From positions 3,224,001 to 3,288,000 of the forward strand of contig NZ_CP014136.1 in assembly GCF_002291425.1 (NCBI RefSeq): a stretch of DNA of 64,000 nucleotides. The letters run 5' to 3'. The DNA comes from Gibbsiella quercinecans. Lineage in GTDB: Bacteria > Pseudomonadota > Gammaproteobacteria > Enterobacterales > Enterobacteriaceae. The notes under the pieces were generated by a model. That model saw nothing but the letters and a program-made list of their open reading frames with translations, ran no database searches and was not told where the DNA came from. The translations under genes and the position numbers were made by a program. Every line of letters starts with the position of its first letter. Position 1 is the stretch's first letter. Positions 1-64,000 of this stretch are shown here, piece by piece.

Positions 1-2
1 CT

Positions 3-1955
3 TTTATTCGGTTGAGATTTGCCTGCAAGCTGAGTTTCGCGATCGTGTTCGCGCTGTTTGTCGGCTTTCATCTCAACCTGGAAACCCCACGCTGGTCGGT
101 AATGACCGCGGCCATCGTCGCGGCCGGCCCAGCGTTTGCCGCCGGCGGCGAACCCTTCTCCGGCGCGATCCGCTACCGCGGTTGGCTGCGGATTATCGGC
201 ACCTTTATCGGCTGTTTCGTCGGCCTGGCGATCATCGTCACTACGGCGCGTGCGCCAGTGGTGATGCTGTTTTTGTGCTGCGCCTGGGCCGGTTTCTGTA
301 GCTGGATTTCTTCATTAATCCGCGTCGAAAACTCCTACGCCTGGGGCCTGGCGGGCTATACCGCGCTGATCATCATTGTGACCGTCGCCACCAGCGAATC
401 CCACCTGTTGGAAGCGCCGCGCTTTGCCATTGAGCGCTGCAGCGAGATTGTGCTGGGGATTGTCAGCGCCGTGCTGGCGGATTTGCTGTTTTCCCCGCGC
501 TCGATCAAACAGGATATCGATCGGCTGCTGGATAAACTGCTGGTGGATCACTACCAACTGATGCAGATGTGCCTGAGCAACGCGCCGAAAGACGATATCG
601 ATCGCGCCTGGAGCAACCTGGTGAAGGGCACTACGGCGCTCAACGGCATGCGCAACAACCTGATGCTGGAATCCTCGCGTTGGCACAAGATGAACCGCCG
701 GGTGCGGGCGCTGCATACCCTGTCGCTGACGCTGATTACCCAGTCGTGTGAAAGCTACCTGATTTTGCAGGATCATCCCGGCGCCGTGCCGGAAAGGCTG
801 CGCGAGCTGTTGCTGGCGCCGGCGCAAACGCCGCAAGAGGTTCACCAGCGTCTGAAGCTACTGCGCCAGGTGTTGGCTTCCCACCGCACGCAGGAAACGC
901 TGCCGACCGTCACCGGCTGGATTGGCAACGCCACGCGCTATCTGCTGCTGGCGAAGGGCGCGCAGACCAACAGCAGCATCAGCGCGGTGGAAGAGGATAT
1001 CTTGCGCGCCGAGGTGGTGGTGAAACCCACCTCGGCGGAAGGGCACCACGCGATGATCAACGGCCTGCGCACTTTTGTCGCCACCGCCTTCGGCTGCGCG
1101 CTGTGGCTGTGGAGCGGCTGGACCGCCGGCAGCGCGTTTATGGTGATCATCACGGTGATCACCTCGCTGGCGATGCGCACCCCTAATCCGCGCATGGTGG
1201 CGATGGACTTTGTGATCGGCATGATGGTCGCCATTCCGGTGGGCGGGCTGTTTTTTACCGTGATCATCCCGGCGACGCAGCAGAGCCTGCTGTTGCTCTG
1301 TTTAAGTCTGGGGCTGATGGCGTTTTTTATCGGTATCGAAGTGCAAAAACGGCGGCTAGGCACACTGGGGCTGCTGGCCGGCACCATCAATATCCTGGTG
1401 TTGAGCAATCCGATGGTGTTCAACGTACCGCTGTTCCTGGATTCGGCCTTCGGCCAGTTTATCGGCAGCTGTGTGGGGCTGATGGTGCTGCTGCTAATTC
1501 GTGATAATTCGCGTGAACGCACCGGCCGCACGTTGTTGAACCAGTTGGTCAGCCGGGCGGTGTCGGCGCTGACCACCAAGGCGGCCAAACGCCGGGAAAA
1601 CCACCTGCCGGCGCTATATCAGCAGTTGAACCAACTGTTGATGATGTTCCCCAACGACATTGCCAAGTACCGCCTGGCGCTGAACTTGATCATCGCGCAC
1701 CAGCGTATGCAGCGCACGGAGATCCCGGCCAGCGAAGCGCTTTCCGCCTTTCACCGGCAGATCCGCAAAACCGCCGACAGCGTGGTGAGTGCGAAAAACG
1801 ACGTCAAACGGGCGTATTACTACGATCGCCTGCTGGGCGAAATGAACGAATACCAGCAAAAACTGGTGGAAAGCCAGGCGCCGCTCAGCGTCACCGGGCC
1901 GGTCAGGCGTCTGGCGGAAATGCTGCACCGCTATCGCCACGCCCTGATTGACTAG
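3..1955 (+). CDS. aaeB: AaeB, p-hydroxybenzoic acid efflux pump subunit (5' end cut by window)
   Basis: Inner-membrane pump of the aromatic acid exporter family (FUSC-like). With the membrane fusion protein AaeA it exports hydroxylated aromatic carboxylates. The reading frame is open to the window edge and already matches E. coli AaeB near its residue 10, so about ten N-terminal residues are missing; the TTG at position 12 is not the real start. Two hydrophobic halves (about residues 1-160 and 345-480 of the visible protein) flank soluble segments, as in the family. Recognisable strings include [45 protein letters not shown]-like [14 protein letters not shown], and [11 protein letters not shown]. 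The C-terminal soluble part ([12 protein letters not shown]) is also conserved. aaeA would be expected just upstream, outside the window. Confidence 0.93.
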
Positions 1956-2123
1956 CCACCGTGGCGCACGGCAGCGGCCCCGCTAACCCTGCCGTGCGCT
2001 TTCGGATATTGCCGGGTGCCAGCCTGCAGTAAAAACGTTATATTTTGTTAATCATTCATTCATCAGTTTTGGCTATATATCTGGCAGGTGCCATAGCCAG
2101 CGGTAACTATTTTCAGGGAATTT

Positions 2124-2576
2124 ATGAACAAGCGGATCCTGGTGGCGATGGCGATTGCTGTGGTGATAGCCGGTTTCAGCGCGCTGCGTGCGCCCCAGCA
2201 GCCAGCGCCGGCCAACGTGCCGGCTACGGCAGCGGCGGAAAGTATCGATGGGTTAACGCAGCAGGAGCGGGTGGTGAGCTATCTGAAACAGCGCCAGCGC
2301 TTGCCGGATTACTACATTAGCAAAAAGCAGGCGCGTGAGCAGGGATGGGATGCGCGTGATGGCAATTTGTGCTCGGTGTTGCCAGGCAAAGCCATTGGCG
2401 GCGATCGTTTCTCCAACCGCGAAGGGCAACTGCCGGCGGCCAGTAACCGCATCTGGCGTGAAGCGGATATCAATTACCGCTGTGGCCGGCGCGGCGCAGA
2501 ACGCCTATTGTTCTCTAATGACGGGCTGATTTTCGTCACGCATGACCATTATAAAAACTTCATTCGGGTGGAGTAA
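2124..2576 (+). CDS. Secreted barnase-family ribonuclease
   Basis: Guanyl-preferring RNase of the barnase (N1/T1 microbial RNase) family, predicted to be exported. The first 22 residues (MNKRILVAMAIAVVIAGFSA) form a signal peptide or N-terminal anchor, followed by a Pro/Ala-rich linker to about residue 40. The catalytic domain carries the barnase signature: WREADINY gives the general base Glu113, ERLLFS gives Arg127, and THDHY gives the general acid His142. These are the equivalents of barnase Glu73, Arg87 and His102, so the enzyme looks intact. Length is 150 residues against about 157 for the barnase precursor. A barstar-like inhibitor gene starts 5 bp downstream, as expected for a cognate pair. 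Whether the target is a rival cell, extracellular RNA or the periplasm cannot be read from the sequence. Confidence 0.85.
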   Translation: MNKRILVAMAIAVVIAGFSALRAPQQPAPANVPATAAAESIDGLTQQERVVSYLKQRQRLPDYYISKKQAREQGWDARDGNLCSVLPGKAIGGDRFSNREGQLPAASNRIWREADINYRCGRRGAERLLFSNDGLIFVTHDHYKNFIRVE

Positions 2577-2581
2577 GTCTG

Positions 2582-2878
2582 ATGGCAAAAGTAGAGTTCG
2601 ATTTTAATCAGATAGCCGATCTGCCGGCGTTCTACCGTGCCTTTGCGCAGAAATTCGCGTTGGATGAAGGCTTTGGCGCTAATCTGGATGCGCTGTGGGA
2701 CGTGGTGACCGGGGAGATCCGTTTGCCGGTGGAGATCGAGTTCACCAATCTGAGCACCCGTAGCAAACGCCGCTTCGGCGCGATCATTTTGCTGTTTGAA
2801 GAAGCCGAAGAAGAGCTGGACGGCAGCCTGCATTTTAATATGCATGAAAGCCGTGAGCCGGCTCACCACCGGGGATGA
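2582..2878 (+). CDS. Barstar-family RNase inhibitor
   Basis: Cytoplasmic 98-residue protein of the barstar family, which plugs the active site of barnase-like RNases and protects the producer. The family core is visible: an N-terminal strand (VEFDFNQIADLPAFY), then GANLDALWDVVTG with Asp36, Trp39 and Asp40. These match the helix-2 region of barstar, whose Asp35 and Asp39 contact barnase. An acidic C-terminal helix follows (EEAEEELDG). E. coli has an orthologue (YhcO) near aaeB. Here it lies 5 bp after the RNase gene, so the two are almost certainly co-transcribed and translated together. A GGAG stands 9 bp before the ATG. Confidence 0.87.
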   Translation: MAKVEFDFNQIADLPAFYRAFAQKFALDEGFGANLDALWDVVTGEIRLPVEIEFTNLSTRSKRRFGAIILLFEEAEEELDGSLHFNMHESREPAHHRG

Positions 2879-2917
2879 ACGGCAGCGTTCATCCCGCAGC
2901 GGCAGTGCGGCAGGGGA

Positions 2918-3466
2918 TCAGTCGGTGGCTTCGGCCAGTTCGCGCAGATACTGGAAGATCTGGCGGTAAGCCTTAGGCGGCTTGTTGCCGGCTTTCTCTT
3001 TTTGCGCGTTGCGTACGAGCGCGCGCAACTGCTGGCGATCGGCCTGTGGATAAAGTTCCAGGATGGTTGGGATCGCATCGTCGCCCTGTTCCACCAGGTT
3101 GTCACGCAGCGTTTCCAGCTTGTGGAACAGCGCAACCTGCTGGTTGTGGCGGTTCTTCAGCTTGTCCAGTGCGGTCTGGATCGGCTCGACGTCGCGGGCG
3201 CGCAGCATCTTGCCGATTAACTGCAGTTGGCGGCGGCGGCCCTCTTTCTTAATCTTCTGCGCCAGCTCAATGGCGGCCCGCAGATCGTCATCCAACGGGA
3301 TGCGCTCCAGAGCATTTTTCCCCAGTTCGACCAGCTCAACGCCCAGATCTTTCAGCGCTTGCGCATCACGTTTAATTTCACTCTTACTGACCCAGATAAT
3401 CTCGTCATCGTCCTCGTCTTCACTCCCCGGGACATCGTCGAGCCAATCTTCAGGCTGTTTGTTCAT
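2918..3466 (-). CDS. darP: DarP (YjgA), dual-action ribosomal maturation protein
   Basis: Assembly factor that binds late 50S precursors and helps form the peptidyl transferase centre. The 182-residue protein is fully helical in character, with an acidic N-terminus ([13 protein letters not shown]), then [18 protein letters not shown], which is the family hallmark, and basic helices ([17 protein letters not shown]). Length matches the family (about 183). In E. coli yjgA sits beside pmbA, and the same pairing is kept here with divergent orientation: darP on the minus strand and pmbA on the plus strand, separated by 368 bp that hold a palindromic repeat. Confidence 0.95.
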
Positions 3467-3560
3467 GGTAGGCTCCGTTAAAAAGAGGCTAATCCTAACA
3501 GGTTGCCGTCTTTATGCGAAATTCCACGCAGTTCCTGTTAGACTCAATGGCATTAATCAA

Positions 3561-3755
3561 ATACCCGTCATACTTCAAATTGCAGGTGTGTTGGCTGCAC
3601 GCAGCCACCCGAATCACTTACCGGCGTAAGCTCCTCGGGATTAATGAGAGACATCCTGTCTCTCACCGGAGGCCAACCGTTGGTTGGTCAAATTCGTTCC
3701 CGACGAATTTGTCCTTTGATTGCCGCCTGCCTGCAACTCGAATTATCTTGGGTAT
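3561..3755. repeat. Palindromic intergenic repeat (Serratia/Yersinia type) between darP and pmbA
   Basis: The segment begins ATACCCGTCATACTTC and ends with the approximate inverse, CTCGAATTATCTTGGGTAT. The interior also has inverted pieces (GCAGGTGTGTTGGCTGC near the left end, GCCGCCTGCCTGCA near the right end). This is the architecture of the roughly 170-190 bp palindromic elements scattered between genes in Serratia and Yersinia. It fills most of the 368 bp darP-pmbA gap, so promoters for the divergent pair must lie at its edges or inside it. Family membership is from memory of the terminal sequence, not a search. Confidence 0.7.
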
Positions 3756-3834
3756 AAGATTTTCGCGCGCCAGCACGCGCACAATCAACGCCGCCACGGC
3801 ACTTTTCTCAACGATTCTAAATTATGGCAGATTG

Positions 3835-5175
3835 ATGAAAGTAGTCACCCAAGTTGCAGAACAGCGTAAAGCGCTGGAACAGGCCGTTTCGCAGGCCCTG
3901 GAACTGGCGCGCGCCGGTTCTGATGCGGCGGAAGTCGCCGTGACCAAAACCACCGGCATCGGCGTCAGCACCCGTTTTGGCGAAGTCGAAAACGTCGAAT
4001 TCAACAGCGACGGCGCCCTGGGCATCACCGTGTATTACCAGCAGCGTAAAGGCAGCGCATCGTCCACCGATCTTTCCCCCGACGCTATCGCCCGCACCGT
4101 GCAGGCCGCGCTGGATATCGCCCGTTATACCTCGCCGGATCCTTGCGCCGGGCCGGCAGAAAAAGATCTGCTGGCGTTTGAAGCGCCGGATCTGGATCTG
4201 TTTCACCCCTCCGAGCTGGATGCCGAGCGCGGTATTGAACTGGCCGCGCGCGCCGAGCAGGCTTCACTGGCGGCGGATAAGCGCATCACCAATACCGAAG
4301 GCGGCAGCTTCAACAGCCACTACGGCATAAAAGTCTTCGGCAACAGCCATGGCATGCTGCAGAGCTACTGCTCCAGCCGCCATTCGCTGTCGAGCTGTGT
4401 GATTGCCGAGCATGAAGGCGATATGGAGCGTGATTATGCCTACACCATCGGCCGTGCAATGGACGATTTGCAAAGCCCGGAATGGGTGGGGCAGGAGTGC
4501 GCGCGCCGCACGCTGTCGCGCCTGGCGCCGCGTAAGCTGTCGACCATGAAAGCGCCGGTGCTGTTTGGCCGTGAGGTGGCGACCGGGCTGTTTGGCCACC
4601 TGGTTGGCGCCATCAGCGGCGGCAGCGTGTACCGCAAATCCACGTTCCTGCTCGACGCGCTCGGCACGCAGATTTTGCCGTCGTGGCTGACCATCGAAGA
4701 GCATCCGCACCTACTGAAAGGGCTGGCCTCCACCCCGTTCGACAGCGAAGGCGTGCGCACCCAGCGCCGTGACATCGTGAAAGACGGCGTGTTGCAAACC
4801 TGGCTGCTGACCAGCTACGCGGCGCGCAAGTTGGGCCTGCACAGCACCGGCCATGCGGGCGGCATCCACAACTGGCGCATTGCCGGCCAGCACAATGATT
4901 TTGACGGCATGCTCCGGCAACTGGGCACCGGCCTGCTGGTGACCGAGCTGATGGGGCAGGGCGTTAGCGGCGTGACCGGCGACTATTCCCGCGGCGCCGC
5001 CGGGTTCTGGGTGGAAAACGGTGAAATCCAGTATCCGGTCAGCGAGATCACCATCGCCGGCAACCTGAAAGACATGCTGCGCAATATCGTCAGCGTGGGT
5101 AACGATATCGAAACCCGCAGTAACATCCAGTGCGGCTCGGTGCTGCTGCCGGAAATGAAAATCGCCGGGCAATAA
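3835..5175 (+). CDS. pmbA: PmbA/TldE, metalloprotease partner subunit
   Basis: TldE subunit of the TldD/TldE metalloprotease, which matures microcin B17 and degrades unfolded peptides, including the CcdA antitoxin. The frame is open far upstream, but ATG 3835 is chosen because [18 protein letters not shown] aligns with the N-terminus of E. coli PmbA and gives 446 residues against 450. Characteristic strings: [37 protein letters not shown], and the C-terminal [17 protein letters not shown] and EMKIAGQ ending. TldE lacks the HExxxH zinc site, which is in TldD, encoded elsewhere. A hairpin follows the stop codon. Confidence 0.96.
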
Positions 5176-5183
5176 GCCCGGAT

Positions 5184-5206
5184 GCGGCCGGTGTTCTGCC
5201 GGCCGC
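5184..5206 (+). terminator. Hairpin after pmbA
   Basis: GCGGCCGG and CCGGCCGC form an 8-bp perfect stem with a 7-nt loop, starting 9 bp after the pmbA stop. No strong T-run follows (GCCACTCTTT), so it may be a weak terminator or an mRNA-stabilising hairpin. Confidence 0.45.
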
Positions 5207-5378
5207 GCCACTCTTTAACCTTCCTTACAAACATCTGAAGCTGCTTTACCCTTTCATCCTCTATGGTTAGGCTGTATCACACCATGGCGTAGTGGCGTAT
5301 GTGCCCTGAATAATTTTTATAAGCCTTGGCGTGAGTGATATTTCTCGTGGTTAACATTCAATAATTGGAAGGGTGAGC

Positions 5379-5762
5379 ATGAATAAAACACTGAAAGCGT
5401 TGGCGTTGGTCACGCTGCTGGGCGCCAGTTCGCTGGCGATGGCCGATATCGCGGATGATATGGATATTATCGCCGACAATTACGACACGGCGCTCAAGAC
5501 CGATAGCGCCGATGTGTTCCAGCAGAGCCTGGAAAAAATGCGCGCGGCGGCGCTGGATTCCCAGAAACAAACGCCACCGTCGCTGGATGGCAAAGCCGAC
5601 GACAGCCCGGAAATGAAGGATTACCGCCACGGCTTCGATATTCTGGTGGGCCAGATCGATCAGTCATTGGCGCTGGCGAAGCAGGGCAAGTTGGCCGACG
5701 CCAAACGCTTGGCTGAAGAGTTTAAACAAACCCGCAGCACCTACCATAAGAAATACCGCTAA
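5379..5762 (+). CDS. cybC: Cytochrome b562
   Basis: Small soluble periplasmic haem protein, a four-helix bundle. ATG 5379 is preferred over the upstream in-frame GTG at 5373 because GGAAGGG lies just ahead of it. The first 21 residues (MNKTLKALALVTLLGASSLAM, cleaved after A) form the signal peptide. In the mature chain of 106 residues the two haem ligands fall exactly where they should: Met7 (ADIADDM) and His102 (YHKKYR at the C-terminus). DSPEMKDYRHGFDILVGQID is the conserved helix 3 region. It follows pmbA as in E. coli. The function of the protein in the cell is still poorly defined. Confidence 0.94.
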   Translation: MNKTLKALALVTLLGASSLAMADIADDMDIIADNYDTALKTDSADVFQQSLEKMRAAALDSQKQTPPSLDGKADDSPEMKDYRHGFDILVGQIDQSLALAKQGKLADAKRLAEEFKQTRSTYHKKYR

Positions 5763-5772
5763 TGATACCGGC

Positions 5773-5792
5773 GCCCCCGCCGCGGCGGGGGC
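5773..5792. terminator. Bidirectional hairpin between cybC and the aldolase gene
   Basis: GCCCCCGC-CGCG-GCGGGGGC is a perfect 8-bp stem located between two convergent genes. It lacks a long T-run on either side, so it is called a likely weak intrinsic terminator or a transcript-stabilising hairpin. Confidence 0.5.
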
Positions 5793-5822
5793 ACCTGCAT
5801 CCATCACAGCCTGGCCTGTGCC

Positions 5823-6683
5823 TTAACGGTACAACGCGGCTTTACCTACCGATTCAAACAAAGCCATTTTCGCCGCTACCACCTCGCTTGCCGCCTGCAT
5901 GGGTTTGAGGAACAATGCGTTAGGCTCATGCCCGCCCTGTTTCAGCTCTTCTTCCAGTGCGACAAAAAATGCTTTTTTCATATCGCTCGAAATATTGATT
6001 TTCCCCACGCCATAACGGATAGACTCCGCCACCTCACTGTCCTTATTGCCGGAACCGCCATGCAACACCAGCGGGATCTCGACCCGTTTACGGATTAGCT
6101 GTAAGCGTTCAATGTCGAGCCTGGGTTGTTTCCCTTTTGGGTACAGCCCGTGGGAAGTGCCGATAGCGACGGCCAGCGTGTCCGTACCGGTTTCCCGCAC
6201 AAAGGTTTCGGCCTGTTGCGGATCGGTATAGAGAATCTCGTTGCTGCCGCCTTCCGCGCTGCCTTCCGCCACGCCAATGGTACCCAGTTCAGCCTCGACG
6301 GAGACATTGATCGCGTGGGCGATGTCGACGATTTTTTTCGTCAGCAGTATGTTTTGCTCAAAAGGCTGGGAAGACGCGTCAATCATTACCGAGGTAAAAC
6401 CGGCGTAAATCGCCTTCATCACCTCTTCCAGCGTGCGGCCATGGTCAAGATGAATAACAACCGGTACACGCGCCTGAATGGCCAGCGTGCGCAGGTAGCC
6501 GATGAATTCTGGCCCGGTAAAGGCCATCTCATCAGGGTGAATTTCCAGAATCAGCGGGGAATCAAGCCGCTCCGCCGTTTCGACGGCCAGCCGGCCAAAT
6601 TCGGCGCTGGCGATGTTGAATGCGCCCACGCCAAACTGGTGGTGTTGAGCGACGCTAAGCAGATCTTTCATGGTGTACAGCAT
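5823..6683 (-). CDS. Class II (zinc) ketose-bisphosphate aldolase, fructose/tagatose type
   Basis: Zinc-dependent class II aldolase of the FbaA/KbaY/GatY superfamily, 286 residues, cytoplasmic. Visible active-site elements: HLDHG with Asp80 (catalytic acid) and zinc ligand His81, AELG with Glu132, TSHGLYPKG with zinc ligand His179, and LHGGSG with zinc ligand His208, followed by KINISSD for phosphate binding. Length fits KbaY/GatY (284-286) better than FbaA (about 358). It ends the minus-strand operon EIIA-EIIBC-aldolase and starts 5 bp after the EIIBC stop, so it should cleave the phosphorylated sugar delivered by this PTS. No sugar-phosphate kinase is present, so the exact substrate (ketose 1,6-bisphosphate or a monophosphate) is open. 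Confidence 0.87.
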   Translation of the reverse strand: MLYTMKDLLSVAQHHQFGVGAFNIASAEFGRLAVETAERLDSPLILEIHPDEMAFTGPEFIGYLRTLAIQARVPVVIHLDHGRTLEEVMKAIYAGFTSVMIDASSQPFEQNILLTKKIVDIAHAINVSVEAELGTIGVAEGSAEGGSNEILYTDPQQAETFVRETGTDTLAVAIGTSHGLYPKGKQPRLDIERLQLIRKRVEIPLVLHGGSGNKDSEVAESIRYGVGKINISSDMKKAFFVALEEELKQGGHEPNALFLKPMQAASEVVAAKMALFESVGKAALYR

Positions 6684-6688
6684 GGTAT

Positions 6689-8104
6689 TTATCCTTGGTT
6701 AGCAGGAACGGGAACGTCTTTTTTAATCACCCGCAGGATCAGCGCTGTCAGTAAGCTGCCCGCGGCGATCGCCAACAGGTAACCCAGCACATTGCTGATG
6801 ACGTTAGGAATGAAGATGACAAATATGCCGCCGTGTGGTGCGCGGGAGGCGCAGCCGAGGATCATGGAAAGCGCCCCCGCCAGCCCGGAACCGGCGACGA
6901 TGGCGGGGATCACCCGCAACGGATCGGCTACGGCATACGGGATCGCGCCTTCGGTAATGAAGGACAAACCGAGGATGTAGGTGACTTTACCGGTTTCACG
7001 CTCCTGCTCGGTGAACTTGCGGCGAAAGAGCGTGGTTGCCAGAGCAATACCCAGCGGCGGAACCATACCCGCCGCCATGCAGGCGGCGATCGGCCCGTAG
7101 ATACCGCTCGACATCAGCCCGATAGCGAACATACAGACGGTTTTATTCAGCGGCCCGCCCATATCGAAGGCCACCATCATGCCGAACAGCAGGCCCAGAA
7201 TGGCGGAGTTGGCGTTTCCCAGCGAATTGAGGAAATCGGTCAGCCATCCCAGCAGCATCTTGATCGGCTCACCGATCAGCAAGGCCATTAACGCGCCGGT
7301 CAGTAGCACGCTAAGCAGGGGCACAATTAAAATCGGCTTTAACCCGGCGATCGCTTTCGGCAAACGAATGTGATTGACGATAAGCAGGGTGATATAGCCC
7401 GCCAGAAAACCGGCGATTAAGGCGCCAAGGAAGCCCGAGCCGGTATGAATCGCCATCATGCCGCCCACGGCCCCGGCGGCAATGCCCATTTTCCCGCTGA
7501 TTGACTGGCTGATCCCCAAGGCGAGGATCGGCAGCATCAGTGCGAAGGCGGAGCCGCCGCCGATGTCGGACAGCATTTTGGCGATGGGGCTGAAGTGCAC
7601 ATCGCCCGGCGTGGCCGCGGTAATCCCGAAGGAAAAACTCACGGCGATCAGGATACCGCCGGCGATAACGAACGGAATCATCAGGTTAACGCCGGTAATC
7701 AGGTGCACGTAGATTTGTGAGATAAAGGAACGCGAATTTACGTCATCTTTTTCCGCGTTTGCGGGCGCAGCCGCGGCGGTATCCTGGAGTAGCCGCGGTG
7801 CCAATTCACCGCTGATAATTGCCCTAAGCAGGCCTTCGGCATCTTTTGCCGCGCGGGTGACGGGAACTTCAATGACATTTTTATGCTGAAAGCGCGACAG
7901 TTCGATTTTCTTGTCGGCGGCAATTAATACAATATCAGCCTGATGAATATCTTCATCACTAAAGACATATTCACTTTCAACGGCACCTTGTGTTTCAACT
8001 AAAACATGGATGCCCATTTTCTTAGCCGCTTTCTTTAAATTACTTTCGGCCAGGTAAGTATGGGCGACCCCCGTAGGACAAGCGGTAATGGCAATAATGT
8101 TCAT
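6689..8104 (-). CDS. PTS fructose-family EIIBC permease
   Basis: Inner-membrane permease that imports and phosphorylates a sugar. The N-terminal EIIB domain (residues 1-100) starts MNIIAITACPTGVAHT, with Cys9 as the phosphorylation site of the fructose-specific IIB family. An Ala-rich linker (about 105-120) leads to the EIIC domain (about 125-460) with some ten hydrophobic segments and the family strings PFVIAGGILIA, AFDMGGPLNK and ITEGAIPYAVADP. Length (471) matches EIIBC proteins of the FruA/FrwBC group that lack a fused EIIA. Its EIIA partner is encoded upstream in the same direction, with 135 bp between that contains nested inverted repeats. Sugar specificity is unknown; fructose-like or tagatose-like ketohexoses are the usual substrates. 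Confidence 0.92.
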   Translation of the reverse strand: MNIIAITACPTGVAHTYLAESNLKKAAKKMGIHVLVETQGAVESEYVFSDEDIHQADIVLIAADKKIELSRFQHKNVIEVPVTRAAKDAEGLLRAIISGELAPRLLQDTAAAAPANAEKDDVNSRSFISQIYVHLITGVNLMIPFVIAGGILIAVSFSFGITAATPGDVHFSPIAKMLSDIGGGSAFALMLPILALGISQSISGKMGIAAGAVGGMMAIHTGSGFLGALIAGFLAGYITLLIVNHIRLPKAIAGLKPILIVPLLSVLLTGALMALLIGEPIKMLLGWLTDFLNSLGNANSAILGLLFGMMVAFDMGGPLNKTVCMFAIGLMSSGIYGPIAACMAAGMVPPLGIALATTLFRRKFTEQERETGKVTYILGLSFITEGAIPYAVADPLRVIPAIVAGSGLAGALSMILGCASRAPHGGIFVIFIPNVISNVLGYLLAIAAGSLLTALILRVIKKDVPVPANQG

Positions 8105-8156
8105 AAACGTTCTCCAGTAATCAGGAAACGATTTGATGTGTTTTTATTTTTACTGA

Positions 8157-8189
8157 GATAGCTACGGCAAAGTAGCGTATAAAGCTATC
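8157..8189 (-). promoter_or_regulatory. Nested inverted repeats between EIIA and EIIBC genes
   Basis: In the 135-bp spacer, GATAGCT and AGCTATC form an outer pair and GCTAC-GGCAAA-GTAGC an inner hairpin that shares bases with the outer arm. There is no T-run, so it does not look like a terminator. It may set the relative stability of the EIIA and EIIBC parts of the transcript. The same spacer repeats GGCGCCAGAA at 8222 and 8243, the second copy covering the last codons of the EIIA gene. Confidence 0.35.
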
Positions 8190-8239
8190 ATTGTGACTTT
8201 TTACGTCACCGTATTATTTATGGCGCCAGAAGATATAAA

Positions 8240-8713
8240 TTAGGCGCCAGAATGTGATAACAGCAAATGAAATATCTCCTCCCTGTTTTTAACATGAAGA
8301 AGTTGATCGACGACGTCTTCATCGCCTAATGCGATAGATATTTTTGCCAACATTTTTATATGGCCGACATCCTTATCCGATTCTTTCACGGCAAACAGAA
8401 TAACCAGCCGTACTTTGGTTCCGTCAATGGTTTCCCAAGGGATGTCACGGCGTAAGCGGCCCACGGCGATACGTGTTTTAGCGACCGCCACCGATTTGCC
8501 ATGCGGGATTGCAATATGATTTTCAAAACCGGTGGAGCCCAGCTCCTCGCGCAGATAAACGTCGTTCAGAAATGTTTCTTTATTCGTCACGGCGCCGGTT
8601 TGGCAGAGCAGATCCGTCAGCTTGGCAATAATTTGTTCCTTACTTTGGCAATCCGCATCGAGAATAATGCACTCTTGTTGCAATACATCGTTAATAGCAA
8701 CGGTTGTGTTCAT
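8240..8713 (-). CDS. PTS fructose-family EIIA component
   Basis: Cytoplasmic phosphocarrier of the PtsN/fructose EIIA family, 157 residues from the chosen ATG at 8713. An earlier in-frame ATG (8725) would add MGCI, but the GGGATGGGATG just upstream places a ribosome site better for MNTTVAIND. The active-site His is His71 in NHIAIPHGK, preceded by the conserved REELGSTGFEN. The protein would take phosphate from HPr and pass it to Cys9 of the EIIBC encoded downstream. It is the first gene of the EIIA-EIIBC-aldolase unit and lies 22 bp from the regulator gene, which is upstream on the same strand. Confidence 0.9.
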   Translation of the reverse strand: MNTTVAINDVLQQECIILDADCQSKEQIIAKLTDLLCQTGAVTNKETFLNDVYLREELGSTGFENHIAIPHGKSVAVAKTRIAVGRLRRDIPWETIDGTKVRLVILFAVKESDKDVGHIKMLAKISIALGDEDVVDQLLHVKNREEIFHLLLSHSGA

Positions 8714-8735
8714 AATACATCCCATCCCATTGTGA

Positions 8736-10250
8736 TTAATTAATCGAATTGGCGACCAGGCACTCGGTCACTCTTGCAATATCTTTCGCCGAGAACAGCG
8801 CTGACACATACACCACCGGCTTTTCCAGTGGCTCCAGCCTGATGGTGGAAATCACCACATCGCACTCATGCCGTTGCAGCGATGCGGCAATGTTTTTCCC
8901 CGGCACCACATCGATGATTTTCCAGTCAGGAAATGCGCGGATAATCCGGCCATACAGCAACTGCGATGTGCCAAGCCCACTGGAACAGACCAATAAAACC
9001 CGTTTTACCTTGATACTGTTTTCAATCGCCGCCTGTATATGCACTGTGAGATAGGCCACTTCATCATCACTGATTTCATCCAAACCGTCTTCTTGCGCCA
9101 ACTGGTTGATCACGCTTTTCACCGCAGCAAACACGCCGCCCAGCTCGGTTTGAATATCATGCAACAGCGGATTTTTAATGCGAATGCGGTAGGTCAGCCG
9201 GTTCAGCATGGGTTTTATATGCGAAGACAGCGAAGCCAGTAAGTTTTCATCGCCGGTTATATCGACATGAATTCGCTTGGCGACGCGGCCGATCAGCGCT
9301 TCGGCAAAGCGGGTTTCACGCTGGGAAACCCGTGGCCGATCGTAAGGCGCAGCATCGCCGCCCGTCTTGCCTGAAGAAACCAGATATTGATAAATCGAGT
9401 ATGCTTCTTCCGCTACCAATACGGTGCTGTAAGCCGCTTCAATACGTTCAATCACTGCCAGCGAAACCTGCCATGCGTGCTGGTCATGCACCGTATTCAC
9501 CCGCACGGCACGTGCATCGGTTCTCTGCAACGGGGAATGGCTACGGTGGATCAGGACCAGAATATGTGTGAATAAATTGATGTAGTAAGGATCGCTGATC
9601 GTGTACTGAAGCTGTTGTTCAATAAAGTTAATTAATTGCAGGGTAAAATGGACGGCCTGTTTGCCAAATTTCTCTGCCAGTTCATGCAGCGTGCCTTCAT
9701 CAAGCCGGCTTTCCAGCATGTCCTGATGATTATAAATGGATTTTAATACCAGTGCTTTCATGGCTACACGGATATTATGGTCACTGCCCCTAATACTGGT
9801 GCCGCTCCGGCTTTTCATTAATGTTAAATCAAATTTATGTAACCAGCTTTCCAGCGTTTTCAGATCGTTCACAATGGATGCCCGGCTGATAAAATATTTA
9901 TCGGCCATCTCACTGATGGAAGAGCCACGCGGCGATAACATTAATAGGTCAGAGGCGATTTTCAACATGCGGAAATTACGCTTAAACTCGTCGCTTTCCG
10001 AAGAGAAAATACGGCGGGCGGATATTTCCGATTGCGCATCGGCAAATTTAATGGTGATTCCGCGCCCGCTTTTTCCACACAGAGTTATCCCCTGTGCTGA
10101 TAGCTTATCGTTAATATCGGCGATATCGCGTCTGAGTGTGCGCGTTGATATTTGGATTTTCTCAGACATGCAACGCAGGCTCACATAGCTGTTGTGAGAG
10201 ATAAGCTGCCGCATTATATTCAGTTGCCGCTCAGTCAGCCCCTTCATCAT
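8736..10250 (-). CDS. PRD-containing transcriptional activator/antiterminator, BglG/LicR type
   Basis: Regulator of the adjacent PTS genes, controlled by PTS phosphorylation. The frame is open to 10388, but ATG 10250 is chosen because it has a GGAG 8 bp upstream and gives MMKGLTERQLNIMRQLI, the usual start of an HTH_11 domain. Order (504 residues): HTH at about 5-60 (SEKIQISTRTLRRDIADIND), a second Mga-like HTH about 95-160 (MADKYFISRASIVNDLKTLE), PRD1 about 175-280, PRD2 about 300-400 (LSSHIKPMLNRLTYRI; DEVAYLTVHIQAAIE), then a C-terminal EIIB-like domain with VLLVCSSGLGTSQLLYGR. There is no C-terminal EIIA domain, unlike LicR or MtlR. It is read in the same direction as the PTS genes, so it is probably co-transcribed and autoregulated. 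Confidence 0.85.
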   Translation of the reverse strand: MMKGLTERQLNIMRQLISHNSYVSLRCMSEKIQISTRTLRRDIADINDKLSAQGITLCGKSGRGITIKFADAQSEISARRIFSSESDEFKRNFRMLKIASDLLMLSPRGSSISEMADKYFISRASIVNDLKTLESWLHKFDLTLMKSRSGTSIRGSDHNIRVAMKALVLKSIYNHQDMLESRLDEGTLHELAEKFGKQAVHFTLQLINFIEQQLQYTISDPYYINLFTHILVLIHRSHSPLQRTDARAVRVNTVHDQHAWQVSLAVIERIEAAYSTVLVAEEAYSIYQYLVSSGKTGGDAAPYDRPRVSQRETRFAEALIGRVAKRIHVDITGDENLLASLSSHIKPMLNRLTYRIRIKNPLLHDIQTELGGVFAAVKSVINQLAQEDGLDEISDDEVAYLTVHIQAAIENSIKVKRVLLVCSSGLGTSQLLYGRIIRAFPDWKIIDVVPGKNIAASLQRHECDVVISTIRLEPLEKPVVYVSALFSAKDIARVTECLVANSIN

Positions 10251-10713
10251 TGCCAGGCTCCGCTTAAGGATGTCACCGCTTTGTGAGTTGTCATCTAAGC
10301 AAAGTGAATATGCCATGTAAATATTAAAAAGTGGCCACAAGGTGGTGCGGAAACTGACCATCATCCGTTTTAGTGCATAGCGATTCACTCTTTAAAGTAC
10401 GCCGCCGGAAAGCGCTACCCCGAGTTGCACGGGGTATTTCCATCGTCGGTAAAACGAGAAGCCGATCACGAATCCTACACTGCAATTATGCGGTTTTGCC
10501 GAGTGATTGCAGGGGAGCGCTGCTGATATTCACCTCATTGCGCTGCCATCGGCCATTTTTGCGAAACAGATCCCTATTGGTCACGCGATTTCCACTTTGA
10601 ACTGGAAAAAAACAGGCTACACAGCACATGCCCCCGGCGGTAGGGTTTAGCCATCAGTTATGCATAGGTTTTGTCATAGGGCGATGGTTCGCGGCACTTA
10701 GGGGTACTGAAAA
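10251..10713. promoter_or_regulatory. Divergent control region between the two PRD-regulated operons
   Basis: This 463-bp stretch must hold promoters for the minus-strand PTS unit and the plus-strand operon that starts at 10714. A 7-bp inverted repeat, CTGCAAT (10480-10486) and ATTGCAG (10506-10512), is centred near 10496 and is a candidate operator. I could not find a convincing sigma-70 pair for either direction or a sigma-54 GG-N10-GC element. The minus-strand reading frame continues upstream to 10388 but lacks a ribosome site there. Confidence 0.4.
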
Positions 10714-11070
10714 GTGAATGAAGGATCTGAACAGGTAAATATACCGCCGGCGGATGACGCGCAGGTGGCGGTAATCACCACGCAGCTGTTGGCCGATATT
10801 ACCGCGATGTTAAACGCAGAGAATATTTATACCAACAATGTGCAGCAACAAATGCTGGAATCGCATGTTCGCGCCATGGTGCAGCGTTCTATTACCGGCG
10901 AGCCCTTACCCGAGGTGGATAAATCGTTATTTGATGAAATTTCGGCGCATTCCATGCAAATGGCCCAGCGCGTGGTGGATCAGCTTAAAACGCTGCCTAT
11001 AGAAGAGGCCTATTTGCTTTCCGTGCATTTTGAAGTGGCAAAAGATAATAACGCATCATCAACAAATTAA
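10714..11070 (+). CDS. Stand-alone PRD domain protein
   Basis: 118-residue cytoplasmic protein consisting of a single PTS regulation domain with no DNA- or RNA-binding part. The PRD features are the paired helices with a conserved His region (MLESHVRAMVQRS) and the C-terminal EAYLLSVHFEVAK, which resembles the E-x-x-Y-L-x-x-H-x-x motif ending PRDs. It starts with GTG (10714), with AGGGG about 10 bp upstream. It is the first gene of the SFCGS-DUF4312-DUF4311-DUF4310 operon. From memory, E. coli YhfY is a comparable lone PRD protein inside another uncharacterised sugar-type operon. A role as phosphorylation-sensitive adaptor or decoy for the PRD regulator at 17675 is possible but inferred. Confidence 0.75.
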   Translation: MNEGSEQVNIPPADDAQVAVITTQLLADITAMLNAENIYTNNVQQQMLESHVRAMVQRSITGEPLPEVDKSLFDEISAHSMQMAQRVVDQLKTLPIEEAYLLSVHFEVAKDNNASSTN

Positions 11071-11083
11071 TCAGGAGAATACC

Positions 11084-11449
11084 GTGGGAAATATTACCGT
11101 AGTGATAGGCGATCGTCTGGGGAAGGGGCAGAAAGTGGGCCTGGGTGTGGAAAGCGCCGGCGGCAAGGCCGTGGTGATCCCCGGTATGGCGGCGGACATG
11201 AAGCTGGGTGACGTGATGAAAGCCGAAAACGCGCAGCTGGGTATCTCTTTTTGCGGCAGCGGCGGTGCCGGCGCCATTACCGCCCAGACGAAATATGGCT
11301 ATAAGTCAAAATACGGCATGCGCTCGATCGAAGAGGGCGTTACGGCAATTAATGAAGGCTGCAATGTGCTGGGCTTCGGTTTTATGGATAAGGAAGAGTT
11401 GGGTAAAAAACTGGTGGAAGCCTACCTAAAAAAATACGGTAACGCATGA
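11084..11449 (+). CDS. Glycine-rich SFCGS family protein
   Basis: Small soluble protein, 121 residues from GTG 11084, which has a strong AGGAG 8 bp upstream; the in-frame upstream extension lies within the previous gene. The family signature GISFCGSGGAGAITAQT is at about residues 50-66. A Cys followed by a Gly/Ser-rich turn after a beta strand looks like a nucleotide- or phosphate-binding loop, or a phosphorylatable Cys as in PTS EIIB. That reading is inference; no function has been established for the family as far as I know. It lies 13 bp after the PRD gene and overlaps the DUF4312 gene by 4 bp (ATGA), so translation is coupled. Confidence 0.82.
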   Translation: MGNITVVIGDRLGKGQKVGLGVESAGGKAVVIPGMAADMKLGDVMKAENAQLGISFCGSGGAGAITAQTKYGYKSKYGMRSIEEGVTAINEGCNVLGFGFMDKEELGKKLVEAYLKKYGNA

Positions 11450-11745
11450 TGAAAGAACAATATACCACATCAGTCATGGTTTCTGGCCGGGGCGACAGCA
11501 AAGCAAAGGCTTTTGCCAGCGCGTTGGCGAATGTGCAGGGTGCGGTATTAAAGTCTACCAATAATATTCTGCTGCGCATTGAGCCGCAGGATGTCAGCGT
11601 ATTAAGCGCGGAAGAAAGAATAATTAAAGAGAAATTCCTTTTTTTCTTTCTGCCGCGTGTAAGAAAAAGCTATGCCGTTTCTCTGGAAATAACCGTGAGT
11701 GTAACAATCATCAATACCGAAAAGGTTGTCTTCACCACGAAATAA
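11446..11745 (+). CDS. DUF4312 family protein
   Basis: 99-residue protein of unknown function found with SFCGS, DUF4310 and DUF4311 genes. It opens with an alternating beta-like stretch (YTTSVMVSGRGDSKAKAF), then helix ASALANVQGAVL, a strand NILLRIEP and a hydrophobic patch FLFFFLPRVRKSY. It ends in two strands (YAVSLEITVSVTII). The look is of a compact alpha/beta subunit rather than a membrane protein. The start overlaps the SFCGS stop (ATGATGA; a second ATG at 11449 is also possible). After its TAA the frame stays open for another 47 codons up to the next gene, which is unusual and is listed as a finding. Confidence 0.78.
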   Translation: MMKEQYTTSVMVSGRGDSKAKAFASALANVQGAVLKSTNNILLRIEPQDVSVLSAEERIIKEKFLFFFLPRVRKSYAVSLEITVSVTIINTEKVVFTTK

Positions 11746-11888
11746 TATATTGGCATATCTCCGGCGGTTGTACGTTACAGGAAAGTGGCGAGGCGAACCC
11801 GTAAGCGCTTGCATCACGAGCGGCTGGGCCGGGCAGCAACGCGAACACGCCTGCAACCTGCAAAGCGCAGGGGAGCAAGGGGCGACTG
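11746..11888 (+). other. Intercistronic spacer with hairpins before the DUF4311 gene
   Basis: The only sizeable gap (143 bp) in an otherwise tightly packed operon. It is GC-rich with several short stems, for example CCTGC-AAAGC-GCAGG near 11855, and ends with GGGGAGCAAGGGGCG just ahead of the ATG at 11889. A reading frame from GTG 11785 (34 codons, Arg-rich) ends TGATG, overlapping the next start, but its composition looks non-coding. It could be a translational control or mRNA-processing segment that sets the level of the membrane subunits. Confidence 0.35.
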
Positions 11889-12665
11889 ATGTTTCTAATT
11901 ATCTTATTTAAGTCGATTATTATCGGCGGGCTGGTCGGCGTGGGCGTTGGCGCCGGTGCGGCACGTATGTTTCATGCGCCAACCACACAGGGCATGGGGG
12001 CCTTCCGCACGCTGGGCGAACTGAACTCCTGCGAAGGCGATCCCGCGTCACACTTCTCATTCGGCCTGGGCTTTTTCTTTAACGCCTGGGCGTCCTCGGT
12101 GGCGGCCGGCGCCTTCACGCAGGATGTCGATCACCGCATTATCCCCAACTGGGGCGCGGCGGCGCTGATGATCAAAAACCGTAACCTGGCGCAAACCCTG
12201 CACGATCCGAAAAAAATGGCCATTGCCTGCGGCATTATCGGCGCACTGGTGGTGGCGTTCCTCAATACCACCGCGTCTGCCGTGCCGGCTGCACTGCAGG
12301 TGACGGCGATCAAGGTGCTGGTACCGGCCGCCAACCTGCTGGTGAATACCGTTATGCCGGTGATCTTCTGGCTGGCGGCGATTGAGGCGGGCAAGCGCTC
12401 CGGCTTCTGGGGCACCATTTTCGGCGGCCTGGCGCAGCTGATTATGGGCAATGCAGTGCCCGGCCTGGTGCTGGGCATTCTGATCGGCAAAGGCGTTGAA
12501 GAGAGCGGCTGGAACCGCGTCACCAAAATCATGATGGCGGCGATCGTCCTGCTGTTCGTGCTGAGCGGCTTCTTCCGCGGCTTTGATATGAAACTTCTCG
12601 AATCCTTCAGCCTGGGCGTGCCGGACTGGCTGAACATCATCCATAACAGCCTGAGCGGCAAATAA
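11889..12665 (+). CDS. DUF4311 family membrane protein
   Basis: Polytopic inner-membrane protein of 258 residues and unknown function. Hydrophobic segments are visible at about 2-22, 55-75, 108-128, 135-165, 180-205 and 218-235. Conserved-looking polar loops include FRTLGELNSCEGDPASHFSFGL (about 40-60) and TQDVDHRIIPNWGAAALM (about 80-97), which contain acidic and His residues suited to substrate or cation binding within the membrane. It lies next to a second membrane protein (DUF4310) 8 bp downstream, and the two would form a heteromeric transporter core. Nothing in it resembles EIIC/EIID of the PTS or an ABC permease that I recognise. Confidence 0.82.
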   Translation: MFLIILFKSIIIGGLVGVGVGAGAARMFHAPTTQGMGAFRTLGELNSCEGDPASHFSFGLGFFFNAWASSVAAGAFTQDVDHRIIPNWGAAALMIKNRNLAQTLHDPKKMAIACGIIGALVVAFLNTTASAVPAALQVTAIKVLVPAANLLVNTVMPVIFWLAAIEAGKRSGFWGTIFGGLAQLIMGNAVPGLVLGILIGKGVEESGWNRVTKIMMAAIVLLFVLSGFFRGFDMKLLESFSLGVPDWLNIIHNSLSGK

Positions 12666-12673
12666 GGAGCGCA

Positions 12674-13327
12674 ATGATGGAAGAACAAACCCAAAAAGGC
12701 TTCTGGTATGCCGACTGGTCGTTCCCGATTTTTGTCGGCCTGCTGTCTTCCGGGGTCTTCGCCGGGACGCACATGTACTACCTGTACGGCATCGGCGCCT
12801 TCAACGAAGTGGCCTTCGTTTCTATGCTGCGGGCCGGCATGGATACCGGCGTTTATGGCGCGGTGGCGGCGTTCGGCGCCAGCTTCCTGTTTGCCCGCAT
12901 CATTGAAGGCTCGCTGGTGGGTATTTTGGACATCGGCGGGGCGATCCAGACCGGCGTGGGGCTGGGCGTACCGGCGCTGTTGCTGGGGGCCGGGATCGTC
13001 TTCCCGGTGGCCAACTTTGCCGCCTCGCTGGCGACCGGCCTGATCATCGGCCTGGCCATCGGCTATGTGATCATTTTGGCGCGCAAATTCACCATTAACC
13101 AAAGCAATTCCACCTACGGCGCCGATGTGATGATGGGGGCCGGCAACTCATCCGGCCGTTTCCTCGGGCCGTTGATCATCCTGTCGGCCATGACGGCGTC
13201 GATCCCTATCGGTCTGGGCTCCCTGCTCGGCGCGCTGCTGTTCTATGTCTGGGGCAAGCCGATTACCGGCGGCGCGATCCTCGGCGCGATGATCCTGGGG
13301 GCGTTTTTCCCGGTGGCGATCGGCTAA
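12674..13327 (+). CDS. DUF4310 family membrane protein
   Basis: Polytopic inner-membrane protein, 217 residues, unknown function. It has a short cytoplasmic N-terminus (MMEEQTQKGFWYADWSFP), then about six hydrophobic segments (around 18-38, 48-75, 85-105, 108-135, 160-182, 185-215). Glycine-rich helices such as GGAIQTGVGLGVPALLLGAG and the loop SNSTYGADVMMGAGNSSGR stand out. It follows DUF4311 by 8 bp with the ribosome site AAGGAGCG, so the products are expected in similar amounts. Together they are the best candidates for the uptake channel of this operon. Function is inferred from context only. Confidence 0.82.
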   Translation: MMEEQTQKGFWYADWSFPIFVGLLSSGVFAGTHMYYLYGIGAFNEVAFVSMLRAGMDTGVYGAVAAFGASFLFARIIEGSLVGILDIGGAIQTGVGLGVPALLLGAGIVFPVANFAASLATGLIIGLAIGYVIILARKFTINQSNSTYGADVMMGAGNSSGRFLGPLIILSAMTASIPIGLGSLLGALLFYVWGKPITGGAILGAMILGAFFPVAIG

Positions 13328-13345
13328 GCCGCGATCGCCAGGCCA

Positions 13346-13369
13346 GGCGGCGCCGTTGCCGGCGCCGCC
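13346..13369 (+). promoter_or_regulatory. Intercistronic hairpin after the DUF4310 gene
   Basis: GGCGGCGCC-GTTGCC-GGCGCCGCC is a perfect 9-bp stem with a 6-nt loop and no T-run. It is likely to protect the upstream transporter mRNA from 3' exonucleases and so separate transporter from enzyme expression levels. Confidence 0.5.
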
Positions 13370-13388
13370 GATGAATACGGAGTAACGA

Positions 13389-14531
13389 ATGATGTATGAC
13401 TTGATTATCCGGCGCGCCAGGCTGGTGGACGATAGCCTGGCCGATATTGCGATCCGCGCCGGCGAGATCGTGGCGGTGGGCGCGCTGCCAACGGCGGCCG
13501 GCGCCAAACGCCAGTTGGATCTGGCCGGCCGTTATTATGCGAGTGCCGGCTGGATCGATAGCCACGTGCACTGTTATCCCGCCTCGCCGATCTACCATGA
13601 CGAGCCGGATCGGGTGGGGATCGCCAGCGGCGTGACCACGGTGATCGACGCCGGCAGCACCGGCGCCAACGATATTGATGATTTTTATACCCTGACGCGC
13701 AGCGCCAAAACCAACGTGTTTGCTTTCCTGAACATTTCCCGCACCGGTATCTCGGCCCAGAATGAGCTGGCCGATATGGCGCAGATCGATGCGCAGGGCG
13801 TGCAGCAGGCGGTGGCCGATTACCCGGATTTCATCGTCGGCATCAAGGCGCGCATGAGCAGCAGCGTGGTCGGCCAGAACGGCATCAAGCCGCTGGTGCG
13901 CGCCAAAGCGATCCAGCAGCAAAACCACCAATTGCCGCTGATGGTGCATATCGGCAATAACCCGCCTGATTTGGATGAGATCGCCGATCTGCTGACCCAG
14001 GGCGACATCATCACCCACTGCTACAACGGCAAACCCAACCGGATCCTGACGCCGGCCGGCGAGCTGCGGGCTTCCATTCAGCGCGCGCTGAAACGCGGCG
14101 TGTTGCTGGACGTCGGCCACGGCAGCGCCAGCTTCAGCTTCGAGGTGGCGCGCCAGGCGATCCAACTGGGCATCCTGCCTTATACCATCAGCTCCGATAT
14201 CTACTGCCGCAACCGGATCAACGGGCCGGTGTACAGCCTGGCGGCGGTGATGTCGAAATTTTTTGTCTGCGGCCTGTCGTTGCCGCAGGTGATCGACTGC
14301 GTGACCCGCCACGCGGCGGCGGCGTTGCGCCTGGCGCGCAAGGGCCAGCTGCGCGCAGGTTTTGACGCCGATTTGACGCTGTTCGACATCCGCCGGGAGC
14401 CGCAGGTGTTTACCGATTCCGAAGGGCAGACCGCCGAGAGCGAACAACTGCTGGTGCCGCTGGCCGCGGTGGTGGCCGGGGATGTCCTGTTAACCGATGA
14501 AGGGAAAGCCGCTCATGTCTTCGATTTATGA
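13389..14531 (+). CDS. Amidohydrolase/deacetylase family metallohydrolase
   Basis: Cytoplasmic TIM-barrel hydrolase of the amidohydrolase superfamily (dihydroorotase/NagA-like subgroup), 380 residues. Metal-site residues can be placed: HVHC gives His59 and His61, the bridging carboxylated lysine is Lys153 in GIKAR, further ligands are His187 (MVHIGN) and His210 (ITHCYNG), and the catalytic Asp is Asp270 (SSDIYCRNR). The N- and C-terminal strands form the usual small beta domain. The family commonly occurs with DgaE/DgaF-type enzymes, where a deacylase or cyclic-amide hydrolase step is assumed; the reaction here is not proven. The gene overlaps the next by 17 bp. In context it would free the amino group of an N-acylated amino-sugar acid before ammonia elimination. 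Confidence 0.87.
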   Translation: MMYDLIIRRARLVDDSLADIAIRAGEIVAVGALPTAAGAKRQLDLAGRYYASAGWIDSHVHCYPASPIYHDEPDRVGIASGVTTVIDAGSTGANDIDDFYTLTRSAKTNVFAFLNISRTGISAQNELADMAQIDAQGVQQAVADYPDFIVGIKARMSSSVVGQNGIKPLVRAKAIQQQNHQLPLMVHIGNNPPDLDEIADLLTQGDIITHCYNGKPNRILTPAGELRASIQRALKRGVLLDVGHGSASFSFEVARQAIQLGILPYTISSDIYCRNRINGPVYSLAAVMSKFFVCGLSLPQVIDCVTRHAAAALRLARKGQLRAGFDADLTLFDIRREPQVFTDSEGQTAESEQLLVPLAAVVAGDVLLTDEGKAAHVFDL

Positions 14532-15630
14532 AAAATACGATTTAAAACCGGTCATTAATACCTCTGGCCGCATGACGATCCTTGGCGTTTCCACGCCGGC
14601 CCAGGATGTGATTGATGCCGTGGATTACGGCCTGAATCACTACTTTGAAATCAAGGATCTGGTCAACAAGACCGGGGCCTATATCGCCGATTTGCTCAAC
14701 GTGGAAAGCGCGGTGGTGGTTTCCTGCGCTTCCGCCGGCATTGCCCAGGCGGTGGCGGGCATCATCGTCAAGGATAACGCCAACCTGTTGGTCAACCTGC
14801 ACCGTGCGCCGGTGAACGAGCCGCGCGAGATCGTGTTGCCGCGTGGGCACAACGTTAACTTCGGCGCTCCGGTGGACACCATGGTGGCGCTCGGCGGCGG
14901 CCGGGTGGTGGAGGCCGGCTACGCCAACGAATGCTCGCCGCAGCAACTGGCGGCCTGCATCACGCCGCAGACGGCGGCGATTCTGTATATCAAATCCCAC
15001 CACTGCGTGCAGAAAAGCATCCTGTCTGTAGAGCAGGCGGTGGCGGTGGCGCGCCAGCATGATCTGCCGCTGATCGTCGATGCCGCCGCGGAAGAAGATC
15101 TGATGTGTTACTACCAAATGGGCGCGGATCTGGTGATTTACAGCGGCGCCAAAGCGATCGAAGGGCCGACCAGCGGCCTGGTGATTGGCCGAAAGCGCTA
15201 CGTGGAATGGGTGAAGCAGCAGTCCGCCGGCATCGGGCGCGCGATGAAAGTGGGTAAAGAAGGGATCCTCGGGCTGACGCAGGCGATTGAAAGCTATCTG
15301 CAGCGCGAAAAAACCAGCGGGGCGCAGATGGTAGAGCGCATGGCGGCGTTTATCGACAGCCTCAATACCCTGAACGGCGTGAGCGCCAGCGTGGTGTGGG
15401 ACAGCGCCGGGCGCGATATCGCCCGGGCCGAGATCGCCTTTGATGAGGCGGCGATCGGCATCTCGACCGGCGAGATCGTCCAGGCGCTGAAAGAGGGCGC
15501 GATCGCCATTTACTTCCGCGGCTACAAAGCCAACGAAGGCAAGATCGAAGTCGACGTGCGCAGCGTTGATGAACAACAACTGATGACCGTATTTACCTGC
15601 CTGAAGAATTTGCTGGAGAAACAAGCATGA
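14515..15630 (+). CDS. dgaE: DgaE-family PLP-dependent ammonia-lyase
   Basis: PLP enzyme of the SelA-like fold. Its Salmonella namesake converts D-glucosaminate-6-phosphate to 2-keto-3-deoxygluconate-6-phosphate plus ammonia. ATG 14515 is chosen (AAGGGA 9 bp upstream), giving 371 residues and the N-terminus MSSIYEKYDLKPVINTSGRMT, typical of the family. The PLP lysine is Lys213 in IYSGAKAIEGPTSG, and LIVDAAAEEDL (187-196) supplies the Asp that pairs with the pyridine ring. It overlaps the amidohydrolase and the next gene (ATGA), so the three enzymes are translationally coupled. The exact substrate may differ from glucosaminate-6-phosphate, because this operon lacks the DgaABCD mannose-type PTS. 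Confidence 0.85.
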   Translation: MSSIYEKYDLKPVINTSGRMTILGVSTPAQDVIDAVDYGLNHYFEIKDLVNKTGAYIADLLNVESAVVVSCASAGIAQAVAGIIVKDNANLLVNLHRAPVNEPREIVLPRGHNVNFGAPVDTMVALGGGRVVEAGYANECSPQQLAACITPQTAAILYIKSHHCVQKSILSVEQAVAVARQHDLPLIVDAAAEEDLMCYYQMGADLVIYSGAKAIEGPTSGLVIGRKRYVEWVKQQSAGIGRAMKVGKEGILGLTQAIESYLQREKTSGAQMVERMAAFIDSLNTLNGVSASVVWDSAGRDIARAEIAFDEAAIGISTGEIVQALKEGAIAIYFRGYKANEGKIEVDVRSVDEQQLMTVFTCLKNLLEKQA

Positions 15631-16367
15631 AGCTGAAGCCGAATTACTACCGTGACCGCGTGTGCCTGAACGTGCTGGCGGGATCGAAAGACAACGCGCA
15701 GGAAATCTACCAGGCGGCGGAAGGGCATGTGCTGGTCGGCGTGCTTTCCAAAAACTACCCGGACGTAGACAGCGCGGTGGCGGACATGGCGAGCTATGCG
15801 CAACTGATTGATAACGCCCTGTCGGTGGGGCTGGGAGCCGGCGATCCGAAGCAATCGGCGATGGTCAGCCTGATTGCCCAGCAGGTGCAGCCACAGCACG
15901 TGAACCAGGTCTTTACCGGCGTGGGCGCCACCCGCGCGCTGCTCGGCCAGAACGAGACGGTGGTCAACGGCCTGGTTTCGCCGACCGGCCGCATCGGCTT
16001 CGTCAAAATTTCCACTGGGCCGCTGAGCGCGCAGGCGCCGGACGGCATTGTGCCAGTGGAAACGGCGATCGCGTTGCTCAAAGACATGGGCGGCAGCTCG
16101 ATCAAATATTTCCCGATGGGTGGGCTGAAATGCCGCGATGAGTTCCGCTACGTGGCGCAAGCCTGCGCTGAGAATGACTTTTTACTGGAGCCGACCGGTG
16201 GGATCGATCTGGAGAACGTTGAACCGATCTTGCAGATCGCCCTCGAGGCCGGCGTTAAACAAGTGATCCCGCACGTTTACAGCTCCATCATCGACGCGGC
16301 CAGCGGCAATACGCGCCCACAGGATGTGAAAAGCCTACTGGCGATCGTCAAACGGTTGGTGGGTTAA
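15627..16367 (+). CDS. dgaF: DgaF-family 2-keto-3-deoxy-phosphogluconate aldolase
   Basis: Class I (Schiff-base) aldolase that splits 2-keto-3-deoxy-6-phosphogluconate into pyruvate and glyceraldehyde-3-phosphate, feeding lower glycolysis. In this 246-residue protein the likely Schiff-base lysine is Lys160 in GSSIKYFPMGGLK, which mirrors the K-F-F-P motif of KDPG aldolases; GLGAGDP and the Gly-rich GLVSPTGRIGF could bind phosphate. It starts within the DgaE stop (ATGA). It completes the predicted pathway amino-sugar acid to keto-deoxy acid to pyruvate plus triose phosphate. Confidence 0.87.
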   Translation: MKLKPNYYRDRVCLNVLAGSKDNAQEIYQAAEGHVLVGVLSKNYPDVDSAVADMASYAQLIDNALSVGLGAGDPKQSAMVSLIAQQVQPQHVNQVFTGVGATRALLGQNETVVNGLVSPTGRIGFVKISTGPLSAQAPDGIVPVETAIALLKDMGGSSIKYFPMGGLKCRDEFRYVAQACAENDFLLEPTGGIDLENVEPILQIALEAGVKQVIPHVYSSIIDAASGNTRPQDVKSLLAIVKRLVG

Positions 16368-16382
16368 CCACCTGATATCAAC

Positions 16383-16400
16383 GGCACGGCTTGCCGTGCC
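16383..16400 (+). terminator. Hairpin after dgaF
   Basis: GGCACGGC-TT-GCCGTGCC, an 8-bp perfect stem between dgaF and the lactonase gene. There is no T-run, so partial termination or transcript protection is more likely than a full stop; the lactonase may still be read from the same transcript. Confidence 0.45.
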
Positions 16401-16422
16401 CCTGTGAATGAAAAGGGCAATT

Positions 16423-17625
16423 ATGCGTAACTGGCAAACAAACGTCCCGTTGTGGGGCGCGGCTTCCCTGCTGCTGGCGATGGCCAGCCCGGCGTTGCAT
16501 GCGCAAGAGGCAACGCCGCATTTCGCCTATATCGGCACATACAACCCCAACGGCGAGGGCATGTATCGCGTGCAGGTTGATCCGGCCAGTGGCGCGCTCA
16601 GCGGCAAAACGTTGGTGAGCACTTTGCCTAACCCGGCGCAGCTGGTGGCGGATGCCAAGGGGCAGGTGCTGTATGTGGCCAGCGAAGTGGCCGATTTCAA
16701 CGGCGGCAAGCACGGCAGCATTAGCGCGTTGCGCATCAATGCCCAGGACGGCAGCCTGGCGCTGCTGAACCAGGTGGATTCCCAGGGCGCCGGCCCGGTG
16801 TTTATTTCCTTAACGCCGGACGGCCGCCATTTGCTGGCCGCCAACTACGTCAGCGGCAGCATTGCCGTGTTCCCGATCGCTGCGGACGGCACGCTGGGCG
16901 CCGCGGTTGCGGTGCAACAGCAGCAAGGCCCGGCCGGGGCCGGCAAACCGGCGGTGGCGGTGGAAGGCAGCTTTGCCATTAGCGATCACGATGGCCCGCA
17001 TGCGCATATGATCGCCAGCGATCCTAGCGGGAAATTTGTCTTTTCAACCGATCTGGGGTTGGATCGTATTTACCAATGGCGGTTTGATCCGGCCGGCGGG
17101 AAGTTGACGCCAAACGATCCGCCGTGGATCGCCGCGTCTTCCGCCGGCGCCGGCCCGCGCCATTTCGTCTTCCACCCGGACGGTAAAACCGTGCTGTTGG
17201 TGAATGAGGAGGCCTCGACCCTGACTCGCTACCGTTTCGATGCAAAAAAGGGCACGCTGGCGCCATTGCAGACGCTGTCTACGCTGCCGGCGCAGTATAA
17301 AGGCACCAACTTTACCGCCGGGCTGGCGCTGAGCACCGACGGTAAAAACCTGTACGTGGCGAACCGCCTGCATAACAGTGTGGCGCAGTTTAGCATCGGC
17401 CACGGCGGCGAGCTGCAACTGCTGGGCGAGGCGTGGACGCGCGGTGACTATCCGCGCACTATCACGCTGGATCCCAGCGGGCGCTATCTGTATGTGCTAA
17501 ACCAGCGCAGCGATAACGTGACCCGCTTTAGCGTGGATAAACACAATGGCAAACTGCATTTTATTGAGGGTTACACACCGGTGGGCAGTCCTTCGCAGAT
17601 GGTGTTTGTGCCTGGCGTAAAATAA
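16423..17625 (+). CDS. Periplasmic lactonase, 7-bladed beta-propeller family
   Basis: Member of the lactonase (6-phosphogluconolactonase/cycloisomerase-like) family, here with a signal peptide (cleavage expected after ASPALHAQ, about residue 28), so it should act in the periplasm. ATG 16423 is preferred because AAAAGGG lies 5 bp upstream; an in-frame ATG at 16408 is within that ribosome site. In the 400 residues propeller blades repeat as PDGRHLLAANYVSGSI, PDGKTVLLVNEEAST, TDGKNLYVANRLHNSV and PSGRYLYVLNQRSDNV. The DGPHAH and GPRHFVFHPDG strings are family features near the active site. A secreted lactonase next to sugar-acid genes suggests opening of an aldonolactone before uptake; that link is inferred. 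Confidence 0.85.
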   Translation: MRNWQTNVPLWGAASLLLAMASPALHAQEATPHFAYIGTYNPNGEGMYRVQVDPASGALSGKTLVSTLPNPAQLVADAKGQVLYVASEVADFNGGKHGSISALRINAQDGSLALLNQVDSQGAGPVFISLTPDGRHLLAANYVSGSIAVFPIAADGTLGAAVAVQQQQGPAGAGKPAVAVEGSFAISDHDGPHAHMIASDPSGKFVFSTDLGLDRIYQWRFDPAGGKLTPNDPPWIAASSAGAGPRHFVFHPDGKTVLLVNEEASTLTRYRFDAKKGTLAPLQTLSTLPAQYKGTNFTAGLALSTDGKNLYVANRLHNSVAQFSIGHGGELQLLGEAWTRGDYPRTITLDPSGRYLYVLNQRSDNVTRFSVDKHNGKLHFIEGYTPVGSPSQMVFVPGVK

Positions 17626-17631
17626 TCAGCC

Positions 17632-17654
17632 GCCCGCCGGGCAACCTGGCGGGC
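17632..17654 (+). terminator. Hairpin after the lactonase gene
   Basis: GCCCGCC and GGCGGGC form a 7-bp stem with a 9-nt loop just after the stop. It lies 20 bp before the regulator ATG and lacks a T-run, so it is a probable weak terminator or attenuator. Confidence 0.45.
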
Positions 17655-17674
17655 ACTTAGACAATGGAAAGAGC

Positions 17675-19588
17675 ATGGTGAGATTTCCGTATCCGCGTTT
17701 GGCTTATCTGTTTGATGCGCTGCAGGCTGAAACCCTGCCGCAGGATGAGCTGGCGAAGCGTTTTTCCGTATCGACCCGTACGGTGCGCGCTGATATTGCC
17801 GCGCTCAACGATATTCTGGAGCAATACGGCGCGCGCTTTGCGCACAGCCGCGGAGAGGGCTACCGGCTGCAGGTGAATGACGCCGCCCTGTTCGGTACCC
17901 TGCAGCAGGAAAAAAAACGGCGCGCCACGCCGCGCAGCGCCCAGGAGCGGGTGCATGCATTGCTGATTCGTTTTTTGACCTCGGCCTTCTCGCTGAAGCT
18001 GGAGGATTTGGCTGATGAATGGTTCGTCAGCCGCGGCACGCTGCAAAGCGATATGGCGGAGGTGCGTGAGCGGCTGGCGCAATACGCTTTAACCATTGAG
18101 GCCAGGCCGCGCTACGGCATGAAACTGTTCGGGCCTGAAAAAGCAATTCGCGACTGCCTGACGGACCTGTTATTTCAACTGCACCTGGACGATCCGGAAA
18201 ACCCGCTGCTGGAGAACGATATTTTGCACCAGCCGCAGGTGGCGACCTTTGCCGGCTTGCTGCACCCGCTGATGTCGCAATACGCCATCCGCCTGACCGA
18301 CGAAGGCGAGCAGTACCTGATTTTTTACTGCGCGGTGGCGCTGCGCCGCATTCGCGACGGTTACCCACTGCCGGATTTCGACGTGGAGGACGGCGATGAA
18401 GCCGTGCGTAAGGTATCTGTCTGGCTGGCCGGGGAATTGCGCAAGCTGGCCGGCAAAGAGATCTCACCGGCGGAGGAAGCCTACCTGCGGGTGAATATCG
18501 CCGCGCGCCGGGTGCAGGAGGTGCGGCCGACGGAAATCAACGCCGACGATGAAGAAGCGCTGGGGGATTACATTCTGGCGTACATCAACGCACACTATAA
18601 CTACAACCTGCAAGGGGACAAGCAGCTGCGCGCCGATTTGCTCACCCATATCAAAACCATGATTACCCGGGTGAAATACCAGATCAATATCCCCAATCCG
18701 CTGTTGGTCAATATCAAACAACATTACCCGATGGCCTACGACGTGACGCTGGCGGCGGTCACCAGTTGGGGCAAGTACACGCCCTATACCCTGAGCGAGA
18801 ACGAGATCGGCTATCTGGTTTTGCATATCGGCGTGGGGCTGGAACGGCACTACAACATTGGCTACGAGCGCTATCCGCAGGTGATGCTGGTATGCGATAC
18901 CGGCAATTCGACGGTGCGGATGATCCAGGCGCAGATCGCGCGCAAGTTCCCGCAGTTGGTGATGACGCGCATTGTTTCGCTGCGCGACTACGAAGTGTTG
19001 CCGCAGATCGAAGAAGATTTTGTGATTTCCAACGCCCGCGTCAGCGAGAAGAACAAGCCGGTGGTGGTGATGTCGCCGTTTCCGACGGACTACCAATTGG
19101 AGCAGCTCGGCAAGCTGGTGCTGGTCGATCGCACCAAGCCGTATATGCTGGAGAAGTTTTTCGACGCCGGCCATTTTATGGTGATCAATGAGCCGCTCGA
19201 TCAAAAAAGCCTGTTCAAGAAAGTGTGCGATCTGCTGGAGCAGGAAGGCTACGTCGGCGATGATTTTTACCCTTCGGTGGTGGAGCGTGAGGCGATTGTT
19301 TCCACCTTGTTGGGCGAGGGGATTGCGCTGCCGCACTCACTCGGGCTGTTGGCGAAGAAAACCGTGGTGGTGACCATCCTGGCGCCGCAGGGCATCGCCT
19401 GGGGCGACGGCGAGCGGGCGTATGTGATTTTCCTGCTGGCGATCAGTAAAAGTGATTACGAAGAGGCGATGGCGATTTACGAGCTGTTCGTGACTTTTGT
19501 GCGCGAACGTTCGATGAGCCGTCTGCTGGGCAGTGAGGATTTCGACAGTTTTAAATCGGTGGCGCTGGATTGCCTGAGCCGGATTTAA
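17675..19588 (+). CDS. PRD regulator with EIIB-like and EIIA-like domains (MtlR/LicR type)
   Basis: 637-residue regulator. Order: HTH_11 (about 1-60, AKRFSVSTRTVRADIAALND), a second HTH (about 90-155, LADEWFVSRGTLQSDMAEV), PRD1 (about 170-275) and PRD2 (about 290-395, LLTHIKTMITRVKYQI; ENEIGYLVLHIGVGLE). These are followed by an EIIB-like domain (about 405-500) with VMLVCDTGNSTVRM and an EIIA-like domain (about 510-637) with EGIALPHSLG, whose His matches the EIIA phosphorylation site. All parts expected for PTS-controlled activity are present. It is the last gene of the DUF4310/4311/4312 operon and most likely its activator. Its presence is the main hint that PTS phosphotransfer is tied to this operon, although no PTS permease is encoded. 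Confidence 0.88.
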   Translation: MVRFPYPRLAYLFDALQAETLPQDELAKRFSVSTRTVRADIAALNDILEQYGARFAHSRGEGYRLQVNDAALFGTLQQEKKRRATPRSAQERVHALLIRFLTSAFSLKLEDLADEWFVSRGTLQSDMAEVRERLAQYALTIEARPRYGMKLFGPEKAIRDCLTDLLFQLHLDDPENPLLENDILHQPQVATFAGLLHPLMSQYAIRLTDEGEQYLIFYCAVALRRIRDGYPLPDFDVEDGDEAVRKVSVWLAGELRKLAGKEISPAEEAYLRVNIAARRVQEVRPTEINADDEEALGDYILAYINAHYNYNLQGDKQLRADLLTHIKTMITRVKYQINIPNPLLVNIKQHYPMAYDVTLAAVTSWGKYTPYTLSENEIGYLVLHIGVGLERHYNIGYERYPQVMLVCDTGNSTVRMIQAQIARKFPQLVMTRIVSLRDYEVLPQIEEDFVISNARVSEKNKPVVVMSPFPTDYQLEQLGKLVLVDRTKPYMLEKFFDAGHFMVINEPLDQKSLFKKVCDLLEQEGYVGDDFYPSVVEREAIVSTLLGEGIALPHSLGLLAKKTVVVTILAPQGIAWGDGERAYVIFLLAISKSDYEEAMAIYELFVTFVRERSMSRLLGSEDFDSFKSVALDCLSRI

Positions 19589-19597
19589 TGCCCTTCA

Positions 19598-19721
19598 CCC
19601 TCACCCCGGCCCTCTCCCATAGGGAGAGGGGGCGTACGCTGTAAGGCTAGTGCTTTTGGAGTGAACCTTCCTTCGACTCTGAACTACCCCCTCTCCCCTT
19701 GGGAGAGGGTTGGGGTGAGGG
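19598..19721. repeat. Long palindromic intergenic repeat with CCTCACCCC / GGGGTGAGG arms
   Basis: The arms CCCTCACCCCGGCCCTCTCCC (left) and GGGAGAGGGTTGGGGTGAGGG (right) are near-perfect inverses flanking about 80 bp. Two smaller GGGAGAGG/CCTCTCCC pairs lie just inside. This motif is a common bacterial intergenic palindrome. It sits between two convergent genes (PRD regulator and npr) at the right edge of the accessory block. A related copy is found at 54761-55110. Confidence 0.75.
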
Positions 19722-19749
19722 AAAAGGAAGGAAAAGGGCGTGAGTGGCG

Positions 19750-20022
19750 CTAATCCTCATCAAACCCGGCGTTGAACAGTTCGATCACGGCTGCCAGGGC
19801 TTTTTTTTCTTCCGGCCCGTTGGCTTCTACCTCGATCTGCCGCCCCTGGGCGGAATCCAGCATCAGCAACGCAATCACGCTGCTGGCTTCGGCCTCGGTG
19901 CCGCTGTCATTGCGCAGTATCACTTCGGCGTCGAAGCTCTGCACCAGCTCAAACAGCTTCATCGCCGGGCGGGCGTGCATGCCAAGCTTGTTTTTGATTT
20001 CTACCGTTTGCCTGACCGTCAT
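19750..20022 (-). CDS. npr: NPr, nitrogen PTS phosphocarrier
   Basis: HPr-like carrier of the nitrogen-related PTS: takes phosphate from EI-Ntr (PtsP) and passes it to EIIA-Ntr (PtsN). 90 residues; active-site His16 in GMHARP is intact, and [18 protein letters not shown] is the usual HPr second half. It overlaps the rapZ stop by 4 bp and ends the rpoN-hpf-ptsN-rapZ-npr cluster, the same order as in E. coli. Confidence 0.96.
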
Positions 20023-20873
20023 GGTTTGCGTTTTTCCAGCGTGCGGTGGCGCGATTGCACATTTTTACCGCGTGAACGGAAATAGTCGGCCAGTTGTTCG
20101 GCCACATACACCGAGCGATGTTTACCGCCGGTACAGCCAATGGCCACCGTCAGGTAGCTGCGGTTGTTGGTTTCCAGCATCGGCAGCCATTGCTCCAGGT
20201 AGCTGCGCGTCTGGTAGATAAAATTGTGCACCTCGGTGTGGCGATCGAGGAACGAGGCGACCGGTTTATCCAGCCCGGTCATCGGGCGCAGCTTAGGATC
20301 CCAGTGCGGGTTCGGCAGAAAGCGCACGTCGAACACGTAATCGGCGTCGATCGGGATACCGTGCTTAAAGCCAAAGGACTCAAACACCATGGTCAGCTCG
20401 CGTTCGCGTTTGCCCAGCAGGCGCGTGCGCAGCATTTCCGCCAGCTCATGCACCGACATTTCCGAAGTGTCGATAATCAGATCGGCGCGTGAACGCAACG
20501 GTTCGAGCAGATCGTTCTCTTCGTCGATCGCGCTTTCCAGCGACAGGTTTTTGCTGGAGAGGGGATGCAGGCGGCGGGTATCGCTGTAACGGCGGATCAG
20601 GGTATTGCGGTCGGCATCGAGGAAAAGCAGCTGTGGTGAGAAGGAATCCGGCAACTGCGTCATCGCGTATTCAAAGACTTCCGGCGATTCCGGCATGTTG
20701 CGAACGTCAATACTGACTGCCGCGGAGCTATTGCGTTCCGCCAGCGTTTGGGCTAACTGCGGCAGCAGCACCACCGGCAGGTTGTCAACGCAGTAAAAAC
20801 CCATGTCTTCCAGCGCCCGTAGAGCGACGGATTTTCCTGAGCCGGAACGGCCGCTGACTATCATCAGCACCAT
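20019..20873 (-). CDS. rapZ: RapZ, RNase adaptor for GlmZ sRNA
   Basis: Adaptor that binds the sRNA GlmZ and presents it to RNase E, linking glucosamine-6-phosphate level to GlmS synthesis. ATG 20873 is used (GGGGAG upstream), giving 284 residues, equal to E. coli RapZ. P-loop GRSGSGKS is at 8-15, a second nucleotide-site string [11 protein letters not shown] at about 57-67, and the conserved C-terminal RNA-binding domain includes [15 protein letters not shown] and ends in a basic tail ([10 protein letters not shown]). It overlaps npr by 4 bp. Confidence 0.96.
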
Positions 20874-21003
20874 GTGGCAACTCCCCTGGCATCGGAGTGG
20901 CATTCATCGCCACCGTTAGAAACATGATTATCCTGGCATTAGCCGGGATCCATTCCCTGAAACAGTATCGCTACCGCGGCGTGAAGTCACGCCGCCGGGC
21001 GGC

Positions 21004-21465
21004 TTACTCGGTAATAATTTGGTAAAGCTCTTCATCGCTTTGCGCCGCGCGCAGGCGGCGGCAGACGGTTTTATCGCCCAGGCGTTTGGCGACCAGCGCC
21101 AGGGTGTGCAAATGCGCCTGGCACTGATTGGCCGGCACCAATAAGGCGAACAACAGATCGACCGGCTGGTTATCAACGGCGTCGAACGCAATCGGCTGCT
21201 CAAGGCGCAAAAATACGCCGATGGCGCGCAGGGTATCTTCTTCCAGCTTGCCGTGCGGGATTGCGATACCGTTGCCAATGCCGGTACTGCCCATTCTTTC
21301 ACGGGTGAGAACCGCGTCGAACACCACCTGCGACGGCAGGTTGAGCTGTTTGGCCGCCAGTTCGCTGATAATTTCCAAAGCCCGTTTTTTACTGGTGCAG
21401 TGTACCGCGCCTTTGGTGCACTCCATATTGAGCACCGTGCTAAGTTGCATAGGTTCGTTGTTCAT
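21004..21465 (-). CDS. ptsN: PtsN, EIIA-Ntr
   Basis: EIIA of the nitrogen PTS. Its dephospho form controls K+ transport (TrkA, KdpD) and other targets. 153 residues; the phosphorylated His is His71 in GIAIPHGKLEEDT, preceded by REGMGSTGIGNG-like RERMGSTGIGNG. It is about ten residues shorter at the C-terminus than E. coli PtsN, ending ELYQIITE. It is separated from hpf by a 249-bp spacer with a strong hairpin. Confidence 0.96.
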   Translation of the reverse strand: MNNEPMQLSTVLNMECTKGAVHCTSKKRALEIISELAAKQLNLPSQVVFDAVLTRERMGSTGIGNGIAIPHGKLEEDTLRAIGVFLRLEQPIAFDAVDNQPVDLLFALLVPANQCQAHLHTLALVAKRLGDKTVCRRLRAAQSDEELYQIITE

Positions 21466-21618
21466 TTTATTTTCACTTAAAAACCATCATGAAGCCGTTT
21501 TGCCGGCAGGTGGCGAACCCGAAGGCCGCGTGGATTGTTGCCCGCTGGCCGCGCTGCAATGGCCTGCGCTGCCTGGCTTGATGAACCGGTTTTTTTCGCA
21601 TTTTGGCCCTGATGGCTT

Positions 21619-21652
21619 ATCGGCGCGTTATCCGCAAGAATAACGCGCCGAT
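21619..21652 (-). promoter_or_regulatory. Strong hairpin in the hpf-ptsN spacer
   Basis: A perfect 13-bp inverted repeat (ATCGGCGCGTTAT and ATAACGCGCCGAT) with an 8-nt loop in the 249-bp gap. No T-run follows in the direction of transcription, so an mRNA-stabilising or processing structure is more likely than a terminator. No convincing coding sequence lies in this gap, although one frame is open. Confidence 0.45.
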
Positions 21653-21714
21653 GGTTACCCGGTAGCCCAGCGGCTACGTTGGGGGAGCACCCATTAACAG
21701 AATGCCCCTTCATA

Positions 21715-22002
21715 TCAATATTGTTTCAACTTTTCTTTATGTTTGTTCAATTGACGCGCCAGCTTGTCGATCAGGCTGTCGATAGAGGCATACATATTTT
21801 CGTCTTCCGAAGTGGCGTGCAACTCGCCGCCATTGACGTGCAGCGTTGCTTCGGCAATCTGCTGCACTTTCTCCACGCGGAGAACAACATACACCTGGTT
21901 GATGCGATCAAAGTACTGCTCAAGCTTGGCGAACTTGGTGTTCACAAACTCGCGCAGGGGATCGGTGATGTCAATATTGTGGCCGGTGATATTGAGTTGC
22001 AT
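21715..22002 (-). CDS. hpf: HPF, ribosome hibernation promoting factor (short form)
   Basis: Binds the 30S decoding region in stationary phase and helps form 100S dimers. ATG 22002 (MQLNITGHNIDITD) matches the E. coli start; 95 residues. Core strings KFAKLEQYFDRINQVYVVL and ATLHVNGGELHA are conserved. It lies 23 bp downstream of rpoN in the same direction. Confidence 0.96.
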   Translation of the reverse strand: MQLNITGHNIDITDPLREFVNTKFAKLEQYFDRINQVYVVLRVEKVQQIAEATLHVNGGELHATSEDENMYASIDSLIDKLARQLNKHKEKLKQY

Positions 22003-22025
22003 AGTGTCTTCCTTCTCTGTTGAGG

Positions 22026-23459
22026 TCAAATCAACTGCTTGCGCTGGTTTGACGGCGGGATGGACAACGACTCTCGGTACTTGGCGACGGTACGGCGGGC
22101 AACCATGATCCCCTGATCGGAAAGCAAGGTTGCCAGCTTGCTGTCGCTCAGTGGTTTGGCGGGGTTTTCCGCCGCGATTAATTTCTTCACCAGGGCACGA
22201 ATCGCCGTCGAGGAGGCTTCGCCGCCGCTGTCGGTATTCACGTGGCTGGAGAAGAAATATTTTAATTCGAAAATGCCGCGCGGGCTGTGCAGGAACTTCT
22301 GCGTGGTGACACGCGAAATGGTCGATTCATGCATGTCGACGGCCTGGGCGATATCGGCCAGCACCATTGGCTTCATGAACTCTTCGCCCTGCTCGAAAAA
22401 CGCCTCCTGTTGATCCACGATGCAGCGCGTGACCTTGAGCAGCGTTTCGTTACGGCTTTCCAGGCTTTTAATCAGCCATTTGGCTTCCTGCAGGTTGCTG
22501 CGGATAAACTGGCCGTCCGCTTCGTTGCGCGCGCTGTTGCCCAGCGCGGCGTACTGCTGATTGATCTTCAGCCGCGGCACGCTGTCGGTATTGAGCTCCA
22601 CCGTCCATTTGCCGTGCGCCTTGCGCACCAGCACGTCCGGGATCACATATTCCGACTCGCCGGTATTGATCGACTGGCCGGGGCGCGGATCGAGCGACTG
22701 AATCAGCACCATGGCTTCTTTCAGTGTATCTTCTTTTAACCGCGTTGCCCGCATCAGGCTGCGGAAATCGTGGTTTGCCAGCAGATCGAGGTGATCGCTG
22801 ATAATCAGCCGCGCTTCGGCCAGATGCGGCGTGTCTTTGGCATACTGTGAAAGCTGAACCAGCAGGCAGTCGCGCAGATCGCGCGCGGCAACGCCGACCG
22901 GATCAAAACGCTGCACGCGTTTTAACACCGCTTCCACCTCGTCCATTGTCACATTCTCGTCACCCATGCTCTCCAGAATGTCTTCCAGAGGGACGGTGAG
23001 GTAGCCGGTGTCATCGACGGCATCGACGATCGAGGTGGCGATGGCGGCGTCGGTGTCGGAAAACGGCGTTAAATCGACCTGCCACATCAGGTAATCCTGC
23101 AGCGTTTGGGTGGTTTCACCCTGGTACACCGGCAGTTCGTCATCGCTGTAGTCGGTGCCGGTGCCTGAAGGCGTGCCGGCGGTGTAAATTTCATCCCAGG
23201 TGGCGTCCAGCGGCAGCTCTTCCGGCATGTCCTTTTGCTCCAGCGCCTCGCGGGTATCCAGCCCTTCGGTTTCGTTGTTTTCTTTGGCGTCGACTTCGTC
23301 GTGCAGATCGGTCTGTTCAAGCAGCGGATTGCTCTCTAACGCCAGTTGGATCTCCTGCTGGAGTTCGAGCGTGGACAACTGCAGCAGACGGATGGCCTGC
23401 TGTAGCTGCGGGGTCATGGCTAGCTGTTGGCTGAGCCTGAGTTGCAAACCTTGCTTCAT
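22026..23459 (-). CDS. rpoN: RpoN, RNA polymerase sigma-54 factor
   Basis: Alternative sigma factor for nitrogen and other activator-dependent promoters. 477 residues, as in E. coli. Region I (1-50) is Gln/Leu rich ([20 protein letters not shown]), region II is acidic (about 60-115), followed by the core-binding domain, an HTH ([20 protein letters not shown]) and the diagnostic RpoN box [10 protein letters not shown] at about 455-464. It sits between lptB and hpf, the standard enterobacterial order. Confidence 0.97.
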
Positions 23460-23506
23460 ATCTTCACTACTTCCGTTAACAGTCGTCTCTAAGGACGCGC
23501 TGGTGC

Positions 23507-24232
23507 TTACAGGCGGAATTCCTCACCCAGATAAACGCGTTTCACCTGTTCATCGGCCAGAATAGCATCCGGCGTGCCATGAGCAATCAATTTGCCCTGG
23601 CTGACGATATAGGCGCGTTCACATACGTCCAGCGTTTCGCGCACGTTGTGGTCGGTGATCAGCACGCCCAGACCGCTGTCCCGCAGGTGCTCGATGATTT
23701 TTTTTATATCGATAACGGAAATGGGGTCAACCCCGGCAAACGGCTCATCCAACAGGATAAACTTCGGGTTGGCGGCCAACGCCCGGGCGATCTCCACGCG
23801 GCGGCGTTCGCCGCCTGACAGCGATTGGCCCAGGCTGTCGCGCAGGTGGCTGATGTGAAACTCTTCCATCAGTTCCACCGCACGGTCTTCACGCTGTTCG
23901 CTGGTCAGATCCTGGCGGATTTGCAGCACGGCCATCAGGTTGTCATACACGCTCAGGCGGCGGAAGATCGAGGCTTCCTGCGGCAGGTAGCCGATGCCGC
24001 GGCGCGCACGGGCGTGCAACGGCAAAATGCTGATGTCTTCTTCGTCGATTACGATGCGCCCGGCATCGCGCTGCACGATGCCCACCACCATGTAAAAGGT
24101 GGTGGTTTTGCCTGCGCCGTTCGGGCCGAGCAGGCCGACGATCTCGCCAGAGTTCACTTTCAGGCTGACGTCTTCAACGACTTTGCGGCCCTTGTAGGCT
24201 TTCGCCAGGTTTTCTGCGATGAGTGTTGCCAT
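23507..24232 (-). CDS. lptB: LptB, LPS export ABC transporter ATPase
   Basis: Cytoplasmic ATPase of the LptB2FGC complex that powers LPS extraction from the inner membrane. 241 residues; Walker [10 protein letters not shown] (36-44), Q-loop near GYLPQEAS, signature LSGGERRR, Walker [14 protein letters not shown], switch His in [10 protein letters not shown]. It starts 6 bp after lptA; lptA, lptC, kdsC and kdsD precede it on the same strand. Confidence 0.97.
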
Positions 24233-24238
24233 AAGTGA

Positions 24239-24778
24239 TTAGTTACTCTTCGTTTGCCCGTTTTTATCCTGCAACTGCGACGGTACCAGGATCGTCGTTA
24301 CGCGGCTGCCTTTATCGCTAAACGCCTGCATTTGCTGCTGCTGCACCAGATAGGTAATGCGATCGCCTTTCACGTTGCTGTCGAGCTGCTCCAGATAAGC
24401 GTTGCCCGTCAGGGTGACCAGCTGCGGCGCCACGTCATAGCGGACTTTCTGCGCATGGCCTTTCACCGGTTTGCCGTTGTCCTGCATTTGATAGAAGGTG
24501 ACCGGCTTACCGAACGCTTCGATATACATTTTGTTTTGGTCGCCGCCAGGGCGGGTGACCACCACTTTATCGGCTTTGATTTCGATCGTCCCTTGCTTGA
24601 TCACCACGTTATCGGTGAAGGTGCTGACGTTGTTTTGCATATCCAGGGACTGCTGCAGCGAATCAATATTGATAGGCTGGCTGGAGTCAGACTTGAGCGC
24701 GAACACGGGGCCGCTTGCCGCCAGGATGAGGCTTCCGATCAACAGATTACGGATTTGTTTTTGGGTTCTGGATTTCAT
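24239..24778 (-). CDS. lptA: LptA, periplasmic LPS bridge protein
   Basis: Forms the beta-jellyroll bridge carrying LPS across the periplasm from LptC to LptD. ATG 24778 gives 179 residues with a signal peptide (MKSRTQKQ..., cleaved near PVFA-LK at about 27). Conserved stretches: INIDSLQQSLDMQNNV, ADKVVVTRPGGDQ, TFYQMQDNGKPVKGHA and RVTTILVPSQLQDKN. The start overlaps the lptC 3' end, so translation is coupled. Confidence 0.96.
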   Translation of the reverse strand: MKSRTQKQIRNLLIGSLILAASGPVFALKSDSSQPINIDSLQQSLDMQNNVSTFTDNVVIKQGTIEIKADKVVVTRPGGDQNKMYIEAFGKPVTFYQMQDNGKPVKGHAQKVRYDVAPQLVTLTGNAYLEQLDSNVKGDRITYLVQQQQMQAFSDKGSRVTTILVPSQLQDKNGQTKSN

Positions 24779-25325
24779 AGTTGGTCTTGACCTTATCAAT
24801 CAACTCAGCGGTTTTGGCCCGCAGGTTCCCACGCATTTTCATGCCGTTAGAGGTGAAATTGGTGCCGTATAACGTCACTTCATCGTCGGACATCACGTCC
24901 TGGGTCACCAGATTCACTTGAGCATTGTCCGTTTTAATTTTTTCCAATTGCGACGTGGTGGTCAGGCTGTCCACCTCGACGTGGCCATACAGGTACAGCA
25001 TCCGGTCTTTGGTCAATTTGGCGCGATCGGAGCGCACCGACCAAATGGCCACCGCGTTGTCATCAAACAGCGTCATCACGGGGGCGGTGAACCAGCTCAG
25101 TTCATCCGTGGTGTAATACTTTACGTCTTCCGACACCAGTTTGTAATTCAGTTTGCCGGTGGGATTGTACACTACCGTGACCGTATGTTGGCTCTGATAG
25201 GTGGGGTCTTTATCATTTACCACCGGCGCCGTGGCGTCATCGTCGAAATCCGCCATGTTCCAGCCAATCAGGGACAGCGCGATCACCGCCAGCACAATGG
25301 TGATCCAAAGTTTGGTTTTGCTCAT
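24747..25325 (-). CDS. lptC: LptC, inner-membrane LPS export protein
   Basis: Bitopic protein: one N-terminal transmembrane helix (about 7-24, LWITIVLAVIALSLIGW) and a periplasmic jellyroll domain that receives LPS from LptB2FG and hands it to LptA. 192 residues, equal to the E. coli length. DDEVTLYGTNFTSNGMKMRG is the conserved C-terminal part. It overlaps kdsC by 4 bp and lptA by 32 bp. Confidence 0.96.
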   Translation of the reverse strand: MSKTKLWITIVLAVIALSLIGWNMADFDDDATAPVVNDKDPTYQSQHTVTVVYNPTGKLNYKLVSEDVKYYTTDELSWFTAPVMTLFDDNAVAIWSVRSDRAKLTKDRMLYLYGHVEVDSLTTTSQLEKIKTDNAQVNLVTQDVMSDDEVTLYGTNFTSNGMKMRGNLRAKTAELIDKVKTNYEIQNPKTNP

Positions 25326-25876
25326 ATCGACAGCCCCTTGGCGCCCTCCAGTTTGTTCTGCGCCAGCAGTATGATGTCACACAGCTCACGCACGGCGCCT
25401 TTGCCGCCGGCAATCCGGGTAACGTAATGGGCGCGCGGCAGCAGCAATGGGTGGGCGTCGGCCACGGCCACCGCCAGCCCGATCTGTTCCATAACCGGCC
25501 AGTCAATCAGATCATCGCCGATATAGGCCACCTGATCCGCCGCCAGCGACAGTGTATCCAACAGTTCACGGAAGGCCAAAAGCTTATCTGACTGCCCCTG
25601 ATACAGGTGGCTGATGCCCAGCGTTTGCGCCCGATCCTCTAGCAGCCGCGCCGAGCGGCCGGTGATGATCGCCACCTCAATGCCCGACGTTTTCAGGCAG
25701 CGGATGCCGTATCCGTCGCGCACGTTGAAGGCTTTCAGCTCTTCGCCGCTGTTGCCCATGTAGATCAGGCCGTCTGACAGCACACCGTCGACATCGCAAA
25801 TCAGCAGGCGGATTTTCCTGGCCCGGGCCATGACGTCGTTTGCTATCGGCCCGTAACAGGTCTCAATCAGACTCAT
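25322..25876 (-). CDS. kdsC: KdsC, 3-deoxy-D-manno-octulosonate 8-phosphate phosphatase
   Basis: HAD-family phosphatase that releases KDO from KDO-8-phosphate for lipid A inner-core synthesis. 184 residues; nucleophile motif CDVDGVLSDG with Asp28 and Asp30, motif II IITGR, and motif III GDDLIDWPVM. Placed between kdsD and lptC, coupling KDO synthesis with LPS export genes. Confidence 0.96.
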   Translation of the reverse strand: MSLIETCYGPIANDVMARARKIRLLICDVDGVLSDGLIYMGNSGEELKAFNVRDGYGIRCLKTSGIEVAIITGRSARLLEDRAQTLGISHLYQGQSDKLLAFRELLDTLSLAADQVAYIGDDLIDWPVMEQIGLAVAVADAHPLLLPRAHYVTRIAGGKGAVRELCDIILLAQNKLEGAKGLSI

Positions 25877-25951
25877 TGAATTTCCTCAAAAAAGATAAAT
25901 GCATGCGCGCTTGTCGCCATGGGCCGGTCGGCCGGGCAAATGCTGCTCGGT

Positions 25952-26938
25952 TTAAACGACGCCGGCGCGCAGCATGTCATGCATATGTACCACACCCTGC
26001 AATTGGTCGCCATCGGCAACCAGCAGGGCGGTAATGTGCCGCTGTTGCATCAGGTTCAGCGCATCGACCGCCAAGGTATTCGGGGGCACCCGGATGCCGC
26101 CGGGGGTCATCAGATCGGCGATTTTAGCATTGTTGAGGTCGATCCCCATGTCAAACACGCGGCGCAGGTCGCCATCGGTAAAAATACCGGCGATTTTCAT
26201 CGGTTCGCGGCAGATAACCGTCATGCCCAGGTTTTTGTGGGTGATTTCCAGCAAGGCGTCGCGCAGCGAGGCCCCGGCGCTGACATAGGGGATTTCATCG
26301 CCGCTGTGCATGATATCGCTAACGCGCAGCAGCAGGCGGCGGCCCAGCGCGCCGCCGGGGTGCGACAGGGCGAAATCTTCCGGCGTAAAACCACGTGCCT
26401 GCAGCAGCGCCACCGCCAGCGCATCGCCCATCACCAGAGTGGCGGTGGTGCTGGTGGTTGGCGCCAGGCCCAGCGGGCAAGCCTCCTGCGGCACTTTAAT
26501 GCACAGGTGCAGATCCGCCGCTTTCCCCATGGTGCTTTCCGGGTTGTTGGTCATGCAAATCAGCGTGATTTGCTGGCGTTTAAGCACCGGGATCAGCGCC
26601 TGAATTTCAGCGGATTCACCGGAATTGGAGATGGCCAACACGATGTCCTGGCGGGAAACCATGCCGAGATCGCCGTGGCTGGCCTCTGCCGGATGCACGA
26701 AAAACGATGGCGTGCCGGTGCTGGCGAGGGTCGCCGCAATTTTACAGCCGATATGGCCGGATTTGCCCATGCCCATCACCACCACTTTGCCGCTGCAGGC
26801 GGCGATGGTCTGGCAGGCGCGGGTGAAGTCTGCATTGATATATTGATCGAGCTGGGTCAGGCCTTCAAGCTCGAGCCGCAGTACCTCTTTGCCGGCCTGC
26901 TGGTAATCAAAGCCGGGTTGCAACTGAATGTTTGACAT
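25952..26938 (-). CDS. kdsD: KdsD, arabinose-5-phosphate isomerase
   Basis: Converts ribulose-5-phosphate to arabinose-5-phosphate, the first step of KDO synthesis. 328 residues: SIS domain (about 30-185; GKVVVMGMGKSGHIG, HPAEASHGDLGM, AISNSGES) and two CBS domains (about 200-328; VSDIMHSGDEIPYV, TDGDLRR). It begins the run kdsD-kdsC-lptCAB-rpoN on the minus strand, 112 bp from yrbG. Confidence 0.96.
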   Translation of the reverse strand: MSNIQLQPGFDYQQAGKEVLRLELEGLTQLDQYINADFTRACQTIAACSGKVVVMGMGKSGHIGCKIAATLASTGTPSFFVHPAEASHGDLGMVSRQDIVLAISNSGESAEIQALIPVLKRQQITLICMTNNPESTMGKAADLHLCIKVPQEACPLGLAPTTSTTATLVMGDALAVALLQARGFTPEDFALSHPGGALGRRLLLRVSDIMHSGDEIPYVSAGASLRDALLEITHKNLGMTVICREPMKIAGIFTDGDLRRVFDMGIDLNNAKIADLMTPGGIRVPPNTLAVDALNLMQQRHITALLVADGDQLQGVVHMHDMLRAGVV

Positions 26939-27050
26939 ACGTCATTCCCATCGGTTTGTATGCGCCATGCTTGACGCTACAACAGCGTTGTTTTTCTGGC
27001 AGTTCAGCGGGCCGGCGCACGCACGGTTGCCGTTGGCCTGTTGCCGCAGA

Positions 27051-28037
27051 CTATTGGCCGAAGCCGAACGTACTGAGTGGCGTAAAGAACAGCACCGCCA
27101 GGTACGCAATAAAGCCACATAATAACAGAGCGCCCGCCAGATGACCGATGCGATGTTTGCGGCCGATGCACAGTGCGCTGAATATGATGCTGACCGCCAG
27201 CATGACCCAGTAATCGCGGTGGAATGCGGCCGGATCAACGCTGCCTGGCGACAGCAGGGCGGGCACGCCCAGCACGATCACCGTGTTGAAAATATTCGAA
27301 CCGATGATGTTGCCGATCGCCATGTCATCTTCGCCCTTCAGTGCGCCGGCGATAGACGTGGCCAGTTCCGGCAGGCTGGTGCCGACTGCGATAATCGTCA
27401 GGCCCACCACCAGTTCGCTGAGGCCGAAGTAGTGGGCGATCACTGTGGCGTTGTCGACAATCATCTTCGACGAGAGCGGCAGAATGATAAACGCCAACAC
27501 CAGCCACAGGATGGCGACGGTGCTGCTGCTGTCCTGCGGCAATTCGGCCAGTTGTTCGACGGTCAGGCTGTCATTGCCCTGTTGCTGGGCCCGGCGGGCG
27601 ATCTTCAGCATCAGCAGAATAAACCCGGCCGCTGCAGCCAGCAGCAGTAGGCCGTCCAGCCGGCTGAGGGTGTTATTCATCAACACGAAGCCACACAGCA
27701 CTGTGACTGCCAACATTAGCGGGAGTTCGCGCCGCAGGATTTCGGATTGAACTGAAAGCGGGTGAATCAGCGCGGCTACGCCAAGAATCAGTAATATATT
27801 GGTAATGTTGGAACCTAAAACGTTTCCCACTGCCATATCTATCTGCCCGTTCAGCGCAGCGGTGACGGAAACAATCAACTCCGGCAGCGACGTGCCGATA
27901 CCGACAATGGTCATCCCGATGATCAACGGCGGCACGCCGAGCGAACGGGAAATCACGGCCGCACCGTAAACTAAACGGTCAGCGCCATACACCAGTAAAA
28001 ATAAACCAACGATCAATAACGCGATTGCGAGAAACAT
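27051..28037 (-). CDS. yrbG: YrbG, calcium/sodium antiporter family protein
   Basis: Inner-membrane cation/Ca2+ exchanger family protein with two homologous halves of about five helices each. The two alpha repeats are clear: GIGTSLPELIVSVTAAL (about 46-62) and AVGTSLPELATSIAGAL (about 217-233), each followed by a GSNI(T/F)N motif (LGSNITN, IGSNIFN). 328 residues. It is divergent from mlaFEDCB, as in E. coli. Physiological substrate is not firmly known. Confidence 0.92.
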   Translation of the reverse strand: MFLAIALLIVGLFLLVYGADRLVYGAAVISRSLGVPPLIIGMTIVGIGTSLPELIVSVTAALNGQIDMAVGNVLGSNITNILLILGVAALIHPLSVQSEILRRELPLMLAVTVLCGFVLMNNTLSRLDGLLLLAAAAGFILLMLKIARRAQQQGNDSLTVEQLAELPQDSSSTVAILWLVLAFIILPLSSKMIVDNATVIAHYFGLSELVVGLTIIAVGTSLPELATSIAGALKGEDDMAIGNIIGSNIFNTVIVLGVPALLSPGSVDPAAFHRDYWVMLAVSIIFSALCIGRKHRIGHLAGALLLCGFIAYLAVLFFTPLSTFGFGQ

Positions 28038-28403
28038 GCAGAGCCCTTTAGTGGATAATCATCCCGGTTCGTTGGTTAAAAATCACTGCCCGGCTATCTT
28101 TATGCGCGGCGTTGTGGGCCGCGGTGGTGCATAAAAGCGTTGCCGGCTAACATTTGAACAGCTTCATTTTTTTCATTTATGCGGCTAATTTTGACCGTGT
28201 GCGGGGCAAAAGTAAAATCAGTCATCGCGCCGTGCTGGTGCAGCAGAATCGCGCCGTCGCTGGGCCTGCAATAGGCGCTTTTGCGCCTGGCTTACCGGGT
28301 GTTATTCGGCGCACGGCAGAAGGTAAGTTTTTGTAAAAATGAGACGTATCGGGCGCATTGTTTTAACATACGGATAAGTAAAAGCCGCAAAGGGCTCATT
28401 AAT
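28038..28403. promoter_or_regulatory. Divergent yrbG-mlaF intergenic region
   Basis: 366 bp between the yrbG and mlaF starts. It should contain both promoters. An AT-richer segment lies at 28150-28215 and short GCGC-containing inverted pieces near 28270-28310. I could not assign -35/-10 boxes with confidence. AAGGG 10 bp before ATG 28404 serves as the mlaF ribosome site. Confidence 0.4.
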
Positions 28404-29216
28404 ATGCAGCAAAAGGCAGAAAATCTGGTCGAAGTGCGCGGGATGCATTTTTCTCGCGGCGGTCGGCTGATATTTGAAGACATCAACCTGGTGGTTCCCC
28501 GTGGCAAGGTTACGGCGATCATGGGGCCGTCCGGCATTGGCAAAACCACGCTGCTGCGCCTGATTGGCGGCCAGTTGGTGCCCGATCGCGGTGAAATCTG
28601 GTTTGATGGCGATAATATCCCGGCGCTCTCGCGCCACCAGCTGTATCACGCACGTAAAAAAATGAGCATGCTGTTCCAGTCGGGCGCGCTGTTTACCGAT
28701 CTGAGCGTGTTTGAAAACGTTGCCTATCCGCTGCGGGAGCACAGCCGTTTGCCGGCGCCGCTGTTGCACAGCACGGTAATGATGAAGCTCGAGGCCGTGG
28801 GCCTGCGCGGGGCGGCTAACCTGATGCCCAATGAGCTGTCCGGCGGTATGGCCCGGCGTGCGGCGCTGGCGCGCGCGATTGCGCTGGACCCGGCGCTGAT
28901 CATGTTTGATGAGCCGTTCGTTGGCCAGGATCCTATCACCATGGGGGTGCTGGTGAAGCTTATCGATGAATTGAACCATGCGCTGGGCATCACCTGCATT
29001 GTGGTTTCGCACGATGTGCCGGAGGTGCTGAGCATCGCCGACTATGCCTATCTGATTGCCGATCACCATGTGATTGCACAAGGAAGCACGCAGCAATTAC
29101 AAAGCAACCCCGATGCGCGCGTGCGTCAGTTCCTGGATGGTATTGCCGATGGGCCGGTTCCGTTTCGTTATCCGGCCGGCGATTATCAGGCCGATCTGCT
29201 AGGTAAGAGGGAGTAA
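28404..29216 (+). CDS. mlaF: MlaF, phospholipid transport ABC ATPase
   Basis: ATPase of the MlaFEDB complex, which moves phospholipids between the outer-membrane Mla system and the inner membrane to keep lipid asymmetry. ATG 28404 gives [19 protein letters not shown] and 270 residues, matching E. coli; the open frame further upstream is not used. Walker [10 protein letters not shown], signature [15 protein letters not shown], Walker [14 protein letters not shown], switch His in VVSHDVPE. Confidence 0.96.
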
Positions 29217-29224
29217 GTATCCTT

Positions 29225-30007
29225 ATGTTATTACAGGCGTTAGCGGCCCTGGGGCGCCGCGGCATCCATACCAGCACCACCTTTGGGCGTGCCGGTTTGA
29301 TGTTGTTCGGCGCGCTGGTTGGGCGGCCTGAGCCGCGTAAGCAATGGCCGCTTTTGATCAAGCAGCTATACAACGTCGGCGTGCAATCGTTATTGATTAT
29401 CATGGTCTCCGGGTTGTTTATCGGCATGGTGCTGGGGCTGCAGGGCTACCTGGTGCTCACCACTTACAGTGCGGAAGCCAGTCTGGGCATGATGGTGGCG
29501 CTGTCGCTGCTGCGCGAGCTTGGGCCGGTGGTCACCGCGTTGTTGTTCGCCGGCCGCGCCGGCTCGGCGTTGACGGCGGAAATCGGCCTGATGAAGGCGA
29601 CGGAACAACTCTCCAGCCTGGAAATGATGGCGGTCGATCCGCTGCGCCGTATTGTTTCCCCGCGCTTTTGGGCCGGGCTTATCAGCATGCCGCTATTGAC
29701 GATCATCTTCGTGGCCGTCGGCATCTGGGGCGGTTCGGTGGTGGGCGTGGATTGGAAGGGCATCGACAGCGGCTTTTTCTGGTCGGCGATGCAAGGGGCG
29801 GTCGAATGGCGGCAGGATTTGCTTAACTGCCTGATCAAAAGCGTGGTGTTTGCCATTACCGTTACCTGGATTGCTATCTTTAACGGTTACGACGCCATTC
29901 CGACCTCCGAAGGAATTAGCCGGGCAACGACCCGTACCGTGGTGCACTCGTCGCTGGCGGTGCTGGGATTGGATTTCGTGCTGACAGCACTGATGTTTGG
30001 GAATTGA
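29225..30007 (+). CDS. mlaE: MlaE, phospholipid transport permease
   Basis: Membrane subunit of MlaFEDB, 260 residues with about five or six transmembrane segments. Family strings: [53 protein letters not shown] (the MlaE signature region) and [20 protein letters not shown] near the C-terminus. It follows mlaF by 8 bp. Confidence 0.96.
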
Positions 30008-30011
30008 TTCG

Positions 30012-30560
30012 ATGCAAACGAAGAAGAGTGAAATCTGGGTTGGGCTATTCATGCTGATTGCGCTGGGCGCCATCATTTTTATCTGCCTGCAGGTGGCCAA
30101 CCTGAAATCAATCGGTAGCGAACACACCTATCGCATCTACGCCACCTTTGACAATATCGGCGGTTTGAAAGCGCGTTCCCCGGTGAAGATCGGCGGCGTG
30201 GTGATTGGGCGTGTGGCGGATATTTCGCTCGATCCCAATACCTATACCCCACGGGTGGCGATAGATATTCAAGAGCAATACAACCACATTCCCGACACCA
30301 GTTCGTTGGCGATCCGCACCTCCGGCCTGCTGGGCGAGCAGTATCTGGCGCTGAACATGGGGTTTGAGGATCCGGAAATGGGCACGGCCATTCTGAAGAA
30401 CGGCGGCTCTATTCAAGACACCAAATCCGCCATGGTGCTGGAAGATTTGATTGGCCAATTCCTGTATAAAAGTGGCGGCCAGGACAGCGCAGCCAAATCG
30501 GAAGATGCGGCCGCGGCACCCACCGACGGTCGCGCACCGCAACCGACCCCTGAACACTGA
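30012..30560 (+). CDS. mlaD: MlaD, MCE-domain periplasmic subunit
   Basis: Hexameric MCE-ring protein anchored by one N-terminal helix (about 6-28, [17 protein letters not shown]), forming the periplasmic lipid tunnel of MlaFEDB. ATG 30012 ([11 protein letters not shown]) matches the E. coli start; 182 residues. MCE domain about 38-118 ([20 protein letters not shown]), then a helical pore section ([13 protein letters not shown]) and an acidic Ala/Pro tail. Confidence 0.96.
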
Positions 30561-30574
30561 GAGAGGAAGCCTGC

Positions 30575-31207
30575 ATGTTTAAACGTTTAATGATGGTTGC
30601 TCTGCTGGCCGTAGTTGCCCCGCTGGCAATGGCGGCAGATCAGACCAACCCCTACAGCATGATGCACGAGGCGGCGCAGAAAACCTTCGATCGCCTGAAA
30701 GATGAACAGCCGAAAATCAAACAGGATCCCAACTATCTGCGCACTATTGTGCATGACGAACTGATGCCCTATGTACAGGTGAAATATGCAGGCGCACTGG
30801 TGCTGGGCCGTTATTACAAAGACGCGACCCCGGCGCAGCGTGAAGCCTACTTCACCGCGTTCCAGTCTTATCTGGAACAGGCGTACGGCCAGGCGCTGGC
30901 GCTGTATCATGGGCAAACGTATCAGATTGCGCCGGAACAACCGTTGGGCGATGCCAGCATTATCGCTATCCGCGTTACCATCATTGATAACGGCGGCCGT
31001 CCGCCGGTGCGTCTGGACTTCCAGTGGCGCAAAAATACCCGCACGGGCTACTGGCAGGCTTATGACATGATTGCCGAAGGCGTCAGCATGATCACCACCA
31101 AACAGAACGAATGGGCTTCCACCCTGCGCACCGCCGGTGTGGACGGGCTAACGAAGCAATTGCAGGCCGCGGCACAGCAGCCGATTACGCTGGATCAGAA
31201 GAAGTAA
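30575..31207 (+). CDS. mlaC: MlaC, periplasmic phospholipid shuttle
   Basis: Soluble periplasmic carrier between the OmpC-MlaA complex and MlaFEDB. 210 residues with a signal peptide cleaved after LAMA (about residue 20). Conserved strings: [45 protein letters not shown]. Its stop TAA overlaps the mlaB ATG by one base. Confidence 0.95.
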
Positions 31208-31515
31208 TGGCGGACGCACTGCGTTTTGAGGAACAGCAGGATCGGCTGGTGCTAAGCGGCCACCTGGATCGCGATACCCTGCTGCCGCTGTGGCAGCAGC
31301 GCGATAAGTTGCTGGCCGGCAAAACGGCCATCGACGTGGCGCAGCTGCAGCGCGTTGATTCCTCCGGCCTGGCGCTGTTGCTGCACCTGCGCGAACAGCA
31401 GCGGCAGCGCGGCATAGATCTGCGTATCGACGGGGTCACCGATAAGCTCAACACCCTGATTACGCTCTATAATCTGCGCGATATCATGCCGGTGGGCGCC
31501 GCGCAAGAAGCGTAA
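31207..31515 (+). CDS. mlaB: MlaB, STAS-domain regulator of MlaFEDB
   Basis: Cytoplasmic STAS-domain protein that binds MlaF and is needed for assembly and activity of the transporter. ATG 31207 overlaps the mlaC stop and gives 102 residues ([14 protein letters not shown]). The STAS core VDSSGLALLLHLREQQ is clear. A strong terminator follows. Confidence 0.93.
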   Translation: MADALRFEEQQDRLVLSGHLDRDTLLPLWQQRDKLLAGKTAIDVAQLQRVDSSGLALLLHLREQQRQRGIDLRIDGVTDKLNTLITLYNLRDIMPVGAAQEA

Positions 31516-31537
31516 CGCCCCATCGCCTGGCAATCTC

Positions 31538-31571
31538 ATGCCGGTCAGCTATGCATGACCGGCATTTTTTT
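31538..31571 (+). terminator. Intrinsic terminator of mlaFEDCB
   Basis: ATGCCGGTCA and TGACCGGCAT form a 10-bp perfect stem with an 8-nt loop, followed directly by a run of seven or eight T. Confidence 0.92.
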
Positions 31572-31711
31572 ATCGCTTGTTCCGCTCCCGCCCTGTGGCA
31601 AATAAAAACCCAGGTGCCTGCCTTTGTGCGTTTTTCTTTGGTTTAAGAACGCGCCGTATTCCACTAAGATGTCAGGCTGTTTATGATCCTTTTGCAGCAG
31701 AACTGGATACT

Positions 31712-31966
31712 ATGGAAAATAATGAAATTAAAGACGTGCTGATGAACGCGTTGGCACTGGATGAAGTACACGTTTCGGGTGACGGCAGTCACTTTCAGGT
31801 GATCGTTGTGGGTGAAATGTTTGCCGCGATGAGCCGTGTAAAAAAACAGCAGACGGTCTATGCGCCGCTGATGGAGTATATTGCAGATAACCGCATCCAT
31901 GCCTTGTCGATCAAGGCCTTTACGCCGGAAGAGTGGCAGCGGGATCGCAAACTCAATGGATTTTAA
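31712..31966 (+). CDS. ibaG: IbaG, BolA-family protein
   Basis: 84-residue BolA-like protein linked to acid stress and iron-sulfur handling with monothiol glutaredoxin. ATG 31712 gives [19 protein letters not shown]; the invariant His in the C-terminal [15 protein letters not shown] matches the BolA cluster-binding region. It is 55 bp upstream of murA, as in E. coli. Confidence 0.95.
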
Positions 31967-32003
31967 GGCGGCTCGCCCCTTCGGCTAGCGGCTTGTTGAA
32001 TGA

Positions 32004-33287
<1,284 letters not shown>

Positions 33288-33311
33288 TCGCTGCCCAACG
33301 GCGAATTGCAG

Positions 33312-33350
33312 AACCCCTTCTCGCCAAGCGTGAGAAGGGGTTTTATTTTA
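33312..33350. terminator. Bidirectional terminator between murA and degS
   Basis: AACCCCTTCTC and GAGAAGGGGTT, an 11-bp stem with 9-nt loop and TTTTATTTTA on the murA side. degS converges from the other strand, so the stem can serve both genes. Confidence 0.88.
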
Positions 33351-33376
33351 TGGCGACAAGTGGCCGGTGCCGGTCG

Positions 33377-34411
33377 TTAGCTGTTGGAATCGCTGTATTC
33401 AGGGAACTCGCCCACCACCATTTTCAGCGTCATCGGTTGACCGTTGCGCACCACCACCACCGGGATCTCGGTGCCTGGGCGGATTTCCGCCACCTGGTCC
33501 ATGGTTTCCAGCACCGACACCGCCGGTTTATTGTCGACCTTGATGATAATGTCTTTGATGCGCAACCCCGCGTTGGCCGCCGGGCCGTCTTGTTCGATTT
33601 TGGTGACCATGATGCCGCCCTGCAGGGTTTCGGCACCGTTGATGCCGAAATAGCCGCGGATCACCCGGCCATCGCGGATCAGTTTATCCATGATCTTGGT
33701 GGCCAACGCGACCGGGATGGCAAAGCCCAGCCCTTCAGGGGTTTCGCCGTCGGTGACTTTGTCATAGGTGAGGGTATTGATGCCAATCAGTTCGCCCACG
33801 GAGTTCACCAGCGCACCGCCGGAGTTGCCGTGGTTAATCGAGGCATCGGTTTGCAGGAAGGTTTGGCGGCCGGTGGTGCTCATACTGATACGCCCGGTGG
33901 CGCTAAGGATCCCCTGCGTGATGGTTTGCCCCAGGTTATAGGGGTTGCCGATGGCGAGCACGATGTCGCCAACATGTGCGACGCGCTGGGCATTGATCGG
34001 GATGACCGGTAAATTGCCTGGGGCGATTTTCAACACCGCCAGATCGGTCAGGCCATCAGAGCCGACCAGTAAAGCTTCATACTTGCGCCCGTCTTGCAGC
34101 ACCACGGTGATTTGCTGGGCGTCTTTGATCACATGGCGGTTAGTGATGATGTAACCGCGCTCGTTCATGATCACCCCAGAGCCGAGCGAGAGGGCATTGA
34201 CGGAACCGTCGACATTGCGGTTGTAAATATTGACCACCGCAGGCGCGGCGCGGCGCACCGCCTTATTAAAGCTCAGTGGCTCTTCGCTGCTGGTGTTTTC
34301 ACGCTTTTCTGCAAACAGGCTATTGGTGTGGCGCAGCATGGGCAGGGCGACCAGCAGCAGCCCGGCGACGATCAGACCAATAACGATAGAACGTAACAGA
34401 TTAGCGAACAT
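33377..34411 (-). CDS. degS: DegS, inner-membrane serine protease of the sigma-E pathway
   Basis: Senses misfolded outer-membrane porins through its PDZ domain and makes the first cut in the anti-sigma factor RseA. 344 residues; N-terminal anchor helix about 7-26; trypsin-like domain with His93 (NRHVIKD), Asp123 (LTDLAVLK) and Ser197 (GNSGGAL), all present; single PDZ domain about 250-335 (RGYFGINGAETLQGGI). Lies downstream of degQ on the same strand. Confidence 0.96.
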   Translation of the reverse strand: MFANLLRSIVIGLIVAGLLLVALPMLRHTNSLFAEKRENTSSEEPLSFNKAVRRAAPAVVNIYNRNVDGSVNALSLGSGVIMNERGYIITNRHVIKDAQQITVVLQDGRKYEALLVGSDGLTDLAVLKIAPGNLPVIPINAQRVAHVGDIVLAIGNPYNLGQTITQGILSATGRISMSTTGRQTFLQTDASINHGNSGGALVNSVGELIGINTLTYDKVTDGETPEGLGFAIPVALATKIMDKLIRDGRVIRGYFGINGAETLQGGIMVTKIEQDGPAANAGLRIKDIIIKVDNKPAVSVLETMDQVAEIRPGTEIPVVVVRNGQPMTLKMVVGEFPEYSDSNS

Positions 34412-34459
34412 GGGGTTTTAGTATGTGAGAGAAGTTATCCACGGAGGATAACATGAGTT

Positions 34460-34491
34460 AACCGGGCACAGTAATGTTACCGTGCCCGGTT
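34460..34491 (-). terminator. Hairpin after degQ
   Basis: AACCGGGCAC and GTGCCCGGTT, a 10-bp perfect stem with 12-nt loop, directly after the degQ stop. The T-run on the minus strand is poor, so it is a moderate call; it separates degQ from degS. Confidence 0.6.
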
Positions 34492-34503
34492 GTTTAACCC
34501 AAA

Positions 34504-35871
34504 TCAGCGTAACAGCAGATACAGCGTTTCACCGCCGCGGGCGATGTTGAGCGCCATCACCGGCGGCTTGGCTTCCAGCACCTTACGCAGATCGGTGACG
34601 TTTTTCACCCGCTGGCGGTTAACGCCGATGATCACATCGCCTTTCTGCAGGCCGGCCTGCGCAGCCGGGCTGTCTTTGGTCACGTTGTCGATTTTCACAC
34701 CTGGATCGCCGCTCGCCAGCGCGCCGTTGCTAAGCGATGCGCCCTGCAGGGCCGGCGACAGGGTTTCGGCATTGGTACTGGCGCTTTCGCTGTTTTCCAG
34801 CGTAACGGCCACTTCCAGCGGTTTGCCATCGCGCAGCAGACCGACTTTGATGGTGGTGCCCGGCGCGGTGGTGCCCACTTTGGCACGCAGCTCGGCGAAG
34901 CTGCTCACCGGCTTGCCGTCGATGGAGATCAGGATATCGCCGGCCTTGATGCCGGCTTTCGCGGCGGCGGATTTCGGCATGACTTCGCTGACAAAGGCGC
35001 CGCGCTGGGCGGTGGTATTAAACGCTTTCGCCATTTCTGCGGTCATCTCGCTGCCCTTGATGCCCAACAGGCCGCGTTTCACTTCGCCGAACTCAATCAA
35101 CTGCTGGCTCAACTTCTGCGCCATGTTGCTTGGGATGGCAAAGCCGATGCCGACGTTGCCGCCGCTGGGCGCCAGGATGGCGGTATTGATGCCGATCAGC
35201 TCGCCGTTGAGGTTGACCAGCGCGCCGCCGGAGTTACCGCGGTTGATTGACGCATCGGTCTGGATGAAGTTTTCCAACCCTTCCAGGTTCAAACCGCTAC
35301 GCCCCAGCGCTGAAATAATGCCGGAAGTGGCGGTTTGGCCGAGGCCGAAAGGGTTACCTACGGCGACGGCGAAATCGCCGACGCGCAGCTGGTCGGAATC
35401 GGCCATCTTCACGGCGGTCAGGTTGGTGGCGCTCACCTGCAGCAGGGCAATATCCGTTTGTTCATCACGGCCGATCAGCTTGGCGTCAAACTCGCGCCCG
35501 TCGTTCAATTGCACCTTGATTTTGTCGGCGTTGTTGATCACGTGGTTGTTGGTGAGGATATAGCCTTTGGCGGAGTCGATAATTACGCCGGAACCCAGCC
35601 CTTCAAACGGGCGGGCGTTCTGCCGCTGGGTGGGGAAATTCGGGCCGAAGAAGCGTTTGAACTCTTCAGGCACCTGCTGGCTCTGTACCTGGGTGCCTTC
35701 AACATGGACGCTGACCACCGCAGGCAAGACTTTTTCCAGCATAGGCGCCAGGCTCGGCATCTGTTGCCCCTGTACGGCGACCGGCAGCGTGGCGTTGGCG
35801 GCCGGCACAGCGGCGGTGGATAAACCGATAGCCATCGCTAATGTACTAAGGATTAAAGATTTTTTATTCAT
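34504..35871 (-). CDS. degQ: DegQ, periplasmic serine endoprotease
   Basis: HtrA-family periplasmic protease/chaperone. ATG 35871 gives 455 residues, the same as E. coli DegQ, with a signal peptide ending near ANA-TLP (about 28). Catalytic triad His110 (TNNHVI), Asp140 (QTDIALLQV), Ser215 (GNSGGALVN). Two PDZ domains (about 255-345 and 365-450). The short LA loop (VPEEFKRFFGPNFPTQRQ) fits DegQ rather than DegP. Confidence 0.95.
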   Translation of the reverse strand: MNKKSLILSTLAMAIGLSTAAVPAANATLPVAVQGQQMPSLAPMLEKVLPAVVSVHVEGTQVQSQQVPEEFKRFFGPNFPTQRQNARPFEGLGSGVIIDSAKGYILTNNHVINNADKIKVQLNDGREFDAKLIGRDEQTDIALLQVSATNLTAVKMADSDQLRVGDFAVAVGNPFGLGQTATSGIISALGRSGLNLEGLENFIQTDASINRGNSGGALVNLNGELIGINTAILAPSGGNVGIGFAIPSNMAQKLSQQLIEFGEVKRGLLGIKGSEMTAEMAKAFNTTAQRGAFVSEVMPKSAAAKAGIKAGDILISIDGKPVSSFAELRAKVGTTAPGTTIKVGLLRDGKPLEVAVTLENSESASTNAETLSPALQGASLSNGALASGDPGVKIDNVTKDSPAAQAGLQKGDVIIGVNRQRVKNVTDLRKVLEAKPPVMALNIARGGETLYLLLR

Positions 35872-36044
35872 TGATGATAACTCTCTCAATACTTGCTGGT
35901 GTAATAATGATAATAGAATACAGACGACATGCTGGTGAACTCTAAGACCGTGAATTTGCGTGAAAAGTTCACCGGGTTCCGTAAAGGTCCGTAAAGGATA
36001 GCGTGACTGCGGGCGGGGGATAATCAGGCGGGCGGAAGGTAAAA

Positions 36045-36072
36045 CCCGTGGGGGAGCGAGCCCACGGGCTGA
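36045..36072 (-). terminator. Intrinsic terminator of zapG
   Basis: On the minus strand CCCGTGGG and CCCACGGG form an 8-bp stem with an 8-nt loop followed by TTTT. It lies just past the zapG stop and ahead of the degQ upstream region. Confidence 0.7.
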
Positions 36073-36082
36073 AACCGGAAGG

Positions 36083-36481
36083 TTAGTCGCGGCGCGGCTC
36101 GCCGCGCAGCAGGCCGGAGGCGCCTTCAGAGTAGTCGCGCGGCATCTCGACCGGCGCCTGATCGTTATCCGCTTCGGACTCGGTCAGGCGATAGCGGAAT
36201 GGGTTATCCTGCATCGGCAGATCCGGCAGCAGGTTATTCGAGCTTTTCGCCATGTGCTGGTACAGCTGGCGATAGTCGCGCGCCATGTTATCCAACAGCT
36301 CGGCGCTGCGGGCGAAGTGGCCAACCAGCTCCTGGCGGTATTCTTCAAGCTCGGCTTTGCTTTTATCCAGTTCGTTTTGCAGAACCTGTTGTTGACGTAA
36401 TTTACGGTTACCAAAACGCATCGCTACCGCACCGATGACGATACCGACCACCAAACCAATCAGCGCATACTCCCAGGTCAT
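36083..36481 (-). CDS. zapG: ZapG (YhcB), division/envelope biogenesis membrane protein
   Basis: Inner-membrane protein linked to the divisome and elongasome; loss affects envelope growth. 132 residues: one N-terminal helix (about 4-22, YALIGLVVGIVIGAVAMRFG), then a long coiled coil (about 28-80, QVLQNELDKSKAELEEYRQELVG region) and a Pro/acidic disordered tail. Divergent from zapE, as in E. coli. Confidence 0.93.
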   Translation of the reverse strand: MTWEYALIGLVVGIVIGAVAMRFGNRKLRQQQVLQNELDKSKAELEEYRQELVGHFARSAELLDNMARDYRQLYQHMAKSSNNLLPDLPMQDNPFRYRLTESEADNDQAPVEMPRDYSEGASGLLRGEPRRD

Positions 36482-36767
36482 GATGACTCCTATTTTGACT
36501 TCGTTGTTCCGCAGGGATTTTTCATTTAATAATGTCCACTATAACCGTTAACCTTGTCCAAGTGGAATCCTGATGCGCTTTTGCCCGCGGCTCGGCGGGG
36601 CATGGTGGTTATCGCAGTGGCGATAACGGTGGCGATAACGGTGCGAAGCAGCGCCGATAAGCGCCGAAAATTGGCAAAATAAATATTAGCCGTAATTAGA
36701 TTTCAAGATGTGGCGGAGGGCGGCATGCAGGCCGCAGCTTGAACGATAAAAGGGAAATAGGGAACAG
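36482..36767. promoter_or_regulatory. Divergent zapG-zapE intergenic region
   Basis: 286 bp. A stem GTTATCGC-AGTG-GCGATAAC (36608-36627) is followed by a second copy of the right arm (12-bp tandem GTGGCGATAACG, 36617-36640), so two alternative hairpins are possible. An AT-rich stretch AAATAAATATTAGCCGTAATTAG (about 36677-36699) is a likely promoter zone for zapE, but no clear -35/-10 pair was assigned. Confidence 0.4.
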
Positions 36768-37898
36768 ATGCAGGCACAGTCACCGTTAGCACGTTACCAG
36801 CAGGCGCTGGCGGCGGGCGAGTATCAGCCCGACGAGGTTCAGCACCAGGCCGTTACCCGCCTGGAGGGGATTTACCATGAGTTGCTACAGCGTACGCCGG
36901 CCGCACCGGCACAGGCCGCCGGGCTGCGCGGCGCGCTCAGCCGCTGGCTGGGCAAGGGCGCCCCGGCGGTGGTAACCCGCCCGGCGCAGGGGCTGTACAT
37001 GTGGGGCGGCGTCGGGCGTGGCAAAACCTGGCTGATGGATCTGTTTTTCCATAGCCTGCCGGGCGATCGCAAGCTGCGCCTGCATTTCCACCGTTTTATG
37101 CTGCGGGTTCATGAGGAACTGGCCGAGTTACAAGGGCATGAAAACCCGCTGGAGATCGTCGCCGACGGCTTTAAGGCGCAGGCCGACGTGTTGTGTTTCG
37201 ATGAGTTTTTTGTCTCGGACATTACCGATGCCATGCTGCTGGCAACGCTGTTGCAGGCGCTGTTCGCCCGCGGCATTACGCTGGTGGCGACCTCGAACAT
37301 CCCGCCCGACGATCTGTACCGCAACGGTTTGCAGCGCGCCCGTTTTCTGCCGGCGATCGCGTTGATCAATGAATTCTGTGAGGTGATGAACGTCGACGCG
37401 GGCATTGACTACCGGCTGCGTACGCTAACGCAGGCGCACCTGTATCTGGCGCCGTTGAACGCGCAAACGCGGCAGGAAATGGATCAAATGTTCCTGCGGC
37501 TGGCGGGCCGGCCTGGCGACGATGCCCCGGTGCTGACGATTAACCACCGCCCGTTACAGGCGATCCGCGCGGTAGATGGCGTGCTGGCGGTTGATTTCCA
37601 TACCCTGTGCGAAGAGGCGCGCAGCCAGCTCGACTATATTGTGCTGTCGCGGCTGTACCATAGCGTTATGCTGTACAATGTGCAGATCATGGGCACGGAG
37701 GCGGAAAACACCGCGCGGCGCTTCCTGGCGTTGGTGGACGAATTCTATGAGCGCAACGTTAAGCTGGTGATCGCCGCGGCCGCGCCGATGGCGGAAATCT
37801 ATCAGGGCACGCAGCTTAAGTTTGAATATCAACGCTGCCTGTCGCGCCTGCAAGAGATGCAGAGCGAAGCGTACCTGCAGCGCCCGCATTTGCCGTGA
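36768..37898 (+). CDS. zapE: ZapE, cell division ATPase (AFG1 family)
   Basis: Cytoplasmic P-loop ATPase that interacts with FtsZ and the Z-ring, mostly under stress. 376 residues; Walker A GGVGRGKTWLMD at about 82-93, Walker B VLCFDEFFVSD at about 142-152, sensor-like LVATSNIPPDDLYRNGLQR. Promoter-distal genes rplM and rpsI follow after a hairpin and have their own promoter. Confidence 0.95.
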   Translation: MQAQSPLARYQQALAAGEYQPDEVQHQAVTRLEGIYHELLQRTPAAPAQAAGLRGALSRWLGKGAPAVVTRPAQGLYMWGGVGRGKTWLMDLFFHSLPGDRKLRLHFHRFMLRVHEELAELQGHENPLEIVADGFKAQADVLCFDEFFVSDITDAMLLATLLQALFARGITLVATSNIPPDDLYRNGLQRARFLPAIALINEFCEVMNVDAGIDYRLRTLTQAHLYLAPLNAQTRQEMDQMFLRLAGRPGDDAPVLTINHRPLQAIRAVDGVLAVDFHTLCEEARSQLDYIVLSRLYHSVMLYNVQIMGTEAENTARRFLALVDEFYERNVKLVIAAAAPMAEIYQGTQLKFEYQRCLSRLQEMQSEAYLQRPHLP

Positions 37899-37907
37899 TC
37901 GCATGCT

Positions 37908-37927
37908 GGGCCCGCTTCTCCGGGCCC
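37908..37927 (+). terminator. Hairpin after zapE
   Basis: GGGCCCG and CGGGCCC, a 7-bp GC stem with a 6-nt loop just after the zapE stop; followed by TTTCGG, so modest termination is expected. Confidence 0.5.
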
Positions 37928-37963
37928 GTTTCGGCGATAAATGCTTTTTCAATTCAAAAACTG

Positions 37964-37993
37964 TTCGATCTTTGCAAACGACTTCTCTATAAT
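37964..37993 (+). promoter_or_regulatory. Sigma-70 promoter of rplM-rpsI
   Basis: TTCGAT (-35) and TATAAT (-10, consensus) with 18-bp spacing. It precedes a 160-nt leader of rplM. Strong -10 and location fit a ribosomal protein promoter. Confidence 0.7.
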
Positions 37994-37999
37994 CTTGCG

Positions 38000-38997
<998 letters not shown>

Positions 38998-39030
38998 TTT
39001 TTACTGCCCTGGCAGTATGGTTTACGCGAA

Positions 39031-39057
39031 AACCCGGTGTTTCACCGGGTTTTTTTA
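39031..39057 (+). terminator. Intrinsic terminator of rplM-rpsI
   Basis: AACCCGGTG-TTT-CACCGGGTT stem followed by seven T. Confidence 0.95.
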
Positions 39058-39429
39058 TGCCTGGCATTCGGCGCGCACCGCCAGAATCGATGGCGGGCGA
39101 AACAATTCAGCACGAAATGGCCGCACGGCCCCCACAAAACAGACAAAATCTGGTAAACTATTATCCACTTTTGCGCCTGTTCGCCGAGCAGTTGCCGTCA
39201 GTTTACCTCCGAGGCCGGTTTCCCCAGACCCAAGGTTTATCTGCCAGCTGCTGGCCTGCGGTCAAGAACATTCAGGATAGCAGCCTGAAATACCCGCACT
39301 GGAAGTATGACGGGTATACCCGATAGATTTCACGTGCAGCAAAGGGCAAGCGAAAGCGCCACTGCAGTCTGAAAGCTGGCGGGGAGCGTTGGCTATTCGC
39401 AGTATTTTCTAAATAACTTGGAGGTTTTC
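39058..39429. promoter_or_regulatory. rpsI-sspA intergenic region with a partial palindromic repeat
   Basis: About 370 bp with no convincing gene. Positions 39280-39317, read on the minus strand, start ATACCCGTCATACTTC and continue with a diverged match to the left arm of the repeat at 3561-3755, including GGCTGC. This looks like a decayed half element. The sspA promoter is probably between 39320 and 39415; GGAGG at 39420 is the ribosome site. Confidence 0.5.
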
Positions 39430-40071
39430 ATGGCTGTCGCTGCCAACAAACGTTCGGTAATGACGCTGTTTTCTGGCCCGACCGACATTTTTAGCCATCA
39501 AGTACGTATTGTACTGGCGGAAAAAGGTGTTAGCGTCGAGATCGAGCAGGTTGATCTGGATAACCTGCCGCAGGATCTGATTGACCTCAATCCCTACCAA
39601 ACGGTGCCTACCCTGGTTGATCGCGAGCTCACTCTGTATGAGTCCCGCATCATTATGGAATACCTTGATGAGCGCTTCCCACACCCGCCGCTGATGCCGG
39701 TTTACCCCGTTGCGCGTGGTGAAAGCCGTTTGATGATGCTGCGCATTGAGAAAAACTGGTATTCGCTGATGTACAAAATCGAGCAGAGCAACGGCCAGGA
39801 GGCAGAATCCGCCCGCCGCCAACTGCGCGAAGAACTGCTGGCGATCGCCCCGATCTTCGGCCAGACGCCGTATTTCATGAGCGAAGAGTTCAGCCTGGTG
39901 GATTGCTATCTGGCGCCGCTGCTGTGGCGTTTGCCGCAGTTGGGTATTGAGCTGAGCGGTACGGGTTCAAAAGAGCTGAAAGGCTACATGACCCGCGTCT
40001 TTGAACGCGATGCGTTCCTGGCATCCCTGACCGAAGCCGAGCGTGAAATGCGCTTGCAGACCCGGGGCTAA
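39430..40071 (+). CDS. sspA: SspA, stringent starvation protein A
   Basis: RNA-polymerase-associated, glutathione-transferase-like protein that supports stationary-phase and acid-stress gene expression. 213 residues from ATG 39430, which has GGAGG 6 bp upstream. N-terminal MAVAANKRSVMTLFSGPTD and the C-terminal LWRLPQLGIELSG and MTRVFERDAFLASLTEAE are conserved. The surface PHP motif used for sigma-70 contact (ERFPHPPLMPVYP) is present. Confidence 0.97.
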   Translation: MAVAANKRSVMTLFSGPTDIFSHQVRIVLAEKGVSVEIEQVDLDNLPQDLIDLNPYQTVPTLVDRELTLYESRIIMEYLDERFPHPPLMPVYPVARGESRLMMLRIEKNWYSLMYKIEQSNGQEAESARRQLREELLAIAPIFGQTPYFMSEEFSLVDCYLAPLLWRLPQLGIELSGTGSKELKGYMTRVFERDAFLASLTEAEREMRLQTRG

Positions 40072-40076
40072 GCGTT

Positions 40077-40571
40077 ATGGATATGTCTCAGATGACCCCG
40101 CGCCGTCCGTATCTGCTGCGGGCCTTCTATGACTGGCTGTTGGATAACAACCTGACGCCGCATTTGGTGGTTGATGTGACGCGTCCTGACGTAATGGTGC
40201 CGATGGAGTTTGCCCGCGATGGCCAGATTGTGCTGAACATTGCGCCGCGTGCGGTGGGCAATCTGCAACTGGGCGACGACGGCGTGCTGTTTAACGCCCG
40301 CTTTGGCGGCGTGCCGCGCCAGGTTTCGGTACCGATGGCCGCTGTGCTGGCGATCTACGCCCGTGAAAACGGCGCGGGCACGTTGTTCGAATCGGAGCCG
40401 GCCTATGAGGCGGGTAACGAAGCCGAAGGCAGCGCTGAAGATAGCGCGCCGGCTGATAATCTCTCGGTTATCGATGGCGATCGCCCGGATACTGGCGATG
40501 ACAATGGCCCGGATGATGAGCCGCCGCAGCCGCCGCGTGATGGCCGCCCGGCGCTGCGCGTGGTGAAGTAA
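40077..40571 (+). CDS. sspB: SspB, ClpXP adaptor
   Basis: Delivers ssrA-tagged proteins to ClpXP. 164 residues: SspB fold (1-110; RRPYLLRAFYDWLLDNNLTPHLVVDV), a variable acidic linker, and the C-terminal ClpX-docking peptide GRPALRVVK. Starts 5 bp after sspA. Confidence 0.97.
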   Translation: MDMSQMTPRRPYLLRAFYDWLLDNNLTPHLVVDVTRPDVMVPMEFARDGQIVLNIAPRAVGNLQLGDDGVLFNARFGGVPRQVSVPMAAVLAIYARENGAGTLFESEPAYEAGNEAEGSAEDSAPADNLSVIDGDRPDTGDDNGPDDEPPQPPRDGRPALRVVK

Positions 40572-40604
40572 CGCTTTGCTACCGCTCGTTTTTCCAGACG
40601 ACAG

Positions 40605-40632
40605 AACGGCCCAACACGGGGCCGTTTTTTTT
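40605..40632 (+). terminator. Intrinsic terminator of sspAB
   Basis: AACGGCC and GGCCGTT stem with a CAACACGG-type loop followed by eight T, just after sspB. Confidence 0.88.
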
Positions 40633-40649
40633 GCCTTCAGGCCGGCGGT

Positions 40650-41426
40650 TTAGCCGATCAATACCCGTGGCAAATCGCGCTTGAGCGCCGCGAAAGCCGG
40701 CTGCTTGTCGGCGTTGCTATCGGTAATCAATAGCGCGATCTCACTCGGCGTGGCGTAAACCATTCGGCTGGTTGCGCCGAGCTTGCTGTGATCGGCCAGC
40801 AGCACCAGTTGGTTTGCCTGTTGCGCCATCGCCCGTGCAATGGCGGCTTCATATGGGTGGAAGCTGGTGGCGCCGCTGCGGGCGTCGATCCCTACCGGGG
40901 AAAGCATCGCTACGTCGGCGCGGTAGCGGTAAATCTCGTTGACTGTAAGATCGCCGCGCGTTTCTTTGGCTCCGGCCTGCATGCTGCCGCCGAGCAGGAT
41001 CACCGTGTTTTTCATCGCTTCATATTCTTCGGTGGCGCTCAACACCAGCGCCGCATTGAGGCTATTGGTAATGATGGTGATGCCGGCCAGTGAACGCAGT
41101 TCTTCGGCCAGCATGGTGGTGGTGCTGCCGGCATCGATAAACAGCGTCTGGCCTGGGTGCAGTAACTGCGCCGCCGCCCTGGCGATGGCGCGCTTTTCTT
41201 TGGCCTGCACGGTGCTGCGTACGTTAAGCGGCAGCTCCGGCGCCGTATCTACCGCCACGATCCCGCCGTGAACGCGCCGCGCTGCCCCTTGCGATTCAAG
41301 CTCAATAATGTCGCGCCGGGCGGTTTCGCGTGAAATACCCAGCTCTTTGATAATTTGTTCCGTACTCACCTGGTTGAGCGTGGTGAGTAGGGCACGGATG
41401 CGATGCAATCGGGTTTCCTGCAGCAT
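40650..41426 (-). CDS. DeoR-family transcriptional regulator
   Basis: 258-residue regulator: N-terminal HTH_DeoR (about 5-58; VSTEQIIKELGISRETARRDIIELE and RRVHGG) and C-terminal DeoRC sensor domain (about 75-235) with IDAGSTTTMLAEEL and ILLGGSM, which usually binds a phosphorylated sugar or related phospho-metabolite. It is divergent from the class III aminotransferase at 41713 across a 286-bp region, so that gene is its likeliest target. It is convergent with sspB. The ligand is unknown. Confidence 0.9.
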   Translation of the reverse strand: MLQETRLHRIRALLTTLNQVSTEQIIKELGISRETARRDIIELESQGAARRVHGGIVAVDTAPELPLNVRSTVQAKEKRAIARAAAQLLHPGQTLFIDAGSTTTMLAEELRSLAGITIITNSLNAALVLSATEEYEAMKNTVILLGGSMQAGAKETRGDLTVNEIYRYRADVAMLSPVGIDARSGATSFHPYEAAIARAMAQQANQLVLLADHSKLGATSRMVYATPSEIALLITDSNADKQPAFAALKRDLPRVLIG

Positions 41427-41712
41427 AGTTCTTCTTCAGTTGGTGAGCGCGCGTTGCCCTTTGCGGGGTATTGGGTGATTTTGTGCTTTTTTGTTGCTGT
41501 TTTGCAAAAGGTTTTTTTAGCCGCTTTGCCGCGCTGCCAGCGGTGGCACTGATCCAAAAAAGTGCAATGCCACGCCCTGCTTTTGTGCATTAATATGTAG
41601 TTGTGTATTTTATTGCATTTTAATAAAAATACGCCATGATAGTGGGCAGATGAGGGTACTGACGATCCTTTGTTCTCAAATCCGCTTTACACCACTTTGA
41701 ATGGGAGTGACC
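41427..41712. promoter_or_regulatory. Divergent deoR-type/aminotransferase control region
   Basis: 286 bp. A possible promoter for the aminotransferase is TTGCAT (41613-41618), 16 bp, CATGAT (41635-41640). TTTTGTGC recurs at about 41472 and 41581 and is followed by T/A-rich bases in both cases; these direct repeats are candidate operators for the DeoR-type protein. A GGGAG stands 6 bp ahead of the aminotransferase ATG. Confidence 0.4.
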
Positions 41713-43056
41713 ATGGCAACGCGTTCAACCATCATGGATACCAACAGTTTTCGCGCCGAGCATGCGGACGAACTGGATGCTGACATTCGCAAATTGACCG
41801 ACAAGCGCCAGCAGGTTCTGGGGGAATCGTATCGGCTGTTTTACCGTAACCCGGTGCACCTGGTGCGCGGCAAAGGCCAGTATCTGTGGGATGCCGCCGG
41901 TAATCAGTATCTTGACGTGTATAACAACGTCGCCAGTATCGGCCACTGCCATCCGGCGGTGATTGAGGCGGTGCAGCAGCAAATGATGCAGCTCAACACC
42001 CATACCCGTTATCTGCATGAGCGCATCCTGGATTATTCAGAAGCGCTGTTGGCCACCATGCCGGCAGAGATCGATCGCGCGATGTATATGTGCACCGGCT
42101 CGGAAGCCAACGATCTGGCGATCCGTGTTGCGCGCGCTTACAGCGGCGGCACCGGCATCATCGTCAGCCAGGAGGCTTACCACGGCACCAGTGATTTAAC
42201 CTCCGGGGCTTCACCGGCGCTGGGCAGCGGCCAGGCATTGGCGCCCACCACCCGCCTGGTGCCGCCGCCTGATCGTTACCGCGTTGGCGCCGCGGATTTG
42301 GGCGCATGGTTTGCCAATGAGATCCAAAAGCAAATTGACGATATGGCCGCGCACGGCATCAAGTTCGCCGGTTTCCTGGCGGATTCCATTTTCTCTTCCG
42401 ACGGCGTGCTGCCGGGCCCGAAAGGCTTCTTGCAGCAGGCGGTGGACGTGGTGCATAAAAACGGCGGTATTTTCATTGCTGATGAAGTGCAGCCGGGCTT
42501 TGCCCGTACCGGTGATGCCTTCTGGGGTTTTGCCCGCCACGGCGTGGTGCCGGATATTGTGACCACCGGTAAACCGATGGGTAACGGCATTCCGGTGTCG
42601 GCGCTGCTGGCTAAAAATACCGTGCTTTCGGCTTTTAGCGATCAAATCCCTTACTTCAATACTTTTGGCGGCAACCCGGTGGCGATGGCCGCTGCGCAGG
42701 CCGTGCTACAGGTGATTAAAGACGAAGGTTTGCAGGAGCATAGCCGGGTTGTCGGCGAAGAGTTGCTGGCGGCACTGCGTACGTTGATGGACAAATATGC
42801 ATGCGTGGGTGATGTGCGTGGCGCCGGGTTGTTCATTGGCTTTGAGCTGGTCAGCGATCGTGAAACGAAAACGCCGGACAAACAGCTGGCGCTGGATCTG
42901 ATCGAAAAGCTGCGTGAAAACCGGGTGCTGACCTCGGTTGCCGGGCCGTACGGCAACGTGCTGAAACTGCGCCCGCCGTTGGCTTTCCAGCGCGAGGATA
43001 TCGACTGGCTGGTCGGGGCGCTGGATAAATCGCTGGCGGCGCTCAACGCGGTGTAA
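41713..43056 (+). CDS. Class III PLP aminotransferase family protein (AGXT2/phospho-lyase-like)
   Basis: 447 residues from ATG 41713 (GGGAG upstream); an in-frame ATG at 41701 lies within the ribosome site. PLP fold type I: TGSEANDLAIRVARAY (128-143) binds the cofactor phosphate, ADEVQPGFARTG contains Asp257 that pairs with the pyridine nitrogen, and Lys287 in TTGKPMGNGIP is the Schiff-base lysine. The sequence style (SIGHCHPAVIEAVQ, NTHTRYLHERI) is that of the AGXT2 and ethanolamine-phosphate phospho-lyase branch rather than ArgD or GabT. Substrate is not known. Regulation by the divergent DeoR-type gene is likely; that regulator family usually senses phosphorylated metabolites, which would suit a phospho-lyase. 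Confidence 0.85.
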   Translation: MATRSTIMDTNSFRAEHADELDADIRKLTDKRQQVLGESYRLFYRNPVHLVRGKGQYLWDAAGNQYLDVYNNVASIGHCHPAVIEAVQQQMMQLNTHTRYLHERILDYSEALLATMPAEIDRAMYMCTGSEANDLAIRVARAYSGGTGIIVSQEAYHGTSDLTSGASPALGSGQALAPTTRLVPPPDRYRVGAADLGAWFANEIQKQIDDMAAHGIKFAGFLADSIFSSDGVLPGPKGFLQQAVDVVHKNGGIFIADEVQPGFARTGDAFWGFARHGVVPDIVTTGKPMGNGIPVSALLAKNTVLSAFSDQIPYFNTFGGNPVAMAAAQAVLQVIKDEGLQEHSRVVGEELLAALRTLMDKYACVGDVRGAGLFIGFELVSDRETKTPDKQLALDLIEKLRENRVLTSVAGPYGNVLKLRPPLAFQREDIDWLVGALDKSLAALNAV

Positions 43057-43087
43057 GCCAACGCGGCCATGTTTGCCAGGCGATAAA

Positions 43088-43120
43088 AAAATGCCAGTCA
43101 GCACAACTGACTGGCATTTT
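43088..43120. terminator. Bidirectional terminator between aminotransferase gene and gltD
   Basis: AAAATGCCAGTCAG-CACAA-CTGACTGGCATTTT: perfect 14-bp stem with A/T flanks on both strands, placed between convergent genes. Confidence 0.93.
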
Positions 43121-43146
43121 CGTTAGCGCAGGCAGGCTTTGCCGGC

Positions 43147-49039
<5,893 letters not shown>

Positions 49040-49744
49040 AATCAGTGAACCTCCCCAGGCTCTGTGCGACTCCCATAGCCGGTTTACGAGCTGCCTTCTT
49101 ATATCCGGGCGGCTGTCAGGCGGCGCTATTTCTAACGCCCATCAGCACGTTTGCCCTTCGTTAGCAGCCTCTCGTGACGGCTATCACAAGTGGTTAATGA
49201 CTTGTTTTCAGAGGGAGTCTTAAATTACTGCATAAATATGACGAGACGACGTGATCTTTGTCCGTCTAGAAAGCTTCCAGTGGACTTCCAACTTAGCGAG
49301 AAAGATTACGCAGGTCAAATATAGGGGTAAATGGCGCTTGCAGACGAAGAATGGCAGTTAATGGATTGAAAATTATATTATTTACCACCTGTTTTATGCT
49401 TATGAGTTATTGGTACAAGTAGATGGAAATGTGAACTGTATCACTATAGTGCAAGCCCTGAATCTCTGCACCATGCTAGTGCGAATGGGAATGGTGGCGT
49501 TTTATGCTGATAAACTCAATTTGGACGATTTTTGTCACTGTTTTTAATGCCGTTGTCATATTGGCCGCCATACCCCACGCAAAATTAAAAAAATCATTGC
49601 GCGTTAAATGCGTTTATTTGCATTTACATTGAATGATTATTCATTCGCATTTTTCGGCGGTAAGGCAGGTTGATCTCTGTCATCGCGGGAAAAGCCGTTT
49701 GTCATTAGCATCGGCGGCTTTGAATATAAAGAGCGCTCAAAATT
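49040..49744. promoter_or_regulatory. gltB-yhcC divergent intergenic region
   Basis: 705 bp without a gene. On the minus strand TTGACC (49318-49313) and TAAGTT (49295-49290) with 17-bp spacing are a possible gltB promoter, giving a leader of about 240 nt. Two dyads resembling NtrC sites lie at 49438-49454 (TTGCACTATAGTGATAC on the minus strand) and 49467-49483 (TGCACC-N5-AGTGCG). I found no sigma-54 GG-N10-GC element on either strand. The segment near 49580-49635 is AT-rich and is the likely promoter zone of yhcC. Confidence 0.45.
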
Positions 49745-50671
49745 ATGCAGTTGCCGGAATTAGTCAATACGTTTGGTGCGGATCTTCAACGCCGTTTTGG
49801 CGAAAAGATCCATAAACTCACGCTGCACGGCGGGTTTAACTGCCCCAACCGCGACGGCACGCTGGGGCGGGGCGGCTGCACGTTCTGCAATGTGGCGTCG
49901 TTCGCCGATGAACAGATGCAGCAGCAGAGCATCAGCGAACAACTGGCGGCGCAGGCGCACAAGGTTAACCGGGCAAAACGCTACCTGGCTTATTTCCAGG
50001 CGTATACCAGTACTTATGCAGAAGTGGCGGTACTGGAAGCGATGTATCGCCAGGCGTTGCAGCAGGCGGATATGGTGGGGCTGTGCGTCGGCACCCGGCC
50101 GGACTGCGTGCCCGTGGAAGCGCTCGATCTGCTGGCGGGCTACCGCGATCGCGGTTATGAAGTGTGGCTCGAGCTGGGGTTGCAGACGGCGCACGATAAA
50201 ACACTGAAACGCATCAATCGCGGCCATGATTTCTGCTGTTACCAGCAAACCACGCAGCGGGCGCGTGAACGGGGCCTGAAAGTGTGCTGCCACCTGATTG
50301 TCGGGCTACCTGGTGAGACGCGCGCTGACCATCTGGCGACGCTCCAGGCGGTGGTGGCCTGCGGCGTGGATGGCATCAAGCTGCACCCTTTGCATATTGT
50401 GGCCGGCAGCACCATGGCGCGCGCCTGGCAGGCCGGGCGCATTGCCGAACTGCCGCTGGATGAATATGCAGCCAGCGCCGGCGAAATGATCCGCCATACA
50501 CCCGGTGCGGTGGTTTATCACCGCATTTCCGCCAGCGCACGGCGGCCAACCCTGCTGGCACCATTATGGTGCGAAAACCGCTGGAACGGCATGCAGGCGG
50601 TGGGGCACTACCTGCAGCAATACGGCGGCCAGGGATCGGCGCTGGACGCGCCGTTGCACTACCGCCCGTGA
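49745..50671 (+). CDS. yhcC: YhcC, radical SAM family protein
   Basis: 308-residue radical SAM protein of the YhcC/TIGR01212 type. The cluster-binding cysteines are in FNCPNRDGTLGRGGCTFCNV (about residues 30-49), where the first Cys-Cys spacing is longer than the classical CxxxCxxC, as is typical of this group. Further family strings: YFQAYTSTYA, GTRPDCVP and LELGLQTAHDKTL. Divergent from gltB as in E. coli. Recent work on the family points to tRNA modification, but I regard the reaction as unsettled here. Confidence 0.9.
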   Translation: MQLPELVNTFGADLQRRFGEKIHKLTLHGGFNCPNRDGTLGRGGCTFCNVASFADEQMQQQSISEQLAAQAHKVNRAKRYLAYFQAYTSTYAEVAVLEAMYRQALQQADMVGLCVGTRPDCVPVEALDLLAGYRDRGYEVWLELGLQTAHDKTLKRINRGHDFCCYQQTTQRARERGLKVCCHLIVGLPGETRADHLATLQAVVACGVDGIKLHPLHIVAGSTMARAWQAGRIAELPLDEYAASAGEMIRHTPGAVVYHRISASARRPTLLAPLWCENRWNGMQAVGHYLQQYGGQGSALDAPLHYRP

Positions 50672-50775
50672 GCGCGGCCTGGCGCACAATCTTTCTCTAT
50701 CCGTCGGCGTTTGGCGCCTTATCTCCCCCGTATTTTGCGGTATGATTCAGTCATTATGTTTTTGGGGAGCCGCTC

Positions 50776-53118
50776 ATGAAGCAAATCCGGGTATTAGCCC
50801 AGTATTACGTTGATCTGATGGTGAAACTGGGGCTAGTGCGTTTTTCGCTACTGTTGGCCTCGGCGCTGGTGGTGCTGGCCATGCTGGTACAGATGGCGGT
50901 GACCATGCTGCTGCGTGGCGAGGTCGAAAGCATCGACGTAGTGCGCTCTATTTTCTTCGGCCTGCTGATAACCCCCTGGGCGGTCTATTTTCTGTCGGTC
51001 GTGGTCGAGCAACTGGAAGAGTCGCGCCAGCGGCTGGCCAGGCTGGTGGATAAGCTTGAAGAGATGCGCAACCGCGATCTGCAACTGAATCAACAGCTGC
51101 AAGACAACATTACCCAGCTCAATCAGGAAATCGCCGACCGCGTGAAGGCGGAAGAAGAGCGCCTGCAGGTGATGGATAAGCTTAAGGAAGAGATGGAACA
51201 GCGCGAGATGACGCAGATTGAGCTGGGCCAACAGTCGGCGCTGCTGCGCTCATTCCTGGATGCCTCGCCGGACCTGGTGTATTACCGCAATGAAGACAAA
51301 GAGTTTTCCGGCTGCAACCGGGCGATGGAGCTGTTAACCGGCAAGAGCGAAAAACAGCTGATCGGCCTGACGCCGAACGACGTCTACGGCAAGGATATCG
51401 CCGATAAAGTGGTCGAAACTGACGAAAAAGTGTTCCGCCATAACGTTTCGCTCACTTATGAACAGTGGTTGGTCTATCCCGATGGCCGTAAAGCCTGTTT
51501 TGAACTGCGCAAAGTGCCGTTTTACGATCGCGTTGGCAAACGCCACGGGCTGATGGGCTTTGGCCGCGATATTACCGAGCGTAAGCGCTACCAGGACGCG
51601 CTGGAGAACGCCAGCCGGGACAAGACCACCTTTATCTCAACGATCAGCCACGAGCTGCGCACGCCGCTTAACGGCATCGTTGGGCTTAGCCGCATCCTGC
51701 TGGATACCGATCTGAACGAGGAACAGCAGAAATACCTGAAGACGATTCACGTTAGCGCCATCACGCTTGGCAACATCTTCAATGACATCATTGAGATGGA
51801 TAGGCTGGAGCGGCGCAAGGTGCAGTTGGATAACCAGCCGATTGATTTTACCGGCTTCCTGGCGGATCTGGAAAATCTCTCCGGGCTATTGGCCCAGCCG
51901 AAAGGCCTGCAGTTTGTGATGGAGCCGCAGTTGCCGCTGCCGCATAAGGTGATCACCGACGGCACGCGCCTGCGCCAGATCCTGTGGAACCTGATCGGCA
52001 ATGCCGTGAAGTTTACCCCGCAGGGGCGGATCGTGGTGCGCGTGCGCTGCGAGCAGCCGGATATTCTGCTGTTTGAGGTCGAGGATTCCGGCATGGGGAT
52101 CCCTGCGGATGAGCAGGAAAAGATTTTCGCCATGTATTATCAGGTGAAGGATCAGCGCGGCGGGCACCCGGCGACCGGTACCGGCATTGGGCTGGCGGTC
52201 TCTAAGCGCCTGGCGCAAAGCATGGGCGGCGATATCACGGTGAAAAGCGAACCCGGCCACGGCTCATGCTTTACGCTGGCTATCAAGGCGCCGGCCGTGG
52301 AGGAAGAGGTGAATGACGCGCAGGAAGAGGATGATTTGCCGCTGCCGGCGCTGCATATCCTGCTGGTGGAAGACATTGAGCTGAATGTGATTGTGGCGCG
52401 CTCGGTGTTGGAAAAACTCGGCAACAGCGTTGAAGTGGCGATGAACGGCCGCGACGCGCTGGCGATGTTCGATCCAGACGAATTCGATTTGGTGCTGTTG
52501 GATATTCAACTGCCGGATATGACCGGCCTGGATATCGCGCGCGAACTGCGCCAACGCTACGCCGGGCAGTCGTTGCCGCCGTTGATTGCGCTGACCGCCA
52601 ATGTGCTGAAAGACAAAAAAGAATATCTTGAAGCTGGAATGGATGACGTACTGAGCAAACCGCTGTCTGTGCCGGCGCTTACCCGGGTGATTCAACACTA
52701 TTGGGATCATCAACCGGCGCAGATCCCCCCTCAAAATACGGAGCACAAGGCGATGCAGATTAATGAAGCGCTACTGGATACCACGATGTTGGAGCAGTAC
52801 ATGGAGCTGGTTGGGCCGCAGTTGATTCACCAGAGCCTGGCAGTTTTCGAACAGATGATGCCTGGCTACCTGGCGGTGCTGGATTCCAATATGACGGCAC
52901 GCGATCAGAAAGGCATCGTTGAAGAGGGCCATAAGATCAAAGGGGCCGCGGGATCGGTCGGGCTGAGTCACCTGCAACAACTGGCACAACAGATACAAAC
53001 GCCAACATTGCCGGCATGGTGGGATAATGTGCAGGAATGGGTTGATGAACTCAAACAGGAGTGGCGTAACGACGTGGCGGTGCTGCGAGTGTGGGTTGAG
53101 AACGCTGAAAAAAAATAA
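50776..53118 (+). CDS. arcB: ArcB, aerobic respiration control sensor kinase (tripartite hybrid)
   Basis: Membrane sensor that responds to quinone redox state and phosphorylates ArcA. 780 residues: two transmembrane helices (about 22-45 and 58-77), a linker coiled coil and PAS domain (about 150-270) with the redox cysteines Cys180 and Cys241 both conserved, histidine kinase with His292 (STISHELRTPLNG), receiver with Asp576 (VLLDIQLP), and HPt domain with His719 (EEGHKIKGAAGS). All phosphorelay residues are present. The 3' end overlaps the ArcZ sRNA gene on the other strand by about 10 bp. Confidence 0.97.
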   Translation: MKQIRVLAQYYVDLMVKLGLVRFSLLLASALVVLAMLVQMAVTMLLRGEVESIDVVRSIFFGLLITPWAVYFLSVVVEQLEESRQRLARLVDKLEEMRNRDLQLNQQLQDNITQLNQEIADRVKAEEERLQVMDKLKEEMEQREMTQIELGQQSALLRSFLDASPDLVYYRNEDKEFSGCNRAMELLTGKSEKQLIGLTPNDVYGKDIADKVVETDEKVFRHNVSLTYEQWLVYPDGRKACFELRKVPFYDRVGKRHGLMGFGRDITERKRYQDALENASRDKTTFISTISHELRTPLNGIVGLSRILLDTDLNEEQQKYLKTIHVSAITLGNIFNDIIEMDRLERRKVQLDNQPIDFTGFLADLENLSGLLAQPKGLQFVMEPQLPLPHKVITDGTRLRQILWNLIGNAVKFTPQGRIVVRVRCEQPDILLFEVEDSGMGIPADEQEKIFAMYYQVKDQRGGHPATGTGIGLAVSKRLAQSMGGDITVKSEPGHGSCFTLAIKAPAVEEEVNDAQEEDDLPLPALHILLVEDIELNVIVARSVLEKLGNSVEVAMNGRDALAMFDPDEFDLVLLDIQLPDMTGLDIARELRQRYAGQSLPPLIALTANVLKDKKEYLEAGMDDVLSKPLSVPALTRVIQHYWDHQPAQIPPQNTEHKAMQINEALLDTTMLEQYMELVGPQLIHQSLAVFEQMMPGYLAVLDSNMTARDQKGIVEEGHKIKGAAGSVGLSHLQQLAQQIQTPTLPAWWDNVQEWVDELKQEWRNDVAVLRVWVENAEKK

Positions 53119-53206
53119 CCCCGGCCTAAGCCGGGGTGCGCGAATATTGCGCCAACACCAGGGAAATCATTAACCTGCGTAGTTGTTTTTTCTATTTTCA
53201 TCTCGC
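53108..53206 (-). ncRNA. arcZ: ArcZ small regulatory RNA
   Basis: Hfq-binding sRNA that activates rpoS and represses flhDC and other mRNAs. Read on the minus strand, the region contains GATTTCCCTGGTGTTGGCGC, the conserved seed and processed form of E. coli ArcZ, then ATTCGCGCACCCCGG, a terminator stem CCCCGGC/GCCGGGG and a long T-run ending at 53108. Position between arcB and elbB, antisense to the arcB end, is the same as in E. coli. A possible -10 (TATAGT at 53217-53212) suggests a 5' end near 53206; that end is approximate, and the 5' half is diverged from E. coli. Confidence 0.88.
53119..53136. terminator. Shared arcB/ArcZ terminator stem
   Basis: CCCCGGC and GCCGGGG with a 4-nt loop (CTAA). 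On the minus strand it is followed by eight T and ends ArcZ; on the plus strand it lies just past the arcB stop without a T-run. Confidence 0.88.
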
Positions 53207-53357
53207 AAGCCACTATAAGTTGGCTACCATCATACCGCTAACGGCGGGGTAAATGTAAGTCTTGTTGTAAGTTGATTCATTAAAATGTGTGATGTGGATT
53301 GGCATTTGTAAATTTAACTGGCGCGCCAGGCACCGGTCTTGATGGGGAGAATGGGGC

Positions 53358-54014
53358 ATGAAACAGGTTGGAGTGGTACTCAGTGGATGTGGTGTTTATG
53401 ACGGTTCGGAGATCCACGAAGCGGTATTAACCTTGCTGGCATTGGATCGGGCCGGGGCGCAGGCGGTGTGTTTTGCGCCCGATAAGCCGCAACATATTGT
53501 TATTAATCATGTATCTGGTGAGGCTATGCCGGAAGTGCGTAATGTGCTGGTGGAATCGGCCCGTATCGCCAGGGGCAAAATCCAACCGCTGGCCCAGGCC
53601 GATGCCGCGTTTTTGGACGCGGTGATCGTTCCCGGTGGTTTCGGTGCGGCGAACAATCTCAGCACTTTTGCCAGTGCGGCAGAAGAATGTCATGTCGATC
53701 CCGATTTGGCAAAGCTCGTGCAAAAAATGCATAAGTTGAATAAACCAATTGGGCTGATATGCATCGCCCCGGTGCTGTTGCCGAAGTTGCTCGATCGGCC
53801 GGTGCGCTTAACCATAGGTAACGATCCCGATCTGGGTGAGGTGATTGACGCCATGGGCGGTGTGCCGGTGACTTGCCCGGTGGGTGATATTGTCATTGAT
53901 AATGAGAATAACGTGGTGACAACGCCGGCTTATATGCTGGCCCAATCCATTGGCGAAGTGGCGCAAGGGGTGGATAAGCTGGTCGCGCGGATAGTGGAAC
54001 TGGCGAATGCGTAA
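53358..54014 (+). CDS. elbB: ElbB, isoprenoid biosynthesis-associated glyoxalase (DJ-1/PfpI fold)
   Basis: 218-residue cytoplasmic DJ-1/PfpI superfamily protein with reported weak glyoxalase activity; the link to isoprenoid output is phenotypic. Family strings: [18 protein letters not shown] with an N-terminal Glu, [19 protein letters not shown] and the nucleophile elbow [12 protein letters not shown] (Cys138 region). Overlaps mtgA by 8 bp. Confidence 0.94.
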
Positions 54015-54735
54015 CTCTTCTCGTGGCCTGGTTACGCGCGCTTTGAGCTGGTTGAAGCGCGGCGTTATCGCCGTTGTCGGCCTGTGGCTGGTCGGGATCG
54101 TGCTTTTCGCCTTCCTGCCGGTGCCGTTTTCCGCTGTGATGGTTGAGCGGCAGGTGAGCGCCTGGCTGCGCGGTGATTTCAGCTATGTCGCCCATTCCGA
54201 CTGGGTGCCGATGGATGACATTTCACCTTACATGGCGCTGGCGGTGATCGCCGCTGAAGATCAAAAATTCCCCGACCACTGGGGGTTTGATATCGAAGCG
54301 ATTGAAAAGGCGTTTAGCCATAACGAACGCCGGCTGGCGCGTATTCGCGGCGCTTCAACGCTGTCGCAGCAGACGGCAAAAAACCTTTTCCTGTGGGACG
54401 GCCGCAGTTGGCTGCGCAAAGGGCTTGAAGCGGGCGTCACCAGCGGTATTGAGCTGGTATGGACCAAGCGGCGGATCCTGACGGTATACCTGAATATCAT
54501 TGAGCTGGGCAACGGCGTGTTCGGCGTGGAAGCGGCGTCACAGCGTTTTTTCCACAAACCGGCCAAGCGCCTTACCGCCTCGGAAGCCGCGCTGCTAGCG
54601 GCGGTCTTGCCCAACCCGCACCGCTTTAACGCCGCGGCGCCTTCAGGCTACGTGATCCAACGCCAGCAGTGGATACTGCGCCAGATGCGGCAACTAGGCG
54701 GCGAAGGGTTCTTAAAGGAAAACAAACTGGATTGA
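54007..54735 (+). CDS. mtgA: MtgA, monofunctional peptidoglycan glycosyltransferase
   Basis: Polymerises lipid II into glycan strands without transpeptidation. 242 residues: N-terminal membrane anchor (about 18-38, [19 protein letters not shown]) and GT51 domain. Catalytic Glu in [15 protein letters not shown], second Glu/structural motif [41 protein letters not shown]. All GT51 motifs are intact. Confidence 0.96.
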
Positions 54736-54760
54736 CCCGTTAAACACGTCCTGATAAGGC

Positions 54761-55110
54761 ACTCTCCCCATCCCAATGAAGCTCAGTTGTTGATGCTAGC
54801 GAGCTTTTGTCTATGAACTACCAGAGGGCGAGAGTGAATCACTTACTGTAAAGACGGCTTCCGGCTGCTCCCTCTCCCTGCGAAGATCGACTATTGATAT
54901 TAGTGAACTTTTGTCTATGAACTACCAGAGGGCGAGATTGAGTCTCTTACTGTAAAGACGACTTCCGGCTGCTCCCTCTCCCTGCGAAGATCGACTATTG
55001 ATATTATTGAACTTTTGTCTATGAACTAACAGAAGACGAGAGTGAGTCACTTACTGTAAAGACGGCTTCGGACTGCTCCCTCTCCCTGCGGGAGAGGGTT
55101 GGGGTGAGGG
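54761..55110. repeat. Palindrome-related repeat with three tandem 104-bp units
   Basis: The string CTTTTGTCTATGAACTA starts at 54804, 54908 and 55012, exactly 104 bp apart. Each unit continues through GAGAGTGA-like and TTACTGTAAAGACG-like segments to CTCCCTCTCCCTGCG. The third unit runs into GGGAGAGGGTTGGGGTGAGGG (55090-55110), the same arm as in the repeat at 19598-19721. The left arm is degenerate (ACTCTCCCCATCCCA, 54761-54775). The array fills the whole mtgA-dolP gap and stops one base before the dolP stop codon. No gene is visible in it. Confidence 0.85.
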
Positions 55111-55686
55111 CTATTTCACATAGGTAAACGCAGTCGTGACATGCTTCACGCCGCTCACCTGGCTGGCGATCTGGGCCGCGGACTGCCCTTCCTGCTGCGT
55201 AACTAGGCCCAGCAAGAACACTTCGCCATTCTCGGTCGTCACCTTCACGTTGGAAGATTTCACCGTGTCGCTGGTCAGCAACTGTGAACGAACCTTCGTG
55301 GTGATCCAGGTATCTGACGATGCGGTGCTCAGGCTAACCGGCGTGCCCTGGCGGATCTCGTTATACACTTCGGTTGCGCCATCAACCCCCATGGCGATCT
55401 GTTTCGCACGGCTTGAAAGATCCGTCGTCGGCGCCTGCCCGGTCAACAGCACCTTGCCCTTATAGGCGGTGGCGACCACTCGGGCATCTTTCTTCAGTTG
55501 TTCGTCCTTACTCAGTGCGTTTTCAACCCGCGCTTCCAGCGTACCATCATCGACCTGCGTGCCGATGCTGCGGGGATCGGTCGCGGTTTTGGTGGCAACG
55601 GCGGCGCTGCCGACGACAACTGCGCCGACACAACCTTGTAACAGCAGGGCGCTGAACAGCACTGCAAATGTGGCTTTAAGCTTCAT
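55111..55686 (-). CDS. dolP: DolP (YraP), outer-membrane BON-domain lipoprotein
   Basis: Periplasm-facing lipoprotein that supports outer-membrane integrity and BamA function. 191 residues; signal peptide with lipobox LLLQGC and lipidated Cys19. Two BON domains: about 47-115 (DGTLEARVENALSKDEQL... GKVLLTGQAPT) and 125-190 (DTWITTKVRSQLLTS... NGEVFLLGLVT). Last gene of the lpoA-yraN-diaA-dolP run. Confidence 0.95.
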   Translation of the reverse strand: MKLKATFAVLFSALLLQGCVGAVVVGSAAVATKTATDPRSIGTQVDDGTLEARVENALSKDEQLKKDARVVATAYKGKVLLTGQAPTTDLSSRAKQIAMGVDGATEVYNEIRQGTPVSLSTASSDTWITTKVRSQLLTSDTVKSSNVKVTTENGEVFLLGLVTQQEGQSAAQIASQVSGVKHVTTAFTYVK

Positions 55687-55695
55687 CTCAGTTCC

Positions 55696-56286
55696 TTAAT
55701 CGTCCTGGTGAGGAAACAACGTGTTATCTATCAAATCACACAGGCAGTTCACGGTTAGCATATGCATTTCCTGAATACGTGAACTCCGGTGTGACGGGAT
55801 ACGGATTTCAACATCCTGTTGGCCGAGCAACCCCGCCAACTCTCCGCCGTCGTAACCGGTAAGTGCAACGATAGTCATATCGCGCGTTACCGCGGCTTCG
55901 ACCGCCTTCACAATATCACGGCTGTTGCCGCGGGTGGAAATTGCCAGCAGCACGTCGCCGGCATGGCCCAGCGCCCGAACCTGCTTGGCGTAGATTTCAT
56001 CGTGCAGCCGATCGTTGGCGATGGCGGTCAGCACCACGTTGTCGGCGTTGAGCGCAATAGCCGGCAGGCTGGGGCGTTCGGTTTCAAAACGGTTGATCAT
56101 GCTGGCGGCAAAATGCTGGGCGTTGGCCGCCGAGGTGCCGTTGCCGCAGCACAGGATTTTATTGCCATTGAGCAACGATTGAACCAGCGTCATCGCCGCG
56201 CGGGAGATGGCATCCGGCAGCGCTTCCGCTGCCGCTATCTGGGTTTGGATGCTTTCGGTAAAACAGACTTTGATTCTATCCAGCAC
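55696..56286 (-). CDS. diaA: DiaA, DnaA initiator-associating protein
   Basis: SIS-domain protein that forms homotetramers and helps DnaA load at oriC for timely initiation. 196 residues; [26 protein letters not shown] is the conserved SIS phosphosugar-loop region, also [17 protein letters not shown]. In the same run as lpoA, yraN and dolP, as in E. coli. Confidence 0.95.
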
Positions 56287-56329
56287 GTTGTTTTAATCCA
56301 CGAGTTCAAAGGGCCAACCGGCACCGGTA

Positions 56330-56722
56330 TTAATCCGCATTGAAGGCATTGGGTATCCATTCTAACTGGTTACCGGTGAAGGCCAATACATCAAAACGGC
56401 AAGCTGATGTGTCAAAACTGGCTCCGCGCCCTGCCAGCCAAACGGCGGCGGCGTGCAGCAAGCGCTGTTGCTTGCGATAGGTCACGCTGGCGGCCGCGCC
56501 GCCAAATGCGGCATTGCGGCGGTAACGCACTTCAACGAAGACCCAGGTTTGCCCATCACGCATAATGAGATCGAGCTCACCGCCACGCAGCGCCACGTTG
56601 GCGGCGATGAAGGTGAGCCCGGCGCGTTCCAGATAGCGGCGGGCCTGTAATTCATAGCCCGCCCCCTTGGCGCGTTGGCTCAGGAGACCGGAACGACCAT
56701 TCCCTGACGGTATTGCAGCCAA
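56330..56722 (-). CDS. yraN: YraN, UPF0102 endonuclease-like protein
   Basis: 130-residue protein of the UPF0102 family with a Holliday-resolvase-like nuclease fold. [17 protein letters not shown], then [23 protein letters not shown] carries the E-x-D...E-x-(K/R) type catalytic pattern (ELDLI and VEVRYR). Its start lies 43 bp inside the lpoA 3' end. Biological role is uncertain. Confidence 0.9.
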
Positions 56723-58692
56723 GGGAGTTTCCTGTTGATGACGCAGTTCGGCGAAGAGGTCAACACGCCGGTAGTGCCAGAAACCTGGAACCCCGGCAAC
56801 TGGCGCATTTCAGCAAAGTGATTGGCCAATGTCCAGGCATCTATGCCCATGGCGTACAAACGAACCAGCGAATAGTCGCTGTGGAATTTCGCACTGGCCT
56901 GCTGCAATGCCTGCGGGTTGGCACCAGCCAATAGCGGAATATCGCTGAACTGCAGCCCTTCCATTTCCAGGCGGAAGTCCGGGCCTGCGCCGGCCTGGTA
57001 GCTGCGGGAGCTGGCATACATCGCCGGTTTGCTGCGTGATGACGTGGTCATGTCGATCATCGGTTTAATCAGGGTCAACTGCGCCTGGCTGGCGACGATA
57101 TACACGGCGTCAACGTTGCCGTCCGTGGTTGGCGCTTCGCTCGGCGGCGCTGGGATAGTCAGCCCGGCAATGGTCACCGACTGCGCCGCTGGCGCGCTGG
57201 TGGTCACTGGCGTGCCGGTCATGCGGATCCCGCCGCTGTTGACCATCTGGCGCAGATCGCTGGTGGAACCAATGCTTTGTTTTAATACGCTCTGGCCGCC
57301 CAGCGCCTGCCACTCTTGTGCAAAGGCGTTGGCAACCCGATCGCCGAATGTGCCGTTCGGCACCAGCAGCAGAGGCTGGCGTTTTTGCTGTTCCCAGATG
57401 TGGTGGGCAGCGTCGCGCGCTTCGTCTTCCGGCGCCAGGGCAAAGTAGCAGATGTTCGGCGCGTCTTTCGGCGTTTCCGGCTGATTCAGCGCTAAGACGT
57501 TCAGGCTGGTGGCGGCGGTGGAAATCTGATCGACTTCGTTTTTCAGCAGCGGCCCGACGACCAGCGTGGCGCCGTCTTGCTGCGCCTGTGCCAGCAAGGC
57601 AGGCAGCGGCTGGCTGGTGGTGTCGTACACTTTCACCTGGGCATTGGCGGCCTGCGGCGGCGTGATTGGCGCTGTGGCGGCGGCCAGTTGTGCCACCGGC
57701 GCGGAGGCGTTATCCACCGCCGGCGCAGAAGGGCTCACCGCGCCGTCGGCATTGGCATCGGCCGTACTGCCCGGCGCCGCCTGCGGGGTTGCCGCCGGCT
57801 GCGGTTGCGCTTGGGCCGGCGCAGAAAGGGCCACGCCGTTTTTCCCGTCTTCAAACCCTTGCTGAATGGCGTCGGCAAACACTTTGGCCTGGCCGTTCAG
57901 CGGCAGCAGCAGGGCGATTTTCGCCGTTGATGCCTGCGAGAAGTTCATCGCCTGGGTTAACGCGGTCGGCAGGCTTTTCGCCGCCGGGTTTTGCGGATAG
58001 CGGTTTTGCCAGTCTTTGATGGCGGCCTTCAGCAGATCCGGATCCTGCCGGTTGTCCTGATAGACGTGCAGCAGATCCAGCCAGCCTTGCAGCACGTTTT
58101 CGTCAGCATTGATCACCAGGCTGTTCATCTCTTGCGTGCTTAGCCCCAGCAGCGCCTGCCAGGTTTGATCCAGGTTGTCCTGGTGGGCTTTGTCGGCCAG
58201 CAGCGGTTCCTGCGCGATATAGGCACGGATCAGCGGCAGCGAGGCTTTACCCTGGTTGGCGGCAATCTGCGCTTGATAAAAACGCACGCGCTGGTTGGGG
58301 GATAACTTACTGCTGTCGATGCCGCCCAGTGTGGCGATAGCGGCGGCCTGATCTTTATTGGCCAACTGCATTTCGGCGGTCAGCAACTGGCGTTCGGTTT
58401 GCTGTGAGGCGCTAAGATTTTGTGGCAATGCGCCCAATTGCGCGTTGGCCTGGGGCAGTTTGCCTTCGCGTAACAATGCGCGAATCGCGAGTAATTGCCA
58501 GTCAGCCTTGTTATCATCACTGCTTTGCTGCAGCTGTTGCAGATAATAATCAGAGCTGGCGCTCGCGGCGTCCTGGATATTGGCGGGCGGCGACTGCGGG
58601 GCCTGGCCCGGGCAGCCGGCCAGTAAGAAGGCTGCCACGATAACAGGCACAAAACGCCCTGCTTTGGTACGAACGAATGTTGATGAAAGCAT
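56680..58692 (-). CDS. lpoA: LpoA, outer-membrane lipoprotein activator of PBP1a
   Basis: Spans from the outer membrane to stimulate the PBP1a (MrcA) transpeptidase. ATG 58692 gives 670 residues with signal peptide and lipobox LLAGC (lipidated Cys27); the frame upstream to 58755 is not used. N-terminal TPR-like helical domain (about 35-240), a variable Ala/Pro/Gln-rich linker (about 285-345), and C-terminal periplasmic-binding-like domain ([51 protein letters not shown]). Divergent from rsmI. Confidence 0.96.
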
Positions 58693-58754
58693 ACTGTATC
58701 CAGTGATGTTTTTTTCAAGATGCTCAATATTAAATCGGCAATCCGGATGAAACA

Positions 58755-59621
58755 ATGAATCAACACCAACAATCAGTCATTTCTGCATCAACGCTGTACG
58801 TGGTGCCCACGCCCATCGGCAATCTGGGGGATATCACCCATCGTGCATTAGAGGTGCTGAAAAGCGTTGATCTGATTGCGGCGGAAGATACGCGCCACAC
58901 CGGTTTGTTGCTGCAACACTTCGCGATTAACGCGCGGTTGTTTGCCCTGCACGATCATAATGAACAACAAAAGGCGGATCAGTTACTGGCCAAGCTGCAG
59001 CAGGGCCAGAGCATTGCGCTGGTTTCCGATGCCGGCACGCCGCTGATTAACGATCCTGGTTATCACCTGGTGCGGCGCTGCCGCGAGGCCGGCGTGCGCG
59101 TGGTGCCGCTGCCGGGTGCCTGCGCGGCGACAACCGCACTGTGCGCCGCCGGGGTGCCTTCCGATCGCTTCTGCTATGAAGGTTTCCTGCCGGCGAAGAC
59201 CAAGGGGCGCAAGGATACTCTGCTGGCGCTGGCAGAGGAACCTCGTACCCTGATTTTCTATGAATCCACCCATCGCCTGCTGGAAAGTTTACAGGACATG
59301 GTCACCGTCTGGGGGCCAGAACGCTACGTGGTGCTGGCGCGTGAGCTGACCAAAACCTGGGAGTCGATCCACGGCGCGCCGGTGGGGGAACTGCTGGCCT
59401 GGGTGCAGGAAGATGAAATGCGCCGCCGCGGCGAGATGGTGCTGATTGTTGAAGGCCACAAGGCGGCGGAAGATCAACTGCCGCCGGAGGCGCTGCGCAC
59501 GCTGGCGCTGTTGCAGCAGGAGTTGCCGCTGAAGAAGGCGGCCCAACTGGCGGCCGAGATCCACGGCGTGAAGAAAAACGCCTTATATAAGCACGCGTTA
59601 GCGCAGCAGCCGGATAATTAA
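58755..59621 (+). CDS. rsmI: RsmI, 16S rRNA 2'-O-ribose C1402 methyltransferase
   Basis: SAM-dependent methyltransferase of the tetrapyrrole-methylase fold that modifies C1402 in the ribosomal P site with RsmH. 288 residues; [43 protein letters not shown] and [15 protein letters not shown] are diagnostic. Divergent from lpoA by 62 bp, as in E. coli. Confidence 0.97.
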
Positions 59622-59653
59622 TCGGCAGACGGCCACAATGCGGTAGCGGCAGG

Positions 59654-59682
59654 TATACAAGCCGCGGTAAACCGCCTATAAT
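59654..59682 (+). promoter_or_regulatory. rnpB promoter
   Basis: TATACA (-35) and TATAAT (-10, consensus) with 17-bp spacing, 8 bp ahead of the RNA start at 59690. Confidence 0.75.
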
Positions 59683-59689
59683 CCGCGCC

Positions 59690-60067
<378 letters not shown>

Positions 60068-60114
60068 CTTTATAAAACAATGCGTTGGTGTGTTTCTACT
60101 GCGTCCTGAGCTAA

Positions 60115-61776
60115 ATGGGATACAAAGTGGGATACAGTTTGAGACACGCCGACGGTTGTTCCCTCCCTTATACCGCCCGGCGCAATGGGATTTACTACCT
60201 CCATATCAGGTTGCAAAATGACCGTTTCTTTCGGTGTTCGCTGGGAACAGACAGCCCCCGGCGCGGTCGGTTTATGGTTTCGCGCCTTGAGCCTTACATT
60301 TCGTTACTGAAACTTGGTAGGATAAATCGCGAACGTCTTCAACGGATTGTTTTGAGAATGAAGAAACTGACCCAGCATGATATCGATGAGTTTGTAACCG
60401 GGCTGAACGCGGAAATTTACGACTATGTAGAGTCAATCCCGGCTGATGTACGGCTCGAGGTGTTGGAGGGGGAAACGACGCCGACGCCGGTTCCGATGAA
60501 ACATGGCTCAGCCTCATTCTTCAAGAACTACTATGAGAATACCTTCTTCAACGGTGATGAGTCCGCGACAGAGGTCTATTTCAAGAAAGCCTTGGCGACG
60601 GCCTTTGACATCGCCGGTATGGAGAAAGCGATCGCGGACGCCGCGTCAAAATACAGTGTCCTTCTCCATCAATCTCAGGAAGCCCACCTCGCTTTTCTCG
60701 ATCGGGATATCTCCGGATACCGGCAAATTCTCAGCGCCATGAAACCAGTTGCTGTACCTGTCGCGCCAACCATTTCCGCCTCGGCGTACAGTGAACCAGA
60801 AACGCCCGAGTTGACGTTAGCGCAAGCGATAGAGGGATTCTTGAAGTTTAAATCTGACTGGAAACCCAAGATCCGGCAGAACAACGAAAAATATCTGGAA
60901 ATCATTAAAGAAGTGCTGGGGACTGATACGCCAGTAACGAAGATTACGCGGCGTGATATCAAAAACCTTCTTGAAGTCGTGGAAGGGCTACCACGGCAAA
61001 ACAAGACCGCCTATAAGGGGAAAACCGCCAGGCAGCTTATCGAGCTTGATGATATCCCGAGTGGGGATTTGATCTCGTCCAAAACAGTTAAAGACTATCT
61101 GAAGATCTGTCAGGGGCTGTTCTCTACTTACCTAACCGGTGATCAGAACGTACTTCCCGCTTCACCGACTAACAATGTTCGTTATGAGGCGAACAGCACC
61201 CGTTATGGCGACTATAGCCTGGCGGAAATGCGTAGGTTAGTGTCGCATTTTATGACGTTAGACGGTTGGAAAAAATGGTCATTACTCCTGCTGGCCTACA
61301 CCGGCGCACGTCGGAGTGAAATTACTTCCTTGACGGTTGGGGATGTTCGGTTAGACGAGGATTCAAATCGCCATTACATCATGATTGGGCAAAGCAAGAC
61401 TGATGCCGGAATACGGCGGGTGCCTTTGTCCAAGTGTATTTTGGATATGGGATTTCTGACCTATCTGGAAGGCCGGCGGAAGCAGGAAAAAATCTTCCCT
61501 GAGATCACCTACGCTAACCAACTGTCCAAGGTTTTTCATGGCATCCGTGACGATTTGGAAATTCCTTACCTGAATGATTTTAAAGAGCGCCGGGTGATCC
61601 ATTCCCTGAGACATACTTTCATTACAGCAGTTAGTAAAAAGCATATTACGCCGCTCGTTCAGCGGTTCGTCGGTCATGAACTATCAAACATAGGACAGAC
61701 TCAGGGCTATACTCACCTGAACAGCTTTACCGTGACTGACCTGCTACCTATCGCCGACGCCATCAACTGGCAATGA
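60115..61776 (+). CDS. Tyrosine recombinase (integrase) of the element
   Basis: 553-residue site-specific recombinase. Catalytic residues can be placed: Arg399 (YTGARRSEITSL), Lys428 (QSKTDAGIRRVPLS), His496 and Arg499 (HSLRHTF), His521 (FVGHEL) and the nucleophile Tyr532 (QGYTHLN). The N-terminus resembles the arm-binding domain of the DUF6538 group (TARRNGIYYLHIRLQ; SLGTDSPRRGRF). A core-binding SAM-like domain lies at about 230-345. The start at 60115 has only a weak ribosome site; it sits 48 bp after rnpB and may be reached by transcription from the rnpB promoter. Confidence 0.9.
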   Translation: MGYKVGYSLRHADGCSLPYTARRNGIYYLHIRLQNDRFFRCSLGTDSPRRGRFMVSRLEPYISLLKLGRINRERLQRIVLRMKKLTQHDIDEFVTGLNAEIYDYVESIPADVRLEVLEGETTPTPVPMKHGSASFFKNYYENTFFNGDESATEVYFKKALATAFDIAGMEKAIADAASKYSVLLHQSQEAHLAFLDRDISGYRQILSAMKPVAVPVAPTISASAYSEPETPELTLAQAIEGFLKFKSDWKPKIRQNNEKYLEIIKEVLGTDTPVTKITRRDIKNLLEVVEGLPRQNKTAYKGKTARQLIELDDIPSGDLISSKTVKDYLKICQGLFSTYLTGDQNVLPASPTNNVRYEANSTRYGDYSLAEMRRLVSHFMTLDGWKKWSLLLLAYTGARRSEITSLTVGDVRLDEDSNRHYIMIGQSKTDAGIRRVPLSKCILDMGFLTYLEGRRKQEKIFPEITYANQLSKVFHGIRDDLEIPYLNDFKERRVIHSLRHTFITAVSKKHITPLVQRFVGHELSNIGQTQGYTHLNSFTVTDLLPIADAINWQ

Positions 61777-61888
61777 GCGGGATGGTAAATCACAAAAACA
61801 ACATTAATGCAAATGAAAATATTCTCAATTTGTGCCTTTTGTGATAAAATCATTATAGGCCAATAAATTAGACAAAACAGAGGACACC
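61777..61888 (+). promoter_or_regulatory. AT-rich control region ahead of the mini-Fur gene
   Basis: 112 bp, much richer in A/T than its surroundings. It contains TGATAAAATCATTAT (61842-61856), with TGAT/ATCA inverted halves, and AATGAAAATATTCTCAAT (61812-61829). Both look loosely like Fur boxes but neither matches the 19-bp consensus closely. AGAGGA lies 5 bp before the TTG start. Confidence 0.4.
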
Positions 61889-62233
61889 TTGAATGTAACA
61901 TCACTGCCAGCCGCTTTCGTACCTCCCACTGACGCCGAACGCCTTAATCTGGCAACAGTTTTAAATTCCGTTGACCTACGCGCAACGACCCCGCGAATTA
62001 ACGTTCTCCACTATCTGAATATCGCAGATGTACCAGTGCCAGCCGAAACAGTAAGCCGCTGCGTTGGCCTGCCGCTTTCTACGACATACAGGGCGCTCAC
62101 CGCGCTGGAGATCAACCACCTGGCCGGAGTGACGTTTAGTCGAGCCGCTGTTACGCGTTGGTTCCGGTTCCTCCCGGATACTCCCCAGCATTGCTCGGCG
62201 TGCGGGCAGAGTTTTTACGGCGAATACGCCTGA
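61889..62233 (+). CDS. Miniature Fur-like winged-helix protein
   Basis: 114 residues starting with TTG (61889). Residues about 30-80 align with the Fur DNA-binding domain: LRATTPRINVLHYL corresponds to LKVTLPRLKILEVL in E. coli Fur, and LSTTYRALTALEINHLAGV to LATVYRVLNQFDDAGIV. It then has WFRFLPDTPQHCSACGQSF, which fits the Fur H-x-C-x2-C zinc segment, and stops. The dimerisation domain of Fur is missing, so metal sensing and dimer formation cannot work as in Fur. Possible roles are a DNA-binding regulator of the element or a competitor of host Fur. It is the first gene after the integrase. Confidence 0.7.
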   Translation: MNVTSLPAAFVPPTDAERLNLATVLNSVDLRATTPRINVLHYLNIADVPVPAETVSRCVGLPLSTTYRALTALEINHLAGVTFSRAAVTRWFRFLPDTPQHCSACGQSFYGEYA

Positions 62234-62386
62234 CCCCCTGGCAGCACCACACCGGAACAGCAACCGGACACACACCACACAAACACTGACGAGATGGCCG
62301 CACTAACGGTCACATCAAATGACGCTCACCAGGGAGCGCCAGCAGGCCGCTATGCCCTTTTTTAAACCGATTACAGAGGATACCCA

Positions 62387-62890
62387 ATGACAAAGAAGAC
62401 CGCTCAGACCGCTGCTGACAGCGATTTACAGGCGTTTATGACTGAGGCAGCAGAACGTTTTAAACCCGACGCCGCCGCGCTGGCCGCGCGTATTGATACC
62501 GCCGTTCAACGCTATACAGCCACCAGCACAACCCAACGGCTCAACGCGCCCGCGCCCCTGGCAATGCAGCAGCTACAGGAACGGATTCTGGAAGGGTGGC
62601 GATATGATATCGGCATTCCCCAATCCGTTTACGTTGCCGGTACGGGGAATATGAGTATCACGCTTCGCAAGCCAGAGATGTTGGTGGAAAAGGAAATTGC
62701 TGACCTCAAGCACCAGGTCGAAAATAGCTACCACAACGAACTCGCCGCCGCGTTGGAACGCGAGGTTGATAAGCTGGTGCAGGACGCCGCCAACGAGGCA
62801 CTGCGCCGTGCAGAGGAGGCAGTCTCAGCAGAACAGGCCGATATGCGGCAGCGCCTCAAAGAGATGCTCCTGACCGGGGCGACCGTATGA
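62387..62890 (+). CDS. Hypothetical protein of the element, coiled-coil C-terminus
   Basis: 167 residues from ATG 62387 with AGAGGA 6 bp upstream. I do not recognise the family. It is Ala/Gln/Glu rich. The middle (RILEGWRYDIGIPQSVYVAGTGNMSITL) looks like a small folded part, and residues about 100-165 (LVEKEIADLKHQVENS to MRQRLKEMLL) form a strong heptad-type helix. No membrane segment or signal. It overlaps the next small gene by 4 bp. Confidence 0.6.
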   Translation: MTKKTAQTAADSDLQAFMTEAAERFKPDAAALAARIDTAVQRYTATSTTQRLNAPAPLAMQQLQERILEGWRYDIGIPQSVYVAGTGNMSITLRKPEMLVEKEIADLKHQVENSYHNELAAALEREVDKLVQDAANEALRRAEEAVSAEQADMRQRLKEMLLTGATV

Positions 62891-63021
62891 AAGTTACCAG
62901 GATAAAAAGCGGGCCACCAGCGCCCGCACATCTCGACCCGGACGCGCTGGAAAAGGCTATCGCCGCCGCTCGCAAAATCCGGGAAGCCAACCCAGACAGA
63001 TATAAATCCTTACCTGTCTAG
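62887..63021 (+). CDS. Small basic protein of the element (44 residues)
   Basis: Starts ATG 62887, overlapping the previous stop (ATGA), which implies translational coupling. Sequence begins MKVTRIKSGPPAPAHLDP and ends NPDRYKSLPV, with a helix DALEKAIAAARKIREA between. The family is not recognised. Coupled start and plausible codon use are the evidence that it is real. Confidence 0.5.
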   Translation: MKVTRIKSGPPAPAHLDPDALEKAIAAARKIREANPDRYKSLPV

Positions 63022-63163
63022 CCGAAACTTTTCTGAGTAAAAAATCTGGCAATAAGTATATCTCCGCGTCAGTAGTGGCGCGGCATAGGACGATTTTACC
63101 CATTCGATAAACGTACTGGTTTTTATTAATACCTGTACATACCAACCATCAACTGGAGGAACA

Positions 63164-63827
63164 TTGACTCATGCAGTAACCCGCCATTATGACAACGGCA
63201 GATATCATCTTATCCACTCAGATAGCTACACCTTCAACAACAAAGAATACAACCTGAATTTCAAACCTGACAGCAAGCGTCACGCGCCGATCCGCCAGGA
63301 GATAATGGACACCTTCATTACCCAGATCTGCGCGATGCAGTCCCATTACAGCAAAGTATTCGCCTTCCGGTTCGACCTGTCAGTCCCGGCAGGAATGCCC
63401 GTATCAGAGAGCAACAAATTAATCAGCGACTTGTTTACCCGATTGCGTGGCAAGTTTACCGCCAAGCGCTGGAATGGACAGCCGATCAAGAAATTTGCAT
63501 ACGGTTGGGTTAGGGAAAAAGAGAAGGCAAAACAGGTTCATTACCACTGCTGGCTCGCCTTGCCGCACTTTCAGGTCAGAGCTGCCGGATTCGGCAATGA
63601 GGGTACATTCGGACTGATAAGCACACTCTGGAGTGAACTGACAACCCAGGCTGGTCGCGTCACACCTATGTGATGACTCGTACACTATAAGCCGTGAAGA
63701 TCACTCATCGCTGGTAGAACTGGTTGAGCGGGTCTCATACTTGGCTAAGGCGCGTGGAAAATATTCCACTGGGGACGGGCAGCGAATGTTTTCGGCCTCA
63801 AAGCTGAGAATAAAGGCCAATGCTTAA
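63164..63827 (+). pseudogene. Inovirus Gp2-like (YagK/YfjJ-type) protein, frameshifted
   Basis: The first frame starts at TTG 63164 (GGAGGA 3 bp upstream) and runs 169 residues to TGA at 63673. It has the family features FRFDLSVPAGMP, RLRGKFTAKRWNGQPIKKFAYGWVREK and VHYHCWLALP, an H-x-H motif like rolling-circle initiators of the HUH type. The C-terminal family part continues in the +1 frame, for example YTISREDHSSLVELVERV and SYLAKARGKYSTGDGQRMF, and stops at 63827. The frames join near 63660-63670, consistent with one extra base in GTCACACCT. Unless this is a sequencing error or programmed shift, the gene is broken after the HxH motif. In intact homologues it is taken as a replication initiator of satellites or filamentous phages. 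Confidence 0.75.
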
Positions 63828-64000
63828 CCGGGTTCGACTCCACCGGGCCAGCCTTACTCACACGAAAAATTGCTACAAAGCATATTCCCATGACAAATTT
63901 GTCGCCAGCAGGCACAGCAATGCCCGCAGCAATCTACATGACGCCGGTTTTCCCAGATTAAATGCGTGAATAACCCTTCTTAAAACAAAAAAATCCCCGC
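63828..64000. other. Element DNA after the Gp2-like pseudogene, no gene seen
   Basis: 173 bp to the window edge. It has no convincing reading frame. It contains GGTTCGACTCC (63831-63841), identical to a tRNA T-loop consensus, but the flanking bases do not form a T-stem and no cloverleaf is present. The last bases (AAAAAAATCCCCGC) may begin a terminator or hairpin cut by the edge. Confidence 0.4.

Follow-up and report, generated by a model that had tools for sequence, protein, structure and literature searches.

Results

Gene content of the locus

The window, by which we mean the whole stretch of 64,000 nucleotides analysed, comes from a Gibbsiella quercinecans genome of 5.55 Mb and carries an operon of eight core genes, followed on the same strand by two more.

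10714-11070, plus strand: stand-alone mini-PRD protein, EF_0829 family (TIGR03582, 126.8 bits)
11084-11449, plus strand: SFCGS protein, EF_0830, PF14272 (TIGR03577, 223.8 bits)
11446-11745, plus strand: DUF4312, EF_0831, a small protein (TIGR03578, 125.4 bits)
11889-12665, plus strand: DUF4311, EF_0832, integral membrane protein (TIGR03580, 503 bits)
12674-13327, plus strand: DUF4310, EF_0833, integral membrane protein (TIGR03579, 393 bits)
13389-14531, plus strand: EF_0837-type amidohydrolase/deacetylase (TIGR03583, 560 bits; solved relatives 8wzy and 2ics)
14515-15630, plus strand: DgaE-family PLP ammonia-lyase (TIGR01437, 589 bits; relative 7lc0)
15627-16367, plus strand: DgaF, KDPG aldolase (equivalog NF047796, 392.7 bits, above its cut-off of 300; relatives 3lm7 and 3m0z)
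16408-17625, plus strand: 7-bladed lactonase with an N-terminal signal-peptide-like sequence, judged from the N-termini of relatives (PF10282, 338 bits)
17675-19588, plus strand: HTH_11-Mga-PRD-PRD-EIIA transcription regulator (PF08279, PF05043, PF00874, PF00359)

In family scans of 10714-16367, all eight core families score above their curated cut-offs and stand in the conserved order, and the operon is therefore a member of the EF_0829-EF_0839 cluster of NCBIfam (also AHA_3910-3917), from which it shows no difference; these families are named there as hypothetical equivalogs, with function left open by the curators. Every family named in a preliminary description of this DNA was thus recovered, although that description had counted seven genes and had ended the operon at 16367, missing the lactonase and the regulator. 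The operon in fact continues past DgaF to 19588, and these two genes follow it in identical order in Klebsiella. The tight spacing described earlier holds for most genes, but not for the 143 bp that precede DUF4311 or the 61 bp that precede the deacetylase. The window DUF4310 is 98-99% identical to that of several Serratia species.

The gap between DUF4312 and DUF4311 (11746-11888) is GC-rich, and in relatives its length ranges from almost none to 240 bp. No Rfam match was found in it, nor any RNA family elsewhere in the operon. Across the first operon genes (window 10001-12000) the G+C content drops to 0.50, and it rises to 0.62 once DUF4311 begins.

The family scans also agree with the earlier claim that the operon encodes no EII, kinase, ABC or MFS protein. 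A canonical PTS Enzyme II comprises EIIA, EIIB and EIIC/IID domains, whereas no EII Pfam domain was detected by sequence in the five uptake proteins from the mini-PRD to DUF4310, EIIA being found only in the regulator. By hydropathy, DUF4311 has about 5 hydrophobic segments, DUF4310 has about 6, and DUF4312 has no transmembrane segment. Neither DUF4310 nor DUF4311 matched a transporter family in the scans or a PDB entry by sequence, and no signal related the two to each other. The AF2 model of DUF4311 failed (pLDDT 40.8).

Conservation and co-occurrence

We collected 103 loci, comprising 20 that belong to genomes from the window's order, three plasmid-collection records (Klebsiella, Bartonella and Enterococcus) and 80 from the GTDB collection; most are from Enterobacterales, and some species are present twice. 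The eight genes occur in one single order in all 103, and two further copies, from Salmonella (L182) and Listeria (L180), have the same layout, so the cluster is not a chance arrangement. Gaps longer than 300 bp are confined to the position after DgaF (three loci), to one gene pair in a single locus (L111), and to the DUF4310/deacetylase junction of Enterococcus faecalis. The PRD-EIIA regulator is found behind the operon in 101 of the 103 loci; the exceptions are a short contig (L081) and E. faecalis, which has it upstream. A lactonase gene occurs in 59 of the 103. Carriers include Listeria, Enterococcus, Serratia, Yersinia, Klebsiella, Salmonella (STM4440 to STM4448, locus tags from one record), Aeromonas and Bartonella.

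A survey of 296 genomes from the order found DUF4310 in 42 and SFCGS in 41, always together with DUF4310 (41/41). The one genome with DUF4310 but no SFCGS (G262) is 75% complete, and its gene lies on a 4.3 kb contig. Another genome (G275) retains both genes as short fragments side by side, so the two have decayed jointly. In a sample of the class, DUF4310 was detected in one of 229 genomes, that of the window itself, and all 12 matches in a sample of the phylum fall within the window's own family. Viral contigs yielded no DUF4310 relatives. Three records from a phage collection (L180, L181 and L182) look like host DNA of Listeria, Enterococcus and Salmonella rather than phage.

The uptake block contains no inserted kinase or permease in any locus except that of E. 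faecalis. The preliminary description had proposed to check whether its four families always occur together and have no permease or kinase built in; the former was borne out for SFCGS and DUF4310, and the latter in every locus but that one. In E. faecalis (L034, 12791-19506), DUF4310 is separated from the deacetylase by inserted genes for a lactose/cellobiose-type PTS EIIC and a MupG-type muramidase, a small membrane protein is also encoded, and a PfkB kinase related to KDG kinases follows. The DgaF gene of this strain seems to be broken into two frames. The Listeria copy (L180) consists of just the eight genes behind the regulator, with nothing inserted as far as the record extends.

The SFCGS protein resembles ribose-5-phosphate isomerase B

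The initial clue to the nature of SFCGS was a weak match to ribose-5-phosphate isomerase in the family scan. Its profile scores 33.5 against RpiB, whereas the best of 30 column shuffles reaches 16.9. RpiB and LacAB structures lead a Foldseek search with the AF2 model (pLDDT 84.3), and VIA-align also places RpiB first, its Z reaching 13.0 across 118 residues against about 8 for unrelated folds. The motif SFCGSGGAG, which contains Cys57, is invariant in 103 of 103 loci, and Cys57 aligns with the catalytic cysteine of RpiB. SFCGS is thus predicted from its model to have the ribose-5-phosphate-isomerase-B fold, with an invariant cysteine at the catalytic position, a relationship that is new here.

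Although SFCGS is like the RpiB/LacAB isomerases in fold and cysteine position, it is shorter than they are and falls below their Pfam gathering cut-off (PF02502; 14.4 versus 24.7 bits), so RpiB activity is not implied. In the fold search only RpiB-type structures stand out, a result that makes a known EIIB fold less probable but still conceivable.

A parallel module in Escherichia coli

The yhfS-Z operon of E. coli holds the same trio of a mini-PRD, a small RpiB-like cysteine protein and a multi-pass membrane protein. The YhfU (DUF2620) profile scores 30.6 against RpiB (shuffled maximum 17.5) and, more weakly, 23.3 against SFCGS (shuffled maximum 17.1) with the cysteines aligned, and YhfY scores 32.2 against the mini-PRD, compared with 20.1. 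Of eight loci retrieved around DUF2620 genes, seven have YhfY, YhfU and YhfT together, and the eighth (L173) has no scored YhfY match. Two operon classes thus share a common layout, with a mini-PRD, a predicted RpiB-like cysteine protein and one or more multi-pass membrane proteins.

The yhf operon differs in its enzymes, in having YhfT as a single protein with about 12 hydrophobic segments, and in showing no counterpart of DUF4312. DUF4310 scores 30.3 against YhfT, with a local-shuffle maximum of 29.1, which is only suggestive of kinship; no signal related DUF4311 to YhfT. Operons of yhfS-Z type (L035, 4936-12345, and L167-L174) keep the mini-PRD, DUF2620 and YhfT while their enzymes change.

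Links to the phosphotransferase system

Both histidine motifs of the mini-PRD (His51 and His105) are present in all 103 loci. On two Bartonella plasmids, the operon is followed by its regulator and then by an HPr-EI fusion. Linkage of the operon to the PTS is thus strengthened by this fusion together with the invariant histidines of the PRD and cysteine of SFCGS. The fusion fits a role as a phosphate feed for import, but it could instead feed the regulator alone. Among relatives of the fusion carried by other plasmids, the single annotated case examined, its nearest annotated relative in Caballeronia, adjoins a ptsG-type (glucose-type) permease and not a DUF4310 system.

A divergent fructose-type PTS with its own PRD regulator lies directly upstream of the window operon on the other strand (6689-10388), its EIIBC and EIIA genes occupying 6689-8725. 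That this PTS is the permease of the pathway, as its adjacency, divergent orientation and own PRD regulator might suggest, is very improbable, because no such PTS was found beside the operon in other loci, apart from weak, ptsN-like EIIA matches.

Expression and published observations

Upstream of the operon, 34 of 105 loci have a CRP-like site with no more than one mismatch, compared with about 1.2% in shuffles; the window's own upstream region has no such site better than three mismatches. STM4441-2 of Salmonella are listed as crp-regulated, with function unknown, and as raised in permissive cecal culture, in a study that places STM4446 under protein synthesis (PMC11000858). In E. faecalis, a urine screen recovered a promoter fragment of EF0839 or of its identical copy EF2975 (PMC2912369), and Tn-seq in nutrient medium gave hints that these genes contribute to fitness (PMC7701990). 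We found no functional study under the DUF, EF or yhf names.

Discussion

The most probable explanation of the operon, to which we assign a probability of roughly 0.45, is a PTS-linked phosphorylating importer combined with a pathway that breaks down an N-acylated 2-amino-sugar acid similar in type to N-acetyl-glucosaminate. An N-acyl amino-sugar acid is suggested as the substrate because the deacetylase precedes DgaE, and an aldonolactone outside the cell because the lactonase is predicted to be secreted. Where present, the lactonase would open the lactone in the periplasm. The importer in the membrane would consist of DUF4311 and DUF4310, and its cytosolic subunits would be DUF4312, SFCGS and the mini-PRD. 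Phosphate would pass from PEP through EI and HPr to a mini-PRD histidine, then to Cys57 of SFCGS, which would act like an EIIB built on the RpiB fold, and finally to O6 of the incoming sugar acid. Inside the cell, the EF_0837 enzyme would take off the acyl group, DgaE would eliminate ammonia to give KDPG, and DgaF would cleave KDPG to pyruvate and glyceraldehyde-3-phosphate, with expression controlled by the PRD-EIIA regulator. The enzyme chemistry is taken from the protein families, and we infer the order of the phosphate carriers and the substrate. Chitin oxidised by LPMOs (GlcNAc acid) was considered as a source and rejected: AA10 LPMOs occur in 15 of 42 genomes with the system and 63 of 254 others (Fisher p 0.18), and the window genome has no AA10 LPMO gene.

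Catabolism of D-glucosaminate in Salmonella offers the closest comparison. That system (DgaABCD-DgaE-DgaF) has in common with the window operon a DgaE-type ammonia-lyase, a DgaF aldolase and PTS linkage, and its mannose-family PTS permease both imports and phosphorylates the substrate (PMC9529869). In contrast, the window operon has no EII genes and adds a deacetylase. The window genome has no second DgaE, and Salmonella carries the present operon as well as DgaABCDEF.

A transport role for the uptake proteins is quite probable. The preliminary description had proposed SFCGS, DUF4312, DUF4311 and DUF4310 as a four-protein transporter, and co-occurrence, the insert-free block and PTS linkage all argue for this reading, which is the best available; transport itself is nonetheless something that we infer, a known transporter fold having been neither found nor excluded. 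The uniform gene order and the insert-free Listeria copy also count in its favor, as do the 41 genomes that share SFCGS and DUF4310 and the joint decay of the two genes in G275. Three of the new facts carry the most weight: the RpiB-like fold predicted for SFCGS, the linkage to HPr-EI, and the yhf module that parallels this one. The first of these also cuts the other way, since the fold is RpiB-like and not a known EIIB fold, and the DUF4311 model was too poor to reveal a transporter fold.

That import is coupled to phosphorylation is a more tentative proposal, with a little less than an even chance of being right. The fusion in Bartonella, with its nearest annotated relative beside a glucose-type PTS permease, the invariant His51, His105 and Cys57, the CRP-like sites and the yhfY-yhfU-yhfT module all favor it, and DgaE bears on it directly. 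Equivalents of His163, the PLP lysine and Arg301, 332 and 346 are present in 104 of 104 DgaE sequences, and that of His162 in 103 of 104. In the published DGL work, the 6-phosphate lies near these three arginines, as placed by manual docking (PMC9529869). The same arginines are also kept in 8t7j, a relative whose substrate is not known, and the cluster is thus not specific. Moreover, the window protein scores 364.9 bits against the equivalog for the 6-phosphate enzyme (NF047797), below its cut-off of 600, while exceeding that of the TIGR01437 subfamily.

Alternatively, the importer may act with no phosphorylation at all, which we consider possible but somewhat doubtful. The free acid would be deacetylated, DgaE would convert it to KDG, an unlinked KdgK would phosphorylate this product, and DgaF would then cleave it, leaving the mini-PRD and SFCGS only to couple uptake or expression to the state of the PTS. 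Such a route is allowed because the KDG kinase KdgK is encoded elsewhere in 23 of the 24 genomes tested, all of them carrying the system, and it would also accommodate the low equivalog score of DgaE and the EIIC and KDG-kinase-related PfkB kinase of the E. faecalis operon. However, this frequency may reflect no more than a wide distribution of KdgK in these families, the three arginines are retained in every DgaE, and one genome assembled as a single contig (G294) carries the system without any KdgK match at E 1e-20. The earlier suggestion that the transporter also phosphorylates its substrate is therefore plausible but not required.

It is unlikely that the operon encodes no permease. SFCGS would in that case be an RpiB-like isomerase or epimerase, its conserved cysteine perhaps a catalytic base, with DUF4310 and DUF4311 anchoring a membrane enzyme or signalling complex while an unlinked transporter imports the substrate. 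Its predicted fold and cysteine accord with this idea, as does the lack of a transporter family match for the membrane proteins. Nevertheless, every copy encodes two multi-pass proteins, nearly all loci have no further transporter gene, and the Bartonella plasmid copies bring no other permease in the stretch read.

Despite their wide range, the four core proteins bear only DUF or motif names, and their genes have been numbered by curators for years. If the phosphorylating importer is correct, it would represent a new class of energised transport in which a signalling domain (the PRD) and an isomerase fold have been recruited as phosphate carriers, and it would suggest a possible role for the orphan yhf operon of E. 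coli. We might then speculate, with rather less assurance, that there is a new class of PTS-type permease, having a phosphocysteine subunit on an RpiB fold and a free-standing PRD as first phosphate acceptor, with EF_0829-0833 as one branch and YhfY-YhfU-YhfT, present in E. coli K-12, as the other. As a separate observation, an NPr-like (ptsO) gene on the minus strand (window 19750-20022) faces the end of the operon, and a gene of this kind is a neighbour of the operon in 25 of the 103 loci; these 25 represent several genera and include Aeromonas finlandensis (L123).
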